NCBI GenBank assembly: GCA_020849615.1 | Contig: JADLFW010000012.1 | Location: 186,001-250,000, forward strand | Origin: Phycisphaerales bacterium | Lineage (GTDB): Bacteria > Planctomycetota > Phycisphaerae > Phycisphaerales > UBA1924 | Reading direction: 5' to 3' | DNA length: 64,000 nt | Shown here: one piece after another, positions 1-64,000 of the stretch | Position numbering within the stretch: the first letter of the stretch is position 1 | Layout of the letters: each line of letters starts with the position of its first letter | Program-made: the position numbers and the translations under genes | The notes under the pieces: model-generated | The model's input: the letters and a program-made list of their open reading frames with translations, nothing else | Database searches by the model: none | What the model was told of the DNA's origin: nothing

Positions 1-1533
1 GACCTTGCCGCCTCGCTCGAAGCGGGAGGCATGGCACGGGCAGTCCCAGGTCTTCTCGAGCTCGTTCCACCGGACCACGCCGCCAAGATGCGTGCACATC
101 GCGTTGAGGCGGGTGCACGCGCCGTGCTCATCCTTATAAACAGCAATGTGCTTCAGGCCGCGGACGATGACGGCCCCCTGCCCGGGCGGGATCTCCGATT
201 CATCGCGGACATCGCCGCGGCGCAGCCAGTCGCCGTACTGGGCGAGCGTGTTGGCGTTCTCGCGGGCGAACCCCGGGAGGCCGCGGAGCCCCACCTTGCG
301 CGCGGGGTCGTACAGCGAAGCCCACGGGTTATGCCGGGCCGCGATGAGGTCGGGGATGAGCATCGCGGCGATGGCGCCGTGGGTCATGCCGTTGCCCGAG
401 TCGCCCGTCACGATGTAGACATTCTGCCGACCCGTCGCGTTGTGCCCGATGAAGCCGATCCCATCGGCCGGCTCCATCACCTCGCCCGACCAGCGACGCA
501 CGACCGGGCCGCACATGGGGAAGTGCGACCGCGCCCATTCCTCGAGGCAGCGCAGGGGGGTGTCTCCATCGGGGCCCTGGCCCGTCTTGTGGTCCTCACC
601 GCCGACGATCAGCAGGTCGTGAGGCGCATCGGGGCCGTGCCCGGGCTCGCCGCCCGGCAGCAGCCGCAGGTAGTGGTACGAGGCATCATCCTTCCAGGCT
701 CCATCCCACAGCAGGATCGGCGGAAGCGACCCCGGCGGGATGCGCAGCGCGATCACATACGTCTGGTAGCCCGCCTGCTTGGTGTGCACCGCGACCAGGT
801 TGTTGATCGGCGTGTTGGTCGCAACCACGATGTGCGCGCACCGCACGGCCGGGCCCGCCTCGGTCTCCACGGTCGCATCCGGGCCTCCGTGCACCGACAC
901 CGCGCGCGTCCCGTCGTGCACCACCGCCCCCATCTTGCACAACCGGGCGGCGACCTGCCGCAGCAAACGGACCGGGTGCAGCTGCGCCTGGTTGGGGAAC
1001 CGCAGGGCCGGGCCAAGGGCGGCGGGCCAAGGCGCGGGCAGCCCGGCGACACGCTCCGGGCTCAGCCCGGCCCGGACAGCCGCCGCCCGCTCTTCCTCCA
1101 GCAACTCTTCCCGCTCCGCCGCGTGATGCTCGTTGACCACGAGGTACCCCGGCAGCCGCTGCCAGCCGCACGCCGCATCGCACCTCTGCGCCAGCGACTC
1201 GACGTAGTCGATCGCGGCCGCGTGGCTCTCGGCCGCGAGCCGGGCCCCGTCGGCGCCGTGCAGACGCTCCAGGGTCAAGTAGCGGTCATCCAGCGCGGTC
1301 GTAAAGTGCGCTGTGGTGTAGCCCGACTCGCCGCAGGCCACGGATCCCTGGTCGATCACGATGACCTTCATGCCCAGGCCCGCCAGGTTCTCCGCGGTCA
1401 GCAGCCCGGCGATGCCGGCGCCGATGACGCACACATCGCACCTGGCATCGGCCGTCAGCGGGGCGCCGGCGGATGCCGGCTCATCGAGCCAGACGGAGGG
1501 GCGGCGTGCGGTTGCGGTGTCGAGCGGCATCAT
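1..1533 (-). CDS. FAD-dependent oxidoreductase with C-terminal Rieske domain (3' end beyond window)
   Basis: The minus frame is open from the ATG at 1533 to the window edge (511 codons, no stop), so the C-terminus is missing. Near residue 37 there is a dinucleotide-binding GAGIAGL motif, followed by a DAO-type FAD oxidoreductase body with a YTTAH segment typical of the YhfW/GlpD-like group. Close to the edge is a Rieske [2Fe-2S] site: C480-x-H482 in a CTHLGG motif and C498-x-x-H501 in a CPCH motif. Proteins with this architecture are annotated as FAD oxidoreductases with a Rieske iron-sulphur domain; the physiological substrate is not established. It lies 113 nt downstream of folK on the same strand. 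A second ATG follows immediately (1530), and no strong Shine-Dalgarno is visible. The domain call is firm, the substrate unknown. Confidence 0.88.
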   Translation of the reverse strand, partial: MMPLDTATARRPSVWLDEPASAGAPLTADARCDVCVIGAGIAGLLTAENLAGLGMKVIVIDQGSVACGESGYTTAHFTTALDDRYLTLERLHGADGARLAAESHAAAIDYVESLAQRCDAACGWQRLPGYLVVNEHHAAEREELLEEERAAAVRAGLSPERVAGLPAPWPAALGPALRFPNQAQLHPVRLLRQVAARLCKMGAVVHDGTRAVSVHGGPDATVETEAGPAVRCAHIVVATNTPINNLVAVHTKQAGYQTYVIALRIPPGSLPPILLWDGAWKDDASYHYLRLLPGGEPGHGPDAPHDLLIVGGEDHKTGQGPDGDTPLRCLEEWARSHFPMCGPVVRRWSGEVMEPADGIGFIGHNATGRQNVYIVTGDSGNGMTHGAIAAMLIPDLIAARHNPWASLYDPARKVGLRGLPGFARENANTLAQYGDWLRRGDVRDESEIPPGQGAVIVRGLKHIAVYKDEHGACTRLNAMCTHLGGVVRWNELEKTWDCPCHASRFERGGKV

Positions 1534-1646
1534 GGGGCGCCTGGTGGCCCGCGCACGGGCGCGGTGACCCTACTTGTTCAGGCCGCCGCGCTGAGCGATG
1601 AGTGAACCCGGGGTGAGACCGCGCTCATGCCCGCCTGCATCGGCGT

Positions 1647-2156
1647 TCAGCCGCCGGCGGCGGGAAGCCGGGCCCGCGCCTGGGCGACCGTCAGGCCCAG
1701 CCCCGGCACGATCCAGTCGCCCGCGATGCTGGAGAGCGGGATGAGCACGAAAGCCCGCTCGTGCAGGCGCGGGTGCGGGATCTCCAGGCCCGGCTCCCGG
1801 ATGATGCGGTCGTCGTAGAGCAGGAGATCAAGGTCGAGGGTGCGCGGGCCCCAGCGCTCGCCCGGCGCGCGGATGCGGCCGTGAGCCCGCTCCATCGCGA
1901 GGAGCGCATCGAGGAGTTCGCGCGGGGCCAGGCTCGTGCGGATGGTGGCGGCGGCGTTCAGGTACGGGCCCTGGCCCGGCGGCCCGACGGGGTCGGTCTC
2001 GATCACCGGCGATCGGGCCTCGAGGGCTGTCATCGGCAGCGCGGCAATGGCGGCGGTGGCCGAGTCGATGGCGCGGGCCCGGTCGCCGAGGTTGGCTCCC
2101 AGGGCGATGGCGGCGCGGTGGAGATGGGCCGGGCCCGGCGTGGGCTGGTGGGTCAC
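1647..2156 (-). CDS. folK: 2-amino-4-hydroxy-6-hydroxymethyldihydropteridine diphosphokinase (HPPK)
   Basis: 169 aa. It transfers pyrophosphate from ATP to 6-hydroxymethyl-7,8-dihydropterin in folate synthesis, in the cytoplasm. The family signatures are clear: an N-terminal ALGANLGDR motif, a central GPxGQGPYLNAA segment, the RWGPRTLDLDLLLYDD signature and the HPRLHERAFVLIPL block. The length is normal for FolK alone, so there is no FolB or FolP fusion. The start is a GTG at 2156; an ATG at 2163 is out of frame. The gene follows the fliA-type sigma gene, separated by a strong hairpin (2173-2198), so it may have its own transcript. No clear ribosome-binding site is visible. Confidence 0.95.
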   Translation of the reverse strand: MTHQPTPGPAHLHRAAIALGANLGDRARAIDSATAAIAALPMTALEARSPVIETDPVGPPGQGPYLNAAATIRTSLAPRELLDALLAMERAHGRIRAPGERWGPRTLDLDLLLYDDRIIREPGLEIPHPRLHERAFVLIPLSSIAGDWIVPGLGLTVAQARARLPAAGG

Positions 2157-2172
2157 CGGCCATTAAAGGACA

Positions 2173-2198
2173 ACCCCCGCGGGGAAGCCCGCGGGGGT
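2173..2198 (-). terminator. Strong hairpin after the flagellar sigma-factor gene
   Basis: A perfect 11-bp inverted repeat (2173-2183 with 2188-2198; arms ACCCCCGCGGG) closes over a 4-nt loop, 42 nt past the stop of the sigma gene and 17 nt before the folK start. Only a short T-rich stretch follows on the minus strand, so it is either a GC-type terminator or an RNA-stabilising hairpin. Confidence 0.6.
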
Positions 2199-2239
2199 GT
2201 GGGAATTGTTCGGGATCGGCCGGGAGCGGAGCGCCCGCG

Positions 2240-3106
2240 TCATTCCTCGACGGGCTCGAGTTCCTTCATGCGGTGGTCCATCTGGGACTTGAGCCGGGCC
2301 AGGATCGAGCTGTGCATCTGGCTGACGCGGGATTCGGAGAGGTCGAGGGTGGTGCCGATCTCCTTCATCGTCATGCCCTCGTAGTAGTAGAGGATGACGA
2401 TGAGGCGCTCGGCGCGGGTGAGGCCCTTGGTGATGAGCTCGCGGAGGTCCTTGCGCTGCAACTCGATGAAGGGGTTGGCCTGGGTCTCATCGCGGATGAC
2501 GTCGATCTCGCGGACATCCTTGCCGCCGTCGCTGGAAAACGCCTTGCGGGTCAGGCTGAACTTGCCGGCGACGGTGCTGTCGCGCTTGAGCTTGTCGAAC
2601 TCCTCGCCGTTCATGCCGAGGCGCTGGGCGACCTGGTTGTCGCTGGCGGGGTGGCCCGTCTCCATCTCGATCTGCTGGCGGGCCTGCTCGAACTTGGCGG
2701 TGCGGGCCCGGACGAGGCGGGGCACCCAGTCCATCGAGCGAAGCTCATCGAGGATGGCGCCGCGGATGCGTGGGGCGCAGTAGGTCTCGAACTTGACCTT
2801 GCGTTCGAGGTCGAAGGCGTCGATGGCGTCCATCAGGCCGAAGAGGCCGGCGGACATGAGGTCCTCGATGTCAACCTCATCGGGGAGGCGGGTATAAATC
2901 CGCTCGGCGTTGTAACGCACCAGCGGGAGGAACTTCTCCATGAGGTAGTTACGGAGCGTCTGGCTGCGGGTGCGCCGATACTCCTCCCATACCTCCGCGA
3001 TCGGGAGGTCGTCGTAGGGCGAGCGCGCTTTGGAAGGTTCGGCATGACGCGCCGGGTAACGGCCCCCGCGCATCCCGCCCCGCATGGAAGCTCTCATCGC
3101 AGCCAT
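2240..3106 (-). CDS. fliA: RNA polymerase sigma factor, FliA/WhiG (sigma-28) family
   Basis: 288 aa. It directs RNA polymerase to late flagellar promoters. After a basic N-terminus of about 30 residues come region 2 (LVRYNAERIYTRLPDEVDIEDLMSAG, then GLMDAIDAFDLERKVKFETY and RGAILDELRSMDWVPR, the FliA hallmark), region 3, and region 4 (LTRAERLIVILYYYEGMTMKEIG, then LDLSESRVSQMHSSIL). The ATG at 3106 is chosen because AAGGAG lies 7 nt upstream. That SD sits in the loop of a small hairpin (3108-3123). Upstream are a two-TM protein and flhG. No anti-sigma factor FlgM gene is visible in the window. Confidence 0.95.
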   Translation of the reverse strand: MAAMRASMRGGMRGGRYPARHAEPSKARSPYDDLPIAEVWEEYRRTRSQTLRNYLMEKFLPLVRYNAERIYTRLPDEVDIEDLMSAGLFGLMDAIDAFDLERKVKFETYCAPRIRGAILDELRSMDWVPRLVRARTAKFEQARQQIEMETGHPASDNQVAQRLGMNGEEFDKLKRDSTVAGKFSLTRKAFSSDGGKDVREIDVIRDETQANPFIELQRKDLRELITKGLTRAERLIVILYYYEGMTMKEIGTTLDLSESRVSQMHSSILARLKSQMDHRMKELEPVEE

Positions 3107-3107
3107 T

Positions 3108-3123
3108 GGTCCACTCCTTGACC
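3108..3123 (-). promoter_or_regulatory. Leader hairpin presenting the fliA ribosome-binding site
   Basis: On the fliA transcript a 4-bp stem (GGUC/GACC) holds an 8-nt loop AAGGAGUG, which is the Shine-Dalgarno itself with a GGA in the loop. It ends 1 nt before the start codon. GGA in a hairpin loop over the SD is the geometry preferred by CsrA/RsmA; the stem is short, so this is a hypothesis. Confidence 0.3.
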
Positions 3124-3202
3124 CTCTTCACGCGGCGCTCGCCTCAGAACCGGCGTCAACACGCAGCCGCGGCTCGACCGAATCCCTGGTCGGGCTCAAA
3201 CC

Positions 3203-3228
3203 AGTATACGGACTTTTTGGAAACGCAA
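3203..3228 (-). promoter_or_regulatory. Weak candidate sigma-70 promoter upstream of fliA
   Basis: In the 138-nt gap between the small membrane-protein gene and fliA, the minus strand reads TTGCGT (3223-3228), a 14-nt spacer and TATACT (3203-3208). The -10 box is good and this is one of few AT-rich spots in the locus. The spacer is shorter than the usual 16-18 nt, which lowers confidence. Confidence 0.3.
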
Positions 3229-3244
3229 CCACCGGAATCACTTT

Positions 3245-3535
3245 TCACACCGAGTCACCGCCGGACCCACCTGTTCCGGCGCCCGTCGGGCCCGGCCCGG
3301 ACGGCACATCCGGAACAGGGTGGTCGGCTTCGTACTTCCGCAGGTACTCATTCAGGACGTGGTTCACCGTCGAGCCCAGGGCGAGCCCGATCAGGTGGCA
3401 AACAAAGAGGACAACCAGGGCGCGGGCCAGGACCGATTCCGCCGCATCACCGCCCGCCATCCCCGCCACGATCGCGACCGCGAACGCGGTCAGTGCGAAG
3501 ACGAAGGCGATGACTTTGCTCGGCGTGCTCACCAA
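3245..3535 (-). CDS. Small two-TM membrane protein between flhG and fliA
   Basis: 96 aa, unrecognised. Two hydrophobic segments (about residues 8-27 and 38-56) flank a short loop and are followed by a charged helix (NEYLRKYEADHP) and a Gly/Pro-rich tail. It starts at TTG 3535 or, equally likely, GTG 3532. It lies in the flagellar gene train, 115 nt after flhG and 138 nt before fliA, on the same strand. That position suggests a link to flagellar placement or regulation, but no domain can be named and a housekeeping role is possible. Confidence 0.6.
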   Translation of the reverse strand: MVSTPSKVIAFVFALTAFAVAIVAGMAGGDAAESVLARALVVLFVCHLIGLALGSTVNHVLNEYLRKYEADHPVPDVPSGPGPTGAGTGGSGGDSV

Positions 3536-3650
3536 CTTCTGAGCCCCACCCGTTGCTCGACCCCCGATGATCGGACCCGGCCCACCCGTGACCCGCTACA
3601 TCGGCACCCGGTATCAAAGTCTCCAACGGGCGCGGGTCTTTCCGCGCCGG

Positions 3651-4688
3651 TCAACTCAATTCCCCATCGCCCCCCGCAGATCCCGCAGAGACCCTCCGCC
3701 TCCACCTCGCGATAAGCCCTTCTGCGGCAGGAGGTTTGGAGTTACCCCGGCCCGGGCCAAGACCCAACTCGGCCGCCAGGCGGAGTCCCAGGGCCAGGAG
3801 CTCCCGCCGGGCCGGGCCTCGGGTTGATGCCTCGGCCAGCAGCGGACGCCGGGCCCGGATCGAACGCCGCACGCGCTCATCCTGCGAGATGACCCCCAAC
3901 AACACGGGGCTGCAGTGCAGAAACCGCTCGGCCACCGCGGAGAGCCGCGAGTACACAGTTGAGGCTTCCACCCTCGCGCAAGACTGGTTCACCACCAGCC
4001 CGATGCGCGGGCCGCGGCGCGCGCGGGACGCTGCCTCGGCGGCCCCGCGCATACGAATGCACTTCATCATCGCGTACGCATCGGCCATCGAGGTGGGCTC
4101 GGGCGTCACGACGACGATCGCCAGGTCCGCGGCGGTCGCGCACAAGGTGATCTCGGGCGCGACGCCCGCGCCGGTGTCCACGATTACCACGTCGCGCCGG
4201 GCCGCGAGCACGCGGAGCGCCTCTGCGAACCGGGCCCGGCCGCGCTGCGACTCATCGTGCAGCGCGTGCGCACCCACCGAGCCCGGCACCAGCCTGAACC
4301 CGCCCGGCGCGTCGATCTCGAGATCCGCGAGCTCGCGATCGGCCCTGTCGCCGAGGCGCCGCCCCGGCGCCAGCCCGCACATGACATCGGCGTTGGCCAG
4401 GCCCGGATCGGCATCAACCACCGTCACCCGGCAGCCCAGCCGGGACATGGCGATGCCGAGATTCACCGCGGTGAACGTCTTGCCGACCCCGCCCTTGCCC
4501 GAAGTGATGGCGACGATCCGGCCCGTCGGGGCGGGCACAGGTGGCGGGATGGCTTCGACCGGCCCGGCCGGGATCACGATCGTCCCGAGCATCAGCTCAT
4601 CCACGAGCTCGCGCAGCCGCGCTGCCTGGTCGGGCGGTGCCCCGCGCGGCGGCGCCGGCGGGTCGATCATCGAGGTGGTCACGCTCAC
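3651..4688 (-). CDS. flhG: MinD-like ATPase FlhG/FleN, flagellar number regulator
   Basis: 345 aa. A ParA/MinD-family ATPase that, with FlhF, controls flagellar number and position at the membrane. It has a deviant Walker A (SGKGGVGKTF, residues about 63-72), the switch segment VVDADPGLANADVM, and a DTGAGV switch II near residue 172. An N-terminal Pro-rich region of about 55 residues precedes the ATPase core. The start is a GTG (4688) overlapping the flhF stop by 4 nt (GTGA), so translation is probably coupled to flhF. The C-terminal part is Arg/Ala-rich and lacks an obvious MinD-type amphipathic end, as is usual for FlhG. Confidence 0.92.
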   Translation of the reverse strand: MSVTTSMIDPPAPPRGAPPDQAARLRELVDELMLGTIVIPAGPVEAIPPPVPAPTGRIVAITSGKGGVGKTFTAVNLGIAMSRLGCRVTVVDADPGLANADVMCGLAPGRRLGDRADRELADLEIDAPGGFRLVPGSVGAHALHDESQRGRARFAEALRVLAARRDVVIVDTGAGVAPEITLCATAADLAIVVVTPEPTSMADAYAMMKCIRMRGAAEAASRARRGPRIGLVVNQSCARVEASTVYSRLSAVAERFLHCSPVLLGVISQDERVRRSIRARRPLLAEASTRGPARRELLALGLRLAAELGLGPGRGNSKPPAAEGLIARWRRRVSAGSAGGDGELS

Positions 4689-6304
4689 GCCCCCACCGCC
4701 TCCGTGATCGGCGAATCCATCAGGATGCCCGGGATGACGCGCCGGGCCAGCCGGTCCGCGCTGGCGAGTTCGAGGTCATCCGGCACTTCCTGGCCCGTCG
4801 TGATGTAGCTGACCGGCAGCCCGGCCCGCGCCGGGACCGACGCGATCACGCCGAGCTGCACGGCCTCATCGAGCTTGGTGAGCAGCAGCCGGTCGGGCTC
4901 CAGGGCGCGGAATCGCTCGGCTGTCCGCATCAGCACGGCTTCGGTCGCGGTGGCGGCGAGAACCAGGTGCGTCTCGTGCGGCCGGGCGGCCCGGACGCTG
5001 GCCGAGAGTTCATCGAGCCGGGCCTGGTCGGTCGGCGAGCGGCCCGCGGTGTCGATGAGGACAACATCCATGTCCTTCATTTCCTCCATCCCCTCCGCAA
5101 GATCCTGAGCATCGGCCGCGACCTTGATCGGCAGGCCGATGATCCGGGCGTAGGTGCGGAGCTGCTCGACCGCGGCGATTCGGTAGGTGTCGGTCGTCAG
5201 CAGCCCGACGCGCTTGCCATGGCGGAGCTTGTACATCGCGGCGAGCTTGGCGATCGTCGTGGTCTTGCCGACGCCCGTCGGCCCGACCAGCGCGATCGTC
5301 AGCGGCCGACCGTCGGGTTGCCGCCCCGGCTTGCCGGGGGAGCGCACCACGGGGATCGCCTCGGCGAGCAGCCGGGCCAGCGTGCGGCGTACGAGGTCCG
5401 GGTCCTCCAGCTCCGGCGTTTCCAGTTCACCCTGAACACCCGCGAGCAGGCGGTCGGCCAGTTCGGGCGCGATCGCCGCGTCGAGCAGCGCTGAGTACGC
5501 CTCCCGGAGCACCTCGGTGACACCGCCTACGGGAGGGATGGGCATCCCCGATGCCAGCGGGCTTTCACCCCGAATCGCAGCCCGCCGCGAGAACTGGAGC
5601 ACCTGGCCCATCAGCCGCTTGATCGAGGAGAGTTCCTCCTCCAGCGAGGCCCGGGCCGCATCAGAAACCGGCGCTAGGGGCGCCTTGACCGCGAGCCGCG
5701 CGGGCCCGCGCGCTGGGGCCTGCGCCGGGGGCGTTGCGACCTCGGGGGGCGGTGGAGCAATCTCAATCTTCGCGATTTCTCCGGGCGCGACGACCTGCGG
5801 CTTTGCAGCCGGCGTGCGGATGGGAGCGGTGGGCTCGCTCTGGGCGATCACCGGCGCGGGATTCACCTCGGCCCGCGCGGGCGGCGCTTTGATCTCGACG
5901 GGCTTCCAAGACCGCTCCGCAGCTTCGGTATCGCCCATGAGCTGGCTGAACTCGAGCGGGGACCAGTCCTGATCGATTGCCGCGGCCCGCGCCGCCGGCT
6001 CCGGGCGCCGCTGCTGGGGCTGCGGCGCGGGCGGTGCGGATGCCGAGGCCCGCGCGACGACGGTCTTTACGGTCGGCGCCGCCTTGAGCTGCGATGTGGG
6101 CCGCTGGGGTTGGGCAGCGCGGCTCGGAGGGGCGGATGCGGGCGATGCGGTGATCTCGACGATCGCCCTGGCGCCCAGGCCCGCCCAGCCACCCGCCTTG
6201 ATGCTGCGGGTGTTTACGATGACGGCCTCGGAGCCGAGGTCTTTCTTGACCTCGGCCAGTGCCTGGGCCATGGTCGGAGCGCGATAGGTCTTGAGCGTCG
6301 TCAT
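4685..6304 (-). CDS. flhF: Flagellar placement SRP-like GTPase FlhF
   Basis: 539 aa. It directs flagellar assembly at the pole. An N-terminal piece (TYRAPTMAQALAEVKKDLG) matches FlhF. It is followed by a long Ala/Pro-rich linker (about residues 55-215), then the NG domain: G1 GPTGVGKTTT near 341-350, TTDTYRIAAVEQL, DTAGRSP, TKLDE, and a GQEVPDDLE C-terminus. I chose the ATG at 6304 rather than 6313 because the AAGGA at 6315-6319 is 8 nt upstream of it but almost touches the other. The leader carries a perfect 8-bp hairpin with GGA in its loop. It sits 122 nt after flhA. Confidence 0.93.
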   Translation of the reverse strand: MTTLKTYRAPTMAQALAEVKKDLGSEAVIVNTRSIKAGGWAGLGARAIVEITASPASAPPSRAAQPQRPTSQLKAAPTVKTVVARASASAPPAPQPQQRRPEPAARAAAIDQDWSPLEFSQLMGDTEAAERSWKPVEIKAPPARAEVNPAPVIAQSEPTAPIRTPAAKPQVVAPGEIAKIEIAPPPPEVATPPAQAPARGPARLAVKAPLAPVSDAARASLEEELSSIKRLMGQVLQFSRRAAIRGESPLASGMPIPPVGGVTEVLREAYSALLDAAIAPELADRLLAGVQGELETPELEDPDLVRRTLARLLAEAIPVVRSPGKPGRQPDGRPLTIALVGPTGVGKTTTIAKLAAMYKLRHGKRVGLLTTDTYRIAAVEQLRTYARIIGLPIKVAADAQDLAEGMEEMKDMDVVLIDTAGRSPTDQARLDELSASVRAARPHETHLVLAATATEAVLMRTAERFRALEPDRLLLTKLDEAVQLGVIASVPARAGLPVSYITTGQEVPDDLELASADRLARRVIPGILMDSPITEAVGA

Positions 6305-6310
6305 GAGCGC

Positions 6311-6353
6311 CATCCTTGGCTTGGCCTAGCAATGGCCCGGCATCCTGCCGGGC
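6311..6353 (-). promoter_or_regulatory. flhF leader: GGA-loop hairpin plus GGA-containing SD (candidate CsrA target)
   Basis: On the flhF transcript a perfect 8-bp stem (GCCCGGCA/TGCCGGGC, 6335-6353) has a GGA loop. The flhF Shine-Dalgarno, CAAGGATGG (6311-6319), matches the CsrA consensus core CARGGAUG. The two GGAs are 30 nt apart, as in known two-site CsrA targets. No T-run follows, so it is a poor terminator for flhA, although that remains an alternative. Confidence 0.4.
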
Positions 6354-6426
6354 AACCGAAGATGCGTACAGGTGTAACACCGCGCGGGCCCGGCCGCAAG
6401 CAGGCCCCGCTCCGCCGATGCACGAT

Positions 6427-8643
6427 TCATGCCGCCATCGCCGCCTCCCCCCGCGATTCGGCGGGCGGGGGCATGATGAGCGCCACGGACTCGACGTTGA
6501 CGCCGTTGACCACTTCGTTGTACCCCAGCACGGCGATGCCCGGCAGGTGGGGCTCGACGATCTGGCGGACGACGGCCCGGACCTGCGGGGAGGCGATGAT
6601 CACCGGCGCATGGCCCGCCGCGACCGCCGGCTGCAGGCCGCGGACGATCTGGTCGGCGACCCGCTTGGCGATCCGCGCCGGCATCGACACGGTCGTGCCC
6701 GATGCGCCGCGGTCGATGTAGGCGTTGATCTGCTCCTCGAGCGTGGGGTCGAGCGTGACGCAGACCAGCCGGAGGGCGCCCTGGTCATCCCGCCCGGCGT
6801 ACTGCCCGCAGATCGTGCGGCGGAGGGCCTTGCGGACGTACTCGGTGAGGACCTCGAGGTCCTTGGTCTTGGTGCCCCATTCCGACAGCGTTTCCAGGAC
6901 GGTTTCGAGGTCGCGGATGGGCACCCGCTCGCGGAGGAGGTTCTGCAGCAGCTTCTGGAGCTCGCCCGGCTTGATGACGGCGGGCACGGTCTCCTCCACC
7001 AGCTTGGGGGACTTCTCCCGGACCTGCTCGAGCAGGTTGTTGACCTCATCCCGGGTCAGCAGCTCATCGGCGTGGCGCTTCACGATCTCGGTCAGGTGCG
7101 TGGCCACGACGCTGGTGGGGTCGACGACGGTGTAGTTCATGGTCTCGGCCCGGGGACGCATCGCGGGGTCGATCCACCAGGCGCTCAGGCCGAAGGCGGG
7201 CTCGCGCGTCGGCTCGCCCTGCACCGGGCCCGAGGCGATCCCCGAGTCCATCGCCATCAGCTTGCCGGGCCTGAGCTGGCCCTGGGCGATCACATTCCCG
7301 CGGATCTTGATGCGGTAGTCGCCCGCCGGGAGCTGGATGTTGTCGCGGATCCGCACGGGGGGCATGACCAGACCCAGGTCGGCCGCGAGTTGGCGGCGCA
7401 CCGCGCTGATGCGGTCGAGGAGGTCGCCGCCCTGGGCGGCATCAACGAGCGCCACCAGCCCGTATCCGACCTCCAGCTCGAGCGTGTCGACCTTCAGGAG
7501 CGTCTCGACGGGTGGCGGCTCGGCCTTGGGGGCCGCCGCCTCGGCGGTGCTCGCCGCGGCGACCTCGCGCCGGGAGCGGTTCATCCAGTAGGCGATGAAC
7601 CCCAGCCCGCCGGCGGTCGCCAGCAGCGGCATCGTGGGCAGGGGCGTCAGGGCCAGCACGCACAGGAAGCCCGCGGTGATCACCAGCCCGCGCGGCTGGC
7701 TGGTGATCTGGTCGGTCAGTTCGCTGCCCAGCTGCGCCTTGGAGCCCGACCTCGTCACGATCAGGGCCGAGGCGATCGCGATCACGAACGAGGGGATCTG
7801 GGCGGTCAGCCCGTCGCCGATCGTCAGCTTGGTGAAGATCTCGGCGGTCTGGGCGGCGGGCCAGCCCCGCTCGATGACGCCGACCGCGAACCCGCCCAGC
7901 ACGTTGATCACCGTGATGATGATGCCCGCGACCGCATCGCCGCGGACGAACTTGCTGGCGCCGTCCATCGCGCCGAAGAAATCCGCCTCCTGCCCGACGC
8001 GTTCCCGCCGCCGCCGGGCCTCGGTTTCGTCGATCAGCCCGGCGTTCAGGTCGCTGTCGATCGCCATCTGCTTGCCCGGCATCGCATCGAGCGTGAACCG
8101 GGCCGCCACCTCGCTGATCCGGGTGGCGCCCTTGGTCACGACCACGAACTGCACGATGACCAGGATCAGGAAGATCACGATGCCCACGAAGAGCGAATCG
8201 CCCGCCACGAAATGGCCGAAGGCCATGATGACGTGGCCCGCCACCGCCATCGCCTCCTCGGGTGTGGAGGCATCCGCCGTCAGGATCAGGCGCGTCGAGG
8301 CGATGTTCAGCACCAGCCGCAGCAGCGTCGTCGCCAGCAGCAGCGACGGGAAGACGCTGAAATCCAGCGGGTGGTTCATGTAGATCGTGGTGAGCAGGAT
8401 GATCAGCCCGAGGCTGATGTTCATCGCGATCAGGATGTCCATCACGGCCGGGGGCACCGGCACCAGCAGCACGGCGAGCATGAGCACGAAGCCCAGCGGC
8501 GCGATCAGCCCGCGGTTGGCCTGCAGCTTGTGCAGCCACCCCGGCAGCACGATCGGCGCCGCCACGCCGGCGGCCACCGCGCCCTGGGGCGCGGGCCTCG
8601 CGCGGGGCTTGTTCATCGCGGGCCTGGCCGGCATCTTCGCCAT
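6427..8643 (-). CDS. flhA: Flagellar export gate protein FlhA
   Basis: 738 aa, normal length. Large inner-membrane component of the type III export gate that also docks chaperone-substrate complexes. The N-terminal half has about eight membrane segments and the FHIPEP-family block with ATRISEVAARFTLDAMPGKQ, GMDGASKFVRGDA and TIGDGLTAQIP. The C-terminal half is the cytosolic docking domain. A basic, Ala/Pro-rich stretch of about 30 residues precedes TM1. The start at ATG 8643 has GAGGAG 6 nt upstream. It lies 20 nt after flhB. Confidence 0.97.
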   Translation of the reverse strand: MAKMPARPAMNKPRARPAPQGAVAAGVAAPIVLPGWLHKLQANRGLIAPLGFVLMLAVLLVPVPPAVMDILIAMNISLGLIILLTTIYMNHPLDFSVFPSLLLATTLLRLVLNIASTRLILTADASTPEEAMAVAGHVIMAFGHFVAGDSLFVGIVIFLILVIVQFVVVTKGATRISEVAARFTLDAMPGKQMAIDSDLNAGLIDETEARRRRERVGQEADFFGAMDGASKFVRGDAVAGIIITVINVLGGFAVGVIERGWPAAQTAEIFTKLTIGDGLTAQIPSFVIAIASALIVTRSGSKAQLGSELTDQITSQPRGLVITAGFLCVLALTPLPTMPLLATAGGLGFIAYWMNRSRREVAAASTAEAAAPKAEPPPVETLLKVDTLELEVGYGLVALVDAAQGGDLLDRISAVRRQLAADLGLVMPPVRIRDNIQLPAGDYRIKIRGNVIAQGQLRPGKLMAMDSGIASGPVQGEPTREPAFGLSAWWIDPAMRPRAETMNYTVVDPTSVVATHLTEIVKRHADELLTRDEVNNLLEQVREKSPKLVEETVPAVIKPGELQKLLQNLLRERVPIRDLETVLETLSEWGTKTKDLEVLTEYVRKALRRTICGQYAGRDDQGALRLVCVTLDPTLEEQINAYIDRGASGTTVSMPARIAKRVADQIVRGLQPAVAAGHAPVIIASPQVRAVVRQIVEPHLPGIAVLGYNEVVNGVNVESVALIMPPPAESRGEAAMAA

Positions 8644-8663
8644 GCGTCTCCTCTACTCCCGCA

Positions 8664-9725
8664 TCAGGCCGCCCGGCTCTCCAGCCGGTACACGTACGCC
8701 AGGATCTCCGCCACCGCCTGGTAGAACTCCGGCGCGATCTCCTGCCCCTCCTCGATGCCCGCGTACAACGCGCGGGCCAGGGGCGGCCTTTCCACGATCG
8801 GGACGCCGTGCATCGTCGCCAACTGCCGGATCCGCATCGCCAGCATGTCGGCGCCCTTGGCGACGACCTTCGGGGCCCGCATGGAATCGGCGTCGTACTT
8901 GATCGCCACCGAGAAGTGCGTGGGGTTGGCGATGACCACATCCGCCGTCGGCACCGCCTGGTTGATGCGCTGCAGCGCGATCTCGCGCATCATCCGCAGC
9001 CTCCGCCCGCGCACCGCCGGGTCGCCCTCCATGTTCTTCTGCTCATCCTTCACCTCCTGCTTGGTCATCCGGAGGTCCTGGCGGTGCTGCCACCGCTGGT
9101 AGGTCCAGTCCACCAGGCCGATGATCAGCAGCAGCGTGAGCAGCCACGCCAGCAGCCGGGCCGCCAGCATCGCGATCGCGTACAGCCCCGGCCCCACCCC
9201 GAGCGTGGGCAGGCCCACCAGCTCGGGCAGGCTCCTGCGGATGAAGACCCAGGCCACCCACCCCACCGCGGCCAGCTTCAGCGTGTTCACGATCGTCTTG
9301 ACCACGTTCCGCCGGTTGCACAGCTTCCCGGCCCCGTCCAGCGGGTTGAGCTTGCTCAGCTTCGGGGTCAGGGGCTCGGTCGTCCAGTTCCAGCCCGTCT
9401 GCACCATCTGACCGACGAACGAGATCGCGGCGATCGCCAGCATCGCCGGGCCCAGGGCCCACGCCCCGTTCACCATGCACAGCTTCAGCACCGTGGGCGC
9501 TGCGCCCGCCGTCATGGCCGCGGGCCCGTCCTCCAGCACGCGCCGCATCAGCACGCCCAGCGACTCGACGATCATCCCGCCCAGCAGCGCCAGCAGGAGC
9601 GTGGCGCCGATCAGGTCGATCGCGGCCGACAGGTCGGTGCTCTTGGCGATCTGGCCGCGCTGCCGGGCCTCGCTCAGGCGCCGCCCGGTCGGCTGCTCGG
9701 TCTTTTCGCCCATGTCCTCCGCCAT
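8664..9725 (-). CDS. flhB: Flagellar export switch protein FlhB
   Basis: 353 aa. Export apparatus membrane protein that self-cleaves to switch substrate specificity from rod/hook to filament. It begins with the family signature EKTEQPTGRRLSEARQRGQ, has four membrane segments, and holds the autocleavage motif NPTH at residues 267-270, followed by FSVAIKYD and KGADMLAMRIRQLA. The start ATG at 9725 has AGGAGG upstream. It lies between fliR and flhA. Confidence 0.97.
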   Translation of the reverse strand: MAEDMGEKTEQPTGRRLSEARQRGQIAKSTDLSAAIDLIGATLLLALLGGMIVESLGVLMRRVLEDGPAAMTAGAAPTVLKLCMVNGAWALGPAMLAIAAISFVGQMVQTGWNWTTEPLTPKLSKLNPLDGAGKLCNRRNVVKTIVNTLKLAAVGWVAWVFIRRSLPELVGLPTLGVGPGLYAIAMLAARLLAWLLTLLLIIGLVDWTYQRWQHRQDLRMTKQEVKDEQKNMEGDPAVRGRRLRMMREIALQRINQAVPTADVVIANPTHFSVAIKYDADSMRAPKVVAKGADMLAMRIRQLATMHGVPIVERPPLARALYAGIEEGQEIAPEFYQAVAEILAYVYRLESRAA

Positions 9726-9799
9726 CGTCCGGCCTCCTGCCGCCTGTCATCCGAACCGGGCCCGGCTCCGCCGCGCCCCGATCACCGATCGCGATCCGC

Positions 9800-10585
9800 T
9801 CACGCCGATCCCAGCCCGTTCACCCACGAAGCGACGAGGTCCATCACGCGCGAGACCTCATCGCCGGCGGCGATGTCGATCGCGTAGAGCGAGCCGGCGA
9901 GCACCGCCAGCCCGGCCACGATCTTGACCGCGAACCCTTCGCTCATGACATTGATCTGCGGCATCGTCTTGCTCACAACGCCGAAGGCCAGTAGCAGCAG
10001 GAGCACGATCCCCAGCGCCGGGGCCGAGACCCGCATCGCCAGCTCGACGCCGGATGTGAGCACCGCCACCAGCTCATCGAGCGGCGTCCGCGAGGCCACG
10101 AGCGCGCCGATCGGCACCGTCTCGAACGACCGGGCCAGGATCGTGAACATCGCCTCGAGGCCCCCCAGCACCAGGAACGCCCCGAACGCAAGGTAGAAGA
10201 GCAGGCGGCCCAGGATGTCCGAATCGAACTCGACCTCGGGGTTGTACACCTTCGCGAGGCCGAAGCCCATCTGCTGGCCGATCAGCGTCCCGGCCATCTC
10301 CATCGCCATCATCGGGATGCTCGCCAGGAGCCCCATCACGAACCCCATCGCCAGCTCGGAGAAGTACAGCGGGGCGACGCCGGCGAGGTCGAGCGCCACG
10401 GGCGGGGCGAGGTGCGACGCCACGCCCGGGTAGACGGCGGCGCTGGTCATCATCGCCAGCAGCGCCTTCACCCGCGCCGGGATCGCCGTGCCGCCCAGCA
10501 TCGGGGCCGCGATGAACACCCCGCCCATCCTGGAGAGGACGAGCGAGTACGGCACGGCGTGCTGGGAGAGAAACTCGGGGAGCAT
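9800..10585 (-). CDS. fliR: Flagellar export gate protein FliR
   Basis: 261 aa, normal length. Multi-pass component of the FliPQR export channel, with roughly six hydrophobic segments. The N-terminal SLVLSRMGGVFIAAPMLGG block and the internal QQMGFGLAKVYNPEVEFDSDILG segment are characteristic. The ATG at 10585 is 22 nt after fliQ ends, and flhB follows 74 nt downstream. Confidence 0.95.
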   Translation of the reverse strand: MLPEFLSQHAVPYSLVLSRMGGVFIAAPMLGGTAIPARVKALLAMMTSAAVYPGVASHLAPPVALDLAGVAPLYFSELAMGFVMGLLASIPMMAMEMAGTLIGQQMGFGLAKVYNPEVEFDSDILGRLLFYLAFGAFLVLGGLEAMFTILARSFETVPIGALVASRTPLDELVAVLTSGVELAMRVSAPALGIVLLLLLAFGVVSKTMPQINVMSEGFAVKIVAGLAVLAGSLYAIDIAAGDEVSRVMDLVASWVNGLGSA

Positions 10586-10607
10586 GCGGGGGCGAAGGGT
10601 CCGGAAG

Positions 10608-10865
10608 TCACATCAGGGTGAGAAGGTCCGCGGTGTACTCGACGAGCCGCTGCGTGATCCACGGCAGCAGCAGCGACGCGACCACGATCATCACGACGAT
10701 CTTGGGCACGAAAGAGAGCGTCTGGTCCTGGATGGAGGTCACGGACTGCAGCAGGCTGACGATCAGCCCGATGAGCACGCCCGCGCCGAGGATCGGCGCC
10801 GCGATCTTGAGCGTGATGATCAGGGTCTGCCGCACCAGCTCGACCGTCGATTCGTCGTACGTCAA
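10608..10865 (-). CDS. fliQ: Flagellar export gate protein FliQ
   Basis: 85 aa, typical length, with two membrane helices (about residues 16-38 and 51-73). The family pattern LKIAAPILGAGVLIGLIVS and QDQTLSFVPKI is clear. The start appears to be a TTG at 10865, 3 nt after the fliP stop; no ATG or GTG lies nearby in frame, so translation probably depends on coupling to fliP. Confidence 0.94.
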   Translation of the reverse strand: MTYDESTVELVRQTLIITLKIAAPILGAGVLIGLIVSLLQSVTSIQDQTLSFVPKIVVMIVVASLLLPWITQRLVEYTADLLTLM

Positions 10866-10868
10866 CGC

Positions 10869-11882
10869 CTACCCCCAGACCGGCAGGAAGCCGGGAAGAA
10901 CGGACTGCCCCACCGCCGACGCCGTCAGCGCCGCCGGCCGGCCGAAGCTCGACATCAGGCTGCCCACGATCAGCTGCCATCCGTCCACCAGCACGAACAG
11001 CAGCAGCTTGAAGGGCAGGCTGATCAGCACCGGGGGCAGCATCATCATGCTCATCGAGATCAGCAGGCTGCTGATCACCATGTCGATGACCAGGAACGGC
11101 AGGTACACCTTGAATCCCATCAGGAACGCCGTCTTCAGCTCGCTCAGCATGAACGCCGGGATCAGCGAGATCATGTCCACATCGCCCCGCGTCAGCTTCT
11201 CCGGCTCGCTCACGTCGATGCCGCGGTAGTCGAGCACCATGTACAGGCTCGACCAGTTCCCCGTGGCCTCGATCTGCGTGAACATGAAGTCACGCACCGG
11301 CTCCCGGGCCCGGGCCCACAGCTGCTCGTGGTCGGTGATCACGCCGGCCCGGTAGGGCTGCAGCGCCTCGGTGTTGATCCGGTCGAGCGTCGGCGCCATC
11401 ACCAGCAGCGTCATGAACATCGCCAGCGCCACGATGACCTGCGGCGGCGGGATCGACTGCGCGCCCAGGGCCTGCTTCAGGAGCCCCAGCACCACGATGA
11501 TCCGCACGAAGCACGTCGTCATCAGCATGATCGACGGCGCCAGCGAGATCACCGTCAGCAGGATCAGCACGTTCAGGGCCGCGGAGAGCCCCTGCCCCGT
11601 CGGCGCCTCCGGGCCCGCGCCGCCCACAGCGCCCCGCAGGCCGCCGGGCCCGACCGACCGCACCGCGCCGTCCAGCACATCCAGCGGATTCAGGCTGAAC
11701 TCGGCCGGCACCCCGGGAACCGTCACCGGGCCCGCGCCGCTCGTGGGAAGCACGGCCCGGCCATCCACGATCGAAGGCAGGGGCGGGCCCGCCGGTTCCG
11801 CCAGGGCCACCGCATCGACGCTCAACACCGCGGCGATCGCCGCGACCCCGATCAGCTTCCACCCCCGGAAGTGGTTCCTCAT
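10869..11882 (-). CDS. fliP: Flagellar export gate protein FliP with long periplasmic N-terminus
   Basis: 337 aa. Core subunit of the export channel. A signal-peptide-like N-terminus (LIGVAAIAAVLSVDAVALA) is followed by an extracytoplasmic stretch of about 90 residues, then the FliP core: SIMLMTTCFVRIIVVLGLLKQ, ALAMFMTLLVMAP, and the paired C-terminal membrane hairpin ending LIVGSLMSSFG. The ATG at 11882 overlaps the fliO stop as ATGA and is preferred over the GTG at 11900. The N-terminal extension is longer than in Escherichia coli FliP (245 aa). Confidence 0.95.
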   Translation of the reverse strand: MRNHFRGWKLIGVAAIAAVLSVDAVALAEPAGPPLPSIVDGRAVLPTSGAGPVTVPGVPAEFSLNPLDVLDGAVRSVGPGGLRGAVGGAGPEAPTGQGLSAALNVLILLTVISLAPSIMLMTTCFVRIIVVLGLLKQALGAQSIPPPQVIVALAMFMTLLVMAPTLDRINTEALQPYRAGVITDHEQLWARAREPVRDFMFTQIEATGNWSSLYMVLDYRGIDVSEPEKLTRGDVDMISLIPAFMLSELKTAFLMGFKVYLPFLVIDMVISSLLISMSMMMLPPVLISLPFKLLLFVLVDGWQLIVGSLMSSFGRPAALTASAVGQSVLPGFLPVWG

Positions 11883-12652
11883 GCAGGAGCCCCCCGCCAC
11901 GCCGCCAGCCGGTCCCGCATGGACCGCACGGCCGGGCCGGCCCGCTCTGCCGGCTCATCCGGCCCGGCGCCTGTCGCCTCGTGCTCATTCTCGTAGCGTT
12001 CCAGCTCCACGCTGAACTTGGCTCCGCCGTGGCGATGCTCCTCGCACCGGGCCGAGATCGCGGCCACTTCCTCGGGGTCCGTCAACTCGGTCAGGGTCGC
12101 CAGCGCGGGCCCGCCCCGCGAGCCGACCGTCTGGGCCACCAGGAGCACTCGCCGGTCCAGCTTCAGCAGCAGCAGCGTCTGGCCCCGGGCCAGCGGATAC
12201 CGCCCGAGCACGGAGAGCACGCCGGAGGGCGCCCGCCCGCCCGGGCCCGCCGCGGCCATCAGGCCACCCTTGGCCCGCGCCCCTTGCCGGATCGCCTTGA
12301 AGACGATCAGGATCAGCGCGAGCACGAACCCCAGAGCCCCGGCAACTTGTCCGATTCCCACCGTCCGGGCCGGCGTGGCGCCGCTGGCTGGCCCGGCGGC
12401 GTCCGCATCGTCCACGCCTTCGATGCGGGCCCGCGCCCCGGCCGTAGGCAACCCCGCTCCGCCCAAGGGAAGGTGGTCCGACTTCACCGGCGCCGAATGC
12501 GCCGCGGATGGGGAGGCGTCGGCGGTCCGGGCCGATTCACCCGGGCCGGGCCCGGCGCTGGCGTTCACCGACAGCACGACCCCGCAGACCGCGCCGATGA
12601 TGGCGCGGCAGGCCCGTCCCCTGGTCCCCGGAATGACCGATCCGATGTTCAA
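11879..12652 (-). CDS. fliO: FliO-like flagellar export assembly protein
   Basis: 257 aa. FliO helps assemble the FliP ring. A signal-peptide-like N-terminus (AIIGAVCGVVLSVNASA) is followed by a variable extracytoplasmic segment, one membrane helix (about residues 107-124, LGFVLALILIVFKAI) and a cytosolic domain with the FliO pattern VLGRYPLARGQTLLLLKLDRRVLLVAQT. The assignment rests on this fold and on the position right before fliP (4-nt overlap). The start is apparently a TTG at 12652, preceded by AGGA. It is longer than most FliO proteins. Confidence 0.85.
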   Translation of the reverse strand: MNIGSVIPGTRGRACRAIIGAVCGVVLSVNASAGPGPGESARTADASPSAAHSAPVKSDHLPLGGAGLPTAGARARIEGVDDADAAGPASGATPARTVGIGQVAGALGFVLALILIVFKAIRQGARAKGGLMAAAGPGGRAPSGVLSVLGRYPLARGQTLLLLKLDRRVLLVAQTVGSRGGPALATLTELTDPEEVAAISARCEEHRHGGAKFSVELERYENEHEATGAGPDEPAERAGPAVRSMRDRLAAWRGAPA

Positions 12653-12734
12653 CGACGCGCCATCCTGGCTGGTTCGAACCCGAGTGGATTCGCGAGCGGG
12701 CTCCGCCGCTCACCGATCCGGAGTCGACGACGGA

Positions 12735-13241
12735 CTATCCGATGGCCCGCTCATCAGCCCCCGGCTGAAGAATCTCGTTGATGCGCACACAGAAGTTGTC
12801 GTTCAGCACCAGCACCTCACCGCGGGCGATGGGCCGGTCGTTGACGAAGATGTCGACCGGGTCGCCGGCGAGCTTTTCGAGCTCGACGATGGCGCCTTCG
12901 GCGAGCTTGAGCACATCCTCGACGAGCATCCTCGTCCGGCCCAGCTCGATCTTGACGTTCAGGTTGACATCCGAGAGAAGGTCGATGCCCTTGGGCGGGA
13001 CGGCCTCGCCGACCCCCGAGAACACGGGGAGTTCGAACGGAGCTCCGCCTTCGGCCGCGGCGTCGGCCGGCCCGGGCTGGCCCGGCGCGGAGGCCGCCTG
13101 GTTGACATCGCTCTGCAGGCTCGCGATGGCGTCCTGGGCCGCCTTCAGCGCCGCCTGCGCCATGTCGTCCGCGGGCGTACCCGAAGCCGGGGATGGCTCA
13201 GCGCCCTCGGGGGCCGGATTGTTGTCGTCGCGCTCGGCCAT
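12735..13241 (-). CDS. fliN: Flagellar switch protein FliN (SpoA domain)
   Basis: 168 aa. C-ring protein of the motor switch. An acidic, low-complexity N-terminus of about 85 residues precedes a SpoA/FliN domain: [40 protein letters not shown] and [20 protein letters not shown]. The ATG at 13241 has GAGG close upstream. A 197-nt gap separates it from fliL, and no fliM lies between them or elsewhere in the window, although fliL-fliM-fliN is the usual order. Confidence 0.95.
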
Positions 13242-13438
13242 CCTCAGCCTCGCTGCACTGGCGCCGACGGGCCTCCACCGATTCGAGCGCTCCACGCTCG
13301 CGAGGATCAACACCCTCGTGGAAGACCGGGCACAGTCTCGATCGGATCGGTTATCCGGTCCGTTGCACTTTTCCCGTCACCACACAACGCGTGAGGGCAA
13401 ACTTCGTTTCGTCTCCGGCGTTTCCACGGGCGGAGGAC

Positions 13439-13996
13439 TCAGAAGTTCGCCGGGAAGCCCCTGCATTTGGGGATCATCACGCGCTCGATGCGCGGCTGGT
13501 TCTCCGCATCACTGCCGATCAGCTTGTTGATGTACGCGGTGAGCTGGCGGTTGATGGTCTCCAGGCCCGGCTCCTTGAGCTGGTTGTGCTGGGCCCGGCG
13601 GAAGATCATGGCGATGCCCTCCTTGATCTCGGCGGCGCGGTTCTCAAGCTGCGTAGCCACGAACTCGGAGTTCTTCTCCTTGACCTTCAGGATGATCTCG
13701 GCATCCCAGATCCACACGCCGCCCGTCTGCATGTTCTGGAACTTCTCATCCAGCAGGGGGATCTCGACGGAGGCATCGTGATCCGCCTCGCCGAGGCCAT
13801 CGATGTGCGCGGCCTCCGCCGCCGCGGGCTTCTTGGCGGTGGCGCTGACGATCACGAAGACACCGGCGGCCTCCGCGATCATGAGCACGGCGACAAGGCC
13901 GATCACCTTGATCGGGGGTTTCTTCTTCCCGCCCGCGGCCGGCTCCCCGCCCTTGTCGGCATCCTTTTTCTTCTTCTCGGCGGGGGCATCGGCCAT
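13439..13996 (-). CDS. fliL: FliL-like basal-body membrane protein
   Basis: 185 aa. FliL surrounds the stators and modulates motor torque. A lysine-rich cytosolic N-terminus (EKKKKDADKG, GGKKKPP) is followed by one membrane helix (about residues 31-54) and a periplasmic domain ending ERVMIPKCRGFPANF. The ATG at 13996 is preceded by GGAG, which could pair with the following CTCC and be partly masked. Similarity to FliL lies in architecture and position (before fliN) more than in a strong motif, so the name is less certain than that of its neighbours. Confidence 0.78.
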   Translation of the reverse strand: MADAPAEKKKKDADKGGEPAAGGKKKPPIKVIGLVAVLMIAEAAGVFVIVSATAKKPAAAEAAHIDGLGEADHDASVEIPLLDEKFQNMQTGGVWIWDAEIILKVKEKNSEFVATQLENRAAEIKEGIAMIFRRAQHNQLKEPGLETINRQLTAYINKLIGSDAENQPRIERVMIPKCRGFPANF

Positions 13997-14170
13997 GGGG
14001 AGTGTCTCCGGGTGCGGCGTCACACCCGGCCAAAGGGGGCCGGGCCATCGCTGCTTTCGGCATTCCCGTGATGACCGTTAAGCACCAGCGCCCGGGCCGC
14101 TTGCGCCCGCGCCGGGCGAGCCCGCGCACGCGTCAAAGCCCGTGGGGCGGCGTGCTTTCCGGACGCTCGA

Positions 14171-14530
14171 TCACGCCGCGCGGCGCAGCGGCTGGGCCGG
14201 CCGGGCCGGCGTCACGCGCGTCGAACGCGTCGCCGCGGCGGGCACCGACGTCAGCGCCACGATCGCGCACAGCATCGCCCCGACCACCGCGGTGGCCACC
14301 ACCGAGCCCAGCGGCGAGAGCCACCAAGTCCCCCCGAACAGGGCGGCGAGCACACCGCCCGTCAACGTGAACGTTCCGAGAATCAGCACCGCGAGAGTCC
14401 TTGCGCAGGACCACTCCGCGGCCGATGCGCGGCCCGCGCGGGCCTCGGCCGCCCGCGCGATGCGGAAGCAAGCCGGGATGAACAGAAGCATCGCCGCGGC
14501 CGCGATGTACACGATGGAGTCACCGAGCAT
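14171..14530 (-). CDS. Small three-TM membrane protein after flgE
   Basis: 119 aa, unrecognised. Three hydrophobic segments (about residues 5-18, 43-63 and 70-95) separated by short charged loops, with an Arg-rich C-terminus. The ATG at 14530 has an excellent AAGGGGG Shine-Dalgarno, so the gene looks real. It occupies the slot between flgE and fliL where Gram-positive fla/che operons carry flbD and motA/B, but it has no MotA features. Function unknown; a flagellar membrane accessory is a guess from position only. Confidence 0.6.
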   Translation of the reverse strand: MLGDSIVYIAAAAMLLFIPACFRIARAAEARAGRASAAEWSCARTLAVLILGTFTLTGGVLAALFGGTWWLSPLGSVVATAVVGAMLCAIVALTSVPAAATRSTRVTPARPAQPLRRAA

Positions 14531-14691
14531 GAATCCCCCTTGAATCGGCGGGTGGTCGTGAAAGGTTGACCGGGAGCGGGCCCGAACACGCCCATCCCGG
14601 CGGCGGCCCGTGCTATCGGTCGTTTGGCGGCTCGCCTGCACGCGGCAAGGCCTGAATCGGTGGTCAGGCGAGCATTGGGGGCGAGCGTTCA

Positions 14692-16449
14692 TCAGCGGCC
14701 GATGACGAGCAGCTGCTGCATCAGCTCATCGGTGGTGCGGATGACGCGTGAGTTGGCGGAGAAGCCGGTCGAGGCGAGGATCATCTTGGTGAACTCCTCG
14801 CTGAGGTCCACATTGGATTGCTCCAGCGCGCCCCCGACGAGGCTGCCCGCGCCGAGGCTGGTCGGCGTCGTCACCGCGGGCAGGCCGCTGTTGGGCCCGG
14901 TGCGGAAGAGGTTGGCGCCGGCGTCGATGAGGCCCTCGGGGTTGGAGAAGACCGCGAGGGCGACCTGGCCCAGCGTCCGGGTGAGGCCGTTGCTGAATGT
15001 GCCGGTGATGACGCCATCCTGGCCGACCGAGAAGGCGGTGAGCGTCCCGAGGGTGGAGCCATCGCGGAAGGTGGCGGCGATCTCGGACTTGGTGGAGGTG
15101 AGGGCGGTGACGCTGTCCTTGGGCCCGGCGAAGGCGACATCGAACGTAAGCGGTGTGGCGGCGCCGGTGCCGGCGCGGTCGATGCTGACCGAGATGGGCT
15201 CGGGGTCGGCGAGCTGTCCGTCGGTGTCGAACCGCATCAGGCCGCTGGTCAGGGTCTGAAGGGAATCGGAGTCATCGGCGGATTCGAAGAAGTACTGCCA
15301 CGTCGTGCCGGTGGACGCCTTGGATGACAGGACAATCGAGAGCTCGGCCTCGACGGGGGTGCCCAGGGAGTCGTAGACCAGGAACGTGGTGCGTACCGAC
15401 TCGCCATCGGCGGCGACGGTCTTGTCGGTCACGAACGGCTGGCGGATGAACGTGCCGTCCTCATCGAGGAGGCGGAGGTCGGGGGCCCGCAGCTCGAGGT
15501 CGTTGGCCTCACCCACGTTTCCGGTGATGGTGAGCGCGCCGGTCGCGGTGTCGAGGCCGATGCCGGGCGTCCGGCCGTCGGGGTTGTCTCCGGCGTCGAC
15601 ATCGATGCCCAGGGCATCGCGGAGGAAATCCATGAGATCCTGCATCGTCGAGGAATCGGCGATCTCAAGGCGGCGGGGGACCACCTCGCGGCCGCCCTTC
15701 TCGGCGCCGTCGATCTCGAAGAACTGGCCCTGGGCAAAAAGCGGGGAACCGCTGCCGGGGAGGAGCGGATCCTCGACATCGAGCAGCCGGGTGGTGGTCT
15801 CGATGACGGCGGGCGGGGTGGGCGCGGGGTTCGCCGAGGAGATGGCGGAGAGCCCGGCGGTCGAGGTGCCCATGAGGCTGATTGAGGCGCCGCGGGTCGC
15901 GACATCGCCATCGGCGTTGAGGTTCCCCGAGAAGCTGACGTTGCGGGTCGCCTCGGCGATGGTGAGCGTGCCCACCGGGATGTTCAGGGGAACGAGCGCG
16001 CCGGTCGCGACGTTGTAGTTCTGGTCGACCGTGTACCCCATCAGGCGCTGACCGCCGATGCTGACGAGGTCGTTGGAGCTGTTCTGTCGGAACGAGCCGG
16101 CGCGGGTGTAGAACTGCTCGCCGCCTCCCTCCACGATGAAGAGGCCGTTGCCCTGGATCGCGAGGTCCCGCTGGTCGCCCGACGACTGCACCGTGCCGGA
16201 GGAGAAGTTGCGCTGCGTGCCGGAGATGCCGACCCCAAGGCCGATCTGGTAGGGGTTGGTGCCGCCGCTGTTGGTGCCCGGCGCCGAGCCGCTGCTGATC
16301 GTCCGGCCCAGCAGCGTCTGGAACATGAGCCGCGAAGATTTGTACGCCGTGGTGTTGACGTTGGCGACGTTGTTGCCGATCACGTCGAGGCTGCGGGCGT
16401 TGGCGTTCAGCCCGGTCAGCGCGGTGAGCATGGCGGTGGTCGAGGCCAT
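14692..16449 (-). CDS. flgE: Flagellar hook protein FlgE
   Basis: 585 aa. Forms the hook. The N-terminus carries the rod/hook signature LDVIGNNVANVNTTAYKS, followed by the FlgE/F/G-type block DLAIQGNGLFIVEGGGEQFYTRAG. The C-terminus has EGLIDAGANLFRTGPNSG and SNVDLSEEFTKMILASTGF. The middle (about residues 170-480) is the variable domain. It is longer than Escherichia coli FlgE (about 400 aa), as in many bacteria with larger hooks. It follows flgD and the TIGR02530-like gene, the classic fliK-flgD-flgE order. Confidence 0.95.
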   Translation of the reverse strand: MASTTAMLTALTGLNANARSLDVIGNNVANVNTTAYKSSRLMFQTLLGRTISSGSAPGTNSGGTNPYQIGLGVGISGTQRNFSSGTVQSSGDQRDLAIQGNGLFIVEGGGEQFYTRAGSFRQNSSNDLVSIGGQRLMGYTVDQNYNVATGALVPLNIPVGTLTIAEATRNVSFSGNLNADGDVATRGASISLMGTSTAGLSAISSANPAPTPPAVIETTTRLLDVEDPLLPGSGSPLFAQGQFFEIDGAEKGGREVVPRRLEIADSSTMQDLMDFLRDALGIDVDAGDNPDGRTPGIGLDTATGALTITGNVGEANDLELRAPDLRLLDEDGTFIRQPFVTDKTVAADGESVRTTFLVYDSLGTPVEAELSIVLSSKASTGTTWQYFFESADDSDSLQTLTSGLMRFDTDGQLADPEPISVSIDRAGTGAATPLTFDVAFAGPKDSVTALTSTKSEIAATFRDGSTLGTLTAFSVGQDGVITGTFSNGLTRTLGQVALAVFSNPEGLIDAGANLFRTGPNSGLPAVTTPTSLGAGSLVGGALEQSNVDLSEEFTKMILASTGFSANSRVIRTTDELMQQLLVIGR

Positions 16450-16469
16450 CGTGAGCGTCTCCCGATCGG

Positions 16470-16964
16470 TCAGCGGTCTTCGGAGAGGCCGGGGTTGCCG
16501 GTCGCGGTGCGGTCCGCGGGCGCGAGGGCCTTGAGAAGCCCGCCCGCCGGTTCATTCGCGAGCTGCGCGGCCCCGGACGGGCCGGCGGCGGCGACGACCA
16601 GCGCATCGATGTCGCCGTGCGTGGCGCCGGGCGAGAGATCGGCCGGGCCCGTGATCGTGCGCGTCGCGACATCGAGCTTGAGGGCGGCGCCGTCGATGAG
16701 CACCACCGCGCGGTCGGCGCCGGCGGCCTGGGCGCGGTCGGCCGCGGACCCGATGCGCACCAGCTGGTCGGCGCTGAGGTTGACTCCCGCGCCTTTCGCG
16801 ACCGTGACCGGCAGGCCCGATGTGATCTGGCCATCGGCCGCCTTGCCCAGGAGCTCGGCAAAGCTCTGCCCGGCGGCCCCGAGCAGCGACCGGGCCGGTC
16901 GCTCCGCCCCGACGGGCCGCACGCCGGAGCCGAGTTTCTGCAGCAGGTTCGGACCGTCGCTCAT
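16470..16964 (-). CDS. TIGR02530-type flagellar operon protein
   Basis: 164 aa. It resembles the small protein encoded between flgD and flgE in many fla/che operons (family TIGR02530). The core pattern is a helix then a strand pair: VNLSADQLVRIGSAADRAQ, then DRAVVLIDGAALKLDVATRTI, corresponding to the family's 'LVLLDDLALVVNVKNRTV' segment. The start overlaps the flgD stop by 4 nt, so the two are probably coupled. The exact function of this family is not settled; a hook-assembly role is inferred from its fixed position. Confidence 0.75.
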   Translation of the reverse strand: MSDGPNLLQKLGSGVRPVGAERPARSLLGAAGQSFAELLGKAADGQITSGLPVTVAKGAGVNLSADQLVRIGSAADRAQAAGADRAVVLIDGAALKLDVATRTITGPADLSPGATHGDIDALVVAAAGPSGAAQLANEPAGGLLKALAPADRTATGNPGLSEDR

Positions 16965-17392
16965 CCCCCGCTCCCTTCTCCCGCCGCGAGGTCGACGATC
17001 TGGTCCACGTTCGACATGGCGACGCGGTCGCCGGTCGCCAGCGACAGGACGGGCCCGGCGCTGGAGCGCGACACCGCCAGCACCTTGTCCTCGACGCGGA
17101 GGCCGCCCTCGCTGACGCCGCTGATCCGCTTGCCGATGAGGCCCGCGGCGGCGGCGAACTCGTTCTGCGTGGCGATGCCCTTGATCTTGTCGGTAAGGTC
17201 GATATCGGACTGGATCGAGCGGATCATGGAGATCTGCTCGAGCAGCTGGTTCGAGTCGCTGGGCTGCAGCGGATCCTGCCGGCCCAGCTCGGTGAAGATG
17301 ATCTTGGTGAAATCCTCGGAGGTCATGGCGCTGAATCCGCTGGCCTGCGCGGGCGCGGTGACGGATGATCCCAGCGCATCGATCGTGCTCAT
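16961..17392 (-). CDS. flgD: Flagellar hook-capping protein FlgD
   Basis: 143 aa. Scaffold required for hook polymerisation. It has the N-terminal signature FTKIIFTELGRQDPLQPSDSNQLLEQISMIRSIQ and a short C-terminal part with LIGKRISG. It is shorter than enterobacterial FlgD (about 230 aa) and lacks the Ig-like/Tudor C-terminal part, as short FlgDs of fla/che-type operons do. ATG 17392 has GGGGAG upstream. Confidence 0.93.
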   Translation of the reverse strand: MSTIDALGSSVTAPAQASGFSAMTSEDFTKIIFTELGRQDPLQPSDSNQLLEQISMIRSIQSDIDLTDKIKGIATQNEFAAAAGLIGKRISGVSEGGLRVEDKVLAVSRSSAGPVLSLATGDRVAMSNVDQIVDLAAGEGSGG

Positions 17393-17422
17393 CTGCGTGC
17401 TCCCCTGTGCCCGACCAACGCG

Positions 17423-18778
17423 TCAGGCCAGAAAGTCAACTCTCAGCACATAGCCGTATTCGGTGAGTTCCATCCCCGTCGTCCCGGATCCTCCGGCATC
17501 GCCATCCGAAGGTCCGGACGCGGGCCCGTGCCGGGCCTGGCCGCGACCATCCGGAGCCTGTCCGCCGCCCTCGCCCGCCCCGCCGTTCCACGCCATCGAC
17601 GGTGCGGCGTCTCCGGCCGCCGGAGCGTTCGCGGGAGGGGGCTGAGTCGCCGGCTCCGCCGGCGCGCCCACCACTTCGATCCGATCCACACCCAGGCCCG
17701 TCGCCTCCAGCGCGGTCCTGAGCGACACCACATTCTCTTTCAGCAACCGGCGTGCCTGTTCGGTGGATGCGGCGATCTGGGCGGTCACCCGGTCGTCGGT
17801 GATGTTCAGGTCAATGCGCAGCTTTCCGAGGGTTTCGGGGGTCAGCCGCAGCGTGACATGCCCCTCGCGCTGCTTCAGGGCCGCGGCAAGACCGCGCGCG
17901 AGTTGCGCTTCAAGCCGCGCGGGCTGCGCATCGACATCGTCGAGCCTTGAACCGGGGGGCTTCGCTTCCTGGCCCCGGCCGGGCCGCTGGCCCAGCCGCT
18001 CCAGGTGGCGCCAGAGGCGATCTCGCATCGGCGCCGGGCCCTGGCCCGTGTGCTCAACTCGCGAGACCGGCCCGGCTACCTTGGAGGTTCCGCTGATGGC
18101 GGTCGCCGTCGCCCCAACCCGCGCTGCATCTCGCTGGGGGGGCTGCACGGGAGTTGCAACCGGGCCTTGAGCAACCTGCGCGCGCTGTTCGGGGCCGGCC
18201 GAATGCTGATGGCCGGGGTGATTGGTGGCCGGCTTTCCCGCGGGAATCGCCGGCCCGGCATCGGCTTCGGTCGCCGCCGGGCCCGGTTGCGAAGGAGCGG
18301 GACCAGCCTTCGGAGCATCGCCGTCGGCCCGCGAGCTTTGGGCGCCCCGGCCCTGGGGAGAGGCGTCAGGCGGGTTGGTCTTGGGCGCTTCGGTCGCCGG
18401 AATCAGTCCCAGCGGATCGCGCGGCGCGGAGAGCTCTGCGGTGGCGCGCCGGGCCAGATCGACCTGGTTCGGCCTTTCACCGCTGCGCCGCTCGGCAAGC
18501 TTCCGTTCGGCCGCCACGGCCGCGGAGGTCGATGGCGCCGCCGCTCCTGATGCCGAGTGTTGCGCATCGGAGGGCGCAGGATCAGCCCCGGCGGGCGCTT
18601 TCCGTCCTTCCGACGGCTTCACCTGAATGAGGGAGTTGTGCAGCATCGCGCCCGCTCCCGCAACAACTGACAGCGCTTCCAGCGAAAACTCGGCTTCCGA
18701 TGGAGAAGCACGCCGCCGGCGGGCGGTAACTGCGGGGTTGTTCTGCGCGGGGTCGTTCGCGGGGGTGACGCTGGTCAT
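17423..18778 (-). CDS. fliK: Flagellar hook-length control protein FliK
   Basis: 451 aa. Secreted ruler that measures the hook and triggers the FlhB switch. A long Pro/Ala-rich, low-complexity N-terminal part (about residues 1-280) leads to the conserved Flg_hook C-terminal domain: LRLTPETLGKLRIDLNITDDRVTAQIAAS and LLKENVVSLRTALEATGLGVDRIEV. A Gly-rich linker follows and the protein ends LTEYGYVLRVDFLA. The start overlaps the upstream motE-like stop by 4 nt; flgD follows 30 nt downstream. Confidence 0.9.
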   Translation of the reverse strand: MTSVTPANDPAQNNPAVTARRRRASPSEAEFSLEALSVVAGAGAMLHNSLIQVKPSEGRKAPAGADPAPSDAQHSASGAAAPSTSAAVAAERKLAERRSGERPNQVDLARRATAELSAPRDPLGLIPATEAPKTNPPDASPQGRGAQSSRADGDAPKAGPAPSQPGPAATEADAGPAIPAGKPATNHPGHQHSAGPEQRAQVAQGPVATPVQPPQRDAARVGATATAISGTSKVAGPVSRVEHTGQGPAPMRDRLWRHLERLGQRPGRGQEAKPPGSRLDDVDAQPARLEAQLARGLAAALKQREGHVTLRLTPETLGKLRIDLNITDDRVTAQIAASTEQARRLLKENVVSLRTALEATGLGVDRIEVVGAPAEPATQPPPANAPAAGDAAPSMAWNGGAGEGGGQAPDGRGQARHGPASGPSDGDAGGSGTTGMELTEYGYVLRVDFLA

Positions 18779-19482
18779 CCGGGTTGGGCCTCAGGTGGCG
18801 GGGCGGCCTGCCCACGCATCCTGAGGCCTTCAAGCAAATCGGCTGCCAGCTTCGGGTCCTGCTTGATGAACTCCGACAGCACCTTCGTCCGGTTGCGGTC
18901 GGGGAGGGCGTTGAGGTAGCCGATCGCGGTCTCCCGGCCCGTCCCGTCCTTGTTGCTGTCCATGATCTGCTGAAGCGTCGAGCGGACTTCATCGGGCTTG
19001 AGCGACTGGAGCACGGTGAGCGTCTTCTTGAACTGCGCCTCGCCCTCCTGCTCGGCGATGCGCTTGCGCATGTCCTCAAAGTCCTTGCGCGCGGTCTCCA
19101 GCGCCGCTTTCTCCGCATCCAGCCCCGTGCGCTCCTTCAGCAGGGCCTGGCGCAAGGCCTCGATCTCCTGCCGGGCCCGCTCGTTGCGTTGGCGCTCGGC
19201 CTCGTTGGTCTCGAGCCGCAGCGAGAGCTGCTCCATGGCGCTGATGGGCGGGCGGGCCTTCTTGGTCGCTTCTTCCGCCGCCTTGCGGTCGGACTCGACC
19301 TTGGACTTCTCCCCGGCCTCGCGGGCCTTGCGGGCGGCGATGGTCTCCGTGAGGGCCTCGCGCACTTCCCGGATGCGATCGACGTTCAGACGGTCGGTGG
19401 CCCGGAGCCAACCGACGAAACCCGCGATGACCAGCACGTTGGCCAGGCAGAACACGCTGATGACGGTCCAGATCGATCTCAT
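18775..19482 (-). CDS. MotE-like coiled-coil membrane protein
   Basis: 235 aa. One N-terminal membrane helix (about residues 7-25) precedes a long charged coiled coil (about 35-160) and a C-terminal domain (about 165-220) of the MotE/MgtE-N type, TLTVLQSLKPDEVRSTLQQIMDS and LPDRNRTKVLSEFIKQDPKLAADLLE. MotE homologues, encoded next to fliJ/fliK, chaperone stator or assembly components in the periplasm. It overlaps both fliJ and fliK by 4 nt, which marks it as part of the flagellar unit. The family assignment is good, the exact role inferred. Confidence 0.75.
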   Translation of the reverse strand: MRSIWTVISVFCLANVLVIAGFVGWLRATDRLNVDRIREVREALTETIAARKAREAGEKSKVESDRKAAEEATKKARPPISAMEQLSLRLETNEAERQRNERARQEIEALRQALLKERTGLDAEKAALETARKDFEDMRKRIAEQEGEAQFKKTLTVLQSLKPDEVRSTLQQIMDSNKDGTGRETAIGYLNALPDRNRTKVLSEFIKQDPKLAADLLEGLRMRGQAAPPPEAQPG

Positions 19483-19967
19483 GCCGCATCCTCCAGCCGC
19501 CCGGCCCGCATCGTGTTGATCTCATCGAGCGCCACCGCCTCGCGACGCCGCTGCTCCGCGCTCCAAGCCTCGAACCGCCGCTGGCGCAGGACCTCGACCG
19601 CCTTGCGGTCGGTCGTCGCCTTCAGGAGTTCGAGCCGGGCCGCGTCGATCTTGCGGTGCAGCCCGGCCAGGCGGATGACCTCCTGGTGGGCCTTTCCGAC
19701 CAGGTGGAGCGAAGCGCTGGCCTGGAGCCGCACGGCATCGAGGTCGACGCCGCCGCCCCGGGAACCGGCCTCGGCGTTGAGGTGGGCCTGCATGTCACGG
19801 CGCTCGAGGGTGAGCTGGCGCTGGTACTCGCGGATGCGGTCCTCGATGTCGATGCGCTGGCGCTCGAGCCGGGCCACCGCAAGCTGCTGGTTGCGCTCGA
19901 CACCCCGGCGCACCTCCAGGACGGATTCCAGCTCGAAGATGAACTTGGCCACGGGAGAAATCTCCAT
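19479..19967 (-). CDS. fliJ: Flagellar export chaperone FliJ
   Basis: 162 aa. Cytosolic coiled-coil stalk of the FliH-FliI ATPase that connects it to FlhA. The whole protein is a charged two-helix coil beginning KFIFELESVLEVRRGVERNQQLAVARLE, the standard FliJ opening. ATG 19967 overlaps the fliI stop by 1 nt (TGATG). It is called by structure and place in the fliH-I-J order, since FliJ sequence is poorly conserved. Confidence 0.88.
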   Translation of the reverse strand: MEISPVAKFIFELESVLEVRRGVERNQQLAVARLERQRIDIEDRIREYQRQLTLERRDMQAHLNAEAGSRGGGVDLDAVRLQASASLHLVGKAHQEVIRLAGLHRKIDAARLELLKATTDRKAVEVLRQRRFEAWSAEQRRREAVALDEINTMRAGRLEDAA

Positions 19968-21355
19968 CAGCGGGCGCGCGGCTTGGCGGCCCGCTGGATC
20001 GACTCGTTGATCTGGCCCGCGAGCTTGAGCAGCGCTGCGCGGGAGGCCTCGAAGGGCTGCGCCTCATCCCGGCCCTGGCGAAGCAGCGCGATGATGGCGG
20101 CGTGGTGCTCGATGGCGACATCGGCCTCGGGGTTGCTGCCGCGGGCGTAGGCGCCGATCTGCACGAGGTCCTCAACCTCGTTGTAGACGGCGAGCATGCG
20201 CAGGACCCGGCGGCGGGCCGCCTGGTGATCCCGGTCGGTCACATCATCCGCCACACGGCTGACCGAATCGAGCACATCGATCGCCGGGAAGTGGGCCTTG
20301 TGCGCCAGCTTTCGCGAGAGGATGAGGTGGCCATCCAGGATGCCCCGGGCCGCATCGGCCACGGGCTCGGTCATGTCGTCGCCCTCGACGAGGATCGTGT
20401 AGAGCCCCGTGATCGAGCCGCCATCCCGCGAGGCGTCGGGCCGCAGCTCCACCGCGCCGGCCCGCTCGAGCAGGAGCGCCATCGCCGCAAAGACGCTTGG
20501 GGTGTACCCCTTGGTCGCCGGGGGCTCGCCCGCCGCGAGGCCCACCTGCCGCTGGGCGTGGGCGAACCGCGTCACCGAGTCCATCATCAGCATCACATCG
20601 AGGCCGCGGTCGCGGAAGAACTCGGCGGCGGCGCAGGCAAACTTGGCGGAGCGGATGCGCATCAGCGGCGATTCATCGCCGGTCGCGACGACCACCACGG
20701 AACGGGCGAGGCCCTCGGGCCCGAGGGCGTGCTCGATGAAGTCCTTGACCTCGCGGCCCCGCTCGCCGATCAGGGCGATCACGTTGACATCGGCGCTGGT
20801 GCGGCGGGCGATGGTGCCCAGCAGCGTGGACTTGCCGACGCCGGGCCCGGCGAAGATGCCCATGCGCTGGCCGCGGCCCAGCGTTGTCATGAGGTCGATG
20901 GCGCGGACGCCGGTGTGCAGGGCCTTGGTGATGCGGCGGCGCTGCATCGGGCGCAGCGGGTCCGGGGTGATCGGCTTCTGGGCCGTGTCGAGGATCGGCG
21001 CGAGGCCATCGATTGGCCGCCCCAGCCCGTCAACGCAGCGGCCCAGCAGCCCCGAGCCGACGGTGACGGTCTGGGCCGCCTGCTCCCCCACCACCGGGTC
21101 GCCGGAGCGGATCCCGGCGGTCTGGCCTAGCAGCATGATGATGGAGTGCTCGCGGGTGAACCCGACAACCTCGCCGTAGGTGACGCCCTCGTTACCTGAG
21201 CCGGCCACCGCGCGCCCGATGGAAACCACCGAGCCGACAGGAATCGGCAGGTCCTCGGCCAGCACGGTCAGCCCGCGCACCGCTGCGACCGAGCCCTGGA
21301 TTCGGAAGGGCTGGAGTTGGCGGGCCATCGCGATGGGCTCGCTGAGGACGCTCAC
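19967..21355 (-). CDS. fliI: Flagellum-specific ATPase FliI
   Basis: 462 aa, normal length. Hexameric ATPase that unloads chaperones and feeds substrates to the export gate. Walker A AGPGVGKST is at about 169-177 and Walker B VMLMMDSVTRFA near 256; RIRSAKFACAAAEFFRD and the family block EPPATKGYTPSVFA follow. The start is a GTG at 21355 overlapping the fliH stop by 4 nt. The C-terminal helical domain is complete. Confidence 0.97.
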   Translation of the reverse strand: MSVLSEPIAMARQLQPFRIQGSVAAVRGLTVLAEDLPIPVGSVVSIGRAVAGSGNEGVTYGEVVGFTREHSIIMLLGQTAGIRSGDPVVGEQAAQTVTVGSGLLGRCVDGLGRPIDGLAPILDTAQKPITPDPLRPMQRRRITKALHTGVRAIDLMTTLGRGQRMGIFAGPGVGKSTLLGTIARRTSADVNVIALIGERGREVKDFIEHALGPEGLARSVVVVATGDESPLMRIRSAKFACAAAEFFRDRGLDVMLMMDSVTRFAHAQRQVGLAAGEPPATKGYTPSVFAAMALLLERAGAVELRPDASRDGGSITGLYTILVEGDDMTEPVADAARGILDGHLILSRKLAHKAHFPAIDVLDSVSRVADDVTDRDHQAARRRVLRMLAVYNEVEDLVQIGAYARGSNPEADVAIEHHAAIIALLRQGRDEAQPFEASRAALLKLAGQINESIQRAAKPRAR

Positions 21356-22125
21356 GCGCCAGCCTCCGCCGGGCCCGGCATGGGCGGATCATCCGCCGGG
21401 GCGGGCGGCAGGTCATCGCGCTGCGTGACACCGCCGGGGATCAGGGCCTCGCCGATGCGGTCGAGCTGCGTCGAGATGGAGGCGTCGATGGTCCCCCCGG
21501 CGGTCCGCGCGATGCATGAGCCGCGGGGGAGCGCAGCGTCATCGATCATCTCGATCTCCTGCGCGCTGGGGAAGCGCCGGCGCAGGCCCGGCAGCACCTC
21601 CTCGACGATCGGCCGGTCCTCGGGGTGCAGGCTGATGACCAGTCTCGACGGCCGGGCCACCAGCGAGAGCACCTCGGCCACCTGCTCGTTCACGAGTGTC
21701 GGATCAACGCGGATCGCGCGCTTGGTGATCCGCTCGGCCAGCAGCACCGCGAGCTGCAGGACATCCTGCCGGGCCTCGAGCATCATGCGTTCGCGGTCGG
21801 CGAGGAACGACTCGAGGGCCGCGGTCCACCCCGTTTCGAGGGCGGAGAGGCGGTCATGCCACTCGGCCTGCGCCTGGGCCCGGCCTTCCTGGGCGCCGCG
21901 CTCGCGGCCTTCCCTGAGGCCGCGTTCGAGGCCCTTGGCGTGGCCGTCCCGGTCGGCGCCCGAGATGATGCGGTCGCGCTCGGCCCGCGCGGCGGTGAGG
22001 ATGGATTCGGCCTCGCGGGCGGCGGAATCGCGCAGGTGCTCCCCGGCCCGGCGGAGGTCGCCCAGTTGCAGGACGACCGCGTCGCGGACGCTGGGATCGG
22101 CGAGGGGCTGGCGGATGAGGGGCAT
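21352..22125 (-). CDS. fliH: Flagellar assembly protein FliH
   Basis: 257 aa. Stator of the FliI ATPase, dimerising by a coiled coil. An Arg/Glu-rich coiled region (about residues 30-120) with several small-x-x-x-small repeats is followed by the V-ATPase E-subunit-like domain (DVLQLAVLLAERITKRAIRVDPTLVNEQV, LVISLHPEDRPIVEEVLPGL). ATG 22125 is preceded by AGGAA. The gene lies between fliG and fliI, and the C-terminal Pro-rich tail overlaps fliI by 4 nt. Confidence 0.9.
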   Translation of the reverse strand: MPLIRQPLADPSVRDAVVLQLGDLRRAGEHLRDSAAREAESILTAARAERDRIISGADRDGHAKGLERGLREGRERGAQEGRAQAQAEWHDRLSALETGWTAALESFLADRERMMLEARQDVLQLAVLLAERITKRAIRVDPTLVNEQVAEVLSLVARPSRLVISLHPEDRPIVEEVLPGLRRRFPSAQEIEMIDDAALPRGSCIARTAGGTIDASISTQLDRIGEALIPGGVTQRDDLPPAPADDPPMPGPAEAGA

Positions 22126-22152
22126 GGGGTTCCTGGAGGGGCGGGGGCGGGA

Positions 22153-23193
22153 TCAGACGAGGAGGTCGTTGTCGCCGCCGCGGCCCTGGATGATGACATC
22201 GCCGGATTCCTCGAGGCGGCGGACGATGTCCACAATGCGCTGCTGGGCCGATTCGACATCGCTGACGCGGACGGGACCCATGAACTCCATGTCCTCCTTG
22301 ATGAGCTGCGCGGCCCGCTCGGACATGTTGCTGAAGATCTTCTGCTGCAGCTCGGCGGAGGCGGTCTTGAGGGCGAGCGACAGCTCGTCGTTGTCGACCT
22401 CCTTGAGGACGGCCTGGATGCCCTTGTCGTTGACGAGGCGGATGTCCTCGAAGACGAACATGAGGCGGCGGATCTGCTCGACGAGGTCGGGGTCCTCGGC
22501 CTCCAGGCCCTCCATGATGGTCTTCTCGGTGGCCCGGTCGGCGAGGTTGAGGATCTCGGCGACGGTCGGGATGCCGCCGGCCTTCTCCATGGACTGGGTG
22601 AGCATGTTGGCGAGGCGGCTTTCGAGGCCGCGTTCGACCTCCTTGATGACCTCGGGGTTGGTCTGCTCCATGTTGGCGATGCGCTTGATGACCTCGAGCT
22701 GCTTCTGCATGGGCAGGCCGACGAGGATCTCGGAAGCCTTGTGGTGCGGGAGGTGGCAGATGATCAGGGCGATCGTCTGGGGGTGCTCATCCTGGATGAA
22801 CGTGAGCAGGTTCTCGCTCTCGGCCCGCTGGAGGAACGAGAAGGGCTTGCGCTGGACCTGGGTCTGGATCTGCTGAAGGACCCGCTCGGCGGCCTTGGGG
22901 TCGAGGGAGTTGGAGAGCAGCGACTTGGCGAACTCGAGGTTGCCCTCGTTGGCCATGCCGCTGGCGATCGACATGCCGTAGAACTCTTCGACGATGCCCG
23001 ACTGCAGGTCGGTGGGGACGCGGCCCAGCCCGGCGAGTTCGCGAGTGACTTCCTGCACGGCCTCGGCGGGGAGGAGCTTGAGGATCTTGCCGGCCTTGTC
23101 GGTGCCCAGCGCCAGGAGGAGGATCGCGGCCTTGGTGAGGCCCTCGAGATCGGTGGGCGTGGCGGGCAGGGGTTCGTTGGGTCGGCGGGGCAT
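22153..23193 (-). CDS. fliG: Flagellar motor switch protein FliG
   Basis: 346 aa. C-ring protein that binds FliF and the stators and sets torque. The N-domain (LEGLTKAAILLLALGTDKAGKILK), the middle EHPQTIALIICHLP signature (EHPQ motif) and the C-terminal torque helix region (FVFEDIRLVNDKGIQAVLKEVDNDELSLALK, NMSERAAQLIKEDMEFMGPVRVSDVE) are all present. The charged residues of the torque helix are retained. The C-terminal tail is a Gly/Asp extension (GRGGDNDLLV). Confidence 0.97.
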   Translation of the reverse strand: MPRRPNEPLPATPTDLEGLTKAAILLLALGTDKAGKILKLLPAEAVQEVTRELAGLGRVPTDLQSGIVEEFYGMSIASGMANEGNLEFAKSLLSNSLDPKAAERVLQQIQTQVQRKPFSFLQRAESENLLTFIQDEHPQTIALIICHLPHHKASEILVGLPMQKQLEVIKRIANMEQTNPEVIKEVERGLESRLANMLTQSMEKAGGIPTVAEILNLADRATEKTIMEGLEAEDPDLVEQIRRLMFVFEDIRLVNDKGIQAVLKEVDNDELSLALKTASAELQQKIFSNMSERAAQLIKEDMEFMGPVRVSDVESAQQRIVDIVRRLEESGDVIIQGRGGDNDLLV

Positions 23194-23220
23194 GGGCTGG
23201 CGTGCGCTCCTGGCGGGTTG

Positions 23221-25092
23221 TCAGTGGGCCATGGTCTCGATGGTCTCGACCGAGATCCACTGTCCGACGATCTTGGCGGCGGTCTCGGGGCTGGAGTCGA
23301 CCATCTCGGCGACCATCTCGAGGACCTTCTGGGCCCGCATCTCCTCCTCGCCGACCTCGATGCCGGCGACGGCCAGCTCGCCCTCATCGGCCTCGCCGAT
23401 GATGTCGCTCTTGGCCTCCAGGGCCGGGGGCAGCCCGACCAGCTCCTCGGCGGTGGGCAACTCGACCTTGCGGGAGGCCTTGCGGACCATCATGAGCATC
23501 ATGCCCATGGCGACGAGGGCGAGCCCGCCCATGATCGCCTTGTCGATGATCCCGCCGCCGCCGAAGGCGATGCCGGTCGCGCCTCCGAGGCCCAGCACGC
23601 CGCCCGCCGCTGTGCCGCCGCCCGTCATGACCGGAACATCGACCGGCATGAGGGCGACCTTCACTTCACCCTGGATGACCTTGCCGTCGGTGGAGCGGGT
23701 CTTGAGGTGCGGGAGGATCGATTCCGAGATCCGGGCCTGCTCCTCGGCGAACTTGCGGTTGATCTCTTCCTCGGTCGGCGCCTTCTTGGCAGCGTCACCG
23801 CCGGACGAGGCCCCGCCCTGGCCGGGGGCCGAATCCGTGGCGGCCGCGCCGGCGGCGGCCTGCTGCAGGAGCCCGACGACGTAGCCGCGCGGGATGTTGA
23901 TGGAGGCGGCGAGCATGGTGGGCATGCCGCGGGGGTCCACGATGGTCTCCACCTTGGTGCCGACGTGGTTCTCGTACTCGACCTCACCCTCGGAGGTGTC
24001 GGTCTTGGAGCCCTGCCCGCCCCCGCCGCGGTTGATGTCGGCGGTCTGGTTGGAGCGCACGCCCGGCTCGGAGGATGAGGAGGACTCCGACTGCTTCATG
24101 GTGGAGTCCATGGTGCGTCGGGGCAGCGAGACGGTGCCATCCCCGTCGCTCATGTTTCGCTGGACCTTGGCGTTGACCTGCGTGACATCGACCTGCGCCG
24201 TGACGGCGACGATGACGCCGGGGATGTAGCCCAGCAGCTCCTGCAGCTTCTCGCGGGTCTGGGCCTCGACTTTGGCCGCGTGCTCGAGGTAGGTGGTGGG
24301 CAGCGATTCGCCGTCGCTGGTGGCCTTGCGCTGGCGGCCGCTGGAGCCGTCGATCACGCGGACGCGGTCGAGCTCGAGCCCGGCCCGGGAGCCGGCGACG
24401 AACTGGGCGATCGCGTCGACGGTGCCCTGGGCGAGGGGCGAGCCCGAGGCGGTGAAGACGGTGACGGAGGCGGTGGGCTTGCGGACCGTTCGGCCCAGCC
24501 CGGCGACCTCGGGGATGTCGAGGATCACCGCGGCGGAGCGGACATCCTTGAACTTGGAGATGGTGCCGGCCAGCTCGTTCTGGAGGGCGATCGTGTAGAG
24601 CTGGTCGTTCTGCTGGCGGGACATCTGCCAGCTCTGCTTGTCCAGGATGTTCTGGAACATGATCGACGTGTCGGTGGGGAGCATCCTCGACTCGGCGAGC
24701 TGCGCGATCGCGGTGCGCTGGGCCTCGCGGGGCACCATGATCTTGCCGTTGTCGCTGCGGACCTCGATGTTGGCGGCCTCGAGGAACTGGATGACCCGCT
24801 GCTGGTCCCCCGTGCCGCCCGACGCAAAGAGCTCGACCATGGTGGTCCTGCCCGCGTACTGCGTCACGATGAAGAAGGCCATCAGCGCGATGACGGCGAC
24901 CGAGCCGATCAGCAGCCGCTGCGTCAGGCCCAGCTGGCCGAGGTACTTCTGGATGGTCGCGAGAACTCTGCGCAACTGATCCAAGGGGTCGGCCTCCTGC
25001 CGGGCTGCGGGACGCGATCCTCGCGTCCCCTGAACCGGTGTGAGGCCGCTCGCGGCCCGGACCGGTGCGCCCATTCCTTCGGCCGCGCGCAT
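23221..25092 (-). CDS. fliF: Flagellar MS-ring protein FliF
   Basis: 623 aa. Builds the MS ring in the inner membrane. TM1 is at about residues 60-78. It is followed by the ring-building motifs (AEAANIEVR-type segment, GRTVRKPTASVTVF, and LPTTYLEHAAKVEAQTREKLQELLGYIPGVIVAVTAQVDVTQ), a spacer rich in Ser/Gly, TM2 at about 530-552 and the FliG-binding acidic C-terminus. ATG 25092 gives an N-terminal cytosolic stretch of about 50 residues. The first Arg-rich residues could be untranslated if a later start is used. Confidence 0.95.
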   Translation of the reverse strand: MRAAEGMGAPVRAASGLTPVQGTRGSRPAARQEADPLDQLRRVLATIQKYLGQLGLTQRLLIGSVAVIALMAFFIVTQYAGRTTMVELFASGGTGDQQRVIQFLEAANIEVRSDNGKIMVPREAQRTAIAQLAESRMLPTDTSIMFQNILDKQSWQMSRQQNDQLYTIALQNELAGTISKFKDVRSAAVILDIPEVAGLGRTVRKPTASVTVFTASGSPLAQGTVDAIAQFVAGSRAGLELDRVRVIDGSSGRQRKATSDGESLPTTYLEHAAKVEAQTREKLQELLGYIPGVIVAVTAQVDVTQVNAKVQRNMSDGDGTVSLPRRTMDSTMKQSESSSSSEPGVRSNQTADINRGGGGQGSKTDTSEGEVEYENHVGTKVETIVDPRGMPTMLAASINIPRGYVVGLLQQAAAGAAATDSAPGQGGASSGGDAAKKAPTEEEINRKFAEEQARISESILPHLKTRSTDGKVIQGEVKVALMPVDVPVMTGGGTAAGGVLGLGGATGIAFGGGGIIDKAIMGGLALVAMGMMLMMVRKASRKVELPTAEELVGLPPALEAKSDIIGEADEGELAVAGIEVGEEEMRAQKVLEMVAEMVDSSPETAAKIVGQWISVETIETMAH

Positions 25093-25136
25093 CCCGCGCC
25101 TTGAATGTCAAATCTGCGCCGGGGAGCGCGAAAAGA

Positions 25137-25448
25137 TCAGACCCGCATCTGCTTGATCTCTTCGTACGCCTCCATCATGCGGTTGCGCACCTGCTGCAGC
25201 ATCTTGAACGCGGTGTCGGCCTTCTGCGTCGCGATCACCACGCCCTCCAGGTCGTTGTGCTTGCCGGAATAGAGGTCCTCGACCGCGCGATCCGCATCCT
25301 GCTGCATCGCGTTGACCTCTTTCAGCGTGTCCAGCAGCACATCCTTGAACGCGGGCTGCCCCGGCGCGAGCGGACGCTCCCCGGCCCGGTCGGGCCGCAG
25401 CGGGCTGGCTCCTCCTGTCGCACCGATCAGTCCAAGCGGGTCGGTCAT
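25137..25448 (-). CDS. fliE: Flagellar hook-basal body protein FliE
   Basis: 103 aa, standard length. Adapter that joins the MS ring to the rod. It shows the FliE pattern FKDVLLDTLKEVNAMQQDADRAV, then LEGVVIATQKADTAFKMLQQVRNRMMEAYEEIKQMRV at the C-terminus. It follows flgB-flgC in the order found in nearly all bacteria. A GC-rich hairpin and GAGGAA lie just upstream of the ATG. Confidence 0.95.
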   Translation of the reverse strand: MTDPLGLIGATGGASPLRPDRAGERPLAPGQPAFKDVLLDTLKEVNAMQQDADRAVEDLYSGKHNDLEGVVIATQKADTAFKMLQQVRNRMMEAYEEIKQMRV

Positions 25449-25504
25449 GGTCGTTCCTCACCCCCGGCGGTCACCCCGCCGCCGTTCTACCGCAAAAGCC
25501 GGGC

Positions 25505-25933
25505 CTACGCCAGGAGGCGCAGGGCCTGCGCCATCATGCTCTTGGTCGCCTCCGCCGCCACCACGTTCGCCTCGTACGCCCGGGATGCCTCCAGGGCGTT
25601 GATCTGCTCGACCACCGGATTCACGTTGGGCTGCGGGACATACCCCTGGTGCGGCCCGTTCCTGTACGCGTACGGATTGGTCGGGTCCCACACCAGGTTG
25701 AAGTCGGCCTTGTCCAGTTCGATCTCCGCCACGTGAACGCCCAGCTTCCGCCCCTCGGGCGTGCGGGCCGACGGATCGCCCGGCGCGAAATGCACCATCC
25801 GCCTGCGGTACGGGTTCACGTTGCCCGCCGAATCCAGGATGGTCGCCCGGTTGGCGATGTTGGCGGAGATCGACGCCAGGCGCGTCCGCTGGGCCACCAT
25901 GCCGCTGGTCGAGATGTCGAGGGCGCCGTACAT
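25505..25933 (-). CDS. flgC: Flagellar proximal rod protein FlgC
   Basis: 142 aa. It has the rod N-terminus ALDISTSGMVAQRTRLASISANIANRATI and the C-terminus NPYAYRNGPHQGYVPQPNVNPVVEQINALEASRAYEANVVAAEATKSMMAQALRLLA, both diagnostic of FlgC. In the SANIAN motif, Arg-Ala replaces the usual Asn-Xaa after Asn. It lies 30 nt after flgB and 57 nt before fliE. Confidence 0.95.
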   Translation of the reverse strand: MYGALDISTSGMVAQRTRLASISANIANRATILDSAGNVNPYRRRMVHFAPGDPSARTPEGRKLGVHVAEIELDKADFNLVWDPTNPYAYRNGPHQGYVPQPNVNPVVEQINALEASRAYEANVVAAEATKSMMAQALRLLA

Positions 25934-25963
25934 GAGATCAGTTCCCCGTTCCCATCATGCGCA

Positions 25964-26401
25964 TTACACGCGCTGCGCGATCGCCGAACGCAGCAGGTCG
26001 CTGCGGTTCTTGTACAGGTCCGAGGCCGTCCGGAAAACCGCGGTGTTCTCCGCCAGGTCCTGCATCATCCGCTCCAGATCGCGGTTGTTGCGGTCGTGCG
26101 CCAGCACACCCCCCGAGGGCGTCCGCGGGTTGAGCTCCAGGGACCCATCGCCCCGCTGGCGGATTTCCCGGCTCGACCCGATCGGCAGCGGTCCCAGGCC
26201 GCCGCGTGACCTGCGCTCCTCGATGGCCCGGGCGAGCGTCGACTGGAACACCTGCGGCGACACATCGACGGGCCTGAAATCGGGGGTCGTCAGGTTCGCG
26301 ATGTTGTGCGCGATGATCTTCTGACGCTGCCCCGCGAACCGGAGCGTCATTTCGAGCGCGGGCATCGAACCGGAACTCGTCAGATCGGACATCCAGGTCA
26401 T
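25964..26401 (-). CDS. flgB: Flagellar proximal rod protein FlgB
   Basis: 145 aa. It has the rod motif QKIIAHNIANLTTPDFRPVDV and the central GGVLAHDRNNRDLERMMQDLAENTAVFRTASDLYKNRSDLLRSAIAQRV ending typical of FlgB. ATG 26401 is preferred over the upstream TTG frame because AAGGA is 8 nt before it. It is the first gene of the structural block; a sigma-54-like element occupies the 42-nt gap behind the sigma-54 regulator gene. Confidence 0.93.
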   Translation of the reverse strand: MTWMSDLTSSGSMPALEMTLRFAGQRQKIIAHNIANLTTPDFRPVDVSPQVFQSTLARAIEERRSRGGLGPLPIGSSREIRQRGDGSLELNPRTPSGGVLAHDRNNRDLERMMQDLAENTAVFRTASDLYKNRSDLLRSAIAQRV

Positions 26402-26415
26402 CGCTGCCGTCCTTC

Positions 26416-26430
26416 GCAATCGGCGGGCCA
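26416..26430 (-). promoter_or_regulatory. Sigma-54-like (-24/-12) promoter before flgB
   Basis: The minus strand reads TGGCCCG, four bases, then TTGC. It matches the sigma-54 consensus TGGCACG-N4-TTGC at 10 of 11 fixed positions, with GG and GC correctly spaced. It lies in the 42-nt gap between the sigma-54 activator gene and flgB. A caveat is that the predicted transcript start falls at the flgB start codon, so the transcript would be nearly leaderless. Confidence 0.45.
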
Positions 26431-26443
26431 GACGTTCCTCGCC

Positions 26444-27960
<1,517 letters not shown>

Positions 27961-27964
<4 letters not shown>

Positions 27965-28962
27965 GCCGCCTCCAGCGCCGCGCGGGCGCGATCAGGGGTC
28001 TGGACCACCAGCGCGACCCCGGGAACCGGGGCCTCCGCCGAGTTGCGTTCGGGGAACATCAGTTCGAAGACCGCGCCGCCCGCCGGGCTGTTGCCGACCC
28101 AGACGCGGCCGCCGTGCGCATCCATGATCCGGTGCACGATCGCCAGGCCCAGCCCGGTGCCGGCCCGGCGCGTCGTGAAGAACGGGTTGAACATCCGGCC
28201 CAGCACCTCTTCCGAGATGCCGGGCCCGGTGTCGGCGATCCGGATCGCCGCGGCGGCGACCGAGCGGCCGGCGGGGATCGTGATCTCGGCGGCGCGGAAA
28301 GCCAGCGTCAGGCGCGCGGGCTGCACGCGGGTTTCGGCCATGGCCTCGATCGCGTTTCGGATGATGTTGACCAGCGCCTGCTGCACGAGGCCCGGATCGG
28401 CCTCGATGCCCGCGGCCTCATCAATACCCTCCCACTCGACCTGCACGTGCTGCCAGCCCGCGAGGCTGTCGTGGCGGCAGGCCTCGAGCGATCGCTCCAG
28501 CAGGTCGCGTACGCCGATCGGCTCGGGGTGGATTTTCATCTCGCGGGCGAAGCTCAGCACATCCCCCACCACCGTGTCGAGGCCCTTGGCCGCGGCGTCG
28601 ATCCGCCGAACGATCTCCAGCTCCGGGGTCCGGTCGGCCAGGTCCTGCTGCAGCATGCGGGCGTAGAGCCGGATGCACCCCAGCGGGTTGCGCACCTCGT
28701 GCGCGATGCCCGCGGCCATCTCGCCCAGCGCCGCGAGGCGCCGCGAGCGCTCGAGCTGCTGATTGGCCTCTCCCAGCTCCCTGGTCAGCCTCGCCACCTC
28801 GCCGCGGAGCTGCTCGTGCGTGCCCTGCAGCCGGGCCGTCACTTCGTTGAATGCGCCGATCAGCTCGGCCAGCTCGCGGGCATCACCGCGAGATGGCCGC
28901 GGTTCGCCGGCGGCATCCGGGCCCGGCAATTCGCCGGTGACAGGTTCGCTCGTCACGCTCAA
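27961..28962 (-). CDS. Soluble histidine kinase (FlrB-like) paired with the sigma-54 regulator
   Basis: 333 aa. No membrane segment. An N-terminal coiled region (about residues 30-75) replaces a sensor. The H box is MAAGIAHEVRNPLG with H88; the N box is NIIRNAIEAM, then DTGPGISEEVLGRMFNPFFTTRRAGTGLGLAIVHRI (G1, F and G2 boxes). Flagellar FlrB/FleS kinases are likewise cytosolic. It overlaps the flgN-like gene upstream and the regulator downstream by 4 nt each, so the three are one unit. The cue is unknown and may be a basal-body assembly checkpoint. Confidence 0.9.
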
Positions 28963-29492
28963 CCCTCCCGATCCTGGAAGCGGGCCTGCGGCCCGGCCCC
29001 CGGTGCGCCCGACGTCCCGGGCGCCCCGTACGCCGCGAACGCCTTGCGCGACCTCGTCAGCGAAACCATCTCGTCGGCGATCTCATCCCGGCGCGATTCC
29101 AGCCGCCGACGGTCATCCTCATCGCGCGCCGCGACCTGCGCGGCCAGCGCCGTCACCTCCGCGAGCACCAGCCGGATATGCTCGCGCTCATCCGGTGAAA
29201 CTTCGTGGCTGACCCTCTCCCAGTCGCGGCGGGCCGGCTCGAGCTTCCTCTGCGCGTGGTCCAGGAGATCGATCACCGACTGGCGCTCCGCGAGGACCGC
29301 GAGCAGCCCGTCGGTGTCGTCCGCCTCGATGTGCTCGGATTGCCGCCGGGCCAGCCCGTCAAGCTGCACGTACAGCCGGCGGTGCTCATCGAGCAGCGTC
29401 ACCACCTGACGGAACACGGCCATCACGCGGGGATCCCCGATGCCGCGCCGCGGCGAGCCGGGCGAACTGGATGTCGATTGCGGACTGGTCAT
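28959..29492 (-). CDS. flgN: FlgN-like flagellar chaperone
   Basis: 177 aa. FlgN holds hook-associated proteins FlgK and FlgL before export. The protein is almost wholly helical (LLDEHRRLYVQLDGLARRQSEHIEADDTDGLLAVLAERQSVIDLL), the typical FlgN layout, with a Pro/Gly-rich tail. The call is by structure and context since FlgN sequences vary, and a FliT-like role is possible. ATG 29492 is chosen over the frame's upstream codons because AAAGGG precedes it. Its leader carries a GGA-loop hairpin. FlgK and FlgL themselves are not in the window. Confidence 0.65.
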   Translation of the reverse strand: MTSPQSTSSSPGSPRRGIGDPRVMAVFRQVVTLLDEHRRLYVQLDGLARRQSEHIEADDTDGLLAVLAERQSVIDLLDHAQRKLEPARRDWERVSHEVSPDEREHIRLVLAEVTALAAQVAARDEDDRRRLESRRDEIADEMVSLTRSRKAFAAYGAPGTSGAPGAGPQARFQDREG

Positions 29493-29522
29493 CCTGACCC
29501 TTTCACCGGCGCTCCGCGCCGG
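29493..29522 (-). promoter_or_regulatory. flgN leader: GGA-loop hairpin and GGA at the start codon (candidate CsrA target)
   Basis: A perfect 7-bp stem (CCGGCGC/GCGCCGG, 29506-29522) has a GGA loop on the transcript. A second GGA (29493-29495) abuts the AUG, giving CAGGAUG. The two GGAs are 20 nt apart. The hairpin also lies 25 nt past the stop of the TPR gene, so it could instead be that gene's terminator, though no T-run follows. Confidence 0.35.
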
Positions 29523-29546
29523 GCCGACTGCCCGGAAACACAACTC

Positions 29547-32024
29547 CTAGTTCGGGCCCTCCGCGCCGGGGGCCGACGCCGTCGCCGGCGCTGAACCTCC
29601 GGGGCGGGCCAGCTCAACCGTCGATCCCAGCCAGCGCTCCCAGTCCTTGCGGCTCATCGGCAGGTTGGGGTCGTCCCACACGCTGTCGGGGAGACTGTCG
29701 AAGAACCGTTTGGCCCGCTCGTTGGCGGCCGCGGCCCGCTTCATGTCGCCCTGGCGGACATGGGCGTTGACGATCTGGATCATCGCCACCAGCGAGGCCG
29801 GGTCCTTGGGGTAGCGCTCCTTGGCGGCGTCGTAGTGGCGGATCGCCAGCTCATCATCCTTGAGGTCAAAGGCACAGTCCCCCAGGTAGAAGTACGAGTT
29901 GCGGAGCTGGATCTCCTCGAGCGCCGTGCGGCGCCGCTCATCGCGGGCTTCGAGGCCCGCGCGAACCTGCTCGAACATCACCAGGGCCTTGCGGAGGCGA
30001 TCGGTCCGCTTCGCGATGAGCTCCTGGCGCTGACTGTCGGGCATGGCCTCCTTGAGGCGCTGGTCGATCTGCGCGGCCGAGCGGCGGTAGCTGTCGGCGA
30101 GGCGGTAGCGCACGCCGAGGATCTTGTTGTGCTCGGGGAAGCGGGCGACCATCTCCTCCAGCCGCTCGATGGCCCGCTCGTGCTGGCCCGTGAGGTAGTA
30201 GTACTGCCCCAGCTCGAACACGGCGTTGCGGAAGTTGGGGGTCTCGGTGCCGCCGACGGCCCCCCCGACGACCGACTGCAGCAGCCGCTCGGCCTCCGCA
30301 TCGTTCTTCGGGTCGCCATCCAGCAGCAGCGTCTGGGCCAGCGGCACGTAGCTCGCATCAGCCCACGGGCCGAGGTCCGAGGTCGCGTCGGCCTGCAGCA
30401 GCTCGCGATAGAGCGTCGTGGCCTCCTCGAAGTCGCCGCGGGTCTGCGCCGCCTGGCCCATGCGGAACTTGGCCTCCGCCTGCCGGGCGTCACCCGGGAA
30501 GGCGGTGACGAACTCGCGGAAAGCGGCCCGGGCCGCGTCCAGGTCGCCGGCCCGGTCGAACATGTCCGCCGCACCCCACAGCGACTGGGCGTACCGGGCC
30601 GAGTCGGTCACCACGACGCGGTCGGCGTGGGCCCGGAAGTAGGCCCCGGAGCTCACGAGGTGCTGGCGCACCTGGGCCTGCGTCGCGGGGTCGAGCTCGG
30701 CGAGCTTCACCAGCGTTTCCTCATCGGGCCGGCGCGGCGGGAGAACCTCCTCGGCCAGGCGCCGGTGGGCCTCCGCCAATCCGACCAGCACCTCCGGCGG
30801 GGCGGCGTCGATCCCGAAGAGCGCCTCGGCGAGATCGCCGAACTTCAGCGCGGTGGCGGCATCGTTGCGGCTCATCTGGTCGGCGAAGCGGCTCATGAGG
30901 CTGCGGCCCACGATCTCGGGCGTGGCCCGGGGGCTAGTCGAACCCTGCTTCATGGCGTCGACGAGGCGGGTGTACTGCTCGACCGACTCGTCGAACTGCT
31001 CGAGAGCGGCGGAAACTTCGGCCAGGCCCAGCAGCGCGGGCATCAGCTCGGCGGTCTCTGCGAAGTTGGCCAGCACGAAGACATAGCGGTCCTTGGCGAC
31101 GGTCAGGTCGTTGCGGCCCTCATCGATCCGGGCCAGCAGCAGCTGGAGCTGCGCGAAGGAGATGCTCGACTGGGGGATCAGCTCGGCGGCGCGGGCGAGC
31201 TGCTGCGCGGCCTCGTCGTTCGCGCCGGTCTCGATGTAGGCCCGGCCCAGCAGCAGGAAGAGTTCGCCCACCTCCGGCGAATCGGTGTGCATGAGGCGGG
31301 GCATGGTGCGGAGGAGCTTGGCGATGGCGTCTTCCGCGAAGCCGCGGTTGAGGGCGATCTCGGTCTGCCTGGCCAGGGCCCAGACCCGCGTCTCGCCCCC
31401 GATGCCGGGGTCGGCGAGCAGCGTGGAGAGCAGTTCGATCGCACGCTCCTCTTCGGGCTTGGGCGGGGCCAGGGCGCGGTCGATGAGCCTCATGTAAAGG
31501 GCGATGCGCCGGTCGCGGTGGTCATCGGGGATCGTGGCGACCCGGTCGGTCGCCTTGTCCAGCTCACCCAGCGAGATGAGGGCATCGCTCAGCAGGCCGA
31601 CATCCTCCGGGCCGAGCTTCCCGCCGAGCTTCTCGACCTCGCTGAACTCCGAGGTGATGGTGCGGTTGTTCTCCTCGCGGTCGAGGCCCTTTTCCTTCTG
31701 GCCCTTGGCGATCGAACGGGCGACCAGGAGGTGGAACTCGCGGACCTGATCCTCTGTGAAGACCCCCGAGCCGACGAACGGCACCACGCGGGCGTTGAGC
31801 GTTTCGATCGCCGCCTCGTATTCCTGGGCCTCGACCAGGTGCTGAGCCTCCGCCAGCCCGGCCCCGTAGTTGGGGGTGGGGGCGGTCAGGAAGGCGGCCA
31901 CAATGCCGCCGACCAGCAGCAGGAGCGAGCCGGCCAGCGCCGGCAGCTGCCAGGCATCCTTCCAGCTGGCCGCGACGGGCGCAACGGGCGCGGGGACGGC
32001 GAGTGTGTCGCTTGGCTTCTCCAC
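29547..32024 (-). CDS. Membrane-anchored TPR protein
   Basis: 825 aa. One N-terminal membrane helix (about residues 28-47) leaves the rest extracytoplasmic. The body is TPR repeats, recognisable in pairs such as ALLGLAEVSAALEQFDESVEQYTRLVDAM, KFRMGQAAQTRGDFEEATTLYRELLQ, ELGQYYYLTGQHERAIERLEEMVARFPEH and NSYFYLGDCAFDLKDDELAIRHYDAAKERYPKDP. It is likely a periplasmic scaffold, as with other planctomycete TPR proteins. The start appears to be GTG 32024. It sits 54 nt before flgN on the same strand, so it may be transcribed into the flagellar unit, but no flagellar motif is visible. Confidence 0.8.
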   Translation of the reverse strand: MEKPSDTLAVPAPVAPVAASWKDAWQLPALAGSLLLLVGGIVAAFLTAPTPNYGAGLAEAQHLVEAQEYEAAIETLNARVVPFVGSGVFTEDQVREFHLLVARSIAKGQKEKGLDREENNRTITSEFSEVEKLGGKLGPEDVGLLSDALISLGELDKATDRVATIPDDHRDRRIALYMRLIDRALAPPKPEEERAIELLSTLLADPGIGGETRVWALARQTEIALNRGFAEDAIAKLLRTMPRLMHTDSPEVGELFLLLGRAYIETGANDEAAQQLARAAELIPQSSISFAQLQLLLARIDEGRNDLTVAKDRYVFVLANFAETAELMPALLGLAEVSAALEQFDESVEQYTRLVDAMKQGSTSPRATPEIVGRSLMSRFADQMSRNDAATALKFGDLAEALFGIDAAPPEVLVGLAEAHRRLAEEVLPPRRPDEETLVKLAELDPATQAQVRQHLVSSGAYFRAHADRVVVTDSARYAQSLWGAADMFDRAGDLDAARAAFREFVTAFPGDARQAEAKFRMGQAAQTRGDFEEATTLYRELLQADATSDLGPWADASYVPLAQTLLLDGDPKNDAEAERLLQSVVGGAVGGTETPNFRNAVFELGQYYYLTGQHERAIERLEEMVARFPEHNKILGVRYRLADSYRRSAAQIDQRLKEAMPDSQRQELIAKRTDRLRKALVMFEQVRAGLEARDERRRTALEEIQLRNSYFYLGDCAFDLKDDELAIRHYDAAKERYPKDPASLVAMIQIVNAHVRQGDMKRAAAANERAKRFFDSLPDSVWDDPNLPMSRKDWERWLGSTVELARPGGSAPATASAPGAEGPN

Positions 32025-32050
32025 CGAGCGTCGACCAACCTCTCTGAATA

Positions 32051-32071
32051 CGGCCGGAGCTCCGCCGGCCG
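32051..32071 (-). promoter_or_regulatory. Leader hairpin before the TPR gene
   Basis: A perfect 7-bp inverted repeat (CGGCCGG/CCGGCCG) with a 7-nt loop lies 27 nt upstream of the GTG start, in the 159-nt gap after the RDD gene. It could be a terminator for the RDD gene or a leader structure. In a genome this GC-rich, such stems are common by chance. Confidence 0.25.
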
Positions 32072-32183
32072 GGCCATGGCGATGGACAACCCCCGAACCC
32101 GAGCTTCCTTATCGGGAAAGCCGCGAAAGAACCTTCAGTCCCCCAGGTTGTCTTTGCGCATCGGGCACCCTGAAACGGGTACT

Positions 32184-33848
32184 TCACTCCGGACCGGTCC
32201 CGGCGTCGTCGGTGCGGACCACCACGGCAGTCCCGGCGATCACATCCCCGAAGTGCCGGCTGTCGGGCGACAGGACCCCGATCGCGCCGACCGGGGGGAG
32301 CATCCACTTGATGGCGTTGCGGAGCGCTGCGGCCTTCAGGCCGATCCCCTTCCCACGGAGCTGCGCATCCGGGCGAACGCTGACCACGGCCGCGCCGGTC
32401 AGCGCTTTGCCGGGAGAGAGCCCGAACCAGGCTTCGGTCAACGTGCAGAGGCCGAATCCCAGGCCGACCCAGGTGAGCAGCGCCCATTCACCCCGGGCGG
32501 AGATCATCCACGCGGGGTTGACGACCTCCCGCAACGGGACATCCCAGAACCACAGGGCGGCCGAGCCACACACGACCATGTCGACCAGGGCCGCGGCCCA
32601 GCGATGCCCCGGCTCGGCAAGCGATACCCCTTCGGGGAGCACCGGGGGCGCGCCGCCCGGCTCGGTGCGGACGACGATCAGCAGGACGAGCGTCATGACG
32701 CCCAGCAGGACGAGCGAGAGAAGCCGGAAATCGCTCCAGGAGATCGGCCCCTTGGCCCTCGCGGGCCCGGCGTAGACGACCCGGCCCGTCCACGGCGAGA
32801 TCTCGCGCATCTCGAAGTTCGATTCGGCGGGTTTGGATGAGGCGGTGGCCGCCGCATCGGCGGGATGCTTCCACATCACCGCGACCAGAGCGGCATCGTC
32901 GAGTGGAACGACCGCGTGATCAGGGGGGACTGCTCCCACATCGGTGAGGGGGAACCACCTTCCGCCCTCCAGCGTGAACAGCCGGAGCCCCGCAGGATCG
33001 GACTGCAGGGCGACCCAGACACCGCCGGTCTGGAGCACCTGGTGGATCGGCCCGGCACCATCGGGGTTGGCCAGGCCGAAGGGCTGGAACTTCCAGACCG
33101 GGTCGGGACGGTTCAGCGCGGCGGGCCAGTCGCCGGTCCACGCGCCGACGGGCCCGTCGGCGTTGGAAAGAACGACCGCGATGCCGCCGCGGATGGCGAT
33201 GAGCTGGGAGGGCTCGCCCGGGGAGCCGGCGGCCTCCGGCAACGCGACGGGCCGCCAGCCCGCGGTGTCCAGAAGGAGGAGTTCGAACCGCGGCGGCGGA
33301 GCATCCGGGCCGCGGTCGATCATCGCGACGGGCCCGCGCGGGCTTCCGGTGAATCCCGCGATGCGTCCGCCCGGCGGGAGCGGGGCCATGGTGATGAGGC
33401 GGTCGGCCGGGTCGAAGGACCAGAGATCGCCGATCCCGGCGGGGACGGCCGCCATGGACAGGACCTGGCGGATGGCGGGTGAGCCGTCCGCGGGCGCATT
33501 CTCGAACACCAGGTAGACGCGGTTGTCGACGGCGGCCAGCGCCGATGGGGATTCGCGCAGGCGCATCGCGACCCGGAGGGCGCCTCCTGACGCGGGCTTG
33601 GAACCACTCGAGGCCAGCGGCGGCCCGCGCCGAGACGGGATGTGCACGAGGTATCCGCTCTGGTCCTTGCCATCCGCCGACTTGGATGCGGGGATGGCGA
33701 TCCAGGCGTGCGTGAGCTCCGGGCCATCGGCCATGGAAGAACCGCCGGGCCATTGCGCGGCGAGCTGGGACAAGGCAGAGACAGGGAGCAGCGCGATCAC
33801 CAGCCCGGCGAGCCACACCGGCAGCGTTGCTGCCAGGGCCCGGTTCAT
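32184..33848 (-). CDS. RDD-family membrane protein with N-terminal extracytoplasmic domain
   Basis: 554 aa. A signal/anchor segment (about residues 5-28) leads to a long extracytoplasmic part with WD/beta-propeller-like spacing (about 45-360), then a membrane helix (about 385-405). The C-terminal RDD domain has LAEPGHRWAAALVDMVVCGSAAL with the Arg-Trp/Asp pair, then FGLSPGKALTGAAVVS and LKAAALRNAIKWMLPP. RDD proteins are membrane components of unknown or ion-transport function. It overlaps the lipoprotein gene upstream by 4 nt, implying a shared role. Confidence 0.75.
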   Translation of the reverse strand: MNRALAATLPVWLAGLVIALLPVSALSQLAAQWPGGSSMADGPELTHAWIAIPASKSADGKDQSGYLVHIPSRRGPPLASSGSKPASGGALRVAMRLRESPSALAAVDNRVYLVFENAPADGSPAIRQVLSMAAVPAGIGDLWSFDPADRLITMAPLPPGGRIAGFTGSPRGPVAMIDRGPDAPPPRFELLLLDTAGWRPVALPEAAGSPGEPSQLIAIRGGIAVVLSNADGPVGAWTGDWPAALNRPDPVWKFQPFGLANPDGAGPIHQVLQTGGVWVALQSDPAGLRLFTLEGGRWFPLTDVGAVPPDHAVVPLDDAALVAVMWKHPADAAATASSKPAESNFEMREISPWTGRVVYAGPARAKGPISWSDFRLLSLVLLGVMTLVLLIVVRTEPGGAPPVLPEGVSLAEPGHRWAAALVDMVVCGSAALWFWDVPLREVVNPAWMISARGEWALLTWVGLGFGLCTLTEAWFGLSPGKALTGAAVVSVRPDAQLRGKGIGLKAAALRNAIKWMLPPVGAIGVLSPDSRHFGDVIAGTAVVVRTDDAGTGPE

Positions 33849-34744
33849 TTCGCGGGTCTCCGGGGCGGCGGCGGATCATCCAGCCGTTCGATCGCGGTGA
33901 CGCCGTAGGCCTTCAGCAGCGCATCGAAGTCGAAGGGCGTCAGCTTCTGGCGGTCGCAGCGGTTCTCGGGGTCGTACAGCCGCAGCGTGATGTGCGTGCC
34001 GGAGGTGGCGATGTCGATGTTGTAGAGGCTCGCCATCGGGGGCGTCGCGGAATCACAGCGCACCACAACGGGCTGCGGGTCGTCGAGCTCGGCCGCGACC
34101 AGCACTTTGCCGCGGGTGTCGAGGAGCTCGACGTACTGAGGCTGAAAGGTGGCGGGGTCGAGGGAGAGGTGACGCCTGCCCCACCGCCCCGGCAACGTGA
34201 CCTCGAGCAAGCGGCCATCGCGCGACCACGCGGTGGTGGCCGCCGCGCCGGGCGGAAGAGGCGTGATTCCCAGCAGCTCGAGCAGGTCGAGCGGATGAAC
34301 GGGGACATCGAACCGGGCCGCGAGCTGCGGGGTCGCCTTCTCGTGGCGGCCCACCAGGGCCTTCTTGTCCTCGTGCAGGTCGAGCCACCAGTACACCTGC
34401 TCGTTCGAACCCAGGTAAAAGTACGTCTCCCCCACCTTCGTGATGCTCAGGGCGAGCTTGTCGGGCCGGACCACCTGCAGGTGGCCCTCGGCCTGCTCAT
34501 CCACCTTGTTCCCTTCCTTGTCGACGCCGGTGACGCGCATCGAGATCCGCGCCCATACCTTGTCCAGCCGGGCCACACGCTGGTTGTATCGCTCGGACAC
34601 CGCCGAGTAGGACGGCAGCGGCATCGTCGCGGAGTTGACCGGCGCCGCCGAGCCCTTGGGGCCCAGCTCGCAGCCGGCGAGCCCCGCGAGACTCGCCACG
34701 CCGGCCAGCAGAATCGGCACGATCCGACGGGAATGATCGTTCAC
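33845..34744 (-). CDS. LolA/LolB-like outer-envelope lipoprotein
   Basis: 299 aa. The N-terminus has a signal peptide with lipobox LAGLAGC (C25 acylated). The body starts with a segment RYNQRVARLDKVWARISMRV and is rich in beta strands (QAEGHLQVVRPDKLALSITK, EVTLPGRWGRRHLSLDP, LRLYDPENRCDRQKL). The layout is like LolA/LolB-type lipid-carrying half-barrels or related DUF lipoproteins, but no diagnostic motif lets me name it. It is sandwiched by 4-nt overlaps with the neighbours on both sides, so it is a co-translated unit with the RDD protein. Confidence 0.65.
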   Translation of the reverse strand: MNDHSRRIVPILLAGVASLAGLAGCELGPKGSAAPVNSATMPLPSYSAVSERYNQRVARLDKVWARISMRVTGVDKEGNKVDEQAEGHLQVVRPDKLALSITKVGETYFYLGSNEQVYWWLDLHEDKKALVGRHEKATPQLAARFDVPVHPLDLLELLGITPLPPGAAATTAWSRDGRLLEVTLPGRWGRRHLSLDPATFQPQYVELLDTRGKVLVAAELDDPQPVVVRCDSATPPMASLYNIDIATSGTHITLRLYDPENRCDRQKLTPFDFDALLKAYGVTAIERLDDPPPPRRPAK

Positions 34745-35316
34745 TTTCGGAGCTCCCCGCCGGCGCCGGGCTGCACGCCCTCGGGCGCCATGATCTCCGT
34801 CAGCTGTTCGATGGCCGCGGCGATCGATTCATCCGCCATGCCGGGATCGACCACCTCGAGCACCGGGCCCTCGCCGGGGGCGGTCCCTTTGCGGCGGGAG
34901 ACCAGCAGCACGGGCGGCCCGCCCTGCGTGTTTCTTGTCCCCTCGTGCCTCAGCAGCCGGCGCCGGATCAGGAGCAGCGCCAGCACATAGCGGAACGCAA
35001 GGCGGCGCGGATCGGCGGCCTCCTGCATCTGCTCGAAGAGATCCAGCAACTCATCATCATCGAGGAATCTGCTCTTCTTGGAATCGTTCGGGGTCACGAT
35101 CGTCCGCCACGAGCCGACCATCCGCAGGGGCGGCTGAGGGCGGGCCCCCGCCTCCCAGGCCTCGAGCCCGAAGTCCATCCGCTCCATGCCCTGCGCATCA
35201 CCACGCTCCACGAGCACGGCGATGCACTTCTCACCCACGGCGATCGCGCGACCGGAGGCCGCGCACACGCCCGTGGGCCTGGCGATGGGGTATCCCGAAC
35301 CGAGCAGGGTCGACAT
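34741..35316 (-). CDS. Conserved hypothetical cytosolic protein
   Basis: 191 aa, not recognised. It has no signal or membrane segment. It opens with MSTLLGSGYPIARPTGVCAASGR and contains a short zinc-knuckle-like pair (Cys18, Cys31), an FLDDDELLDLFEQM helix and the basic segment LLIRRRLLRHEG. The opening 'CAxSGRxIxxGExCxAxL' pattern with two cysteines resembles small conserved planctomycete proteins. The stop overlaps the start of the lipoprotein gene by 4 nt (34741-34744). No function is proposed. Confidence 0.65.
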   Translation of the reverse strand: MSTLLGSGYPIARPTGVCAASGRAIAVGEKCIAVLVERGDAQGMERMDFGLEAWEAGARPQPPLRMVGSWRTIVTPNDSKKSRFLDDDELLDLFEQMQEAADPRRLAFRYVLALLLIRRRLLRHEGTRNTQGGPPVLLVSRRKGTAPGEGPVLEVVDPGMADESIAAAIEQLTEIMAPEGVQPGAGGELRK

Positions 35317-35424
35317 CGCCGGAGTGTAGCCGGGGGCGCGGCGCGGGCCGGGTTCGCCAGCGGCGCCGGCACAGCCGGTGGCATGGGCATAGCCGGGAGC
35401 TCCGGCACATCCGGCGACACGGAG

Positions 35425-35700
35425 CTAGCTGCGGCAATCGACATCGAACCGCCTCTGACTGGTTCCGCCGGGCCCGGTGCGGAAACGGATGCACTTGCCG
35501 CAGGAAGCGCATCGCGCGGTGTACCCAGAACCATCGTGGTGCCTGAAGACCCGGAGGTACCGGCCCGCGCAGCGGAACCAGACCTGGATCCACGGCCGGC
35601 CCGCCGGGCCCGCGCGCGAGACATCACCCTCGGTCAGGTCGAGTGATTCGGAGTTGGGCTGGGGCGCCGCCTCGGCCATGCGTAGGAAGTAGATCGGCAC
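35425..35700 (-). CDS. Small zinc-ribbon-like protein
   Basis: 91 aa, not named. A hydrophobic first segment (MPIYFLRMAEAAP) may be non-coding if the ATG at codon 8 (MAEAAPQPN) is used. The C-terminal half has a compact cysteine set: C in FRCAGRYLRVFRHH, then RCASCGKC, then DCRS at the end. This is the look of a zinc-binding ribbon conserved in planctomycetes. The 108-nt gap downstream is a short GCCGG-rich repeat tract. Confidence 0.55.
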   Translation of the reverse strand: MPIYFLRMAEAAPQPNSESLDLTEGDVSRAGPAGRPWIQVWFRCAGRYLRVFRHHDGSGYTARCASCGKCIRFRTGPGGTSQRRFDVDCRS

Positions 35701-35922
35701 GGGCCGGGGAACCGGATCACGCCGTCCGAGTCGGATTCAACGGTTGCGAGGGGGCACGAGCCGATATAGAGTGGTCTTTGTTCGGTAGCCCCGTTCCCGG
35801 CCCGGCGCTCAACGCGTCCCCGCAACGCCAAAGGAAGCAGGCATCTATCCCGCAGCCTTGGTCGCTCCGGGGGCCTATGACTAGCTGCCCCTTCACAGCG
35901 CACGAGGAATTCAGCAACACGC

Positions 35923-36807
35923 ATGGCGGCCGCTCTCACCATTCTGCCCGACCCGCCACCCCCGCCCACCGCGATCGGACTGATCGCCGGAGGGGGCAAG
36001 CTGCCGTTGATGGTGGCCAGAGGCCTCCGCCGGGCCGGGCACCCGGTGCATGCCCTGGGACTTTCCAGGCAATATGAACCGGAGCTGCCGCCGCTGTGCT
36101 CCTCATTCCGGGAGGTTGGGGTGCTGCGCGTGGGCACGTGGGGCCGGGCCCTGGCCAAGACGGGGGTCCGCCACGCGATCATGGTCGGCAAGGTCGACAA
36201 GGCCAAGCTGATGCACGATCCGCTCCGGCTGCTCCAGAACATCCCCGACCTGCGGACTGTGGTCGCGTGGTACCGCCACCTGCGGCACGACCGCCGCTCG
36301 CACGTTTTGCTGACCGCCATCGCCGATGAGCTCGACCGCTGCGGGGTCGCCCTGCTCGATTCGACCGCCCCGATCCCGGATGAACTGGCGACGGTCGGCG
36401 TGATGACCAAGACCAGGCCCAGCGTCGAGCAGCGGGCCGACATCGAGTTCGTCTGGCCCCTGCTCACCCAGACCCTCCGCCTCGACATCGGTCAGGCGAT
36501 CGCCGTCCGCGAGCGCGATGTCATCGCCGTCGAGGCCGTCGAGGGCACCGACCGCATGATCCATCGCGTGGGCCAGCTCTGCCGGGCCAAGGGATGGACG
36601 CTGTGCAAGGGCGCCCGCGCGGGGCACGACCGCCGGGCCGATGTCCCCACCGTCGGCGTCAAGACGATCGAGAACCTCGCCGAGGCCGGCGGCGGGTGCC
36701 TCGCCCTCGCCGCGGGCGATGTCATCATGCTCGAGAAGCAGCGTGTGCTCGAGCTCGCCGATGACCATGGCATCGCCGTCGTGGGCGTCCCGCCCGTGCC
36801 ATCCTGA
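35923..36807 (+). CDS. lpxI: UDP-2,3-diacylglucosamine pyrophosphatase LpxI
   Basis: 294 aa. It hydrolyses UDP-2,3-diacylglucosamine to lipid X, step four of lipid A synthesis, in place of LpxH. It has an N-terminal IGLIAGGGKLPLMVARG motif, GKVDKAKLMHD, and the C-terminal domain AVEAVEGTDRMIHRVGQLC and DVPTVGVKTIENLAEAGGGCLALAAG. Length matches the family. LpxI presence shows the organism makes lipid A and is a Gram-negative-type cell. It is followed 3 nt later by the tlyA-like gene. Confidence 0.95.
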   Translation: MAAALTILPDPPPPPTAIGLIAGGGKLPLMVARGLRRAGHPVHALGLSRQYEPELPPLCSSFREVGVLRVGTWGRALAKTGVRHAIMVGKVDKAKLMHDPLRLLQNIPDLRTVVAWYRHLRHDRRSHVLLTAIADELDRCGVALLDSTAPIPDELATVGVMTKTRPSVEQRADIEFVWPLLTQTLRLDIGQAIAVRERDVIAVEAVEGTDRMIHRVGQLCRAKGWTLCKGARAGHDRRADVPTVGVKTIENLAEAGGGCLALAAGDVIMLEKQRVLELADDHGIAVVGVPPVPS

Positions 36808-36810
36808 TCG

Positions 36811-37413
36811 ATGAGCGAAGACTGCCCTTATGTCTCGCGCGGCGGCCTCAAGCTGAAGCACGCCCTCGACACGTTCCGCATCGACGTGACCGGACTCACC
36901 TGCGCCGATTTCGGTTGCAGCACCGGCGGGTTCACCGACTGCCTTCTGCAATCGGGCGCGGCCTCCGTGCACGCGGTGGATACCGCGTACGGGCAGCTGG
37001 CGTGGAAGCTCCGCCAGGACCCGCGGGTGCACGTCATGGAACGGACCAACATCCTGCACGCCGAGCCGCCGGGGCCGGTTGAACTGGTGGTCGCAGATGC
37101 GGGCTGGACGCCGCAGCGGCTGCTCATCCCCGCCGCGCTGCGCTGGCTGGGCCCGGCGGGCCGGATCATCTCGCTGGTGAAGCCCCACTACGAGGTCAAG
37201 GAGCTGGGTGAAGCGCTGCCGCGCGGGGGCGTGCTGGAAGAGGAGGCCGCCGAGCGGATCGCGCAGCGCACGGCGGAGCGTTTGCCGGAGCTGGGCGTCA
37301 GGGTCCTGGGACTGACGCGCTCGCCGATCCGGGGCGGCGCAACCTCGGGCGGCGCGAAGAAGAAGGGGGCGGGGAACCCGGAGTGGCTGGTGCTGCTGGA
37401 GCGCGCGGGGTGA
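36811..37413 (+). CDS. TlyA/FtsJ-like rRNA methyltransferase lacking the S4 domain
   Basis: 200 aa. It opens YVSRGGLKLKHALDTFRIDVTGLTCADFGCSTGGFTDCLL: the SRGGLKL block and SAM motif I DFGCSTGGFTDCLL are those of TlyA hemolysin/rRNA 2'-O-methyltransferases. It carries no N-terminal S4 RNA-binding domain, so it is shorter than the TlyA norm (about 260 aa). The final part has RSPIRGGATSGGAKKKGAGNPEWLVLLE. It is a probable operon partner of lpxI and converges with obgE (7-nt gap). The missing S4 domain makes the rRNA target uncertain. Confidence 0.85.
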   Translation: MSEDCPYVSRGGLKLKHALDTFRIDVTGLTCADFGCSTGGFTDCLLQSGAASVHAVDTAYGQLAWKLRQDPRVHVMERTNILHAEPPGPVELVVADAGWTPQRLLIPAALRWLGPAGRIISLVKPHYEVKELGEALPRGGVLEEEAAERIAQRTAERLPELGVRVLGLTRSPIRGGATSGGAKKKGAGNPEWLVLLERAG

Positions 37414-37419
37414 CCGCGA

Positions 37420-38472
37420 TCAGACGGCGGGCGTGGCGGACTTCCAGCCCTCGGCCCGCTCTGCACCGGGGTTGAGCGCCTTCCAGAGCTTCTCGAGCAG
37501 CTCGGCGGTGCCGTTGCCGGTAGCGCCGCTGATGGCGATGAGGTCCCGGCCCGGCAGGAGCTGCAGCCGGGCCGCCAGTTCCTTCACGCGGGCCTCGATC
37601 TCGCCCGGCTCGGTGAGCAGGTCGGTCTTGTTGAGCACGACGATCTCGCGCTTGTCGGCGAGCTCGGCGGAGTACTCGGCGAGCTCGTTGCGGACGACCT
37701 CGTAGTTCGTCGCGGGGTCCGAGCCGTCGAGGGGCTGGGCGTCGAGCAGGTGGACCAGGACGCGGGTTCGCTCGACGTGGCGGAGAAAATCGTGGCCCAG
37801 CCCGGCGCCCTTGGCGGCGCCCTCGATCAGGCCCGGGATATCGGCGAGCACGAGGCGGCGCTGGGCGTCGAGCTCGGCGATGCCGAGCTGCGGCGCGAGG
37901 GTGGTGAAGGGGTAGTCGGCGATCTTGGGGTGGGCGCGGGTGAGCGCGGCGAGCAGCGTCGACTTGCCCGCGTTGGGCAGGCCGATGAAGCCGACATCGG
38001 CGATGAGCTTGAGCTCGAGGCGGAGGGTGAAGCGCTCGCCGTGCACGCCCGGCGTCGCCTTGCGCGGGGCCTGGTTGGTGGATGATTTGAAGTGCTCGTT
38101 GCCCAGCCCGCCCTTGCCGCCGCGGGCGACGACGATGCGCTCGCCGGGCTGCAGGTCGTGGATGAGCCCGCCGGTCTCGTCGTTGTAGACCAGGGTGCCG
38201 GGCGGAAGGCGGACCGCGCAGTCGGCGCCGTTGGCGCCGTGCTGCTGCTTGGCCCGTCCCGCTTCGCCGGGCTGGGCCTCCCAGTGGCGGTTGCCGCGAA
38301 AGTCGTAGAGGGTCTTCAGACCGTCCTCGGCGACGAGGTAAACCGAGCCGCCATCGCCGCCATCGCCGCCGTCGGGCCCGCCCTTGGGCTCACCCTTCTC
38401 GCGGCGGAAGGAGACAGCGCCGGCCCCGCCATCGCCGGCCCGTACGGTAATTGTTGCACGATCGACAAACAC
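37420..38472 (-). CDS. obgE: GTPase ObgE/CgtA
   Basis: 350 aa from the GTG at 38472. Ribosome-associated GTPase for 50S maturation. It has the Obg fold (DRATITVRAGDGGAGAVSFRREK, GGDGGDGGSVYLV and the GGxGGLGNEHFKSSTNQAP glycine helix) followed by the G domain (GLPNAGKSTLL, DIPGLIEGAAKGAGLG, LNKTDLL, ISG). An OCT domain is absent, as in many Obg proteins outside Firmicutes. The upstream TTG (38496) gives a longer but less likely N-terminus. Its upstream gap carries a large near-palindrome. Confidence 0.95.
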   Translation of the reverse strand: MFVDRATITVRAGDGGAGAVSFRREKGEPKGGPDGGDGGDGGSVYLVAEDGLKTLYDFRGNRHWEAQPGEAGRAKQQHGANGADCAVRLPPGTLVYNDETGGLIHDLQPGERIVVARGGKGGLGNEHFKSSTNQAPRKATPGVHGERFTLRLELKLIADVGFIGLPNAGKSTLLAALTRAHPKIADYPFTTLAPQLGIAELDAQRRLVLADIPGLIEGAAKGAGLGHDFLRHVERTRVLVHLLDAQPLDGSDPATNYEVVRNELAEYSAELADKREIVVLNKTDLLTEPGEIEARVKELAARLQLLPGRDLIAISGATGNGTAELLEKLWKALNPGAERAEGWKSATPAV

Positions 38473-38489
38473 GGGCGAAGGGTAGGCCC

Positions 38490-38572
38490 GAAGCAACGGA
38501 GCAAAGGAGCCGCGAAGCAGCGAAGTGAGAATTCCTCTCCGCTGCCCTGTTGTTTCCCGCCTTCTTTGCTTC
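38490..38572. repeat. Near-palindromic element between pilZ and obgE
   Basis: An 83-nt imperfect palindrome centred on GAATTC (38529-38534). Nested arms share the same centre: GAAGCAA/TTGCTTC (38490-38496 with 38566-38572) and GCAGCG/CGCTGC (38517-38522 with 38540-38545). The sequence, rich in GAAGCAA/GGAGC-type words, looks like an interspersed repeat or hairpin element rather than spacer. It begins right after the pilZ stop. It could be a terminator or mobile palindrome. Confidence 0.55.
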
Positions 38573-38576
38573 TTCC

Positions 38577-38966
38577 CTACGCGGCCCGCGAGTAGCGGCC
38601 CGAGCTGATGGTGCGGAGCAGCCGCTCGCGATCGCCCAGGCGGGCGAAGCGGGTGAAGACGGCGGCGATGCGGACCGGGCCCGGCTCTTCATCGTCGATC
38701 CAGACGATGTTGGCGAAGACAAAGACGCTGCGGCCCGGGCCGATGTCGGCGGAGTCGGTGCCGGTGGGGAGGGTGATCTGGAGGGCGACGGGAGTCCCGG
38801 GGGCGATGGGGTGATCGAGCTCGAACTGCACACCACCCTCGCTGATGTTGTAGGCGTGGCCCTCGAGGGTGTACTCCTCGTTCTCGAGGAGCCGGGCGTT
38901 GATGGGGGTGTACATGGGGGCGAGGGCGAAACGCTCGAACTGCCGCCGGTTGGTGGTCGTGCTCAC
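38577..38966 (-). CDS. PilZ-domain protein
   Basis: 129 aa from the GTG at 38966, chosen because GGAG lies about 8 nt upstream. A PilZ fold: RRQFERF at the start gives the RxxxR-like c-di-GMP site, followed by AYNISEGGVQFELDHPIAPGTPVALQI (the N/DxSxxG segment). It may bind cyclic di-GMP and adjust motility or surface polymers, which fits the flagellar neighbourhood, though the gene itself sits in the lpxI/obgE region. Only one Arg motif is visible, so ligand binding should be tested. Confidence 0.85.
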   Translation of the reverse strand: MSTTTNRRQFERFALAPMYTPINARLLENEEYTLEGHAYNISEGGVQFELDHPIAPGTPVALQITLPTGTDSADIGPGRSVFVFANIVWIDDEEPGPVRIAAVFTRFARLGDRERLLRTISSGRYSRAA

Positions 38967-39144
38967 AGATCTGCTCCGTCGTGACGGTCGGGCCCGAAAG
39001 TCGCAGGTCGCGGCGCGGGGGAACTCACACGCCCCGGACGCACCACGGCCTCCAGCCGCGTGCATCGGGCTATCGGGCGTCGGTCTTCAGCAATTCCGGC
39101 GAGAAGGAGCCCGGAAACGGGCCGGGCCCGCCCACCCGATGGGG

Positions 39145-39618
39145 TCAGAGCGCCGCGGCTTCGACGCGGGCGCTGGCGTGAGTGCCGGGGTGGGCGATGA
39201 ACTGCATGCTCACGCGGTCCACGTGGATGCCCATGGAGCGCTCGACCTCGTCGAGGATGTCGCGCGGGATGGCTTCCATGAGGCGCTGGCTGAGCTCGCG
39301 GGGCAGGTCCATGACGCGTCCATCGGGGGTGAGGACGTGGGCGTGGTCGTGGGTGTGGACATCGAAGCGGCAGGGGCCCGAGGCTTCCACGGAGGACAAG
39401 CGGCGGCAGAGGCCGCTCTCGCTGAACGCCTCCAGGGTGTTGTACACGGTCGCCAAGCTGAGTCCCGGGTCCTTTGAGCGGGCCGCGTTCAGGAGCTCTT
39501 CGGCGGTCGGGTGGTCGAGCACGCAGCTGGCCAACTCGGCGTAGAGGAGTTCACGCTGACGCGTCCAGCGGAGACCGTGGCGGCGGAACAACTCGCGGAC
39601 TTGGCCGATGTCCATCAT
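39145..39618 (-). CDS. Fur-family regulator without the CxxC zinc motif
   Basis: 157 aa from ATG 39618, which has GGAGGG upstream. A winged helix (LFRRHGLRWTRQRELLYAEL; HPTAEELLNAARS; LSLATVYNTLEAFSESGLCRRL) is followed by the Fur/PerR dimer domain with VHTHDHAHVLTPDGRVMDLP. The His-rich regulatory-metal segment (HTHDHAH) is present, but the CxxC pairs of the structural zinc site are absent. PerR- or Fur-type function cannot be told apart from the sequence alone. The gap upstream, shared with a divergent membrane-protein gene, holds the palindrome TTAAACCAGTTTAA. Confidence 0.88.
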   Translation of the reverse strand: MMDIGQVRELFRRHGLRWTRQRELLYAELASCVLDHPTAEELLNAARSKDPGLSLATVYNTLEAFSESGLCRRLSSVEASGPCRFDVHTHDHAHVLTPDGRVMDLPRELSQRLMEAIPRDILDEVERSMGIHVDRVSMQFIAHPGTHASARVEAAAL

Positions 39619-39673
39619 GACCGATCCCTCCGCATCAAGTGACCTCGGCATCATTATTGGCAGGGGCGCTACG

Positions 39674-39687
39674 TTAAACCAGTTTAA
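39674..39687. promoter_or_regulatory. Palindrome in the fur/membrane-protein divergent region
   Basis: TTAAAC-CA-GTTTAA, a 6+2+6 perfect inverted repeat, is the most AT-rich spot of the 109-nt region between the Fur-like gene (start 39618) and the divergent zinc-ribbon gene (start 39728). It is a plausible operator for autoregulation by the Fur-like protein, but it matches no canonical Fur or PerR box exactly. Confidence 0.4.
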
Positions 39688-39727
39688 TCCCAATCCGGCC
39701 TAAGAATCGAGGGGACTGCGACCACCG

Positions 39728-40525
39728 ATGCCGATAACCGACGAGTACACCCTGCTGTGCGAGACCTGCGGCTACACCGTCGATGGGCTGCCCGTGGAGG
39801 GCAACTGCCCGGAGTGTGGCCGGGCCATCCGGACCTCGCTTCCCGAGGCCCGGCAGGGAACACCGTGGGATCGCGGCCCGTCTGTTCGCAACTGGTTCGC
39901 AACGGGGTGGATGGTGGTAACGCGGCCGGGAAGGACGTTTGAGGCAGCGCGAATCAGCCGCGTTCGGCTGTCGGGTCTTTTCCTGACTAATGCGGTGATT
40001 GCAGCGTCGGCAGCGATCGCGCCCGCTACGGCCATCAGGGCATGGGCGGTTTTCGGCGCAGCCTTGGGGCTCGACCTCCCGTGGCACTTTGAGAACCGGG
40101 CTATTGAATGGCTGCTCATCACGCCACTGGCGTGGGTCGGCGGGTTGCTTCTGGTCTTGGCCCTGACCGAGATCGAGCGGATTGGACTGCGGGTCATCGG
40201 CGGTAGGCACCGCTGGCGGGTCACGCGGGCTATCACAGCTGCCGTCTGCGAGCATGCGTCATATGGATGGGTCATCGCCGGTGTGCTTGTAGGAGTAGCC
40301 TCTTTCCCCATCGCCGTTGAACCTCAGCTGTGGCGCAACTTGCTTGGCAGCGGCTGGCAACCTTGGGTGCTCGCCGGTTACCCCGCGGCGATGGTCGTAG
40401 GCCTGCTCATCTTCGAAACGCTCGTCTACATCGGTGTGCGGCGGTGCAAGTTCGCCAACCGGGCTCGGCCCGCGCTCGAAGCTGGGCATCCCGGGCCATC
40501 TCCCGCGACCCAACCCCCCGCCTAA
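39728..40525 (+). CDS. Zinc-ribbon multi-pass membrane protein (Yip1-like)
   Basis: 265 aa. An N-terminal double CxxC zinc ribbon (LLCETCGYTVDGLPVEGNCPECGRAI) is followed by a cytosolic stretch and about four or five membrane segments (LFLTNAVIAASAAIAPATAI, TPLAWVGGLLLVLAL, WVIAGVLVGVASFPIAV, WVLAGYPAAMVVGLLIF). Proteins with this ribbon plus Yip1-like membrane part are characteristic of planctomycetes; their function is unknown. ATG 39728 is chosen because it gives the ribbon close to the N-terminus. It is divergent from the Fur-like gene and may share its operator. Confidence 0.75.
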   Translation: MPITDEYTLLCETCGYTVDGLPVEGNCPECGRAIRTSLPEARQGTPWDRGPSVRNWFATGWMVVTRPGRTFEAARISRVRLSGLFLTNAVIAASAAIAPATAIRAWAVFGAALGLDLPWHFENRAIEWLLITPLAWVGGLLLVLALTEIERIGLRVIGGRHRWRVTRAITAAVCEHASYGWVIAGVLVGVASFPIAVEPQLWRNLLGSGWQPWVLAGYPAAMVVGLLIFETLVYIGVRRCKFANRARPALEAGHPGPSPATQPPA

Positions 40526-40546
40526 CATCCGCTCTGCGCGCCAGGG

Positions 40547-42130
40547 ATGGACGCCGCCCCGGGAACACCGATGGAAGGAGCCCCCGCCACATCTTCGATG
40601 CCGACCGCGCCCTCCGGGCCCGGCGGGCCTGAACTCATGGAGGTCGATCCTCCGGCGGAGGCGGCCGGTGCTGCGGCGGCGATGGCGTTCGAGGACAGCC
40701 CGGCGGATTCGCGCTGGGGCGTGCTGCGGCACCGCCACTTCCGGACGATCTGGTTCGCGGCGTTCGGCTCGTACGTGGGCAACTGGTTCGAGTTCGTCGC
40801 GGTGCGCTGGATCGTCTCGCAGGAGACCAAGAGCGAGGAGTGGATGGGCTACCTGGCGGCGGCCCAGCTCTGCCCGACGCTCGTGCTGGGCATGCTGGGC
40901 GGGCTGGTGGCCGACTCGGTAAACCGCCGCTCGCTGATCATTGTGACGCAGGCATTCATGATGCTGATCGCGTTGGCGATGGCAGGCGCGACCTTCGCCG
41001 GCTACGCCAACCGCTGGGTGTTGCTGGGGCTGACGCTGGCGCAGGGCGTCACCGTCGCGTTCAACACGCCGGCGTGGCAGGTGCTGACACCGCGGCTGGT
41101 GCCCAAGAGCGACCTGACCAAGGCCATCACGCTCAACGGCATCTCGTTCAACATGGCCCGGGTGATCGGGCCCGCCATCGGCGGGGTGATCATGAAGGCC
41201 TTCCAGTCCCCCACCACCGTCATGACGGCGGGCGCCGCCGCGGCGATCGTGGTGGCCGATTCGACGCCTCCCGCGACCCGCGGCGCTGCGGCCCTGCTGC
41301 TCTTCAACGCCCTGACGTTCATCGGCGTGATGCTGGCGGTTCTCACGACGCCCGATGCGCCAGCGCCCCCGGAGATGCGGGGCGCCTGGAAGCACCCGGC
41401 GGTCGTCCTGACCCGCAGCCGCGAGGCGATGATCTGGGTGTGGCAGCGCAAGGGCCCCCGGGCCGTCATGCTCGCCATCGTCGTCTTCGCCATGCTGGCG
41501 ACGCCCATCATGCAGCTGCTGCCCCTGATGGTCTCCGAGGTCTACCACCGCCGCGAGGATACCTTCGGCACCCTGCTCACCGTCATGGGCATCGGCGCGG
41601 TGACGGGCGGGCTGGCCCTCAAGCTCATCCCCAAGTGGTACCCGATGCACCACCTGATCCCGGTGAGCATCCTCTTCGGCGGCTTTTTCATCCTGATCTT
41701 CTCCCTGCTCACGAGCGTCGCCGCCGCGATGATCATCATGTTCTGCATCGGCGTCTTCTGGATGTGGGGCTTCAACTCCAGCGCCGCCGCCATGCAGCAC
41801 CTGGTCAGCGATGACATGCGCGGGCGGGTCTCCGCCGTCGTCAACACCATCGCCATGGGCCTCATGCCCGTGGGCACCTGGATCGCCGGCGCGGCGGGCC
41901 ACGCGGGCGAGCGGGCCCTGCGGCACTACCGGCCCGGCATGGTGCACTCGGGCACCGGCACGCAGTTGGGCCTCGCGTTCGTCTCGGCCACCCTCGTCCT
42001 CGCCGGGCTCGTCATGCTCATCTGGCGCACCCCCGAGGTCGATGGCCTCAGCCCCGGCGACCCCGGCTACGACCGCCGCCCGGGGTTCATCCGCGGATTG
42101 ACGGGCCAGGCCCACCGCCCGCGCTCCTGA
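40547..42130 (+). CDS. MFS transporter (DHA3/enterobactin-exporter-like)
   Basis: 527 aa with twelve predicted membrane segments. An N-terminal cytosolic tail of about 60 Pro/Ala-rich residues precedes HRHFRTIWFAAFGSYVGNWFEFVAVRWIVSQ. The MFS loop 2-3 has GLVADSVNRRSLIIVTQ, and TPRLVPKSDLTKAITLNG follows. This block resembles the MFS_3/EntS group. The substrate is unknown. A long internal loop lies around residue 230-260 between halves. Later ATGs exist (40571, 40637), so the N-terminal tail may be shorter. Confidence 0.85.
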   Translation: MDAAPGTPMEGAPATSSMPTAPSGPGGPELMEVDPPAEAAGAAAAMAFEDSPADSRWGVLRHRHFRTIWFAAFGSYVGNWFEFVAVRWIVSQETKSEEWMGYLAAAQLCPTLVLGMLGGLVADSVNRRSLIIVTQAFMMLIALAMAGATFAGYANRWVLLGLTLAQGVTVAFNTPAWQVLTPRLVPKSDLTKAITLNGISFNMARVIGPAIGGVIMKAFQSPTTVMTAGAAAAIVVADSTPPATRGAAALLLFNALTFIGVMLAVLTTPDAPAPPEMRGAWKHPAVVLTRSREAMIWVWQRKGPRAVMLAIVVFAMLATPIMQLLPLMVSEVYHRREDTFGTLLTVMGIGAVTGGLALKLIPKWYPMHHLIPVSILFGGFFILIFSLLTSVAAAMIIMFCIGVFWMWGFNSSAAAMQHLVSDDMRGRVSAVVNTIAMGLMPVGTWIAGAAGHAGERALRHYRPGMVHSGTGTQLGLAFVSATLVLAGLVMLIWRTPEVDGLSPGDPGYDRRPGFIRGLTGQAHRPRS

Positions 42131-42178
42131 CCTTCCCTTACGGCGAACCCCGGCCCGGCCTCCGCGTAGGATTCCCCG

Positions 42179-43474
42179 ATGCTCCCCCGCCAGGCGACCC
42201 GTCAGATCACCGTCGGCGATGACCGAGTCGGTCGAGTCCGCATCGGCGGCGGGCTGCCGGACCGCGCGGGCCGGCCCACCACCCCCGCGCCGGTCTCCGT
42301 GCAGACCATGACCGCGGGCTACACGCACGATGTCGAGGCGTGCGTGACGGAGATCAACCGCCTCGCCGCGGCGGGGGCCGACATCGTCCGCGTCGCGGTC
42401 CCGGAGAAGAAGGACACCGATGCCCTCCGGGAGATCCTGCCGCGCGTGCAGGTCCCCATCGTCGCCGATGTTCACTTCCACTTCCAGCGGGCGCTCGAGG
42501 CCGTCGATGCGGGCGTCCACAAGATCCGCCTGAACCCCGGCAATATCAGCGACCGGGCCCAGGTCGTCGATGTCATCCAGGCCTGCAAGGCCCGCGGCCT
42601 GCCGATCCGCATCGGCGTCAACGAGGGCTCCATCATCGAGCGCCGCGACAAGCAGAAGCGCATGAAGGAGCTGGGCCAGGTCTTCAGCGACCACAAGCAC
42701 GGCTACCTGCTGGCGATCATGATCACCAAGCTCGAGGAATACCTCGACATCTTCTACGAGCAGGATTTCCACGACATCGCCATCAGCGCCAAGAGCATGG
42801 ACGCAGCCCTCGTCGTCGACGCCTACACCGAGATCGCCAAACGCTTCAACCACCCCCTGCACCTGGGCGTCACCCACGCCGGGCCCAAGGAGACCGGGGC
42901 CATCCGCTCCGTCGCCGCCCTGGGCGGGCTGCTCATCAACGGCATCGGCGACACGATCCGAATCAGCTACGCCAGCGACCCCGTCTACGAAGTCGAGGAT
43001 GGCCTCGAGCTGCTCTACTGCCTGGGCCTGCGCGAGCGCAAGGGCGTGGACCTCATCGCCTGCCCCACCTGCGGCCGCATCCAGGTCGACCTGTTCACCC
43101 TGGTGCAGGATGTCCGCAAGCAGCTGGCGCAGCAGGTCACCGTGCCGCTGAAGGTCGCGGTCATGGGGTGCATCGTGAACGGGCCCGGCGAGGCCGAGGG
43201 CGCCGATGTCGCCGTCTTCGCGGGCGACCGACGCGGCATCATCTACGTGCAGGGCGAGCGCGTGGCCAACGTCCCCGAGCCCGAGATCCTCGACCGCCTG
43301 CTCGCCGAGTGCCTCGCGTTCCAGGACCGCGTGCTGCGCGGCGAAGCAAAGCTGGGCGAGAAGAAGGTCGCGATCATCCCGCCCGACCCGATCGGAGAAC
43401 TGGGGTCGGGAGTGGACAAGATCGCACGCGGCCAGGTCGAATCGCGCGCGCCGCTCACGATCGGCCGGTCGTAA
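42179..43474 (+). CDS. ispG: 4-hydroxy-3-methylbut-2-enyl diphosphate synthase IspG
   Basis: 431 aa. [4Fe-4S] enzyme of the MEP isoprenoid pathway; it makes HMBPP from MEcPP. The TIM-barrel part has VQTMTAGYTHDVEACVTEINRLAAAGADIVRVAVPE and VADVHFHFQRALEAVDAG. The reductase part has the cluster ligands in the CPTCGR and MGCIVNGPGEAEGAD motifs. Length is between the short bacterial type and the plant type, without a large insert. ATG 42179 is preceded by TAGGA. Confidence 0.97.
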   Translation: MLPRQATRQITVGDDRVGRVRIGGGLPDRAGRPTTPAPVSVQTMTAGYTHDVEACVTEINRLAAAGADIVRVAVPEKKDTDALREILPRVQVPIVADVHFHFQRALEAVDAGVHKIRLNPGNISDRAQVVDVIQACKARGLPIRIGVNEGSIIERRDKQKRMKELGQVFSDHKHGYLLAIMITKLEEYLDIFYEQDFHDIAISAKSMDAALVVDAYTEIAKRFNHPLHLGVTHAGPKETGAIRSVAALGGLLINGIGDTIRISYASDPVYEVEDGLELLYCLGLRERKGVDLIACPTCGRIQVDLFTLVQDVRKQLAQQVTVPLKVAVMGCIVNGPGEAEGADVAVFAGDRRGIIYVQGERVANVPEPEILDRLLAECLAFQDRVLRGEAKLGEKKVAIIPPDPIGELGSGVDKIARGQVESRAPLTIGRS

Positions 43475-43501
43475 CCCGCGCGAGCGCTCCGGGCAAGGAA
43501 C

Positions 43502-43723
43502 ATGGCCGTACGCAGGAAGAAATCACCGCGACCCGGCGCGAAGCTTCTTGGAGAGTTCCAGCACGAGGCGGCGGACCGCGTGTACGTGCTCATGGAGACC
43601 CTCGACCGGTTCGTGCTCGACCACGAGTACCTCCGGCGCGATCCATCGCTGGCCAAGCTGGGCGAGGAAGCACACGACGCCCTGTTCAAGCTCTACCAGT
43701 CGATCTGGCACCGTCAGCACTGA
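43502..43723 (+). CDS. Small helical hypothetical protein
   Basis: 73 aa. AAGGAAC immediately precedes ATG 43502, so expression is likely. A basic N-terminus (MAVRRKKSPRPGAK) is followed by an amphipathic helical pair (LLGEFQHEAADRVYVLMETLDRFVLDHEYL, SLAKLGEEAHDALFKLYQSIWHRQH). It is located 27 nt after ispG on the same strand and converges with the TraB-like gene. No function is recognised. Confidence 0.55.
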   Translation: MAVRRKKSPRPGAKLLGEFQHEAADRVYVLMETLDRFVLDHEYLRRDPSLAKLGEEAHDALFKLYQSIWHRQH

Positions 43724-43748
43724 TGCGTTCGTTCCGACGGGCCGGCTC

Positions 43749-45038
43749 CTACTTCGCCCCCCGCTTCAACTGCGCATCTAGTTGCCGCCGGATCATCTCT
43801 CTCACCTGCCGGGCCTGCTGCGGCGTCATCCCCGTGCCCTCCAGGTCTACCGTGATCGCGGGCCGCCATTGCGAACCGCCGGGCACGTAGCCGGTCTCCG
43901 CCGCCAGCCGCTTCTCGAGGTCGGGCAGGTGTCCCCCTCCGTAGATGATGCCGATCGACTTCACGCCCGGCTCGTCCTTCAGAATGCGCTTGACATCCTC
44001 CATCACGACCGCGTTGCGGTCCTCCACGATGACCTTCATCATCGCAGCGCCCGCCTGCGCGGCCATCAGGTCATCGGCCCGGCTGAGCATCTCGATCATC
44101 ATGACCTTCATCATGATCTGCATGGATGGGCTCGCCTTGACGAACTCCAGCAGCACGCCCGCGAGCCGGGCGAACACGCTGCTGCCATCGAGCAGCTTGA
44201 AGAGCTGGTCGGCGCCCGCGCCCGCCTTCTCGAGCCGCTCCTGCACCTGGTCGATGGACATGTCGCTGTTGCGCCAGTTGGGCTTGGTGTGGTCCATCAC
44301 CGCGAGCTGGAAACTCAGCCCCATCGCGTCGGCCATCTGTTGCTGAATGCCGCCCCCGCCCGCGCCTCGCTCGGACTTGGAGAGCGGCTTCTGGTCCGAC
44401 AGCCGCAGGTCCTGATCCACCCCCTCGCCGCCCTCGCGGCCATCGGCCCCAAGGCTCACGACCTCGTACTTCCCGGTGGCGCTGTCCAGCGTGTACACCA
44501 GCGGCCGGGCCCAGAGGTCCTGCAGCGATCGCTCCAGCATCGCGTCGGGCAGGCGCGCCGTGCCGCGGAGCTGATCGACGCTCCGCGGGTACTCGCCGTG
44601 CTCCCGCTTGTACGCCTCGGCGGCCATGGCGATGAACCGGATGCGCCGGGCCGTGGCCCGCGCCTTGGCCTCATCGCCCTCCAGCCCGGCCTCGCCGCCC
44701 AGCCCCGGCGGCTTCACACCCTCGTACAGGACGACATCCTGCCGGTCGAGGAACTCCTGCAGCGAGTCATAGAACGCCTTGTCGGCGATGTGGATCGCGG
44801 CGGCAAGGTGCAGCGCGGGCCCGTCACCATCGGCGCGACGGAACTCCCGCACCGCGGCCTCCAGGACGATCATCTGGCCATCATCCTCCTCGGTCACGCG
44901 GAGGTACGGGCCGGGCCCGCCGCCTTCCTGCGCGAGCGCTGATGGCACGCCCATCAGCAGCGCCGACACGAACGCGATGCAGCACGGCCTGGGAGTGCTA
45001 AAGAAGGAGAACAGGGATGGGGCGGCGGCGTGGGGCAT
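43749..45038 (-). CDS. TraB/TiKi-like protein with an internal GspG pseudopilin-like insert
   Basis: 429 aa with signal peptide (about residues 1-36, cleaved near ALAQ). Residues 60-110 have the TraB opening (HLAAAIHIADKAFYDSLQEFL, VVLYEGV), and about 235-410 the closing half (VVMEDVKRILKDEPGVKSIGIIYGGGHLPDLEKRLAAE). Between them, residues 134-214 form a type II secretion major-pseudopilin C-domain: AEAYKREHGEYPRSVDQL, then DLWARPLVYTL and YEVVSLGADGREGGEGVDQDL, the GspG signature. No prepilin N-helix precedes it, so this is an insertion, not a pilin. ATG 45038 is chosen (AGGA upstream). Confidence 0.8.
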   Translation of the reverse strand: MPHAAAPSLFSFFSTPRPCCIAFVSALLMGVPSALAQEGGGPGPYLRVTEEDDGQMIVLEAAVREFRRADGDGPALHLAAAIHIADKAFYDSLQEFLDRQDVVLYEGVKPPGLGGEAGLEGDEAKARATARRIRFIAMAAEAYKREHGEYPRSVDQLRGTARLPDAMLERSLQDLWARPLVYTLDSATGKYEVVSLGADGREGGEGVDQDLRLSDQKPLSKSERGAGGGGIQQQMADAMGLSFQLAVMDHTKPNWRNSDMSIDQVQERLEKAGAGADQLFKLLDGSSVFARLAGVLLEFVKASPSMQIMMKVMMIEMLSRADDLMAAQAGAAMMKVIVEDRNAVVMEDVKRILKDEPGVKSIGIIYGGGHLPDLEKRLAAETGYVPGGSQWRPAITVDLEGTGMTPQQARQVREMIRRQLDAQLKRGAK

Positions 45039-45132
45039 GAAATGGGTCCTGGCGCGCACGGCGGTGGTACGCGGGCCCGTCGGCCGCTGTTACCCCGCCG
45101 CGGGGGACTATATTGCGAGCGGGTGGCACACC

Positions 45133-45870
45133 ATGTTCTCCGGACGCATCAACCCCGATTTCCATCTGGACCGTGAGCAGATCCGGGCCGAACGGGTCCG
45201 CATGCGCGCCGACCCGCGGTCCCTGGCCCGGCCCGTGGTGGTGCTGGCGGGATGGCGGTCGCCGAGCGTGCAGGGGTTCAGCCTCGCGGACAAGCTCGCC
45301 CCGCTGACGAGCGGCCATCGCGGCGACTTCACATCGGTGTCGTACGCGTTGGCGGGGGACATCGAATCCGCGGCCCGGCGGGCCCGGTCGGTCCTTGAGG
45401 GTCGCTTCCGCGGCGCGAGCGGGGAGGTCGATGTCGTCGGCATCTCGATGGGCGGGCTGGTGGCCCGCCTGCTCATGGCGGAGGACCCTCCGGTCGGACT
45501 CCGCATCCGCAGGCTGTTCACGATCGCGACGCCGCACACGGGCGCGGGGCTGGCCCGGTGGGTCCGCCCCGACCGCGCAGCGCGGGCCATGCGCCCCGGC
45601 TCGCCGCTGCTCGCCCGGCTGGATGACCGGCTGGCGGCCGAGGAGTTCGAGCTGATCTGCTACGCACAGCTGCGCGACTGGTGGGTCGGCGCTTCGCGCG
45701 CCCATCCGCCGGGCCGCGGCTCGCACTGGATCGATGCCACATCGCCGATCGACCGGATATTCAGCCACTTCACAAGCCCGCGGCGCTGGCCCATCGTGCT
45801 GGATATCGCCCGGCGGCTGCGTGGCGAATCACCGCTGGCTCGGACCGCGTCGCGTCCCCCCGGGGACTGA
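45133..45870 (+). CDS. Alpha/beta hydrolase (lipase-like)
   Basis: 245 aa from ATG 45133. The serine elbow is GISMGGLV (S105) after VDVVGISMGG, and a later His lies in GRGSHWIDATSPIDRIFSH. There is no signal peptide, so it is cytosolic. It is divergent from the TraB-like gene (94-nt gap with TATATT at 45112). Its last 42 nt overlap the tail of the convergent membrane-protein gene. It is probably an esterase or lipase of unknown substrate. Confidence 0.8.
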   Translation: MFSGRINPDFHLDREQIRAERVRMRADPRSLARPVVVLAGWRSPSVQGFSLADKLAPLTSGHRGDFTSVSYALAGDIESAARRARSVLEGRFRGASGEVDVVGISMGGLVARLLMAEDPPVGLRIRRLFTIATPHTGAGLARWVRPDRAARAMRPGSPLLARLDDRLAAEEFELICYAQLRDWWVGASRAHPPGRGSHWIDATSPIDRIFSHFTSPRRWPIVLDIARRLRGESPLARTASRPPGD

Positions 45871-46386
45871 TGCAGGCCTGGGCCGAGCCGGCACAGCGAC
45901 AATTCCCTTGGCCGGCGCGGGCTTCTTGGCCGGACCTGCTTCCGGTTTCACCTCGACCTGGCCTTCCGCCACCCAGCGGAGGCGCTGGCCCAGAGAGCGG
46001 ACTCGCTTGATCGACTCGATCGGTGCTCCCCGCCCGACCGCCGCCTGCAGCAACTGCTCGAATGCGCCGCGGCTGACCATCGGCGCGACGGGGGACGACA
46101 GGCCCGCCTTCAGGGAGAGCTCCCGAAGCAAGGCCCTGTCGGCCCGTGAGAGACGCATCCGCCGGGCCAGGGTGAGAAACGCCGCCTCATCGGGAGCGCG
46201 GGCGTTGAGCCGGCGGCGGGCCGCGAGGACGACGATCGCAATAAGCGCAGAGAGCGCCATGATCACGCCAACGACCGAGCCGATCGCGGCCCAGTCGGTC
46301 GGCGGGGGCTCCGCTTCACCCGTGAAGATCCGGATGGGTTGCCGGGCCTGAGCCATCAACTGGCTGAAATAGGCGCCATCGGGCAT
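45829..46386 (-). CDS. Single-pass membrane protein with Arg-rich cytosolic domain
   Basis: 185 aa, not recognised. A short extracytoplasmic N-terminus is followed by one membrane helix (about residues 35-56, GSVVGVIMALSALIAIVVLA) and a basic cytosolic helical domain, then a Pro/Lys-rich tail (AGPAKKPAPAKG). The HEAT-repeat gene upstream ends in a TAATG overlap with this start, suggesting co-translation and joint function. Its 3' end overlaps the hydrolase gene by 42 nt in convergent orientation. Confidence 0.65.
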   Translation of the reverse strand: MPDGAYFSQLMAQARQPIRIFTGEAEPPPTDWAAIGSVVGVIMALSALIAIVVLAARRRLNARAPDEAAFLTLARRMRLSRADRALLRELSLKAGLSSPVAPMVSRGAFEQLLQAAVGRGAPIESIKRVRSLGQRLRWVAEGQVEVKPEAGPAKKPAPAKGIVAVPARPRPASVPGGTRRGPSQR

Positions 46387-48551
46387 TACGCCACCTCCTT
46401 CACGGCGGCGGGCGAGCGGCGCTTGAGCTGATGCCGCAGGCGCAGCGCGAAGGCCTCGGCCCGGCGCCGAACCGAGGCGTCCGCATCAGTGCGGGCGAGT
46501 TCCACGACGCGCGAGGCGAGTTCGGGCCAGCGGTTGCCGGCCCGGGCCCGGCCCGCGTGCAGCAGCGTGCGATCGGCGAGCCAGACGCCCGCGGTGCGGT
46601 GGGCCGGGCGGTCATCGTGGAGCATGACAGCGAGGCCATCGAGCGCGGAGGCCTGGGTCGGCCCGGTATCCTCGCCGCAGAGGATGGCCCGCAGCACGCT
46701 GGCCCGGACCCGGTGGTGCTCATCCTGCTTGAACTCGAGGATCGAGTCGTACGGACCCGGCCCGCCGGGTTCGGAACGTACGCGGGCGAAGCGTCCGAGG
46801 GCCTCGACCGCGTTGGCCCGGACGCGGCCCGTGCCCCGGTGCGCGGCCTCGAGCAGAACATCCGGAGCCTTGGGGATCACCTCCCCCACCGCCGCGACGG
46901 CGGAGGCCACCGCGCGGGCGAAGGGGTCAAGATCATCGGAGGCCGGAGCGGCCTGCAGCCGCGCGAGCCCGTCGCGGATGATGGCGTCGAGCTCTTCGCT
47001 GAACTCGGACTGAAGGCCGAGGCGGCGGATAAGCATGACCAGACGAGAGCGCGGGCCCGGCTCGCGTTCCCAGCGCTCCCGCAGCAGCCGCAGGAAGGCG
47101 TGACGGTCGGCGGCCAGCATCCGCCGGGCCTCGATCCGGCCCGGCAGAGAGGCGGGATCATCCCAGGCCGTCCGTTCGGTCTCCTGTTCGGCGATCAGGC
47201 GAATGGCATCGTGCGGCGAGGCGGCGAGGCGGGTGAAGACCCGGCCCGGCTCGTCGAGGCCCGCGCGGTGCTTGCGGCGGACATCTGGCACCCCCGCCGC
47301 GGAAAGACTCAGCGCGGCGGACCGGGCCACGCGGGGATCTTCATCGAAGACGTAATCGCTGAGCCCGCGCGGGCTGAGCGTCCGGGCCGCGGCGTGGCGG
47401 ACGGTCGGGTCCGGGTCAACCAGGAGCGGTTCGAGCGCGGCCCGCGTGCCCTCCGAGCCCAGGTGCAGGACCGGCGCGAGCCGGGGCAGCCCCAGGCGAG
47501 ATTCAAGATCGAGCTGCTCGACCAAGCCCGCCGGCGGAAGCACGCTGCTCCGCACCGTGGCGGCCAGACCAGAACCGCCCGGCGTCTTGCCCCCGATGGC
47601 CCGGAGCCGGGCCGCCCGCCGCGGGTGGGCCGCGAGATGGGCCCGCGAGAGCACCAGCTCGTGCTCCCGAGCGCTCTGAGCCCGGGTCAGCCGGTCGGCC
47701 GCGGCGGTGGCGAGGTGGTCGAACTTGAGCCATTCCCACGCCCGAAGCCGGGCCAAGGGCTTGGCGGACCAGCGGATTACGCCACGGAGCGCCGGCAGAC
47801 TCGGCTGGTCCTTGTCGCGAAGCCACTGACTAAGCGGGCCGCCACGGGCGACGGCCGCGGGTTCGAGGAGCATGAACGCGCACCAGATCACACCCCGGGC
47901 CCGGTGGTTGTGGAACGAGGCCACGGAGCGGGCGATTTCATCTTCGAGCGCGGGCCGCGAGATGGCGTCGGGCGGGAAGGTGGCGGGGTCGGGCTCAGGC
48001 CCGGCGGCCCGGGCGCCGGCGGCGGCGACCAGCGCCGGTTCGACGCCCGCGGCCCGGCGGACGAGTTCGACCAGCGAACGTTCGACGTAGAGCCCGCTCT
48101 GCAGGCCCGGCGTGTCGAGGAGATTGATGAGGCCCGGGATCAGCCCCGGGTCGAAGGTGTCGAGGGCGAGGGCGGCGATGCCACGGGCGGCGGCGGCATC
48201 CTGCCCGACCGAGCGGACCGCGGCCGGCCAGCGGCCACGGCCGATGGCAAGAGCGGTGGGCTTGAGGTCCGGCGGAATGATCATCCAGCGGCGGACGAGT
48301 TCGGCGATGGATTCATCGGCGAGTCTGCCGGCATCGCGAACGGAGCGTCGATTCCAGCGACTTGGCGGAGTTGCGGCTGGGGGCACCGCGAGTTCGAGCA
48401 GTTCGGTGATGAGCCAGGAGACCTCATCCGGGCGGGCCCATCGAAGCGCTGCCGCGAGCGCAGCCAGCCGTGGAAAAGCTGACAGTCGCCGAATAAGGCG
48501 TTCGCGCCACGCTAACATCGATGATTCTCTTGACACGGCGGACACGATCAT
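46386..48551 (-). CDS. Large HEAT-like helical-repeat protein
   Basis: 721 aa from ATG 48551. Alpha-solenoid repeats are seen as short paired helices with conserved positions: DPDPTVRHAAARTLSPRGL, DPRVARSAALSLSAAGVPDV, RANAVEALGRFARVR, HRVRASVLRAILCGED and DASVRRRAEAFALRLRHQL. There is no signal or membrane segment. The start is uncertain: ATG 48551 or 48518, or the non-ATG region up to 48605; none has a strong SD. The stop overlaps the start of the membrane-protein gene (TAATG), so the two are likely a pair. No enzyme domain is visible. Confidence 0.7.
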   Translation of the reverse strand: MIVSAVSRESSMLAWRERLIRRLSAFPRLAALAAALRWARPDEVSWLITELLELAVPPAATPPSRWNRRSVRDAGRLADESIAELVRRWMIIPPDLKPTALAIGRGRWPAAVRSVGQDAAAARGIAALALDTFDPGLIPGLINLLDTPGLQSGLYVERSLVELVRRAAGVEPALVAAAGARAAGPEPDPATFPPDAISRPALEDEIARSVASFHNHRARGVIWCAFMLLEPAAVARGGPLSQWLRDKDQPSLPALRGVIRWSAKPLARLRAWEWLKFDHLATAAADRLTRAQSAREHELVLSRAHLAAHPRRAARLRAIGGKTPGGSGLAATVRSSVLPPAGLVEQLDLESRLGLPRLAPVLHLGSEGTRAALEPLLVDPDPTVRHAAARTLSPRGLSDYVFDEDPRVARSAALSLSAAGVPDVRRKHRAGLDEPGRVFTRLAASPHDAIRLIAEQETERTAWDDPASLPGRIEARRMLAADRHAFLRLLRERWEREPGPRSRLVMLIRRLGLQSEFSEELDAIIRDGLARLQAAPASDDLDPFARAVASAVAAVGEVIPKAPDVLLEAAHRGTGRVRANAVEALGRFARVRSEPGGPGPYDSILEFKQDEHHRVRASVLRAILCGEDTGPTQASALDGLAVMLHDDRPAHRTAGVWLADRTLLHAGRARAGNRWPELASRVVELARTDADASVRRRAEAFALRLRHQLKRRSPAAVKEVA

Positions 48552-48881
48552 TTCTAGTATGCGGTTTACCACGGCCGGGGGCTGAGGTCCAACAGGTTGG
48601 GGCAAATACCTCTGGAATCAGGGCTCACGACCGTATATATTGTGGATGGGGGAGTTGAGAGGGTTTCAGTCGTTCATTGGGGTAGAGAAGGAGCGGGCCG
48701 CGGATCCGGAGCCGGGTACCTGAACGGGGGACCGCCGGCCGGATGGGTGTCGAAGTTTCAGGAGTGACCCCGAGCGCGGGTCGTCCGGGATGACACCTGA
48801 GATGCGGCAACCCCGGTGGCTCGAACGGAAGCGGGCTTGACCACTCACGCCCGCGCTCGAGCGCCCTACGAAGGACGGACG
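48552..48881. other. 330-nt divergent intergenic region
   Basis: It separates the HEAT-like gene from the plus-strand unknown gene. A candidate plus-strand -10 TATATT is at 48636-48641 with no clear -35. A 6-bp stem GCGGGC/GCCCGC (48831-48836 with 48849-48854, loop 12) lies in the leader of the plus gene. AAGGACGG precedes the plus ATG. I see no small gene here. Confidence 0.5.
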
Positions 48882-49421
48882 ATGAACCTGCCAACGAAGA
48901 ACAGTCTGCAGTCCTATCAGGTTGTGCTGTACCACCGTGCGCTGCACCCGGAGTTGTTTCAGCTCCGCGGCCGCAAGGTGATCCGCCACGGCGACTACGA
49001 GCTGGAGTCGTGGGTGATGAGCGGCTCGCACCTGCTGCGCTTTGAGCACAAGTCGTTGTGCGCCAGCGAGTTGGTGACCGATCAGGATCGCAACCTGCCC
49101 GAGGGCGGGGTCGTCACGGCGTTCCTGTGCGCGGGCGAGCGCGATTACGAGCACGCCTTCAAGAAAGACCGGGTCACCTATATGACCACGGTGCAGACGG
49201 AAACGCTTTCGGACAACCTCTTCGCCGCCACCTACGAGGAGATGCTCGACTTCGGCCGCGAGTCCGGGGCCCTGACCCACGCCTGGGAGGATGAGTCGGG
49301 CCGCTGCCTGAGCATGATCGATGTCCAGCGGTACAGCACCGAGGTGCATGCGCAGGCGTATCACCTGATTGCCAACGGCGGCATCGTACTGCGGACACAG
49401 ACGATCTTTGAGGTGAAGTAG
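48882..49421 (+). CDS. Conserved hypothetical protein
   Basis: 179 aa, with AAGGACGG before ATG 48882. It has no signal or membrane segment. It alternates strands and helices (QVVLYHRALHPELFQLRGRKVIRHGDYELESWVMSGSHLLRFE; DSDNLFAATYEEML-like region at about 105-120; AYHLIANGGIVLRTQTIFEVK at the end). It may belong to a DUF-type family found in planctomycetes, but I cannot name it with confidence. It is a stand-alone gene. Confidence 0.7.
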   Translation: MNLPTKNSLQSYQVVLYHRALHPELFQLRGRKVIRHGDYELESWVMSGSHLLRFEHKSLCASELVTDQDRNLPEGGVVTAFLCAGERDYEHAFKKDRVTYMTTVQTETLSDNLFAATYEEMLDFGRESGALTHAWEDESGRCLSMIDVQRYSTEVHAQAYHLIANGGIVLRTQTIFEVK

Positions 49422-49738
49422 TCCCCGGCTCACCCGCTTTGGGGGGAGTTGCGGCGACCAGGATGGCTTCGGACAGCGTAGCGGGTGGACGACTATCATC
49501 TGCCGCATGACACGCAGGATGCCCAATCCGCGGGCCGAGTTGCCGGCCCGGCTGCCCCGAATTACCTCGCCCCGCTGAGGGCGAAGCCGGGCGGTCCTGT
49601 TTCCACAGTGGATGACCGATCGGCGGAGCCCAGGGCGGGGCGGTTGCGCTGCGCGTCGATTGACCGATACCATCCATGCCCCCAACCGGGAAGCCTCGGC
49701 CCATCCACCCTGAACAGGGCGGGCCTGTTTCCGAGCGA
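49422..49738 (+). other. 317-nt region upstream of ileS
   Basis: No gene is visible. An 8-bp inverted repeat CACCCGCT/AGCGGGTG (49431-49438 with 49480-49487) with a 41-nt loop lies just after the preceding gene. A 16-nt word GGGCGG(T/G)CCTGTTTCC occurs twice, at 49589-49604 and 49717-49732, with one mismatch. The second copy forms a hairpin near the ileS start. Confidence 0.5.
49713..49729 (+). promoter_or_regulatory. Hairpin 9 nt upstream of the ileS start
   Basis: A 6-bp inverted repeat AACAGG/CCTGTT with loop GCGGG ends 9 nt before ATG 49739, and its right half is the second copy of the 16-nt repeat. It may be a leader or attenuator structure. No T-box motif (the TGGNACCGCG family) is visible in the whole 317-nt region. 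Confidence 0.3.
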
Positions 49739-52700
49739 ATGAGCCCGACTATGAACAGATCAAGCACGCCCGAGCCCCGAACTTCTCAGCCCGCAGGCAA
49801 TTCCCCCACCCCTGCCGCCGCCGGCCAGCACGCCGGGCCTGCCGCGGGAGGTGAGAAGGTTGAGAAGGTCAAGAGCCGGTACAAGGACACGCTGAACCTG
49901 CTGCAGACCGGCTTTCCGATGAAGGCGAGCCTGGTGCAGAACGAGCCGGCGAGCGTGAAGCGGTGGAACTCCGCGGGCCTGTACGACCAGGTCCGGCGCG
50001 ACCGGGCCGGGGCCCGGAAGTTCGTCTTCCACGACGGCCCGCCGTATGCGAACGGGTCGATCCACCTCGGGCACCTGATGAACAAGTGCTTGAAGGACTT
50101 CGTGGTCCGGGCCCGGACGATGCAGGGGCTGGACTGCGCGTACGTGCCGGGCTGGGACTGCCACGGGCTGCCGATCGAGCACAAGGTGATGCAGGAGCTG
50201 ATCGAGTCGAAGAAGATCGACAAGCTCAAGACGCTGACGCCCGACCAGTACCGGGTGGCGGTGCGGCGGGAGTGCCAGAAGTACGCGGAGAAGTACATCA
50301 AGCTCCAGGGCGGGCAGATGCAGCGGCTCCTGACACTGGCCGACTACGCCAACCCGTACCTGACGATGTCGGCGGAGTACGAGGCGGCGACACTGGAGGT
50401 GCTGGCTGACCTGCTGGAGCAGGGGCTGGTGTACCGCGCGCTCAAGCCGGTGCACTGGTCGGTCGCGAACGAGACCGCGCTGGCGGAGGCGGAACTGGAG
50501 TACTACGACCGCGAGGACCTCTCCGTGTACGTCGATTTCGAGGCGGAGAGCGCGGAAGCGGTGTACGACGCGTTCGGGCTGAAAGAGGAGTTGAACTCAG
50601 AGGACGCGGAGAGCGCAGAGACGGAGGAGGAAGAAGGGGGAGAGGTTGAAGGGAAGAGCCGGGCGCCGGAACCGGGGAAGCGGCCCGGTCAGCGGCCGTG
50701 CTTCATGATCTGGACCACGACGCCGTGGACGCTCCCGGCGAACCTGGCGATCGCGGTCAACCCGGATTTCGAGTACGCGCTGGTGTGGATCGATGGGAAC
50801 GTGACGGTGCTGGCGTCGGAGGCGGTGCCGCGGGTGACCAAGGCGGGGAAGGCCGAGCAGGTGCGGGTGCTGGCCACTGCGCCGGGCTCGAAGCTGGTCG
50901 GGCTGCGGTACCGGCACCCGTTCGTGGATTTGGCGAGGCAGGAGGGTGTTGGATCGGCGGCGCTACGCCCACCCGCGGGCGGGACGCCCGCCCCCCAATT
51001 GAAGAGCGTGTTCACGGTCCTGCCCGCGGCGTACGTCACGCTCGAGGATGGCACGGGGCTGGTCCATACCGCGCCGGGACACGGCACCGAGGACTTCCAG
51101 ACCGGCAAGGCCAACGGGCTTCCGGTGTACTGCCCGGTGAAGGGCGATGGTGCGTACGACGACACTGTGCCGGCGTGGCTGCGCGGGCGGGACATCTGGC
51201 AGTGCAACCCCGAGATCGTGAAGCACCTGCGCGATTCGGGACACCTGTTTTACGACCACGCGTTCACGCACAGCTATCCGCACGACTGGCGGAGCAAGAC
51301 GCCGGTGATCTTCCGCTGTACCGAGCAGTGGTTCGTGGGGGTGGATCAGCCGGCGGCCCGGGATGGGAAGTCGCTCCGCGGGGCAGCACTCGAATGGACC
51401 GAGGCGAAGGTCGGCTTCGTGCCGGAGTGGGGCCGCAACCGCATGCGGGGGATGCTGGAGTCGCGGCCCGACTGGTGCATCAGCCGCCAGCGGGCGTGGG
51501 GATTGCCGATCCCGGCGTTCTTCGGGCGCGACGGGGGCGTATTCATGACCCCGGCTTCGGTGCGGGCCGTGGCGAACGTGGTTCGGGCCAAGGGATCGGA
51601 TGCGTGGTTCACGATGGGCCCGGCGGAGCTGCTCGCGGGGTACGACCCGGCGGGCGATCCGGGCGCGTCGGGCGTTGCCGTTGGCCAACTCCAGAAGGGC
51701 CACGACATCCTGGATGTCTGGTTCGAATCGGGTTCCTCGTGGAACGCCGTGATGCGTCAGCGCGGGCTGGGATACCCGACCGATCTCTATCTCGAGGGTT
51801 CCGATCAGCACCGCGGCTGGTTCCAGGTATCGCTGCTGACGGCGCTGGGGGCTTCGGGCCAGCCGCCGTTCCGCACGCTGCTGACGCACGGGTTCATGGT
51901 GGACCGCGATGGCAAGAAGCTGAGCAAGTCGCGGCCCGATGCGGCGCGGTACGAGGTGGACAGCCTCTGCACCGAGTTCGGGATGGATGTGATGCGGTGG
52001 TGGGTGTGCTCGCTGACGTACGAGAACGATGTGAAGGTCGATCTCGAGCTGTTCGCGCTGGCGGGCGAGAGCTACCGCAAGATCCGCAACACGCTGCGCT
52101 ACATGCTGGGCAATCTGCACGACTTCACTCCGCCCATCGCCGGGCGGCGGGCCGCCGGCCCGGATTTCGTGCCGGCGAGCTCGCTGGATGCGTGGGTGCT
52201 GGCGGAGTATGACGCCATGGCCCGGGAGGTGACGGCGGCGTATGACCGGTACGAGTTCCGCACCGTGCACGCGAAGCTGTACGACTTCTGCAACGAGACG
52301 CTGTCGGCGGTGTACCTGGCGGCGGTGAAGGACCGGCTGTACTGCGACAAGGCCGACTCGCCGAGGCGGCGGCGCACGCAGGCGGCGATGTGGGACTTGA
52401 CGGAGGGCCTGTGCCGTCTGCTGGCGCCCGTGCTGTGCCACACTGCCGATGAGGCGTACCGCTCGCTGTGGAAGGCGGGCCCGGATGACCCGCGGTGCGT
52501 GCACCGCGAGACGTTCATCACATCAGAGGGTGTCCGGGCCGACGCGCGCTGGAAGGAAGTGATGGAGATCCGGGAGCGCGGGCAGGCTGCGCTGGAGCGG
52601 GCCAAGGCCGAGCTGGGCGTCGAGAACCCGCTGGATGCCGGGCTGGTGCTGCCGGACGCCGAGCATGTGCTGGCCAGGTTCGATGCGGTCGACCTGGCGG

Positions 52701-52876
52701 ACCTGATGGGCGTGAGCCTGGTCCGGGCCGATGCCGCGGCGAAGGAAATCCAGGTGCTCGACCTGCGGGACCAGCCGCGGTGCGAGCGGTGCTGGAAGCG
52801 CGATGGGACGGTGAAGGCCCGGAGTGATGGGGGCATGCTCAGCGATCGGGATGCGGTCGCGGTGGGCGTGACCTGA
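49739..52876 (+). CDS. ileS: Isoleucyl-tRNA synthetase IleRS with inserts in the editing domain
   Basis: 1045 aa. It charges tRNA-Ile and edits valine. The HIGH site is HLGH within PPYANGSIHLGHLMNKCL; the KMSKS site is KLSKS within DGKKLSKSRPD; the editing-domain core is WTTTPWTLPANLAIAVNP and HTAPGHGTEDF. Two unusual stretches break the CP1 domain: an acidic run (DNA 50590-50640, encoding NSEDAESAETEEEEGGEVEG) and a Pro/Gly run (DNA 50960-51000). The C-terminus has CERCW but not the second cysteine pair of the usual zinc finger. The start is ATG 49739 or 49751, giving an extra Pro/Ala-rich N-terminus of about 40 residues over Escherichia coli IleRS. Confidence 0.94.
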   Translation: MSPTMNRSSTPEPRTSQPAGNSPTPAAAGQHAGPAAGGEKVEKVKSRYKDTLNLLQTGFPMKASLVQNEPASVKRWNSAGLYDQVRRDRAGARKFVFHDGPPYANGSIHLGHLMNKCLKDFVVRARTMQGLDCAYVPGWDCHGLPIEHKVMQELIESKKIDKLKTLTPDQYRVAVRRECQKYAEKYIKLQGGQMQRLLTLADYANPYLTMSAEYEAATLEVLADLLEQGLVYRALKPVHWSVANETALAEAELEYYDREDLSVYVDFEAESAEAVYDAFGLKEELNSEDAESAETEEEEGGEVEGKSRAPEPGKRPGQRPCFMIWTTTPWTLPANLAIAVNPDFEYALVWIDGNVTVLASEAVPRVTKAGKAEQVRVLATAPGSKLVGLRYRHPFVDLARQEGVGSAALRPPAGGTPAPQLKSVFTVLPAAYVTLEDGTGLVHTAPGHGTEDFQTGKANGLPVYCPVKGDGAYDDTVPAWLRGRDIWQCNPEIVKHLRDSGHLFYDHAFTHSYPHDWRSKTPVIFRCTEQWFVGVDQPAARDGKSLRGAALEWTEAKVGFVPEWGRNRMRGMLESRPDWCISRQRAWGLPIPAFFGRDGGVFMTPASVRAVANVVRAKGSDAWFTMGPAELLAGYDPAGDPGASGVAVGQLQKGHDILDVWFESGSSWNAVMRQRGLGYPTDLYLEGSDQHRGWFQVSLLTALGASGQPPFRTLLTHGFMVDRDGKKLSKSRPDAARYEVDSLCTEFGMDVMRWWVCSLTYENDVKVDLELFALAGESYRKIRNTLRYMLGNLHDFTPPIAGRRAAGPDFVPASSLDAWVLAEYDAMAREVTAAYDRYEFRTVHAKLYDFCNETLSAVYLAAVKDRLYCDKADSPRRRRTQAAMWDLTEGLCRLLAPVLCHTADEAYRSLWKAGPDDPRCVHRETFITSEGVRADARWKEVMEIRERGQAALERAKAELGVENPLDAGLVLPDAEHVLARFDAVDLADLMGVSLVRADAAAKEIQVLDLRDQPRCERCWKRDGTVKARSDGGMLSDRDAVAVGVT
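50590..50640 (+). repeat. GCAGAG-like periodic repeat inserted in ileS
   Basis: The coding strand has a purine-rich tract with near-repeats CTCAGAGGA, CGCGGAGAG, CGCAGAGAC, GGAGGAGGAAG at a 9-10-nt period. This resembles the 'AACGCAGAGGACGCAGAGG' words scattered between genes in some planctomycete and cyanobacterial genomes (from memory, not searched). It is in frame with ileS and encodes an acidic segment. Confidence 0.45.
50965..51000 (+). repeat. GGGCGGGACGCCC-type palindrome inserted in ileS
   Basis: A perfect 7-bp inverted repeat GGGCGGG-ACG-CCCGCCC (50977-50983 with 50987-50993) lies inside the coding region of the editing domain, encoding a PPAGGTPAP-type stretch absent from other IleRS proteins. 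Its 'GGGACGCCC' core resembles small palindromic interspersed repeats I have seen in planctomycete genomes, though I cannot search for copies here. I see no other copy in the window. Confidence 0.45.
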
Positions 52877-53021
52877 TCAGGTGGCCCGGCGGTGCAATCG
52901 GAAGCGCGCCGCATCGGGGTGTCGTGCGCGGACAACATCGGCGGCGGGCCCGGCGGGTCCGTGTTGGCTTATCTCAACATCGGCCTTGACCGCGGCGGCC
53001 CGTTGGCCGATCCGCAAGGCA

Positions 53022-53885
53022 ATGAAGAAGCCACAGAACCCCGCGAAGAGGGGCGTCGGCCCGGGGGAGACGCCCGCGCAGCCCGATGCCACCCGAACGC
53101 CGATCCATGTCGAGCAGCTGGAGCGGCTGGCGCACGAGCTGAACAACCTGTTGGATGGGTCGATCCGCAACGTCGGGCTGGCGCGACGGGCCATCGAGGA
53201 CCGCGGGCCCGGCGGGGCGGGCGAGGGGCTGGATGACATCAAGCGGCGGCTGGACACGGCGACATTTGCGCTGGAGCGGATGGCGGATCTTGTGCACGCG
53301 TCGATGCAGGGTGGGTCGCAGCCGCTGGGGTCGCCTCTGCTGAACCAGGCGCCGCCGATCACGATCGGCGAGGCGGCATCGCACGCGGTGGAGGTGGTAC
53401 GGCCCGAGGCCCAGGAGCACCGGGTGGCGCTGGCGGTGGAGATCGACGAGGCGGCGTTCGGGATTCCGGCGGGACCGCTGTATCCGGTGCTTCTGAACGG
53501 GGTGCGCAACGCGCTGGAGGCGATCGGCCGATCGGGCGGCATCGGCCGGGTGGTGGTGCAGGTGAGGCGGGGGCAGGCGCCCGACCCGGCGAAGGATGCG
53601 CGGCGGTGGGTGGAGATCGACATCATCGATGATGGGGAGGGTCCGCCCCAGGGGCGCCCTGCCGATGCGGTGTTCGAGGCGGGGTTCACGACCAAGGAGA
53701 CGGGGGGCGGCCTGGGGCTGGCGGTGAGCCGCGACCTGGTGAAGCAGGCGGGCGGGACGATCGAACTGCGGCGGCGGCCCGACCGGCACGACAGCCGCCG
53801 GCCCGGCGCGGTGCTGCGGATCCGGTACCCGGAATCGAAGGCGGGGATGGATCAGGTCGTGGGCGGGCCCGGGCCGCGGAGCTGA
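53022..53885 (+). CDS. Soluble histidine kinase paired with NtrC-type regulator
   Basis: 287 aa from ATG 53022, which is preceded by AAGG. No membrane or sensor domain is visible. The H box is LERLAHELNNLLDGSIRN with H38, and the ATPase part has LLNGVRNALEAIGRSG (N box), DIIDDGEGPP (G1) and FTTKETGGGLGLAVSRDLVKQAGG (F/G2). It lies 11 nt before the NtrC-type regulator in the same direction, so they form a two-component pair. It is 145 nt after ileS. Confidence 0.87.
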   Translation: MKKPQNPAKRGVGPGETPAQPDATRTPIHVEQLERLAHELNNLLDGSIRNVGLARRAIEDRGPGGAGEGLDDIKRRLDTATFALERMADLVHASMQGGSQPLGSPLLNQAPPITIGEAASHAVEVVRPEAQEHRVALAVEIDEAAFGIPAGPLYPVLLNGVRNALEAIGRSGGIGRVVVQVRRGQAPDPAKDARRWVEIDIIDDGEGPPQGRPADAVFEAGFTTKETGGGLGLAVSRDLVKQAGGTIELRRRPDRHDSRRPGAVLRIRYPESKAGMDQVVGGPGPRS

Positions 53886-53895
53886 GCAACCACTC

Positions 53896-55362
53896 ATGGC
53901 TGAAGCACCGGCCCGCATCCTGATCGTGGATGACGATCCGATCGTCGCCGAGTCGCTGGCCGAGTTCCTGGCCCGGCAGGACTACGCGGTGGCGACGGCG
54001 GCGAGCGCGACCGAGGCGCTGGAGGCGATGACGAAGGCGGAGCGTGAGCCCGAGGCGCCGGGGCAGCCGCCGAGGCCGTTTGACCTGGTGATCTCGGACA
54101 TTTCGATGCCGCGTTCGGACGGGCTGAGCCTCCTGCGCGAGATTGCCAGGCAGCACCGGGGGACCGCGGTGGTGATGCTGACGGGGTACGGGACGATCGA
54201 GTCGGCGGTGGAATCGCTGCGGCACGGGGCGTGCGATTACCTGACCAAGCCGATCGTGGACCAGGAGCTGCGGCTGAGCCTGGAGCGGGCGCTGCGGCAA
54301 CGGGCGCTGCTGCGCGAGAACCAGGCGCTGCGGACGCAGATCGACCATCGATACGGGCTCGACAGCATCATCGGGGGCGACCACCGGATGCTGCGGATCT
54401 ACGACCTGATCGAGGCGGTGGCGCCCAGCAGGACGACGGTGCTGATGACCGGGGAGTCGGGCACGGGCAAGTCGCTGATCGCGCACGCGATCCACCACCG
54501 CTCGCCGAGGCGCGACAAGCCGTACGTGGAGATCTCCTGCGGATCGATCCCGGAGACGCTGCTGGAGTCGGAGCTGTTCGGGCACGTGAAGGGGGCGTTC
54601 ACGGGCGCCCACGCCGACAAAGTGGGGCGCTTCCTGGCGGCCAACCACGGGACGCTGTTCCTGGATGAGATCAACTCGGCCTCGCCCGGGATGCAGCTGA
54701 AGCTGCTGCGGGTGCTGCAGGAGCGGCGTTTCGAGCCGGTGGGATCGACGCAGACGATCGAGGTGGATGTGCGGGTGGTGCTGGCGAGCAACCAGCCGCT
54801 GGAGCAGCTGGTCGCGGCGGGGCAGTTCAGGCAGGACCTGTACTACAGGATCAACGTCGTGAAGGTCGAGCTGCCTCCGCTGCGCGACCGGGTGAGCGAC
54901 ATCCCGCTCTTGGCGACGCACTTCCTGAACAAGCACGCGGCCGACCTGGGCAAGCAGATCGTAGGGTTCACGCCCGAAGCTCTGGATGCGCTGCGGCGGT
55001 ATTCGTACCCGGGCAATATCCGCGAGCTTCAGAACATCATCGAGCGGGCGGCGGTGCTGACGCGGCACCAGACGATCGACATCGGGGACCTGCCCCCCAC
55101 CGTCAGCGGTGATGCGCCCGCCGATGCGCTTTCGCGGAGGCTGCTGGGCGATGCGGAGGCGGAGGTGGCGGCTCCGTGGCGGCCCGTGCCCCTCGAGGAG
55201 GCGTTGAAGGAGCCGGAGAAGCGGATCCTGCTGCGGGCGCTGGAGGCCAACCAGTGGAACCGGCAGAAGACGGCCGATCAGCTGAAGATCAACCGTACGA
55301 CGCTGTACAAGAAGATGAAGGCTCACGGGCTGGACCGGCCCGATGATCGCGTGGCGGGGTGA
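53896..55362 (+). CDS. NtrC-type sigma-54-dependent response regulator
   Basis: 488 aa. The receiver has an acidic pocket (about residues 12-14) and phospho-acceptor D68 in SDISMPRSDG. An extra Pro/Glu-rich loop (about residues 48-61) is inserted in the receiver. The AAA+ domain has Walker A GESGTGKS (about 186-193), the sigma-54 contact GAFTGA (about 233-238) and YSYPGNIRELQN. A Fis-type HTH (RQKTADQLKINRTTLYKKMKAHGL) ends the protein. It is a second, non-flagellar sigma-54 activator in the window; its targets are not evident. It converges with the lactonase gene with a 3-nt gap. Confidence 0.92.
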   Translation: MAEAPARILIVDDDPIVAESLAEFLARQDYAVATAASATEALEAMTKAEREPEAPGQPPRPFDLVISDISMPRSDGLSLLREIARQHRGTAVVMLTGYGTIESAVESLRHGACDYLTKPIVDQELRLSLERALRQRALLRENQALRTQIDHRYGLDSIIGGDHRMLRIYDLIEAVAPSRTTVLMTGESGTGKSLIAHAIHHRSPRRDKPYVEISCGSIPETLLESELFGHVKGAFTGAHADKVGRFLAANHGTLFLDEINSASPGMQLKLLRVLQERRFEPVGSTQTIEVDVRVVLASNQPLEQLVAAGQFRQDLYYRINVVKVELPPLRDRVSDIPLLATHFLNKHAADLGKQIVGFTPEALDALRRYSYPGNIRELQNIIERAAVLTRHQTIDIGDLPPTVSGDAPADALSRRLLGDAEAEVAAPWRPVPLEEALKEPEKRILLRALEANQWNRQKTADQLKINRTTLYKKMKAHGLDRPDDRVAG

Positions 55363-55365
55363 GTG

Positions 55366-57003
55366 CTACCGGCCCGGCTGGTTGAGACGGACGCGGTAGA
55401 GGCCGGTGCGGGCGGTCATGTAGAGCATGCGGGCGTCCTCGTCTCCGAAGGCAAAGTTGGCGGGGAGTTCCGGCGGGCTGATGGTGCCGAGGTGGCGGCC
55501 ATCGGGGGAGATGATCCACACGCCGCCCGGGCCGGAAACGAAGAGGCGCCCCGCGCGGTCGACCTTCAGCCCGTCGAGGCAGATTTCGCCCGGCGTTGAG
55601 GTCATGTCGAAGAAGACGCGGCCACCCGAGAGGGAACCGTCAGGCCCGACCTCGTAGCGCATGACGACCTTGCGCTGCTCCTCCCAGTTGTCGATGTAGA
55701 GGAAGCGTTCATCGGGAGAGAAGGCCAGGCCGTTGGGGGCGGCGAGGTCGGTGCACGCGAGGCGGACCTGGCCGTTGTAGAGGCAGAACACGCCGCTGAA
55801 CGGGAGCTCCTTGCGGGGATCGGCGAACACACCCGGCAGGCCGAAGGGCGGATCGGTGAAGAACAGGGCGCCGTCGGAGCGGTAGACCAGATCGTTGGGG
55901 CTGTTGAGCCGCTTGCCTTCGTAGTGGTCGGCGAGGACTGTGAGGGTGCCGTTGGGCTCGAGGCGCGAGACGCGGCGGTTGCCGTGCTCGCAGATGGTGA
56001 GGCGGCCCGCCGGGTCAAGAGCCAGGCCGTTGGAGCCGGGCTGGTGGTACTGCCCGATCGGGTAGTCGCCGACGCCGGAGTAGCCGCTCCTGGCGCGGAA
56101 GATGGAAACCTCTCCGAGCGTGGGATCCCAGCGGTGGATCACGTTCTGGTTGGGGTCGCTGAAACGCAGGTACCCGCCGGGCCCGCCGCCCCCGTAGCGG
56201 CCATCCGCCGCGGCCGGCACCCAGACCGGGCCTTCGCCGAATCCGAAGCCCTGCGCGAGCCGCTCGACGCGGGCATCGGGCGAGAGGACATCATCCAGCG
56301 CGGGATCGAGGCGAGCGATTTTCGCGGCGACGGGCTCGCCGTTGGCGAGACGCCCCGGCCGGTAGAGATCGAGCGTGGCGGAGCGGATCCAGATGAAGTT
56401 GGTAGGCGGGCTGGAAAGTGGGCCGTTGGCGGCGAAGATGGCGATCTGGTGGCGCTGGCCCGGCTGTGCGCTCGAGGTGACGATCGTTCGGCTGGGCGTG
56501 TTCCATCCGCCGATGACGCCGGCGCCGGTTTGGCCCAGCACCTGCGCGGCGCGGCCGTCGATCCAGACTTCGGCGTAGTCATCGGCGGTGATTTCGAGGG
56601 TGAGCGCTGCGCCGGCGGTGTCCAGGCCGTCGATCCGGGGCGGGACGGTGAACTCGAGGCGGTACCACCCGAAGGCGAGCCGCCCGTTGGTGCGGCGGGC
56701 CTCCAGATCATCCGCGTCGATGGCCTGCCACTGGGCCCCTTCGAACGCGGGGGCCTTGGGATGCACATCGTGCGTTCTCACCTCCGGGCCGCTGGCGCGG
56801 AGGTCCGGGCCCGGGGCACGGTTCATCGCTTCGACGATGTGCGCTTCGGCGAAGGACCATTGGCCGGCGATCGCGGCGATCGAGGCTGGAGTGCGGAGGT
56901 CGATCGTCGTGTCGGCGATCGGCGGGGATTGCGTCGGCCCGGCAGATGCGCCGAGGCACAGCAGGCTGGTGACAGCGGCGGCGATGGTGTGCGGGTTGGA
57001 CAT
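55366..57003 (-). CDS. Secreted sugar-binding domain / SMP-30 lactonase fusion
   Basis: 545 aa from ATG 57003 (signal peptide, cleavage near ASA). The N-terminal half (about residues 65-210) is a jelly-roll-like domain, with FGWYRLEFTVPPRID and LEITADDYAEVWIDGRAAQVLG, like the N-terminal sugar-binding domains of GH2/GH-type proteins. The C-terminal half is an SMP-30/gluconolactonase-like beta-propeller: GFGFGEGPVWVPAA, HQPGSNGLALDPAGRLTICEHGNRRVSRLE, NSPNDLVYRSDGALFFTDPPFGLPG, DLAAPNGLAFSPDERFLYIDN and EICLDGLKVDRAGRLFVSGPGGVWI. It likely hydrolyses a sugar or other lactone outside the inner membrane. An in-frame extension upstream to 57435 is not supported by an RBS. Confidence 0.85.
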   Translation of the reverse strand: MSNPHTIAAAVTSLLCLGASAGPTQSPPIADTTIDLRTPASIAAIAGQWSFAEAHIVEAMNRAPGPDLRASGPEVRTHDVHPKAPAFEGAQWQAIDADDLEARRTNGRLAFGWYRLEFTVPPRIDGLDTAGAALTLEITADDYAEVWIDGRAAQVLGQTGAGVIGGWNTPSRTIVTSSAQPGQRHQIAIFAANGPLSSPPTNFIWIRSATLDLYRPGRLANGEPVAAKIARLDPALDDVLSPDARVERLAQGFGFGEGPVWVPAAADGRYGGGGPGGYLRFSDPNQNVIHRWDPTLGEVSIFRARSGYSGVGDYPIGQYHQPGSNGLALDPAGRLTICEHGNRRVSRLEPNGTLTVLADHYEGKRLNSPNDLVYRSDGALFFTDPPFGLPGVFADPRKELPFSGVFCLYNGQVRLACTDLAAPNGLAFSPDERFLYIDNWEEQRKVVMRYEVGPDGSLSGGRVFFDMTSTPGEICLDGLKVDRAGRLFVSGPGGVWIISPDGRHLGTISPPELPANFAFGDEDARMLYMTARTGLYRVRLNQPGR

Positions 57004-57085
57004 GGGTGGCTCAGCGATGAGGATCGGGGAGAGAGCCCGGCGGTTCACACACACACCGGGCCCCGGCGGGGAGAGAGGAGTCGGT

Positions 57086-58003
57086 TCACTCGCAGCGGCG
57101 GCGGGAAAGGCCGGGCCAGTTCTGCTCGGCCCGGGCGTAGTTGCCCTGTGCATCGGCGTTGAAGAGCTGATAGGCCTTGGGTGTGTGCTGGAGGACGAGA
57201 TGGCCATCAACGAGCTGCCAGATGGTCGGGTCGATGGGCGATACCTTGTTGATGGAGGCCGCGTAGCCGCAGAATCCGCCGAACCTGGGGACGTATTTCG
57301 CGGGGTCCATCTCGAAGAGATTCTTGTGTTCAACGCTCGCGAATCGGTAGGTGGCCCCCTGGTAGGAACGCTCGATCGTGGGGTCGCCCTGGACGGGCCT
57401 GGCATCGGTGAAGTACGCGACGGGGTCGTAGCCACCGAGCGCCAGCCCGTCCTGGTCGATGTTCAGCAGCGTCCGGGGCTCGGAGCCATTGTGATCAACG
57501 AGGCCCGGCCAGTTGCGGTCGGCCTTAACGAGGTTGCCGGCGGCGTCCTTGTGCCACAGGTCCCAGGCTTTCTGGTTGTGCTGGAGGAGGAGGCGCCCAT
57601 CGACGACTTCCCAGTACTCCGGGCTGATCGGTGAGAGCGTGTTAATCGACGCCGCGTAGGCGCAGTACCCGCCGAACTGCGGGGTGTACTTCGCGGGATC
57701 GGCGATGAACATCGCCCGGTGCTCCTCCGAAACGAACTGGTAGACCGCTTCGCCCGATGTCGCGCGGTGGGCCGGATCACCCTTGACCGGCTTGCGGAGC
57801 GTGAAGTACGCGACAGGGTCGTACCCCTGCAGCGCGAGCCCGTTCTTGTCCAGGTTCAGGAGCGTCTTCGCGCCCGGGAGGCTCATCACGCTCGGCGCGG
57901 CCCCGACGCATTGGCCCGCGCCGGTGGAGCACGCCGCGAGGCTCCCCGTAAGGACCAGGCCCGCGGCGAACAGGGAAAGACGACCGACGACTCTCGATTG
58001 CAT
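57086..58003 (-). CDS. Lipoprotein with two tandem YHS domains
   Basis: 305 aa with lipobox LAAC (C25). Two consecutive copies of one module of about 125 residues follow: LLNLDKNGLALQGYDPVAYFTLRKPVKGDPAH and FGGYCAYAASINTLSPISPEYWEVVDGRLLLQHNQKAWDLW, then LLNIDQDGLALGGYDPVAYFTDARPVQGDP and FGGFCGYAASINKVSPIDPTIWQLVDGHLVLQH. YHS domains bind metal or carry it in oxidoreductase-related proteins. The FGG(Y/F)C Cys is retained in both copies. The pair arose by duplication. It is followed by the lactonase gene. Confidence 0.88.
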   Translation of the reverse strand: MQSRVVGRLSLFAAGLVLTGSLAACSTGAGQCVGAAPSVMSLPGAKTLLNLDKNGLALQGYDPVAYFTLRKPVKGDPAHRATSGEAVYQFVSEEHRAMFIADPAKYTPQFGGYCAYAASINTLSPISPEYWEVVDGRLLLQHNQKAWDLWHKDAAGNLVKADRNWPGLVDHNGSEPRTLLNIDQDGLALGGYDPVAYFTDARPVQGDPTIERSYQGATYRFASVEHKNLFEMDPAKYVPRFGGFCGYAASINKVSPIDPTIWQLVDGHLVLQHTPKAYQLFNADAQGNYARAEQNWPGLSRRRCE

Positions 58004-58055
58004 GCTTCACTCCGGATGTTGGTGTTGGCACTTGGATGCCGCGGGCTGTCGGGGG

Positions 58056-58595
58056 TTACCGCGCGGCCGACGGCGGCGCGATGGCCGCAGCGCCGGCCAT
58101 GGCGATCAGTTCATCCTCGGCCTGGCTGTGGGCGCCGCTGACGCCGATGCCGCCAACGACCTCGCCATCGAACATGATCGGGACGCCACCCTGAAGCGGC
58201 GTCATTTCGCTGACACCCACGAGCGCGGTCCGCCCGTTCTTGATTGCATCCTCGAACACCCTGGTCGGCTTCTTGAATGTGGCCGCCGTGCGCGCCTTGC
58301 CGATCGACACGCCCGCGCCGGCCGGGAAGGTGCCATCCAGGCGCTCGAAGGCGACGAGGTTGCCGCCGTCATCGACCACCGCGATGGCCCCGCCCGCGTC
58401 GGCGGACCGGGCCTTGGCTACCGCCGCGGCGATCACGGCCCGCGCCCCCTCGAGCGTCATTACCGGCTTGCTCGCGACAGGCCCGGCGGCGGTGAGCTGC
58501 GGACCGGTGGGCAGGTCCGCGCCGAACCCCGCCGCCGAGGCTGCAATAGCGGCGGCCGCAACGACCGGCAGAGACCAGCGGACTACGGTTCTCAT
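58056..58595 (-). CDS. GlcG/HbpS-like heme-binding-type protein (secreted)
   Basis: 179 aa from ATG 58595, with a signal peptide (about residues 5-25). The fold is that of the GlcG/HbpS family (formerly DUF336): MTLEGARAVIAAAVAKARSADAGGAIAVVDDGGNLVAFERLDG, then ARTAATFKKPT and GGVPIMFDGEVVGGIGVSGAHSQAEDELIAMAGAAAI. Members bind heme in some bacteria. The gene lies between the lipase and the YHS-YHS lipoprotein, so these secreted proteins probably act together, perhaps on metal or redox chemistry. Confidence 0.87.
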   Translation of the reverse strand: MRTVVRWSLPVVAAAAIAASAAGFGADLPTGPQLTAAGPVASKPVMTLEGARAVIAAAVAKARSADAGGAIAVVDDGGNLVAFERLDGTFPAGAGVSIGKARTAATFKKPTRVFEDAIKNGRTALVGVSEMTPLQGGVPIMFDGEVVGGIGVSGAHSQAEDELIAMAGAAAIAPPSAAR

Positions 58596-58705
58596 GTGCG
58601 ATGCTCCAGTTCGGTGTGACAGGCGGCCGAGCGATCCCCGGCAATCGGGCGACCGGGCCTCATGCAACTTTGATGCGGGCATCGGCGCTGCGTTTCGGCC
58701 CGGCT

Positions 58706-60135
58706 TCAGCGGGGCTGTTCGAGCAGCATGTACAGCAATCCATCGACGAACGCGGGATCGCTGGTGAGCGCGACGTGATCGCGGGCGATGAAGCGCACAT
58801 CGCTCCACGCGACAGGCGTGCGCAGCCGGGGCTGCCAGTCGCCGGACAGTCTTTCGTCCATGAGCGCGCTGGCGCGGGTCACCGTTCCGTCGCCGGGCCC
58901 GGACTCCCGGACCGAGATCCGGCCCGAGCGGGCATCCACGGCCAGCACGGACGGGGTCGGCTCGGCGTCGCCCAGGACGAGCGATATGCGAGTGCCGGGC
59001 GGGGGCGCGGCGGGGATGTCGATCGCCTGATGAAACTGTCGGGTACGGGCCAGCGTCTTGCGGAGATGATCGAGGGCCACCTTCCGCCGCTCCTGAGCGG
59101 AGCGCACTTCCGGGAGCACCCACGCCAGGTATTCATCCTGCTCGGGATCGGCCAGTCCCCAGCGGAGGCGTTCCCATTCCGCGGCGTCGTAGAGATCGAT
59201 GGCCCGGCCGGTCGAGGCATCCACGACTCGGCCGTGCCGCGTGCGGGGCATGAGCTGGAAGATCGCGGGCATGGTGCCGAGGACTGCCGGCTGAAAGGTG
59301 GGCGTGATGATGGCGGCGTGCTGCACACCCTCGACCAGCTGCTTGACCGCGAGCACCGATCCCGCGCTGGGGGTCCCGACCAGGATCGCCTGCTCAACGT
59401 GCTCGGCGCCCGCCCAGGTGAGTTCGGGCAGCGATCCGTCCTCGGGGAGCGTCTGCGTGCCGTACATCAGGTAGTAGCGGAGCACGAGGCCACCCATGGA
59501 GTGGGCGACGACATCGACCTTGACCGGGCGATCATCACCCCTCGCCAGGCGGGCCGTCTCCGCGGCGGCGGTGATGAGTTCGTGCAGCCGCCCGGCGTTC
59601 TCGGAGACATCGCGCCGCCAGTCGTAGTCGAACTGGAAGCAGGTGTAGTGCAGCCCCGCGTAGTCAACCGGGCCGCCGGAGCCGGAGCGGCGACGCGATG
59701 ATTGGGCGATGTCCCGGTCCACGTAGCGGCCCGCGGCGAGCGCCGCGATGATGCCCCGGTAGGGTTCGGTGGCGGTCACGCGGAGGAAGGCGACGTTGGC
59801 CTCCAGGGATTCGAGGACGCCATCGGGCTCGACTTCATCGCGCAGCTGTGCGAGCGGCTCGCCCGTGCGCATCGGCAGGGCGGCGAGCCGGGCCCCATCG
59901 GGTGTGTCGGGATCGGCCGCGCCGTACACGTACGCGCCCCATACCAGCGTGCCGCTCGCCGAGTCGCGCAGGTTGGAGCCCAGGATGCCGGGGATCACCA
60001 CCACCGGGTTGCGATCGGCCCCGATTTCCCGGGCCGTGCGGGAGTAGATCTCGCTCAGAGGCGCGGACGCGGGGCCCTGCGCTGAACAGCCGCCCAGCAG
60101 GCCGGCGACGAGCGTCGAAATGAGGATCGTGGCTC

Positions 60136-60139
<4 letters not shown>
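58706..60139 (-). CDS. LCAT-type lipase/acyltransferase lipoprotein
   Basis: 477 aa, lipobox LLGGC (C18). An LCAT/PLA1-like fold: PVVVIPGILGSNLRDSASGTLVWG near the N-terminus, YAGLHYTCFQFDYDWRRD, and the nucleophile motif VVAHSMGGLVLRY (S214). A late Asp-containing GDGTVTRASAL and a His in FIARDHVALTSD complete the triad pattern. It probably acts on lipids at the outer side of a membrane. Its start overlaps the stop of the glucosidase gene by 4 nt (ATGA), implying co-translation. Confidence 0.85.
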
Positions 60140-62907
<2,768 letters not shown>

Positions 62908-62933
62908 GAGCGGGCTCGCGAGGGTTGAGGGTC

Positions 62934-63869
62934 TTACTTGGCGGGCAGGATGGGGCCTTCGCCGGTGAGCTTCTTCCAGTTAAGATCCGCCGCGAGCTCC
63001 CACTCCTTCTCATGGCGGTTCCAGTCTTTCAGGGCATCGCCGAACAAGCTCTTGTAGAAGAGGAACAGACGGCCATCCTTCACCTTGAAGTTCCGGGGGT
63101 CGATCTCGACCTTGGTTCCCTTGTCGCCCATCGCGCTGGCGCACCAACCGCCGTAAGTCGGCAGGTAGCGCTCGGGATCGGCGGCGAACGTGTCGCGGTG
63201 CGCTGCAGAGATGAATCGATACCGAACGCCGTGATAGACCGACTCGAGTTCGGACCGGCCTTCTGCTGCCTTGCCTTCATCGATGTACGAGACGACGTCG
63301 TAGCCTTCGATGGCGAGATTGGAGCCCTTGGGCAGGTTGTACTGCTTCGTGGAATCCGGTGTCGTGTGCTCGACCATGAGGCGGGCGAACTCCTCGAACC
63401 GGATGTGGTCGTGCGGGCCGGAGCCGGCGCGTCGGAACACCTCGCGACCGTCCGGACCGAACACGATCGTCACAGGCCCGGCACCGGGCCCGACCGACAC
63501 CGCAAGGCTTGCGATCAGGCGAGCATCGGGATCCGCGTACAGGAAGTCCCCCGCGGGCCCCAGCGTCTGAGCAAGCTGCCGCAGATTCTGCGGCGATCCG
63601 GCCGCCGCGAACACGTGCCGTACACCGGCCACCGCCGGCGCGTTGCGGAGCATCTCGCGGATGAACGCCTCGCTCCGCTCTGATCCGGCATCATTCAGCA
63701 CGTGGATCGCCGTATGCCGGCGGCTGGCAGCCCGCGGCGAGAGTGCTTCGCCGCTCGTAACGGCGACGAGGGCGGGCGATTCTGATTCGGACGGTTGGGC
63801 CCAGCCGGCTCCCGCCGATACCAGGCCCGTTATCGAAGCGATCATGCCGACTCGCGAGAACGTTCTCAT
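62934..63869 (-). CDS. Thioredoxin-like/YHS fusion (secreted)
   Basis: 311 aa from ATG 63869, with a signal peptide (about residues 1-25). The N-terminal region (about 45-165) looks like a thioredoxin-fold domain without visible CxxC (ASRRHTAIHVLNDAGSERSEAFIREMLRNAPAV, GPVTIVFGPDGREVFRR). The C-terminal region (about 185-311) is a YHS domain with its oxidoreductase-linked motif: LPKGSNLAIEGYDVVSYIDEGKA and PTYGGWCASAMGDKGTKVEIDPRNFKVKDGRLFLFYKSLFGDAL. It heads the minus-strand set down to the lactonase. The rest of the window (63870-64000) has no visible gene. Confidence 0.82.
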   Translation of the reverse strand: MRTFSRVGMIASITGLVSAGAGWAQPSESESPALVAVTSGEALSPRAASRRHTAIHVLNDAGSERSEAFIREMLRNAPAVAGVRHVFAAAGSPQNLRQLAQTLGPAGDFLYADPDARLIASLAVSVGPGAGPVTIVFGPDGREVFRRAGSGPHDHIRFEEFARLMVEHTTPDSTKQYNLPKGSNLAIEGYDVVSYIDEGKAAEGRSELESVYHGVRYRFISAAHRDTFAADPERYLPTYGGWCASAMGDKGTKVEIDPRNFKVKDGRLFLFYKSLFGDALKDWNRHEKEWELAADLNWKKLTGEGPILPAK

Positions 63870-64000
63870 TCTGGCTCCATTCGACGCCCGAGCGTGGCGG
63901 GGGCTCGGGTTTGGATGCCCGTGCCGCCGCGTGGATTCAGCGGCCCGCGCGGGGCCCGACGCCGCTTTCGCCATTGCTGATACGGAGGGCGTGGCCATCG

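Follow-up and report, generated by a model that had tools for sequence, protein, structure and literature searches.

A candidate two-site CsrA target in the flhF leader of a Phycisphaerales bacterium, with counterparts at other flagellar genes

How might translation of flhF be controlled in a Phycisphaerales bacterium in which the gene is preceded by a hairpin that displays GGA in its loop? In the 64,000-nucleotide stretch of DNA analysed here (the window), flhF occupies positions 4685..6304 of the minus strand, downstream of flhA, whose stop lies at 6427 on the same strand. Within the gap between the two genes, minus-strand positions 6353-6335 read GCCCGGCA-GGA-TGCCGGGC, a perfect 8-bp inverted repeat with GGA as its loop, and the pattern of this repeat (GCCCGGCANNNTGCCGGGC) occurs only once in the 4.57-Mb genome. 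A second GGA follows 30 nt beyond the first on the same strand, where positions 6318-6310 read CAAGGATGG. A first-pass annotation had singled out both features and had proposed from them that the flhF leader is a candidate target of CsrA with two binding sites.

The second of these sites overlaps the signals for translation initiation in the window (CAAGGAUG). The segment at 6309-6320, GCCAAGGATGGC, includes the Shine-Dalgarno (SD) sequence CAAGGA together with an exact copy of CARGGAUG, the consensus core recognised by CsrA. CAAGGA is assigned to the ATG at 6304 because the conserved part of FlhF starts at residue 2-4 of the reading frame opened by that codon; the ATG inside GGATGG (6313), which is in frame with flhF, could also serve as a start. 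Written as RNA, site 1 (6335..6353, minus strand) is the hairpin GCCCGGC-AGGAU-GCCGGGC, with its GGA at 6345-6343, and site 2 (6309..6320, minus strand) is GCC-AAGGAU-GGC, situated over the Shine-Dalgarno sequence and the alternative ATG, with its GGA at 6315-6313. One CsrA dimer can bridge sites separated by about 10-63 nt, a range within which the 30-nt spacing of the window falls.

A hairpin that arose by chance next to an ordinary Shine-Dalgarno sequence would account for much of this description. Hairpins are frequent in DNA of high G+C content, the stability of the whole flhF leader is no greater than that of its shuffled versions (z 0.43), and short motifs taken alone occur in the window at chance level, with 1 instance of GCCANGGANGGC observed against 0.72 expected and 4 of GCAGGAYGC against 3.96. 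The minimum-energy fold of the window's leader, a prediction from a single sequence, forms the upstream hairpin and pairs the SD site otherwise, with no 3-bp hairpin there. Likewise, a search of positions 5900-6700 against Rfam gave no family match on the leader, the one sub-threshold match lying elsewhere, at 6442-6521. What is informative in such a leader is the combination of motifs and its comparison among relatives, rather than counts of short motifs or the folding energy of the whole.

As the genus yielded only the genome of the window itself, the comparison was extended to the GTDB family. From 61 family genomes, each of a different genus, 55 flhF leaders were obtained, one per genome; two copies of the window's own leader (L034, L066) and a second contig of genome G008 (L063) were left out. 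Five of the 61 genomes (G024, G025, G031, G033 and G036) gave only weak matches of the SRP-type GTPase kind and no flhF-like match, and one (G046), with no FlhF N-terminus, was also left out. In 54 of the 55 leaders, a 3-bp Watson-Crick stem around A(N)GGAN is found at the Shine-Dalgarno site. This stem stops sharply at three pairs, a fourth being rare (6/40 and 3/14 leaders), and in three leaders (L045, L052 and L062) it is kept by means of changed pairs. Upstream of the SD element, a hairpin with a GGA loop and at least 5 perfect pairs is present in 26 of the 55 leaders, whereas 200 shuffles give 1.1 on average and never more than 6, and among all 64 trinucleotides GGA ranks first in such upstream loops. 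The remaining 29 leaders are without a perfect 5-bp upstream GGA hairpin, and 18 of the 55 are without an upstream CA(N)GGANG core; in the 37 leaders with that core, the distance from GGA to GGA has a median of 26 nt and ranges from 18 to 65.

The conservation of the upstream stem involves its pairing. For an analysis of covariation, the 33 leaders with upstream CAGGANG were selected regardless of pairing and aligned on that motif. Standard pairs fill 84.8% of the cells of the 7-pair stem, and pairing falls to 34-45% when the partner is slid by 1-3 columns. Cells in which both bases of a pair have changed number 59 (21.7 in shuffled data), and the covariation score is 0.616 (0.167 in shuffled data), values that none of 500 shuffles reaches; the innermost C-G pair, fixed by the selection of rows, contributes nothing to covariation. 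By hand count, the base after GGA is T in 17 of these leaders, C in 10, G in 5 and A in 1. Since the A-U pair is not conserved, site 1 is best described as 7 bp closing an AGGAN loop, not as 8 bp around GGA: the perfect 8-bp hairpin of the first-pass annotation exists in the window, but across relatives it is the shorter stem with the larger loop that persists. The expectation that stem, loop GGA and Shine-Dalgarno GGA would be kept among relatives was borne out, the stem through compensatory changes. As judged from these alignments, the upstream flhF element is under selection as an RNA structure with a fixed loop sequence, its arms varying and its loop constant. A covariance model (R1) built on 16 relatives' flhF leaders, from which the window's own was excluded, returns the flhF leader of the window as its top match in its own genome (E 7.4e-5), with nothing else below E 0.07. 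The chance reading was rejected, as it is already refuted by the comparison of the 55 leaders; the 54 SD elements, the excess of upstream GGA hairpins far above shuffles, the covariation and the uniqueness of the repeat pattern in the genome all stand against it, and its probability is close to nil.

The same comparison bears on two further readings of the hairpin. A perfect inverted repeat in an intergenic gap is also what one would expect of a transcription factor's palindromic binding site in the DNA between flhA and flhF. A protein-bound palindrome would conserve its arms, however, whereas here the arms vary freely with pairing kept and the loop is constant on one strand; the second element, moreover, overlaps the Shine-Dalgarno sequence. 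The positions of promoters in relatives also place the hairpin inside the transcript. With a looser threshold, sigma-70-like promoters are found upstream of the hairpin in 19 of the 55 family leaders, as against 2.5 in shuffles, and their -10 element mostly ends 13-43 nt ahead of the hairpin core. A DNA-level role is accordingly very improbable. Examples of such promoters, of the type TTGACG, 17 nt, CACAAT, are seen in L021, L025, L028 and L040. From these relatives, the promoter sequences suggest that flhF may have a transcript of its own that starts just upstream of site 1; no recognisable promoter is found at the flhF leader in the window. Another possibility, that a G+C-rich stem soon after the flhA stop serves as an intrinsic terminator or as a general mRNA-end hairpin, is scarcely credible, as no T run follows the stem, a terminator scan finds none on the minus strand, the loop GGA is conserved and an SD element lies at short range after the stem.

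The architecture is not confined to flhF, a point that goes beyond what the first-pass annotation had observed. A strict rule was applied, which demands a 3-bp stem around A(N)GGAN with a nearby start codon opening a reading frame of at least 80 aa and, within 90 nt upstream, a GGA hairpin with 5 or more perfect pairs. In the 64-kb window it selects four two-site leaders, all on the minus strand and all flagellar, at flhF, fliO, fliF and a flgN-like gene. Over 1.93 Mb elsewhere in the genome it selects 10, one of them flagellin, and several of the others look to be in spurious reading frames; this difference in density again speaks against chance. A looser rule recovers the same four leaders in the window, against 0-1 per window in 20 shuffled windows. 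At the fliO-like gene (11879..12652, TTG start), which is named from its place between fliN and fliP and has no Pfam match, site 1 is GAGCGG-CGGAGC-CCGCTC (12694..12711) and site 2, at the Shine-Dalgarno sequence, is GCC-AGGAU-GGC (12659..12669), all on the minus strand. At fliF, also on the minus strand, site 1 is GGGACGCGA-GGA-UCGCGUCCC (25009..25029) and site 2 is GGC-AGGAG-GCC (24991..25001), again at the Shine-Dalgarno sequence; the coding sequence runs over 23221..24984 from a likely TTG start, placed at 24984 because homology and the SD element both put it there. The listed fliF reading frame begins about 36 codons too early (24985-25092). The flgN-like gene (28959..29492, minus strand) matches PF05130 with E 6.5e-7 and 30.3 bits against a cut-off of 30.5, and its leader has CCGGCGC-GGA-GCGCCGG as site 1 (29506..29522, minus strand) and GUC-AGGAU-GAC, with the ATG start within it, as site 2 (29488..29498, minus strand). 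At flhB, the SD element GGC-AGGAG-GCC (9731..9741, minus strand) is preceded by a hairpin of just 4 bp, and flhB is thus a doubtful member of the set. Outside the window, about 7 kb before it, a two-site leader is also seen at a gene for a 268-aa lipoprotein-like protein (G000:C12, about 178939 on the plus strand; L256 position 18939).

These additional leaders are conserved to different degrees in the family. For fliF, sampled in 30 of the 56 genomes with a match, the window's among them, the SD element GGC-A(N)GGAN-GCC (once with GAC/GTC) is present in 27, and in 17 the hairpin upstream has 5 or more pairs, as against 1.0 in shuffles. For fliO, the SD element is present at 16 of 20 operon loci, and at those 16 the upstream GGA hairpin has at least 4 pairs in every case and at least 5 in 14, many of its loops being CGGAG, without the preferred A. 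For the flgN-like gene, sampled in 30 of 51 genomes with a match, an in-frame SD element is found in 21, and in 20 of these it reads GTC-A(N)GGAT-GAC and includes the ATG. The flagellin sample consists of 28 of 30 loci (L077 and L083, without a flagellin start, were left out); an SD stem of at least 3 bp is present in 24 of the 28 leaders, and the upstream hairpin of at least 5 pairs is weakly conserved (4/28, against 0.64 in shuffles). At the same 20 operon loci, the neighbouring genes serve as controls, with the SD element found at fliP in 0, fliQ in 0, fliR in 1, flhB in 1, flhA in 4 and fliN in 5. The flhA of one relative (L108) has a two-site leader of its own, CGAGCGC-AGGAC-GCGCTCG followed by GCC-AGGAT-GGC. 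Stem sequences are specific to each gene (GCC/GGC, GGC/GCC, GTC/GAC, ATC/GAT) and the loop is constant, a pattern that points to a single factor that reads the loop.

The genome of the window encodes the factor that the first-pass annotation had in mind. Two csrA genes exceed the search cut-off (E 8.8e-24 on contig C13 and E 5.6e-13 on C3), with PF02599 as the CsrA family in Pfam, and a single fliW adjoins one of them. The gene order on C13 is flgL, fliW, csrA, flagellin, with flgL and flagellin identified by eye from sequence, not by family search. The leader of this flagellin, downstream of fliW-csrA, carries ATC-ACGGAG-GAT over its Shine-Dalgarno sequence. The CsrA encoded on C13 has 118 aa with a long tail past the core, its best PDB match (5dmb_D) covering residues 2-65. 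The second CsrA (G000:C3:46049-46213, minus strand; L065) is shorter, at 77 aa, and divergent, with a GDPRNPLG stretch, and a weaker CsrA match of this kind is found again in nearly all 61 family genomes. Across the family, csrA is present in 61 of 61 genomes and fliW in 60. The exception is G022 (leader L048), in which no fliW was detected and the weaker CsrA match is the sole one, yet both flhF sites are intact; the assembly may have a gap, or the second CsrA may be the one in use.

Beyond the family, the distribution of the motif is uneven. Among 80 named flhF loci, 73 have a readable leader; as several genomes are common to both, this set is not independent of the family set. Of the 73 leaders, 38 show A(N)GGAN enclosed by 3 bp no more than 60 nt from the start, and 16 of these 38, but none of the others, also have a GGA hairpin with 5 or more pairs upstream. 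The motif is absent from most flhF loci titled Phycisphaeraceae (ZRK34-like, Algisphaera), Sedimentisphaerales and Planctomycetia, and because most loci of these other groups are without it, it seems to have arisen within a single planctomycete branch. csrA was found in 27 of 28 named planctomycete genomes tested, whether or not the motif is present; since most of the sampled motif-less genomes also carry csrA, its presence does not predict the motif. Five motif-less leaders (L190, L206, L208, L209 and L213) have a different sequence in common, similar to TTACAAGGGG, ahead of a TTG start, which may reflect a distinct mode of control.

That csrA also occurs in genomes without the motif, and that G022 keeps the motif with only the weaker CsrA and no fliW, is in keeping with a different reading, in which a conserved RNA element that shields the Shine-Dalgarno sequence is read by some factor other than CsrA, such as another RNA-binding protein, a small RNA or temperature. 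Covariation and Shine-Dalgarno overlap reveal an RNA structure and not its ligand. The invariant part of the element, A(N)GGA, is nevertheless the loop of CsrA targets, and an ANGGAN hexaloop is a described target of RsmE (PMC7652899). Moreover, the flagellin leader behind fliW-csrA bears the same element, and a thermometer would have no need of a constant loop. A reader other than CsrA is therefore considered unlikely, and the flhF leader is, with high probability, a two-site CsrA target, probably relieved by FliW, and one of a predicted flagellar set that comprises flhF, fliF, fliO, the flgN-like gene and flagellin, a reading drawn from sequence comparison and from analogy with described systems. 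The candidate target proposed in the first-pass annotation is in this sense supported, with conserved sites and compensatory stem changes behind it and with CsrA binding itself a prediction.

The two-site CsrA leader as a kind is already known, and the comparisons that follow concern the available parts of the papers cited. The closest match is the flaA leader of Campylobacter jejuni, in which two ANGGA stem-loops, the second over the ribosome-binding site, show compensatory changes (PMC4894983); the architecture is that of the flhF leader, and csrA is likewise accompanied by fliW as antagonist. There the target is flagellin, whereas here flhF, fliF, fliO and the flgN-like gene carry the element. 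In the same organism, fliF mRNA was enriched 6.1x and 7.8x with CsrA, so that fliF is not a wholly new CsrA target, and fliO was not (1.4x, 0.7x); flhF and flgN are unnamed in the main text (PMC4894983). Other CsrA-bound flagellar leaders of C. jejuni changed little upon deletion of csrA, which counts against the reading given here (PMC4894983). The hag system of Bacillus subtilis shares the grouping of fliW, csrA and flagellin, two CsrA sites with one over the Shine-Dalgarno sequence, and a CsrA tail beyond the core, as in the C13 protein; its described output is flagellin, whereas in the present family the element is also found at genes of flagellum initiation (PMC7652899). Escherichia coli glgC resembles flhF in having a high-affinity GGA hairpin just upstream of a Shine-Dalgarno site, with one dimer bridging the two, but it is a metabolic target and the antagonists are the CsrB/C RNAs rather than FliW (PMC7652899). 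The fleQ leader of Legionella pneumophila has, like that of flhF, two A(N)GGA loops with one at the ribosome-binding site of a flagellar gene, but FleQ is a transcription regulator and not a placement GTPase, and flhF is unnamed in the main text (PMC5338858). Among the titles and abstract openings listed from the open-licence literature, supplements excluded, no description was found of CsrA control of flhF, fliO or flgN, nor any CsrA target for planctomycetes, an absence that carries little weight, and the available parts of PMC9927453, PMC5338858, PMC8036289, PMC4054197, PMC11607428 and PMC11187230 contain none either. This agrees with the first-pass annotation, which knew of no described CsrA control of planctomycete flhF.

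Repression of flhF by CsrA is proposed because the geometry of its leader matches that of the described two-site leaders of glgC, hag and C. jejuni flaA. The AGGAU loop of the upstream flhF hairpin would be bound by one face of a CsrA dimer, and the A(N)GGAN element that spans the Shine-Dalgarno sequence and start by the other, which would block ribosome binding. By analogy with Bacillus and Campylobacter, CsrA would repress flhF translation and FliW would relieve that repression, with accumulated flagellin titrating FliW. When flagellin backs up, CsrA would thus lower the production both of flagellin and of the proteins needed for placing and initiating further flagella.

The role described for FliW-CsrA is chiefly that of a thermostat for flagellin. 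FlhF acts in flagellar placement, FliF forms the first ring and FliO belongs to the export gate, and the balance tips slightly towards a wider arrangement in which the FliW-CsrA switch of this family is wired to the initiation and number of flagella, through FlhF, FliF, FliO, the FlgN-like chaperone and flagellin, each with a two-hairpin leader of its own in which the stems are exchanged and the A(N)GGAN loop is constant, so that unsecreted flagellin would prevent the initiation of new flagella. The result would be a planctomycete set of CsrA targets predicted from sequence. If flhF, fliF and fliO are on the same switch, the status of flagellin export would in turn affect both the onset and the site of a new flagellum and, if true, this would provide a testable link to how these bacteria set the number of their flagella.

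Follow-up and report, generated by a model that had tools for sequence, protein, structure and literature searches.

A GspG-type pseudopilin head domain inserted in a TraB/TIKI-like protein of Phycisphaerales

In the type II secretion pseudopilus the head domains of the major pseudopilin GspG contact one another and cargo, and GspG assembles mainly via its N-terminal helix. In true GspG calcium acts as the stabiliser, in the place that a disulphide occupies in type IV pilins (PMC4376143; PMC5131608). Proteins of the TraB/PrgY/GumN family (PF01963) within the TIKI superfamily are characterised by two GxxH motifs, a glutamate after the first and an arginine before the second. In VvRRSP and the Ere enzymes the corresponding His/Glu pair, the second histidine and a nearby arginine are essential (PMC6254334). 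Here we describe a planctomycete protein in which a domain of the first kind is placed between two halves of the second.

The window (the whole 64,000-nucleotide stretch of Phycisphaerales DNA analysed) encodes on its minus strand a protein of 429 codons (43752..45038, ATG at 45038, stop codon 43749-43751); a GTG at 45059 is a possible alternative start. The reading frame was kept across 81 aligned relatives, and a frame or assembly artefact was ruled out by the intact open frame in 80 independent contigs. The protein, all parts of which are read from the minus strand, begins with a signal-peptide-like sequence (residues ~1-39, 44922..45038), a hydrophobic stretch followed by SALAQ. Since a crude rule detected a hydrophobic stretch and an AXA-like site ahead of the TraB half in 79 of the 81 relatives, the insert-bearing proteins are probably exported, to the periplasm or the surface.

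The preliminary description had assigned the flanks of the insert to a TraB/TIKI fold. The N-terminal half (residues 45-112, 44703..44906) carries the first GxxH histidine, H83, and a catalytic-type glutamate, E106, and was matched to TraB by profile-profile comparison, whereas the C-terminal half (residues 231-400, 43839..44348) contains D259, R341-N342 and the second GxxH, which ends in H370. Profile comparison, fold and sister proteins bore the assignment out, but PF01963 applied to the window protein alone gave a sub-threshold match of 16.2 bits (cut-off 26.8) that covered residues 305-372. A PF01963 search of the whole genome of this organism returned nothing above threshold, because the TraB part of the window protein is divergent. 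The same model matched 26 of 30 relatives, the best E value among the sister proteins being 7e-10, and it recognised the insert-less relatives L147 and L144 with 30.6 and 32.2 bits. When the family halves, with the insert removed, were aligned by hhalign with classical planctomycete TraB proteins (probability 95.9, E 6.5e-9), the first GxxH, the glutamate, the RN motif and the second GxxH were paired. H83, E106, D259, R341, N342, G367 and H370 are identical in 81/81 proteins; the glycine of the first GxxH, which is the family consensus, is A80 in the window protein. The motifs and the order of the elements are those of TraB/PrgY/GumN proteins, from which the window protein differs in its divergence and in the 100-residue pseudopilin head between the halves. 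On the evidence of these alignments it appears to be a divergent relative within the TIKI superfamily, with a score below the cut-off for membership of PF01963.

The family shares with VvRRSP and erythromycin esterase, by position, the His-Glu pair, the second histidine and a basic residue. The extra lobes of those enzymes are unrelated to pseudopilins, and the glutamate two residues before the first histidine, part of the 2His/2Glu set of VvRRSP, was not present in any of the 81 proteins (column of A81: Ala 63, Val 17, Met 1). Among solved structures the best match to the core was a subunit of Tetrahymena complex IV, with Z 8.6-8.8 over both halves, and the match to the fold of EreC was weak (Z 4.3-4.4). 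The paper on the Tetrahymena supercomplex counts a TraB-family protein among the subunits (PMC10060162), which is presumably the matched chain. Two of these observations count against an active hydrolase: the usual Ala or Val in place of the glutamate, and the role of the Tetrahymena relative as a respiratory-complex subunit, which indicates that the fold can be structural. Both would be compatible with a catalytically dead TraB part, in which case the protein would be a structural or binding protein and the insert a second binding surface. We consider this improbable, because the invariance of H83, E106, R341 and H370 in 81 diverse proteins, down to ~29% identity, would be unexpected in a dead enzyme. 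That the protein is an active hydrolase seems somewhat the better guess.

The segment between the two halves was recognised as a T2SSG domain. PF08334 matched residues 122-211 with an E value of 4e-12 and 46.5 bits (gathering score 21); the match, which is far beyond chance, was recovered in a search of the whole genome too, and the model matched 29/30 relatives in one set and 66/81 in another. In contrast, TIGR01710, which describes the whole GspG pseudopilin, gave 38.2 bits, under its cut-off of 88.85; the prepilin leader and the hydrophobic N-terminal helix are absent. A profile of the insert retrieved XcpT (E 1.7e-14), EpsG and PulG from the PDB. The AlphaFold2 model of the whole protein, computed with 81 family sequences, had a pLDDT of 89.5 and a pTM of 0.85, and its residues 119-217 matched Vibrio EpsG (3fu1) with Z 10.8 and 2.6 A over 93/112 residues. 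Residues 116-224 were also folded alone (65-sequence alignment) and gave a pLDDT of 92.0; this model, too, matched EpsG crystal structures, 3gn9 with Z 11.3 and 4lw9 at 2.0 A. A single continuous novel fold is ruled out by the ability of the insert to fold alone in prediction.

The motifs quoted in the preliminary description, such as HGEYP and LWARPL, are present in the protein. These results uphold the earlier proposal of a GspG-type domain that is separable from the two TraB halves, and they change its description in two respects. The span first given, residues 134-214 (44397-44639), was too short; according to the structure the domain extends over residues ~119-217 (44684..44388). The statement that there is no prepilin helix is correct for the hydrophobic N-terminal part and for the FTLIE-type motif, but the soluble C-terminal part of the GspG helix is present (residues 122-147). 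A prepilin helix or motif was found in none of the 148 insert-bearing ORFs examined, compared to 26 of 31 GspG proteins from the same order. The insert thus has the fold, the DxWG motif and the calcium-site residues in common with the major pseudopilin heads of GspG, EpsG, PulG and XcpT, from which it differs by having neither prepilin leader nor hydrophobic helix and by being internal to another domain. It cannot build a filament in the known way and is no longer a filament subunit. The two-domain architecture itself, a GspG head within a TraB/TIKI protein, we regard as practically certain.

Nine residues of the insert are conserved in GspG as well: P151, D174, W176, S195, G197, D199, G203, G204 and D210. 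The last six belong to the putative calcium loop (residues 190-214, 44397..44471) and are very well preserved among the 81 proteins (S195 in 80, G197 in 81, D199 in 76, G203 in 75, G204 in 76 and D210 in 81). The acidic calcium-site residues, already pointed out in the preliminary description, are kept as in the true GspG proteins of the same order (81 proteins compared). Mean column entropy was 1.86 bits for the calcium loop, 1.83 and 1.97 bits for the TraB halves, 2.46 bits for the insert helix and 2.74 bits for the alpha-beta loop. A loop that varies as little as the catalytic core, in a domain adjacent in sequence to E106, is what could be expected of a calcium-responsive switch, in which calcium would fold the insert and thereby open or close the active site, keeping the enzyme inactive while it is exported and active once outside. 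However, the ion is a constitutive stabiliser in GspG (PMC5131608) and members with damaged loops exist, and we give a switch very little credit. The insert is kept with a partly or wholly degraded calcium loop in L139, L140 and L141, which form a single family from another group, and in L064, L065, L091 and L096. For some of these members calcium appears to be dispensable.

Three residues on the insert helix, T129, R132 and D122, are conserved among the inserts and not in GspG; they are candidates for contact with the TraB core. They could alternatively mark a new interface, by which the insert would serve as a docking module for the type II secretion pseudopilus or secretin, the enzyme being either exported by the machine or acting on it. 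The known contacts of GspG heads with each other and with cargo are in favour of docking, and so is the gene content of the genome, which has several secretins and, apart from the gene described here, two PF08334 genes. Both of these encode ordinary pseudopilins that possess the prepilin helix (FTLIE/FSLLE), and one, a true GspG gene, adjoins GspF- and GspH/I-like genes. But GspG is found in nearly all genomes of the order, so that co-occurrence cannot discriminate, and neither a conserved operon partner nor linked secretion genes were detected in the neighbourhoods of the loci compared, where neighbours other than ispG vary. Moreover, the N-terminal helix, the main assembly element of GspG, is lost from the insert, the remaining conserved insert residues are structural, and the surfaces vary. 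We therefore think docking unlikely. Judged from the alignment, the pattern of conservation in the insert fits a stabilised scaffold whose surfaces vary better than it fits docking onto one conserved partner. That the pseudopilin head came to regulate or target a secreted TIKI-type protease, with calcium binding or docking on the type II secretion machine controlling the place or time of cutting, is also doubtful in our judgement.

In the window, ispG (42179-43474, plus strand) is oriented tail-to-tail with the gene, as it is in about 30 of the 81 loci. The divergent neighbour (44998-45870, plus strand) is lipase/alpha-beta hydrolase-like, with a GISMGG motif, and its true start is likely to be downstream of the overlap with the TraB-like gene.

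Scanning one genome per species yielded 333 relatives, and the best 80 of these were nearly all named Phycisphaerales or Planctomycetota. The same domain order, which the preliminary description had suggested to look for in other genomes, occurs in ~147 of 301 sampled Phycisphaerales genomes (E < 1e-50, a count of rows); with this number of genomes carrying the architecture, chance or a lone fusion artefact is ruled out. The insert-bearing TraB proteins are an old family, which is spread through Phycisphaerales and reaches into some other planctomycetes, and not a curiosity of a single genome. Two records titled Cyanobacteria and Vicinamibacteraceae (L070 and L104) hold typical Phycisphaerales members, and these bins are probably misnamed or mixed. 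A phage origin was rejected: no relative was found in viral contigs, and matches in a viral fold library were weak (best E 1.6e-3, to giant-virus proteins).

Homologues without the insert were found elsewhere in the phylum. In 37 such ORFs the halves are separated by a median of 18 residues (12-47, except for one partial match), as against 112-150 residues in 148 insert-bearing ORFs, some of the ORFs in these two sets being the same gene fetched twice. The insert-less proteins (such as L144, L147 and L158) are homologous to the insert-bearing ones over both halves (hhalign E 4.7e-67) and have 12-47 residues replacing the insert. When a tree was built from the halves, the presence or absence of the insert required three changes, compared to an average of 30.7 after shuffling, and a branch with SH-aLRT 96 set 34 of the 36 insert-less rows together on one side, which makes repeated independent insertion unnecessary. 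The two remaining rows were L192, which is inside a Phycisphaerales clade of insert-bearing proteins (support 98), and L211, which has a very long branch and an unsure placement. The simplest reading of this tree is a single main event, in which the insert was gained or lost, and at least one clear secondary loss. The tree is unrooted by outgroup; classical TraB proteins have no insert, which suggests that the direction was gain. A tree of the insert domain, having few columns, does not prove a single donor.

L192 (271-1401, minus strand) can be looked upon as a natural deletion mutant: the insert is gone, 47 residues stand in its place, and the catalytic-type motifs of the core are kept. It follows that the module is separable and dispensable to the fold. 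In another planctomycete family, represented by L209 (G316:C39) and L210 (G208:C5), a signal-peptide-like start is followed by 3-4 tandem T2SSG heads without prepilin helix; in these proteins the pseudopilin head appears to have been put to new use a second time.

The insert begins ~13 residues past E106, at a point that the insert-less homologues bridge. Because of this position in the sequence, the insert would be located beside the active site, provided that the TIKI topology holds. The best overall explanation, to which we assign an even chance, is that the protein is a secreted TIKI-type hydrolase into which a GspG head was inserted once, to become a calcium-stabilised wall or selectivity module. 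According to this explanation, the head would have entered the loop behind the catalytic-type glutamate E106 in a planctomycete ancestor. As the sequences show, it has lost the pilus-forming helix and retained the predicted calcium-site residues. The secreted TraB/TIKI core would still hydrolyse a peptide or ester bond, and the insert may form a rigid, putatively calcium-stabilised scaffold beside the mouth of the active site, whose variable helix and loop surfaces could select or shield the substrate. The wall or selectivity role taken by itself is a tentative proposal, which we find slightly less probable than not.

Both domains are already known, and their combination is a new domain architecture, not a new kind of system; no earlier description of T2SSG within TraB was found in the open-licence papers searched. 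What the family offers is a head domain of the pilus family that an enzyme has domesticated as a module in its interior, together with natural with/without pairs in the form of insert-bearing, insert-less and secondarily insert-less proteins. Two questions can therefore be put to the test: the function of a pseudopilin head that is unable to build a filament, and the way in which insertions tune TraB/TIKI enzymes, which are poorly understood.
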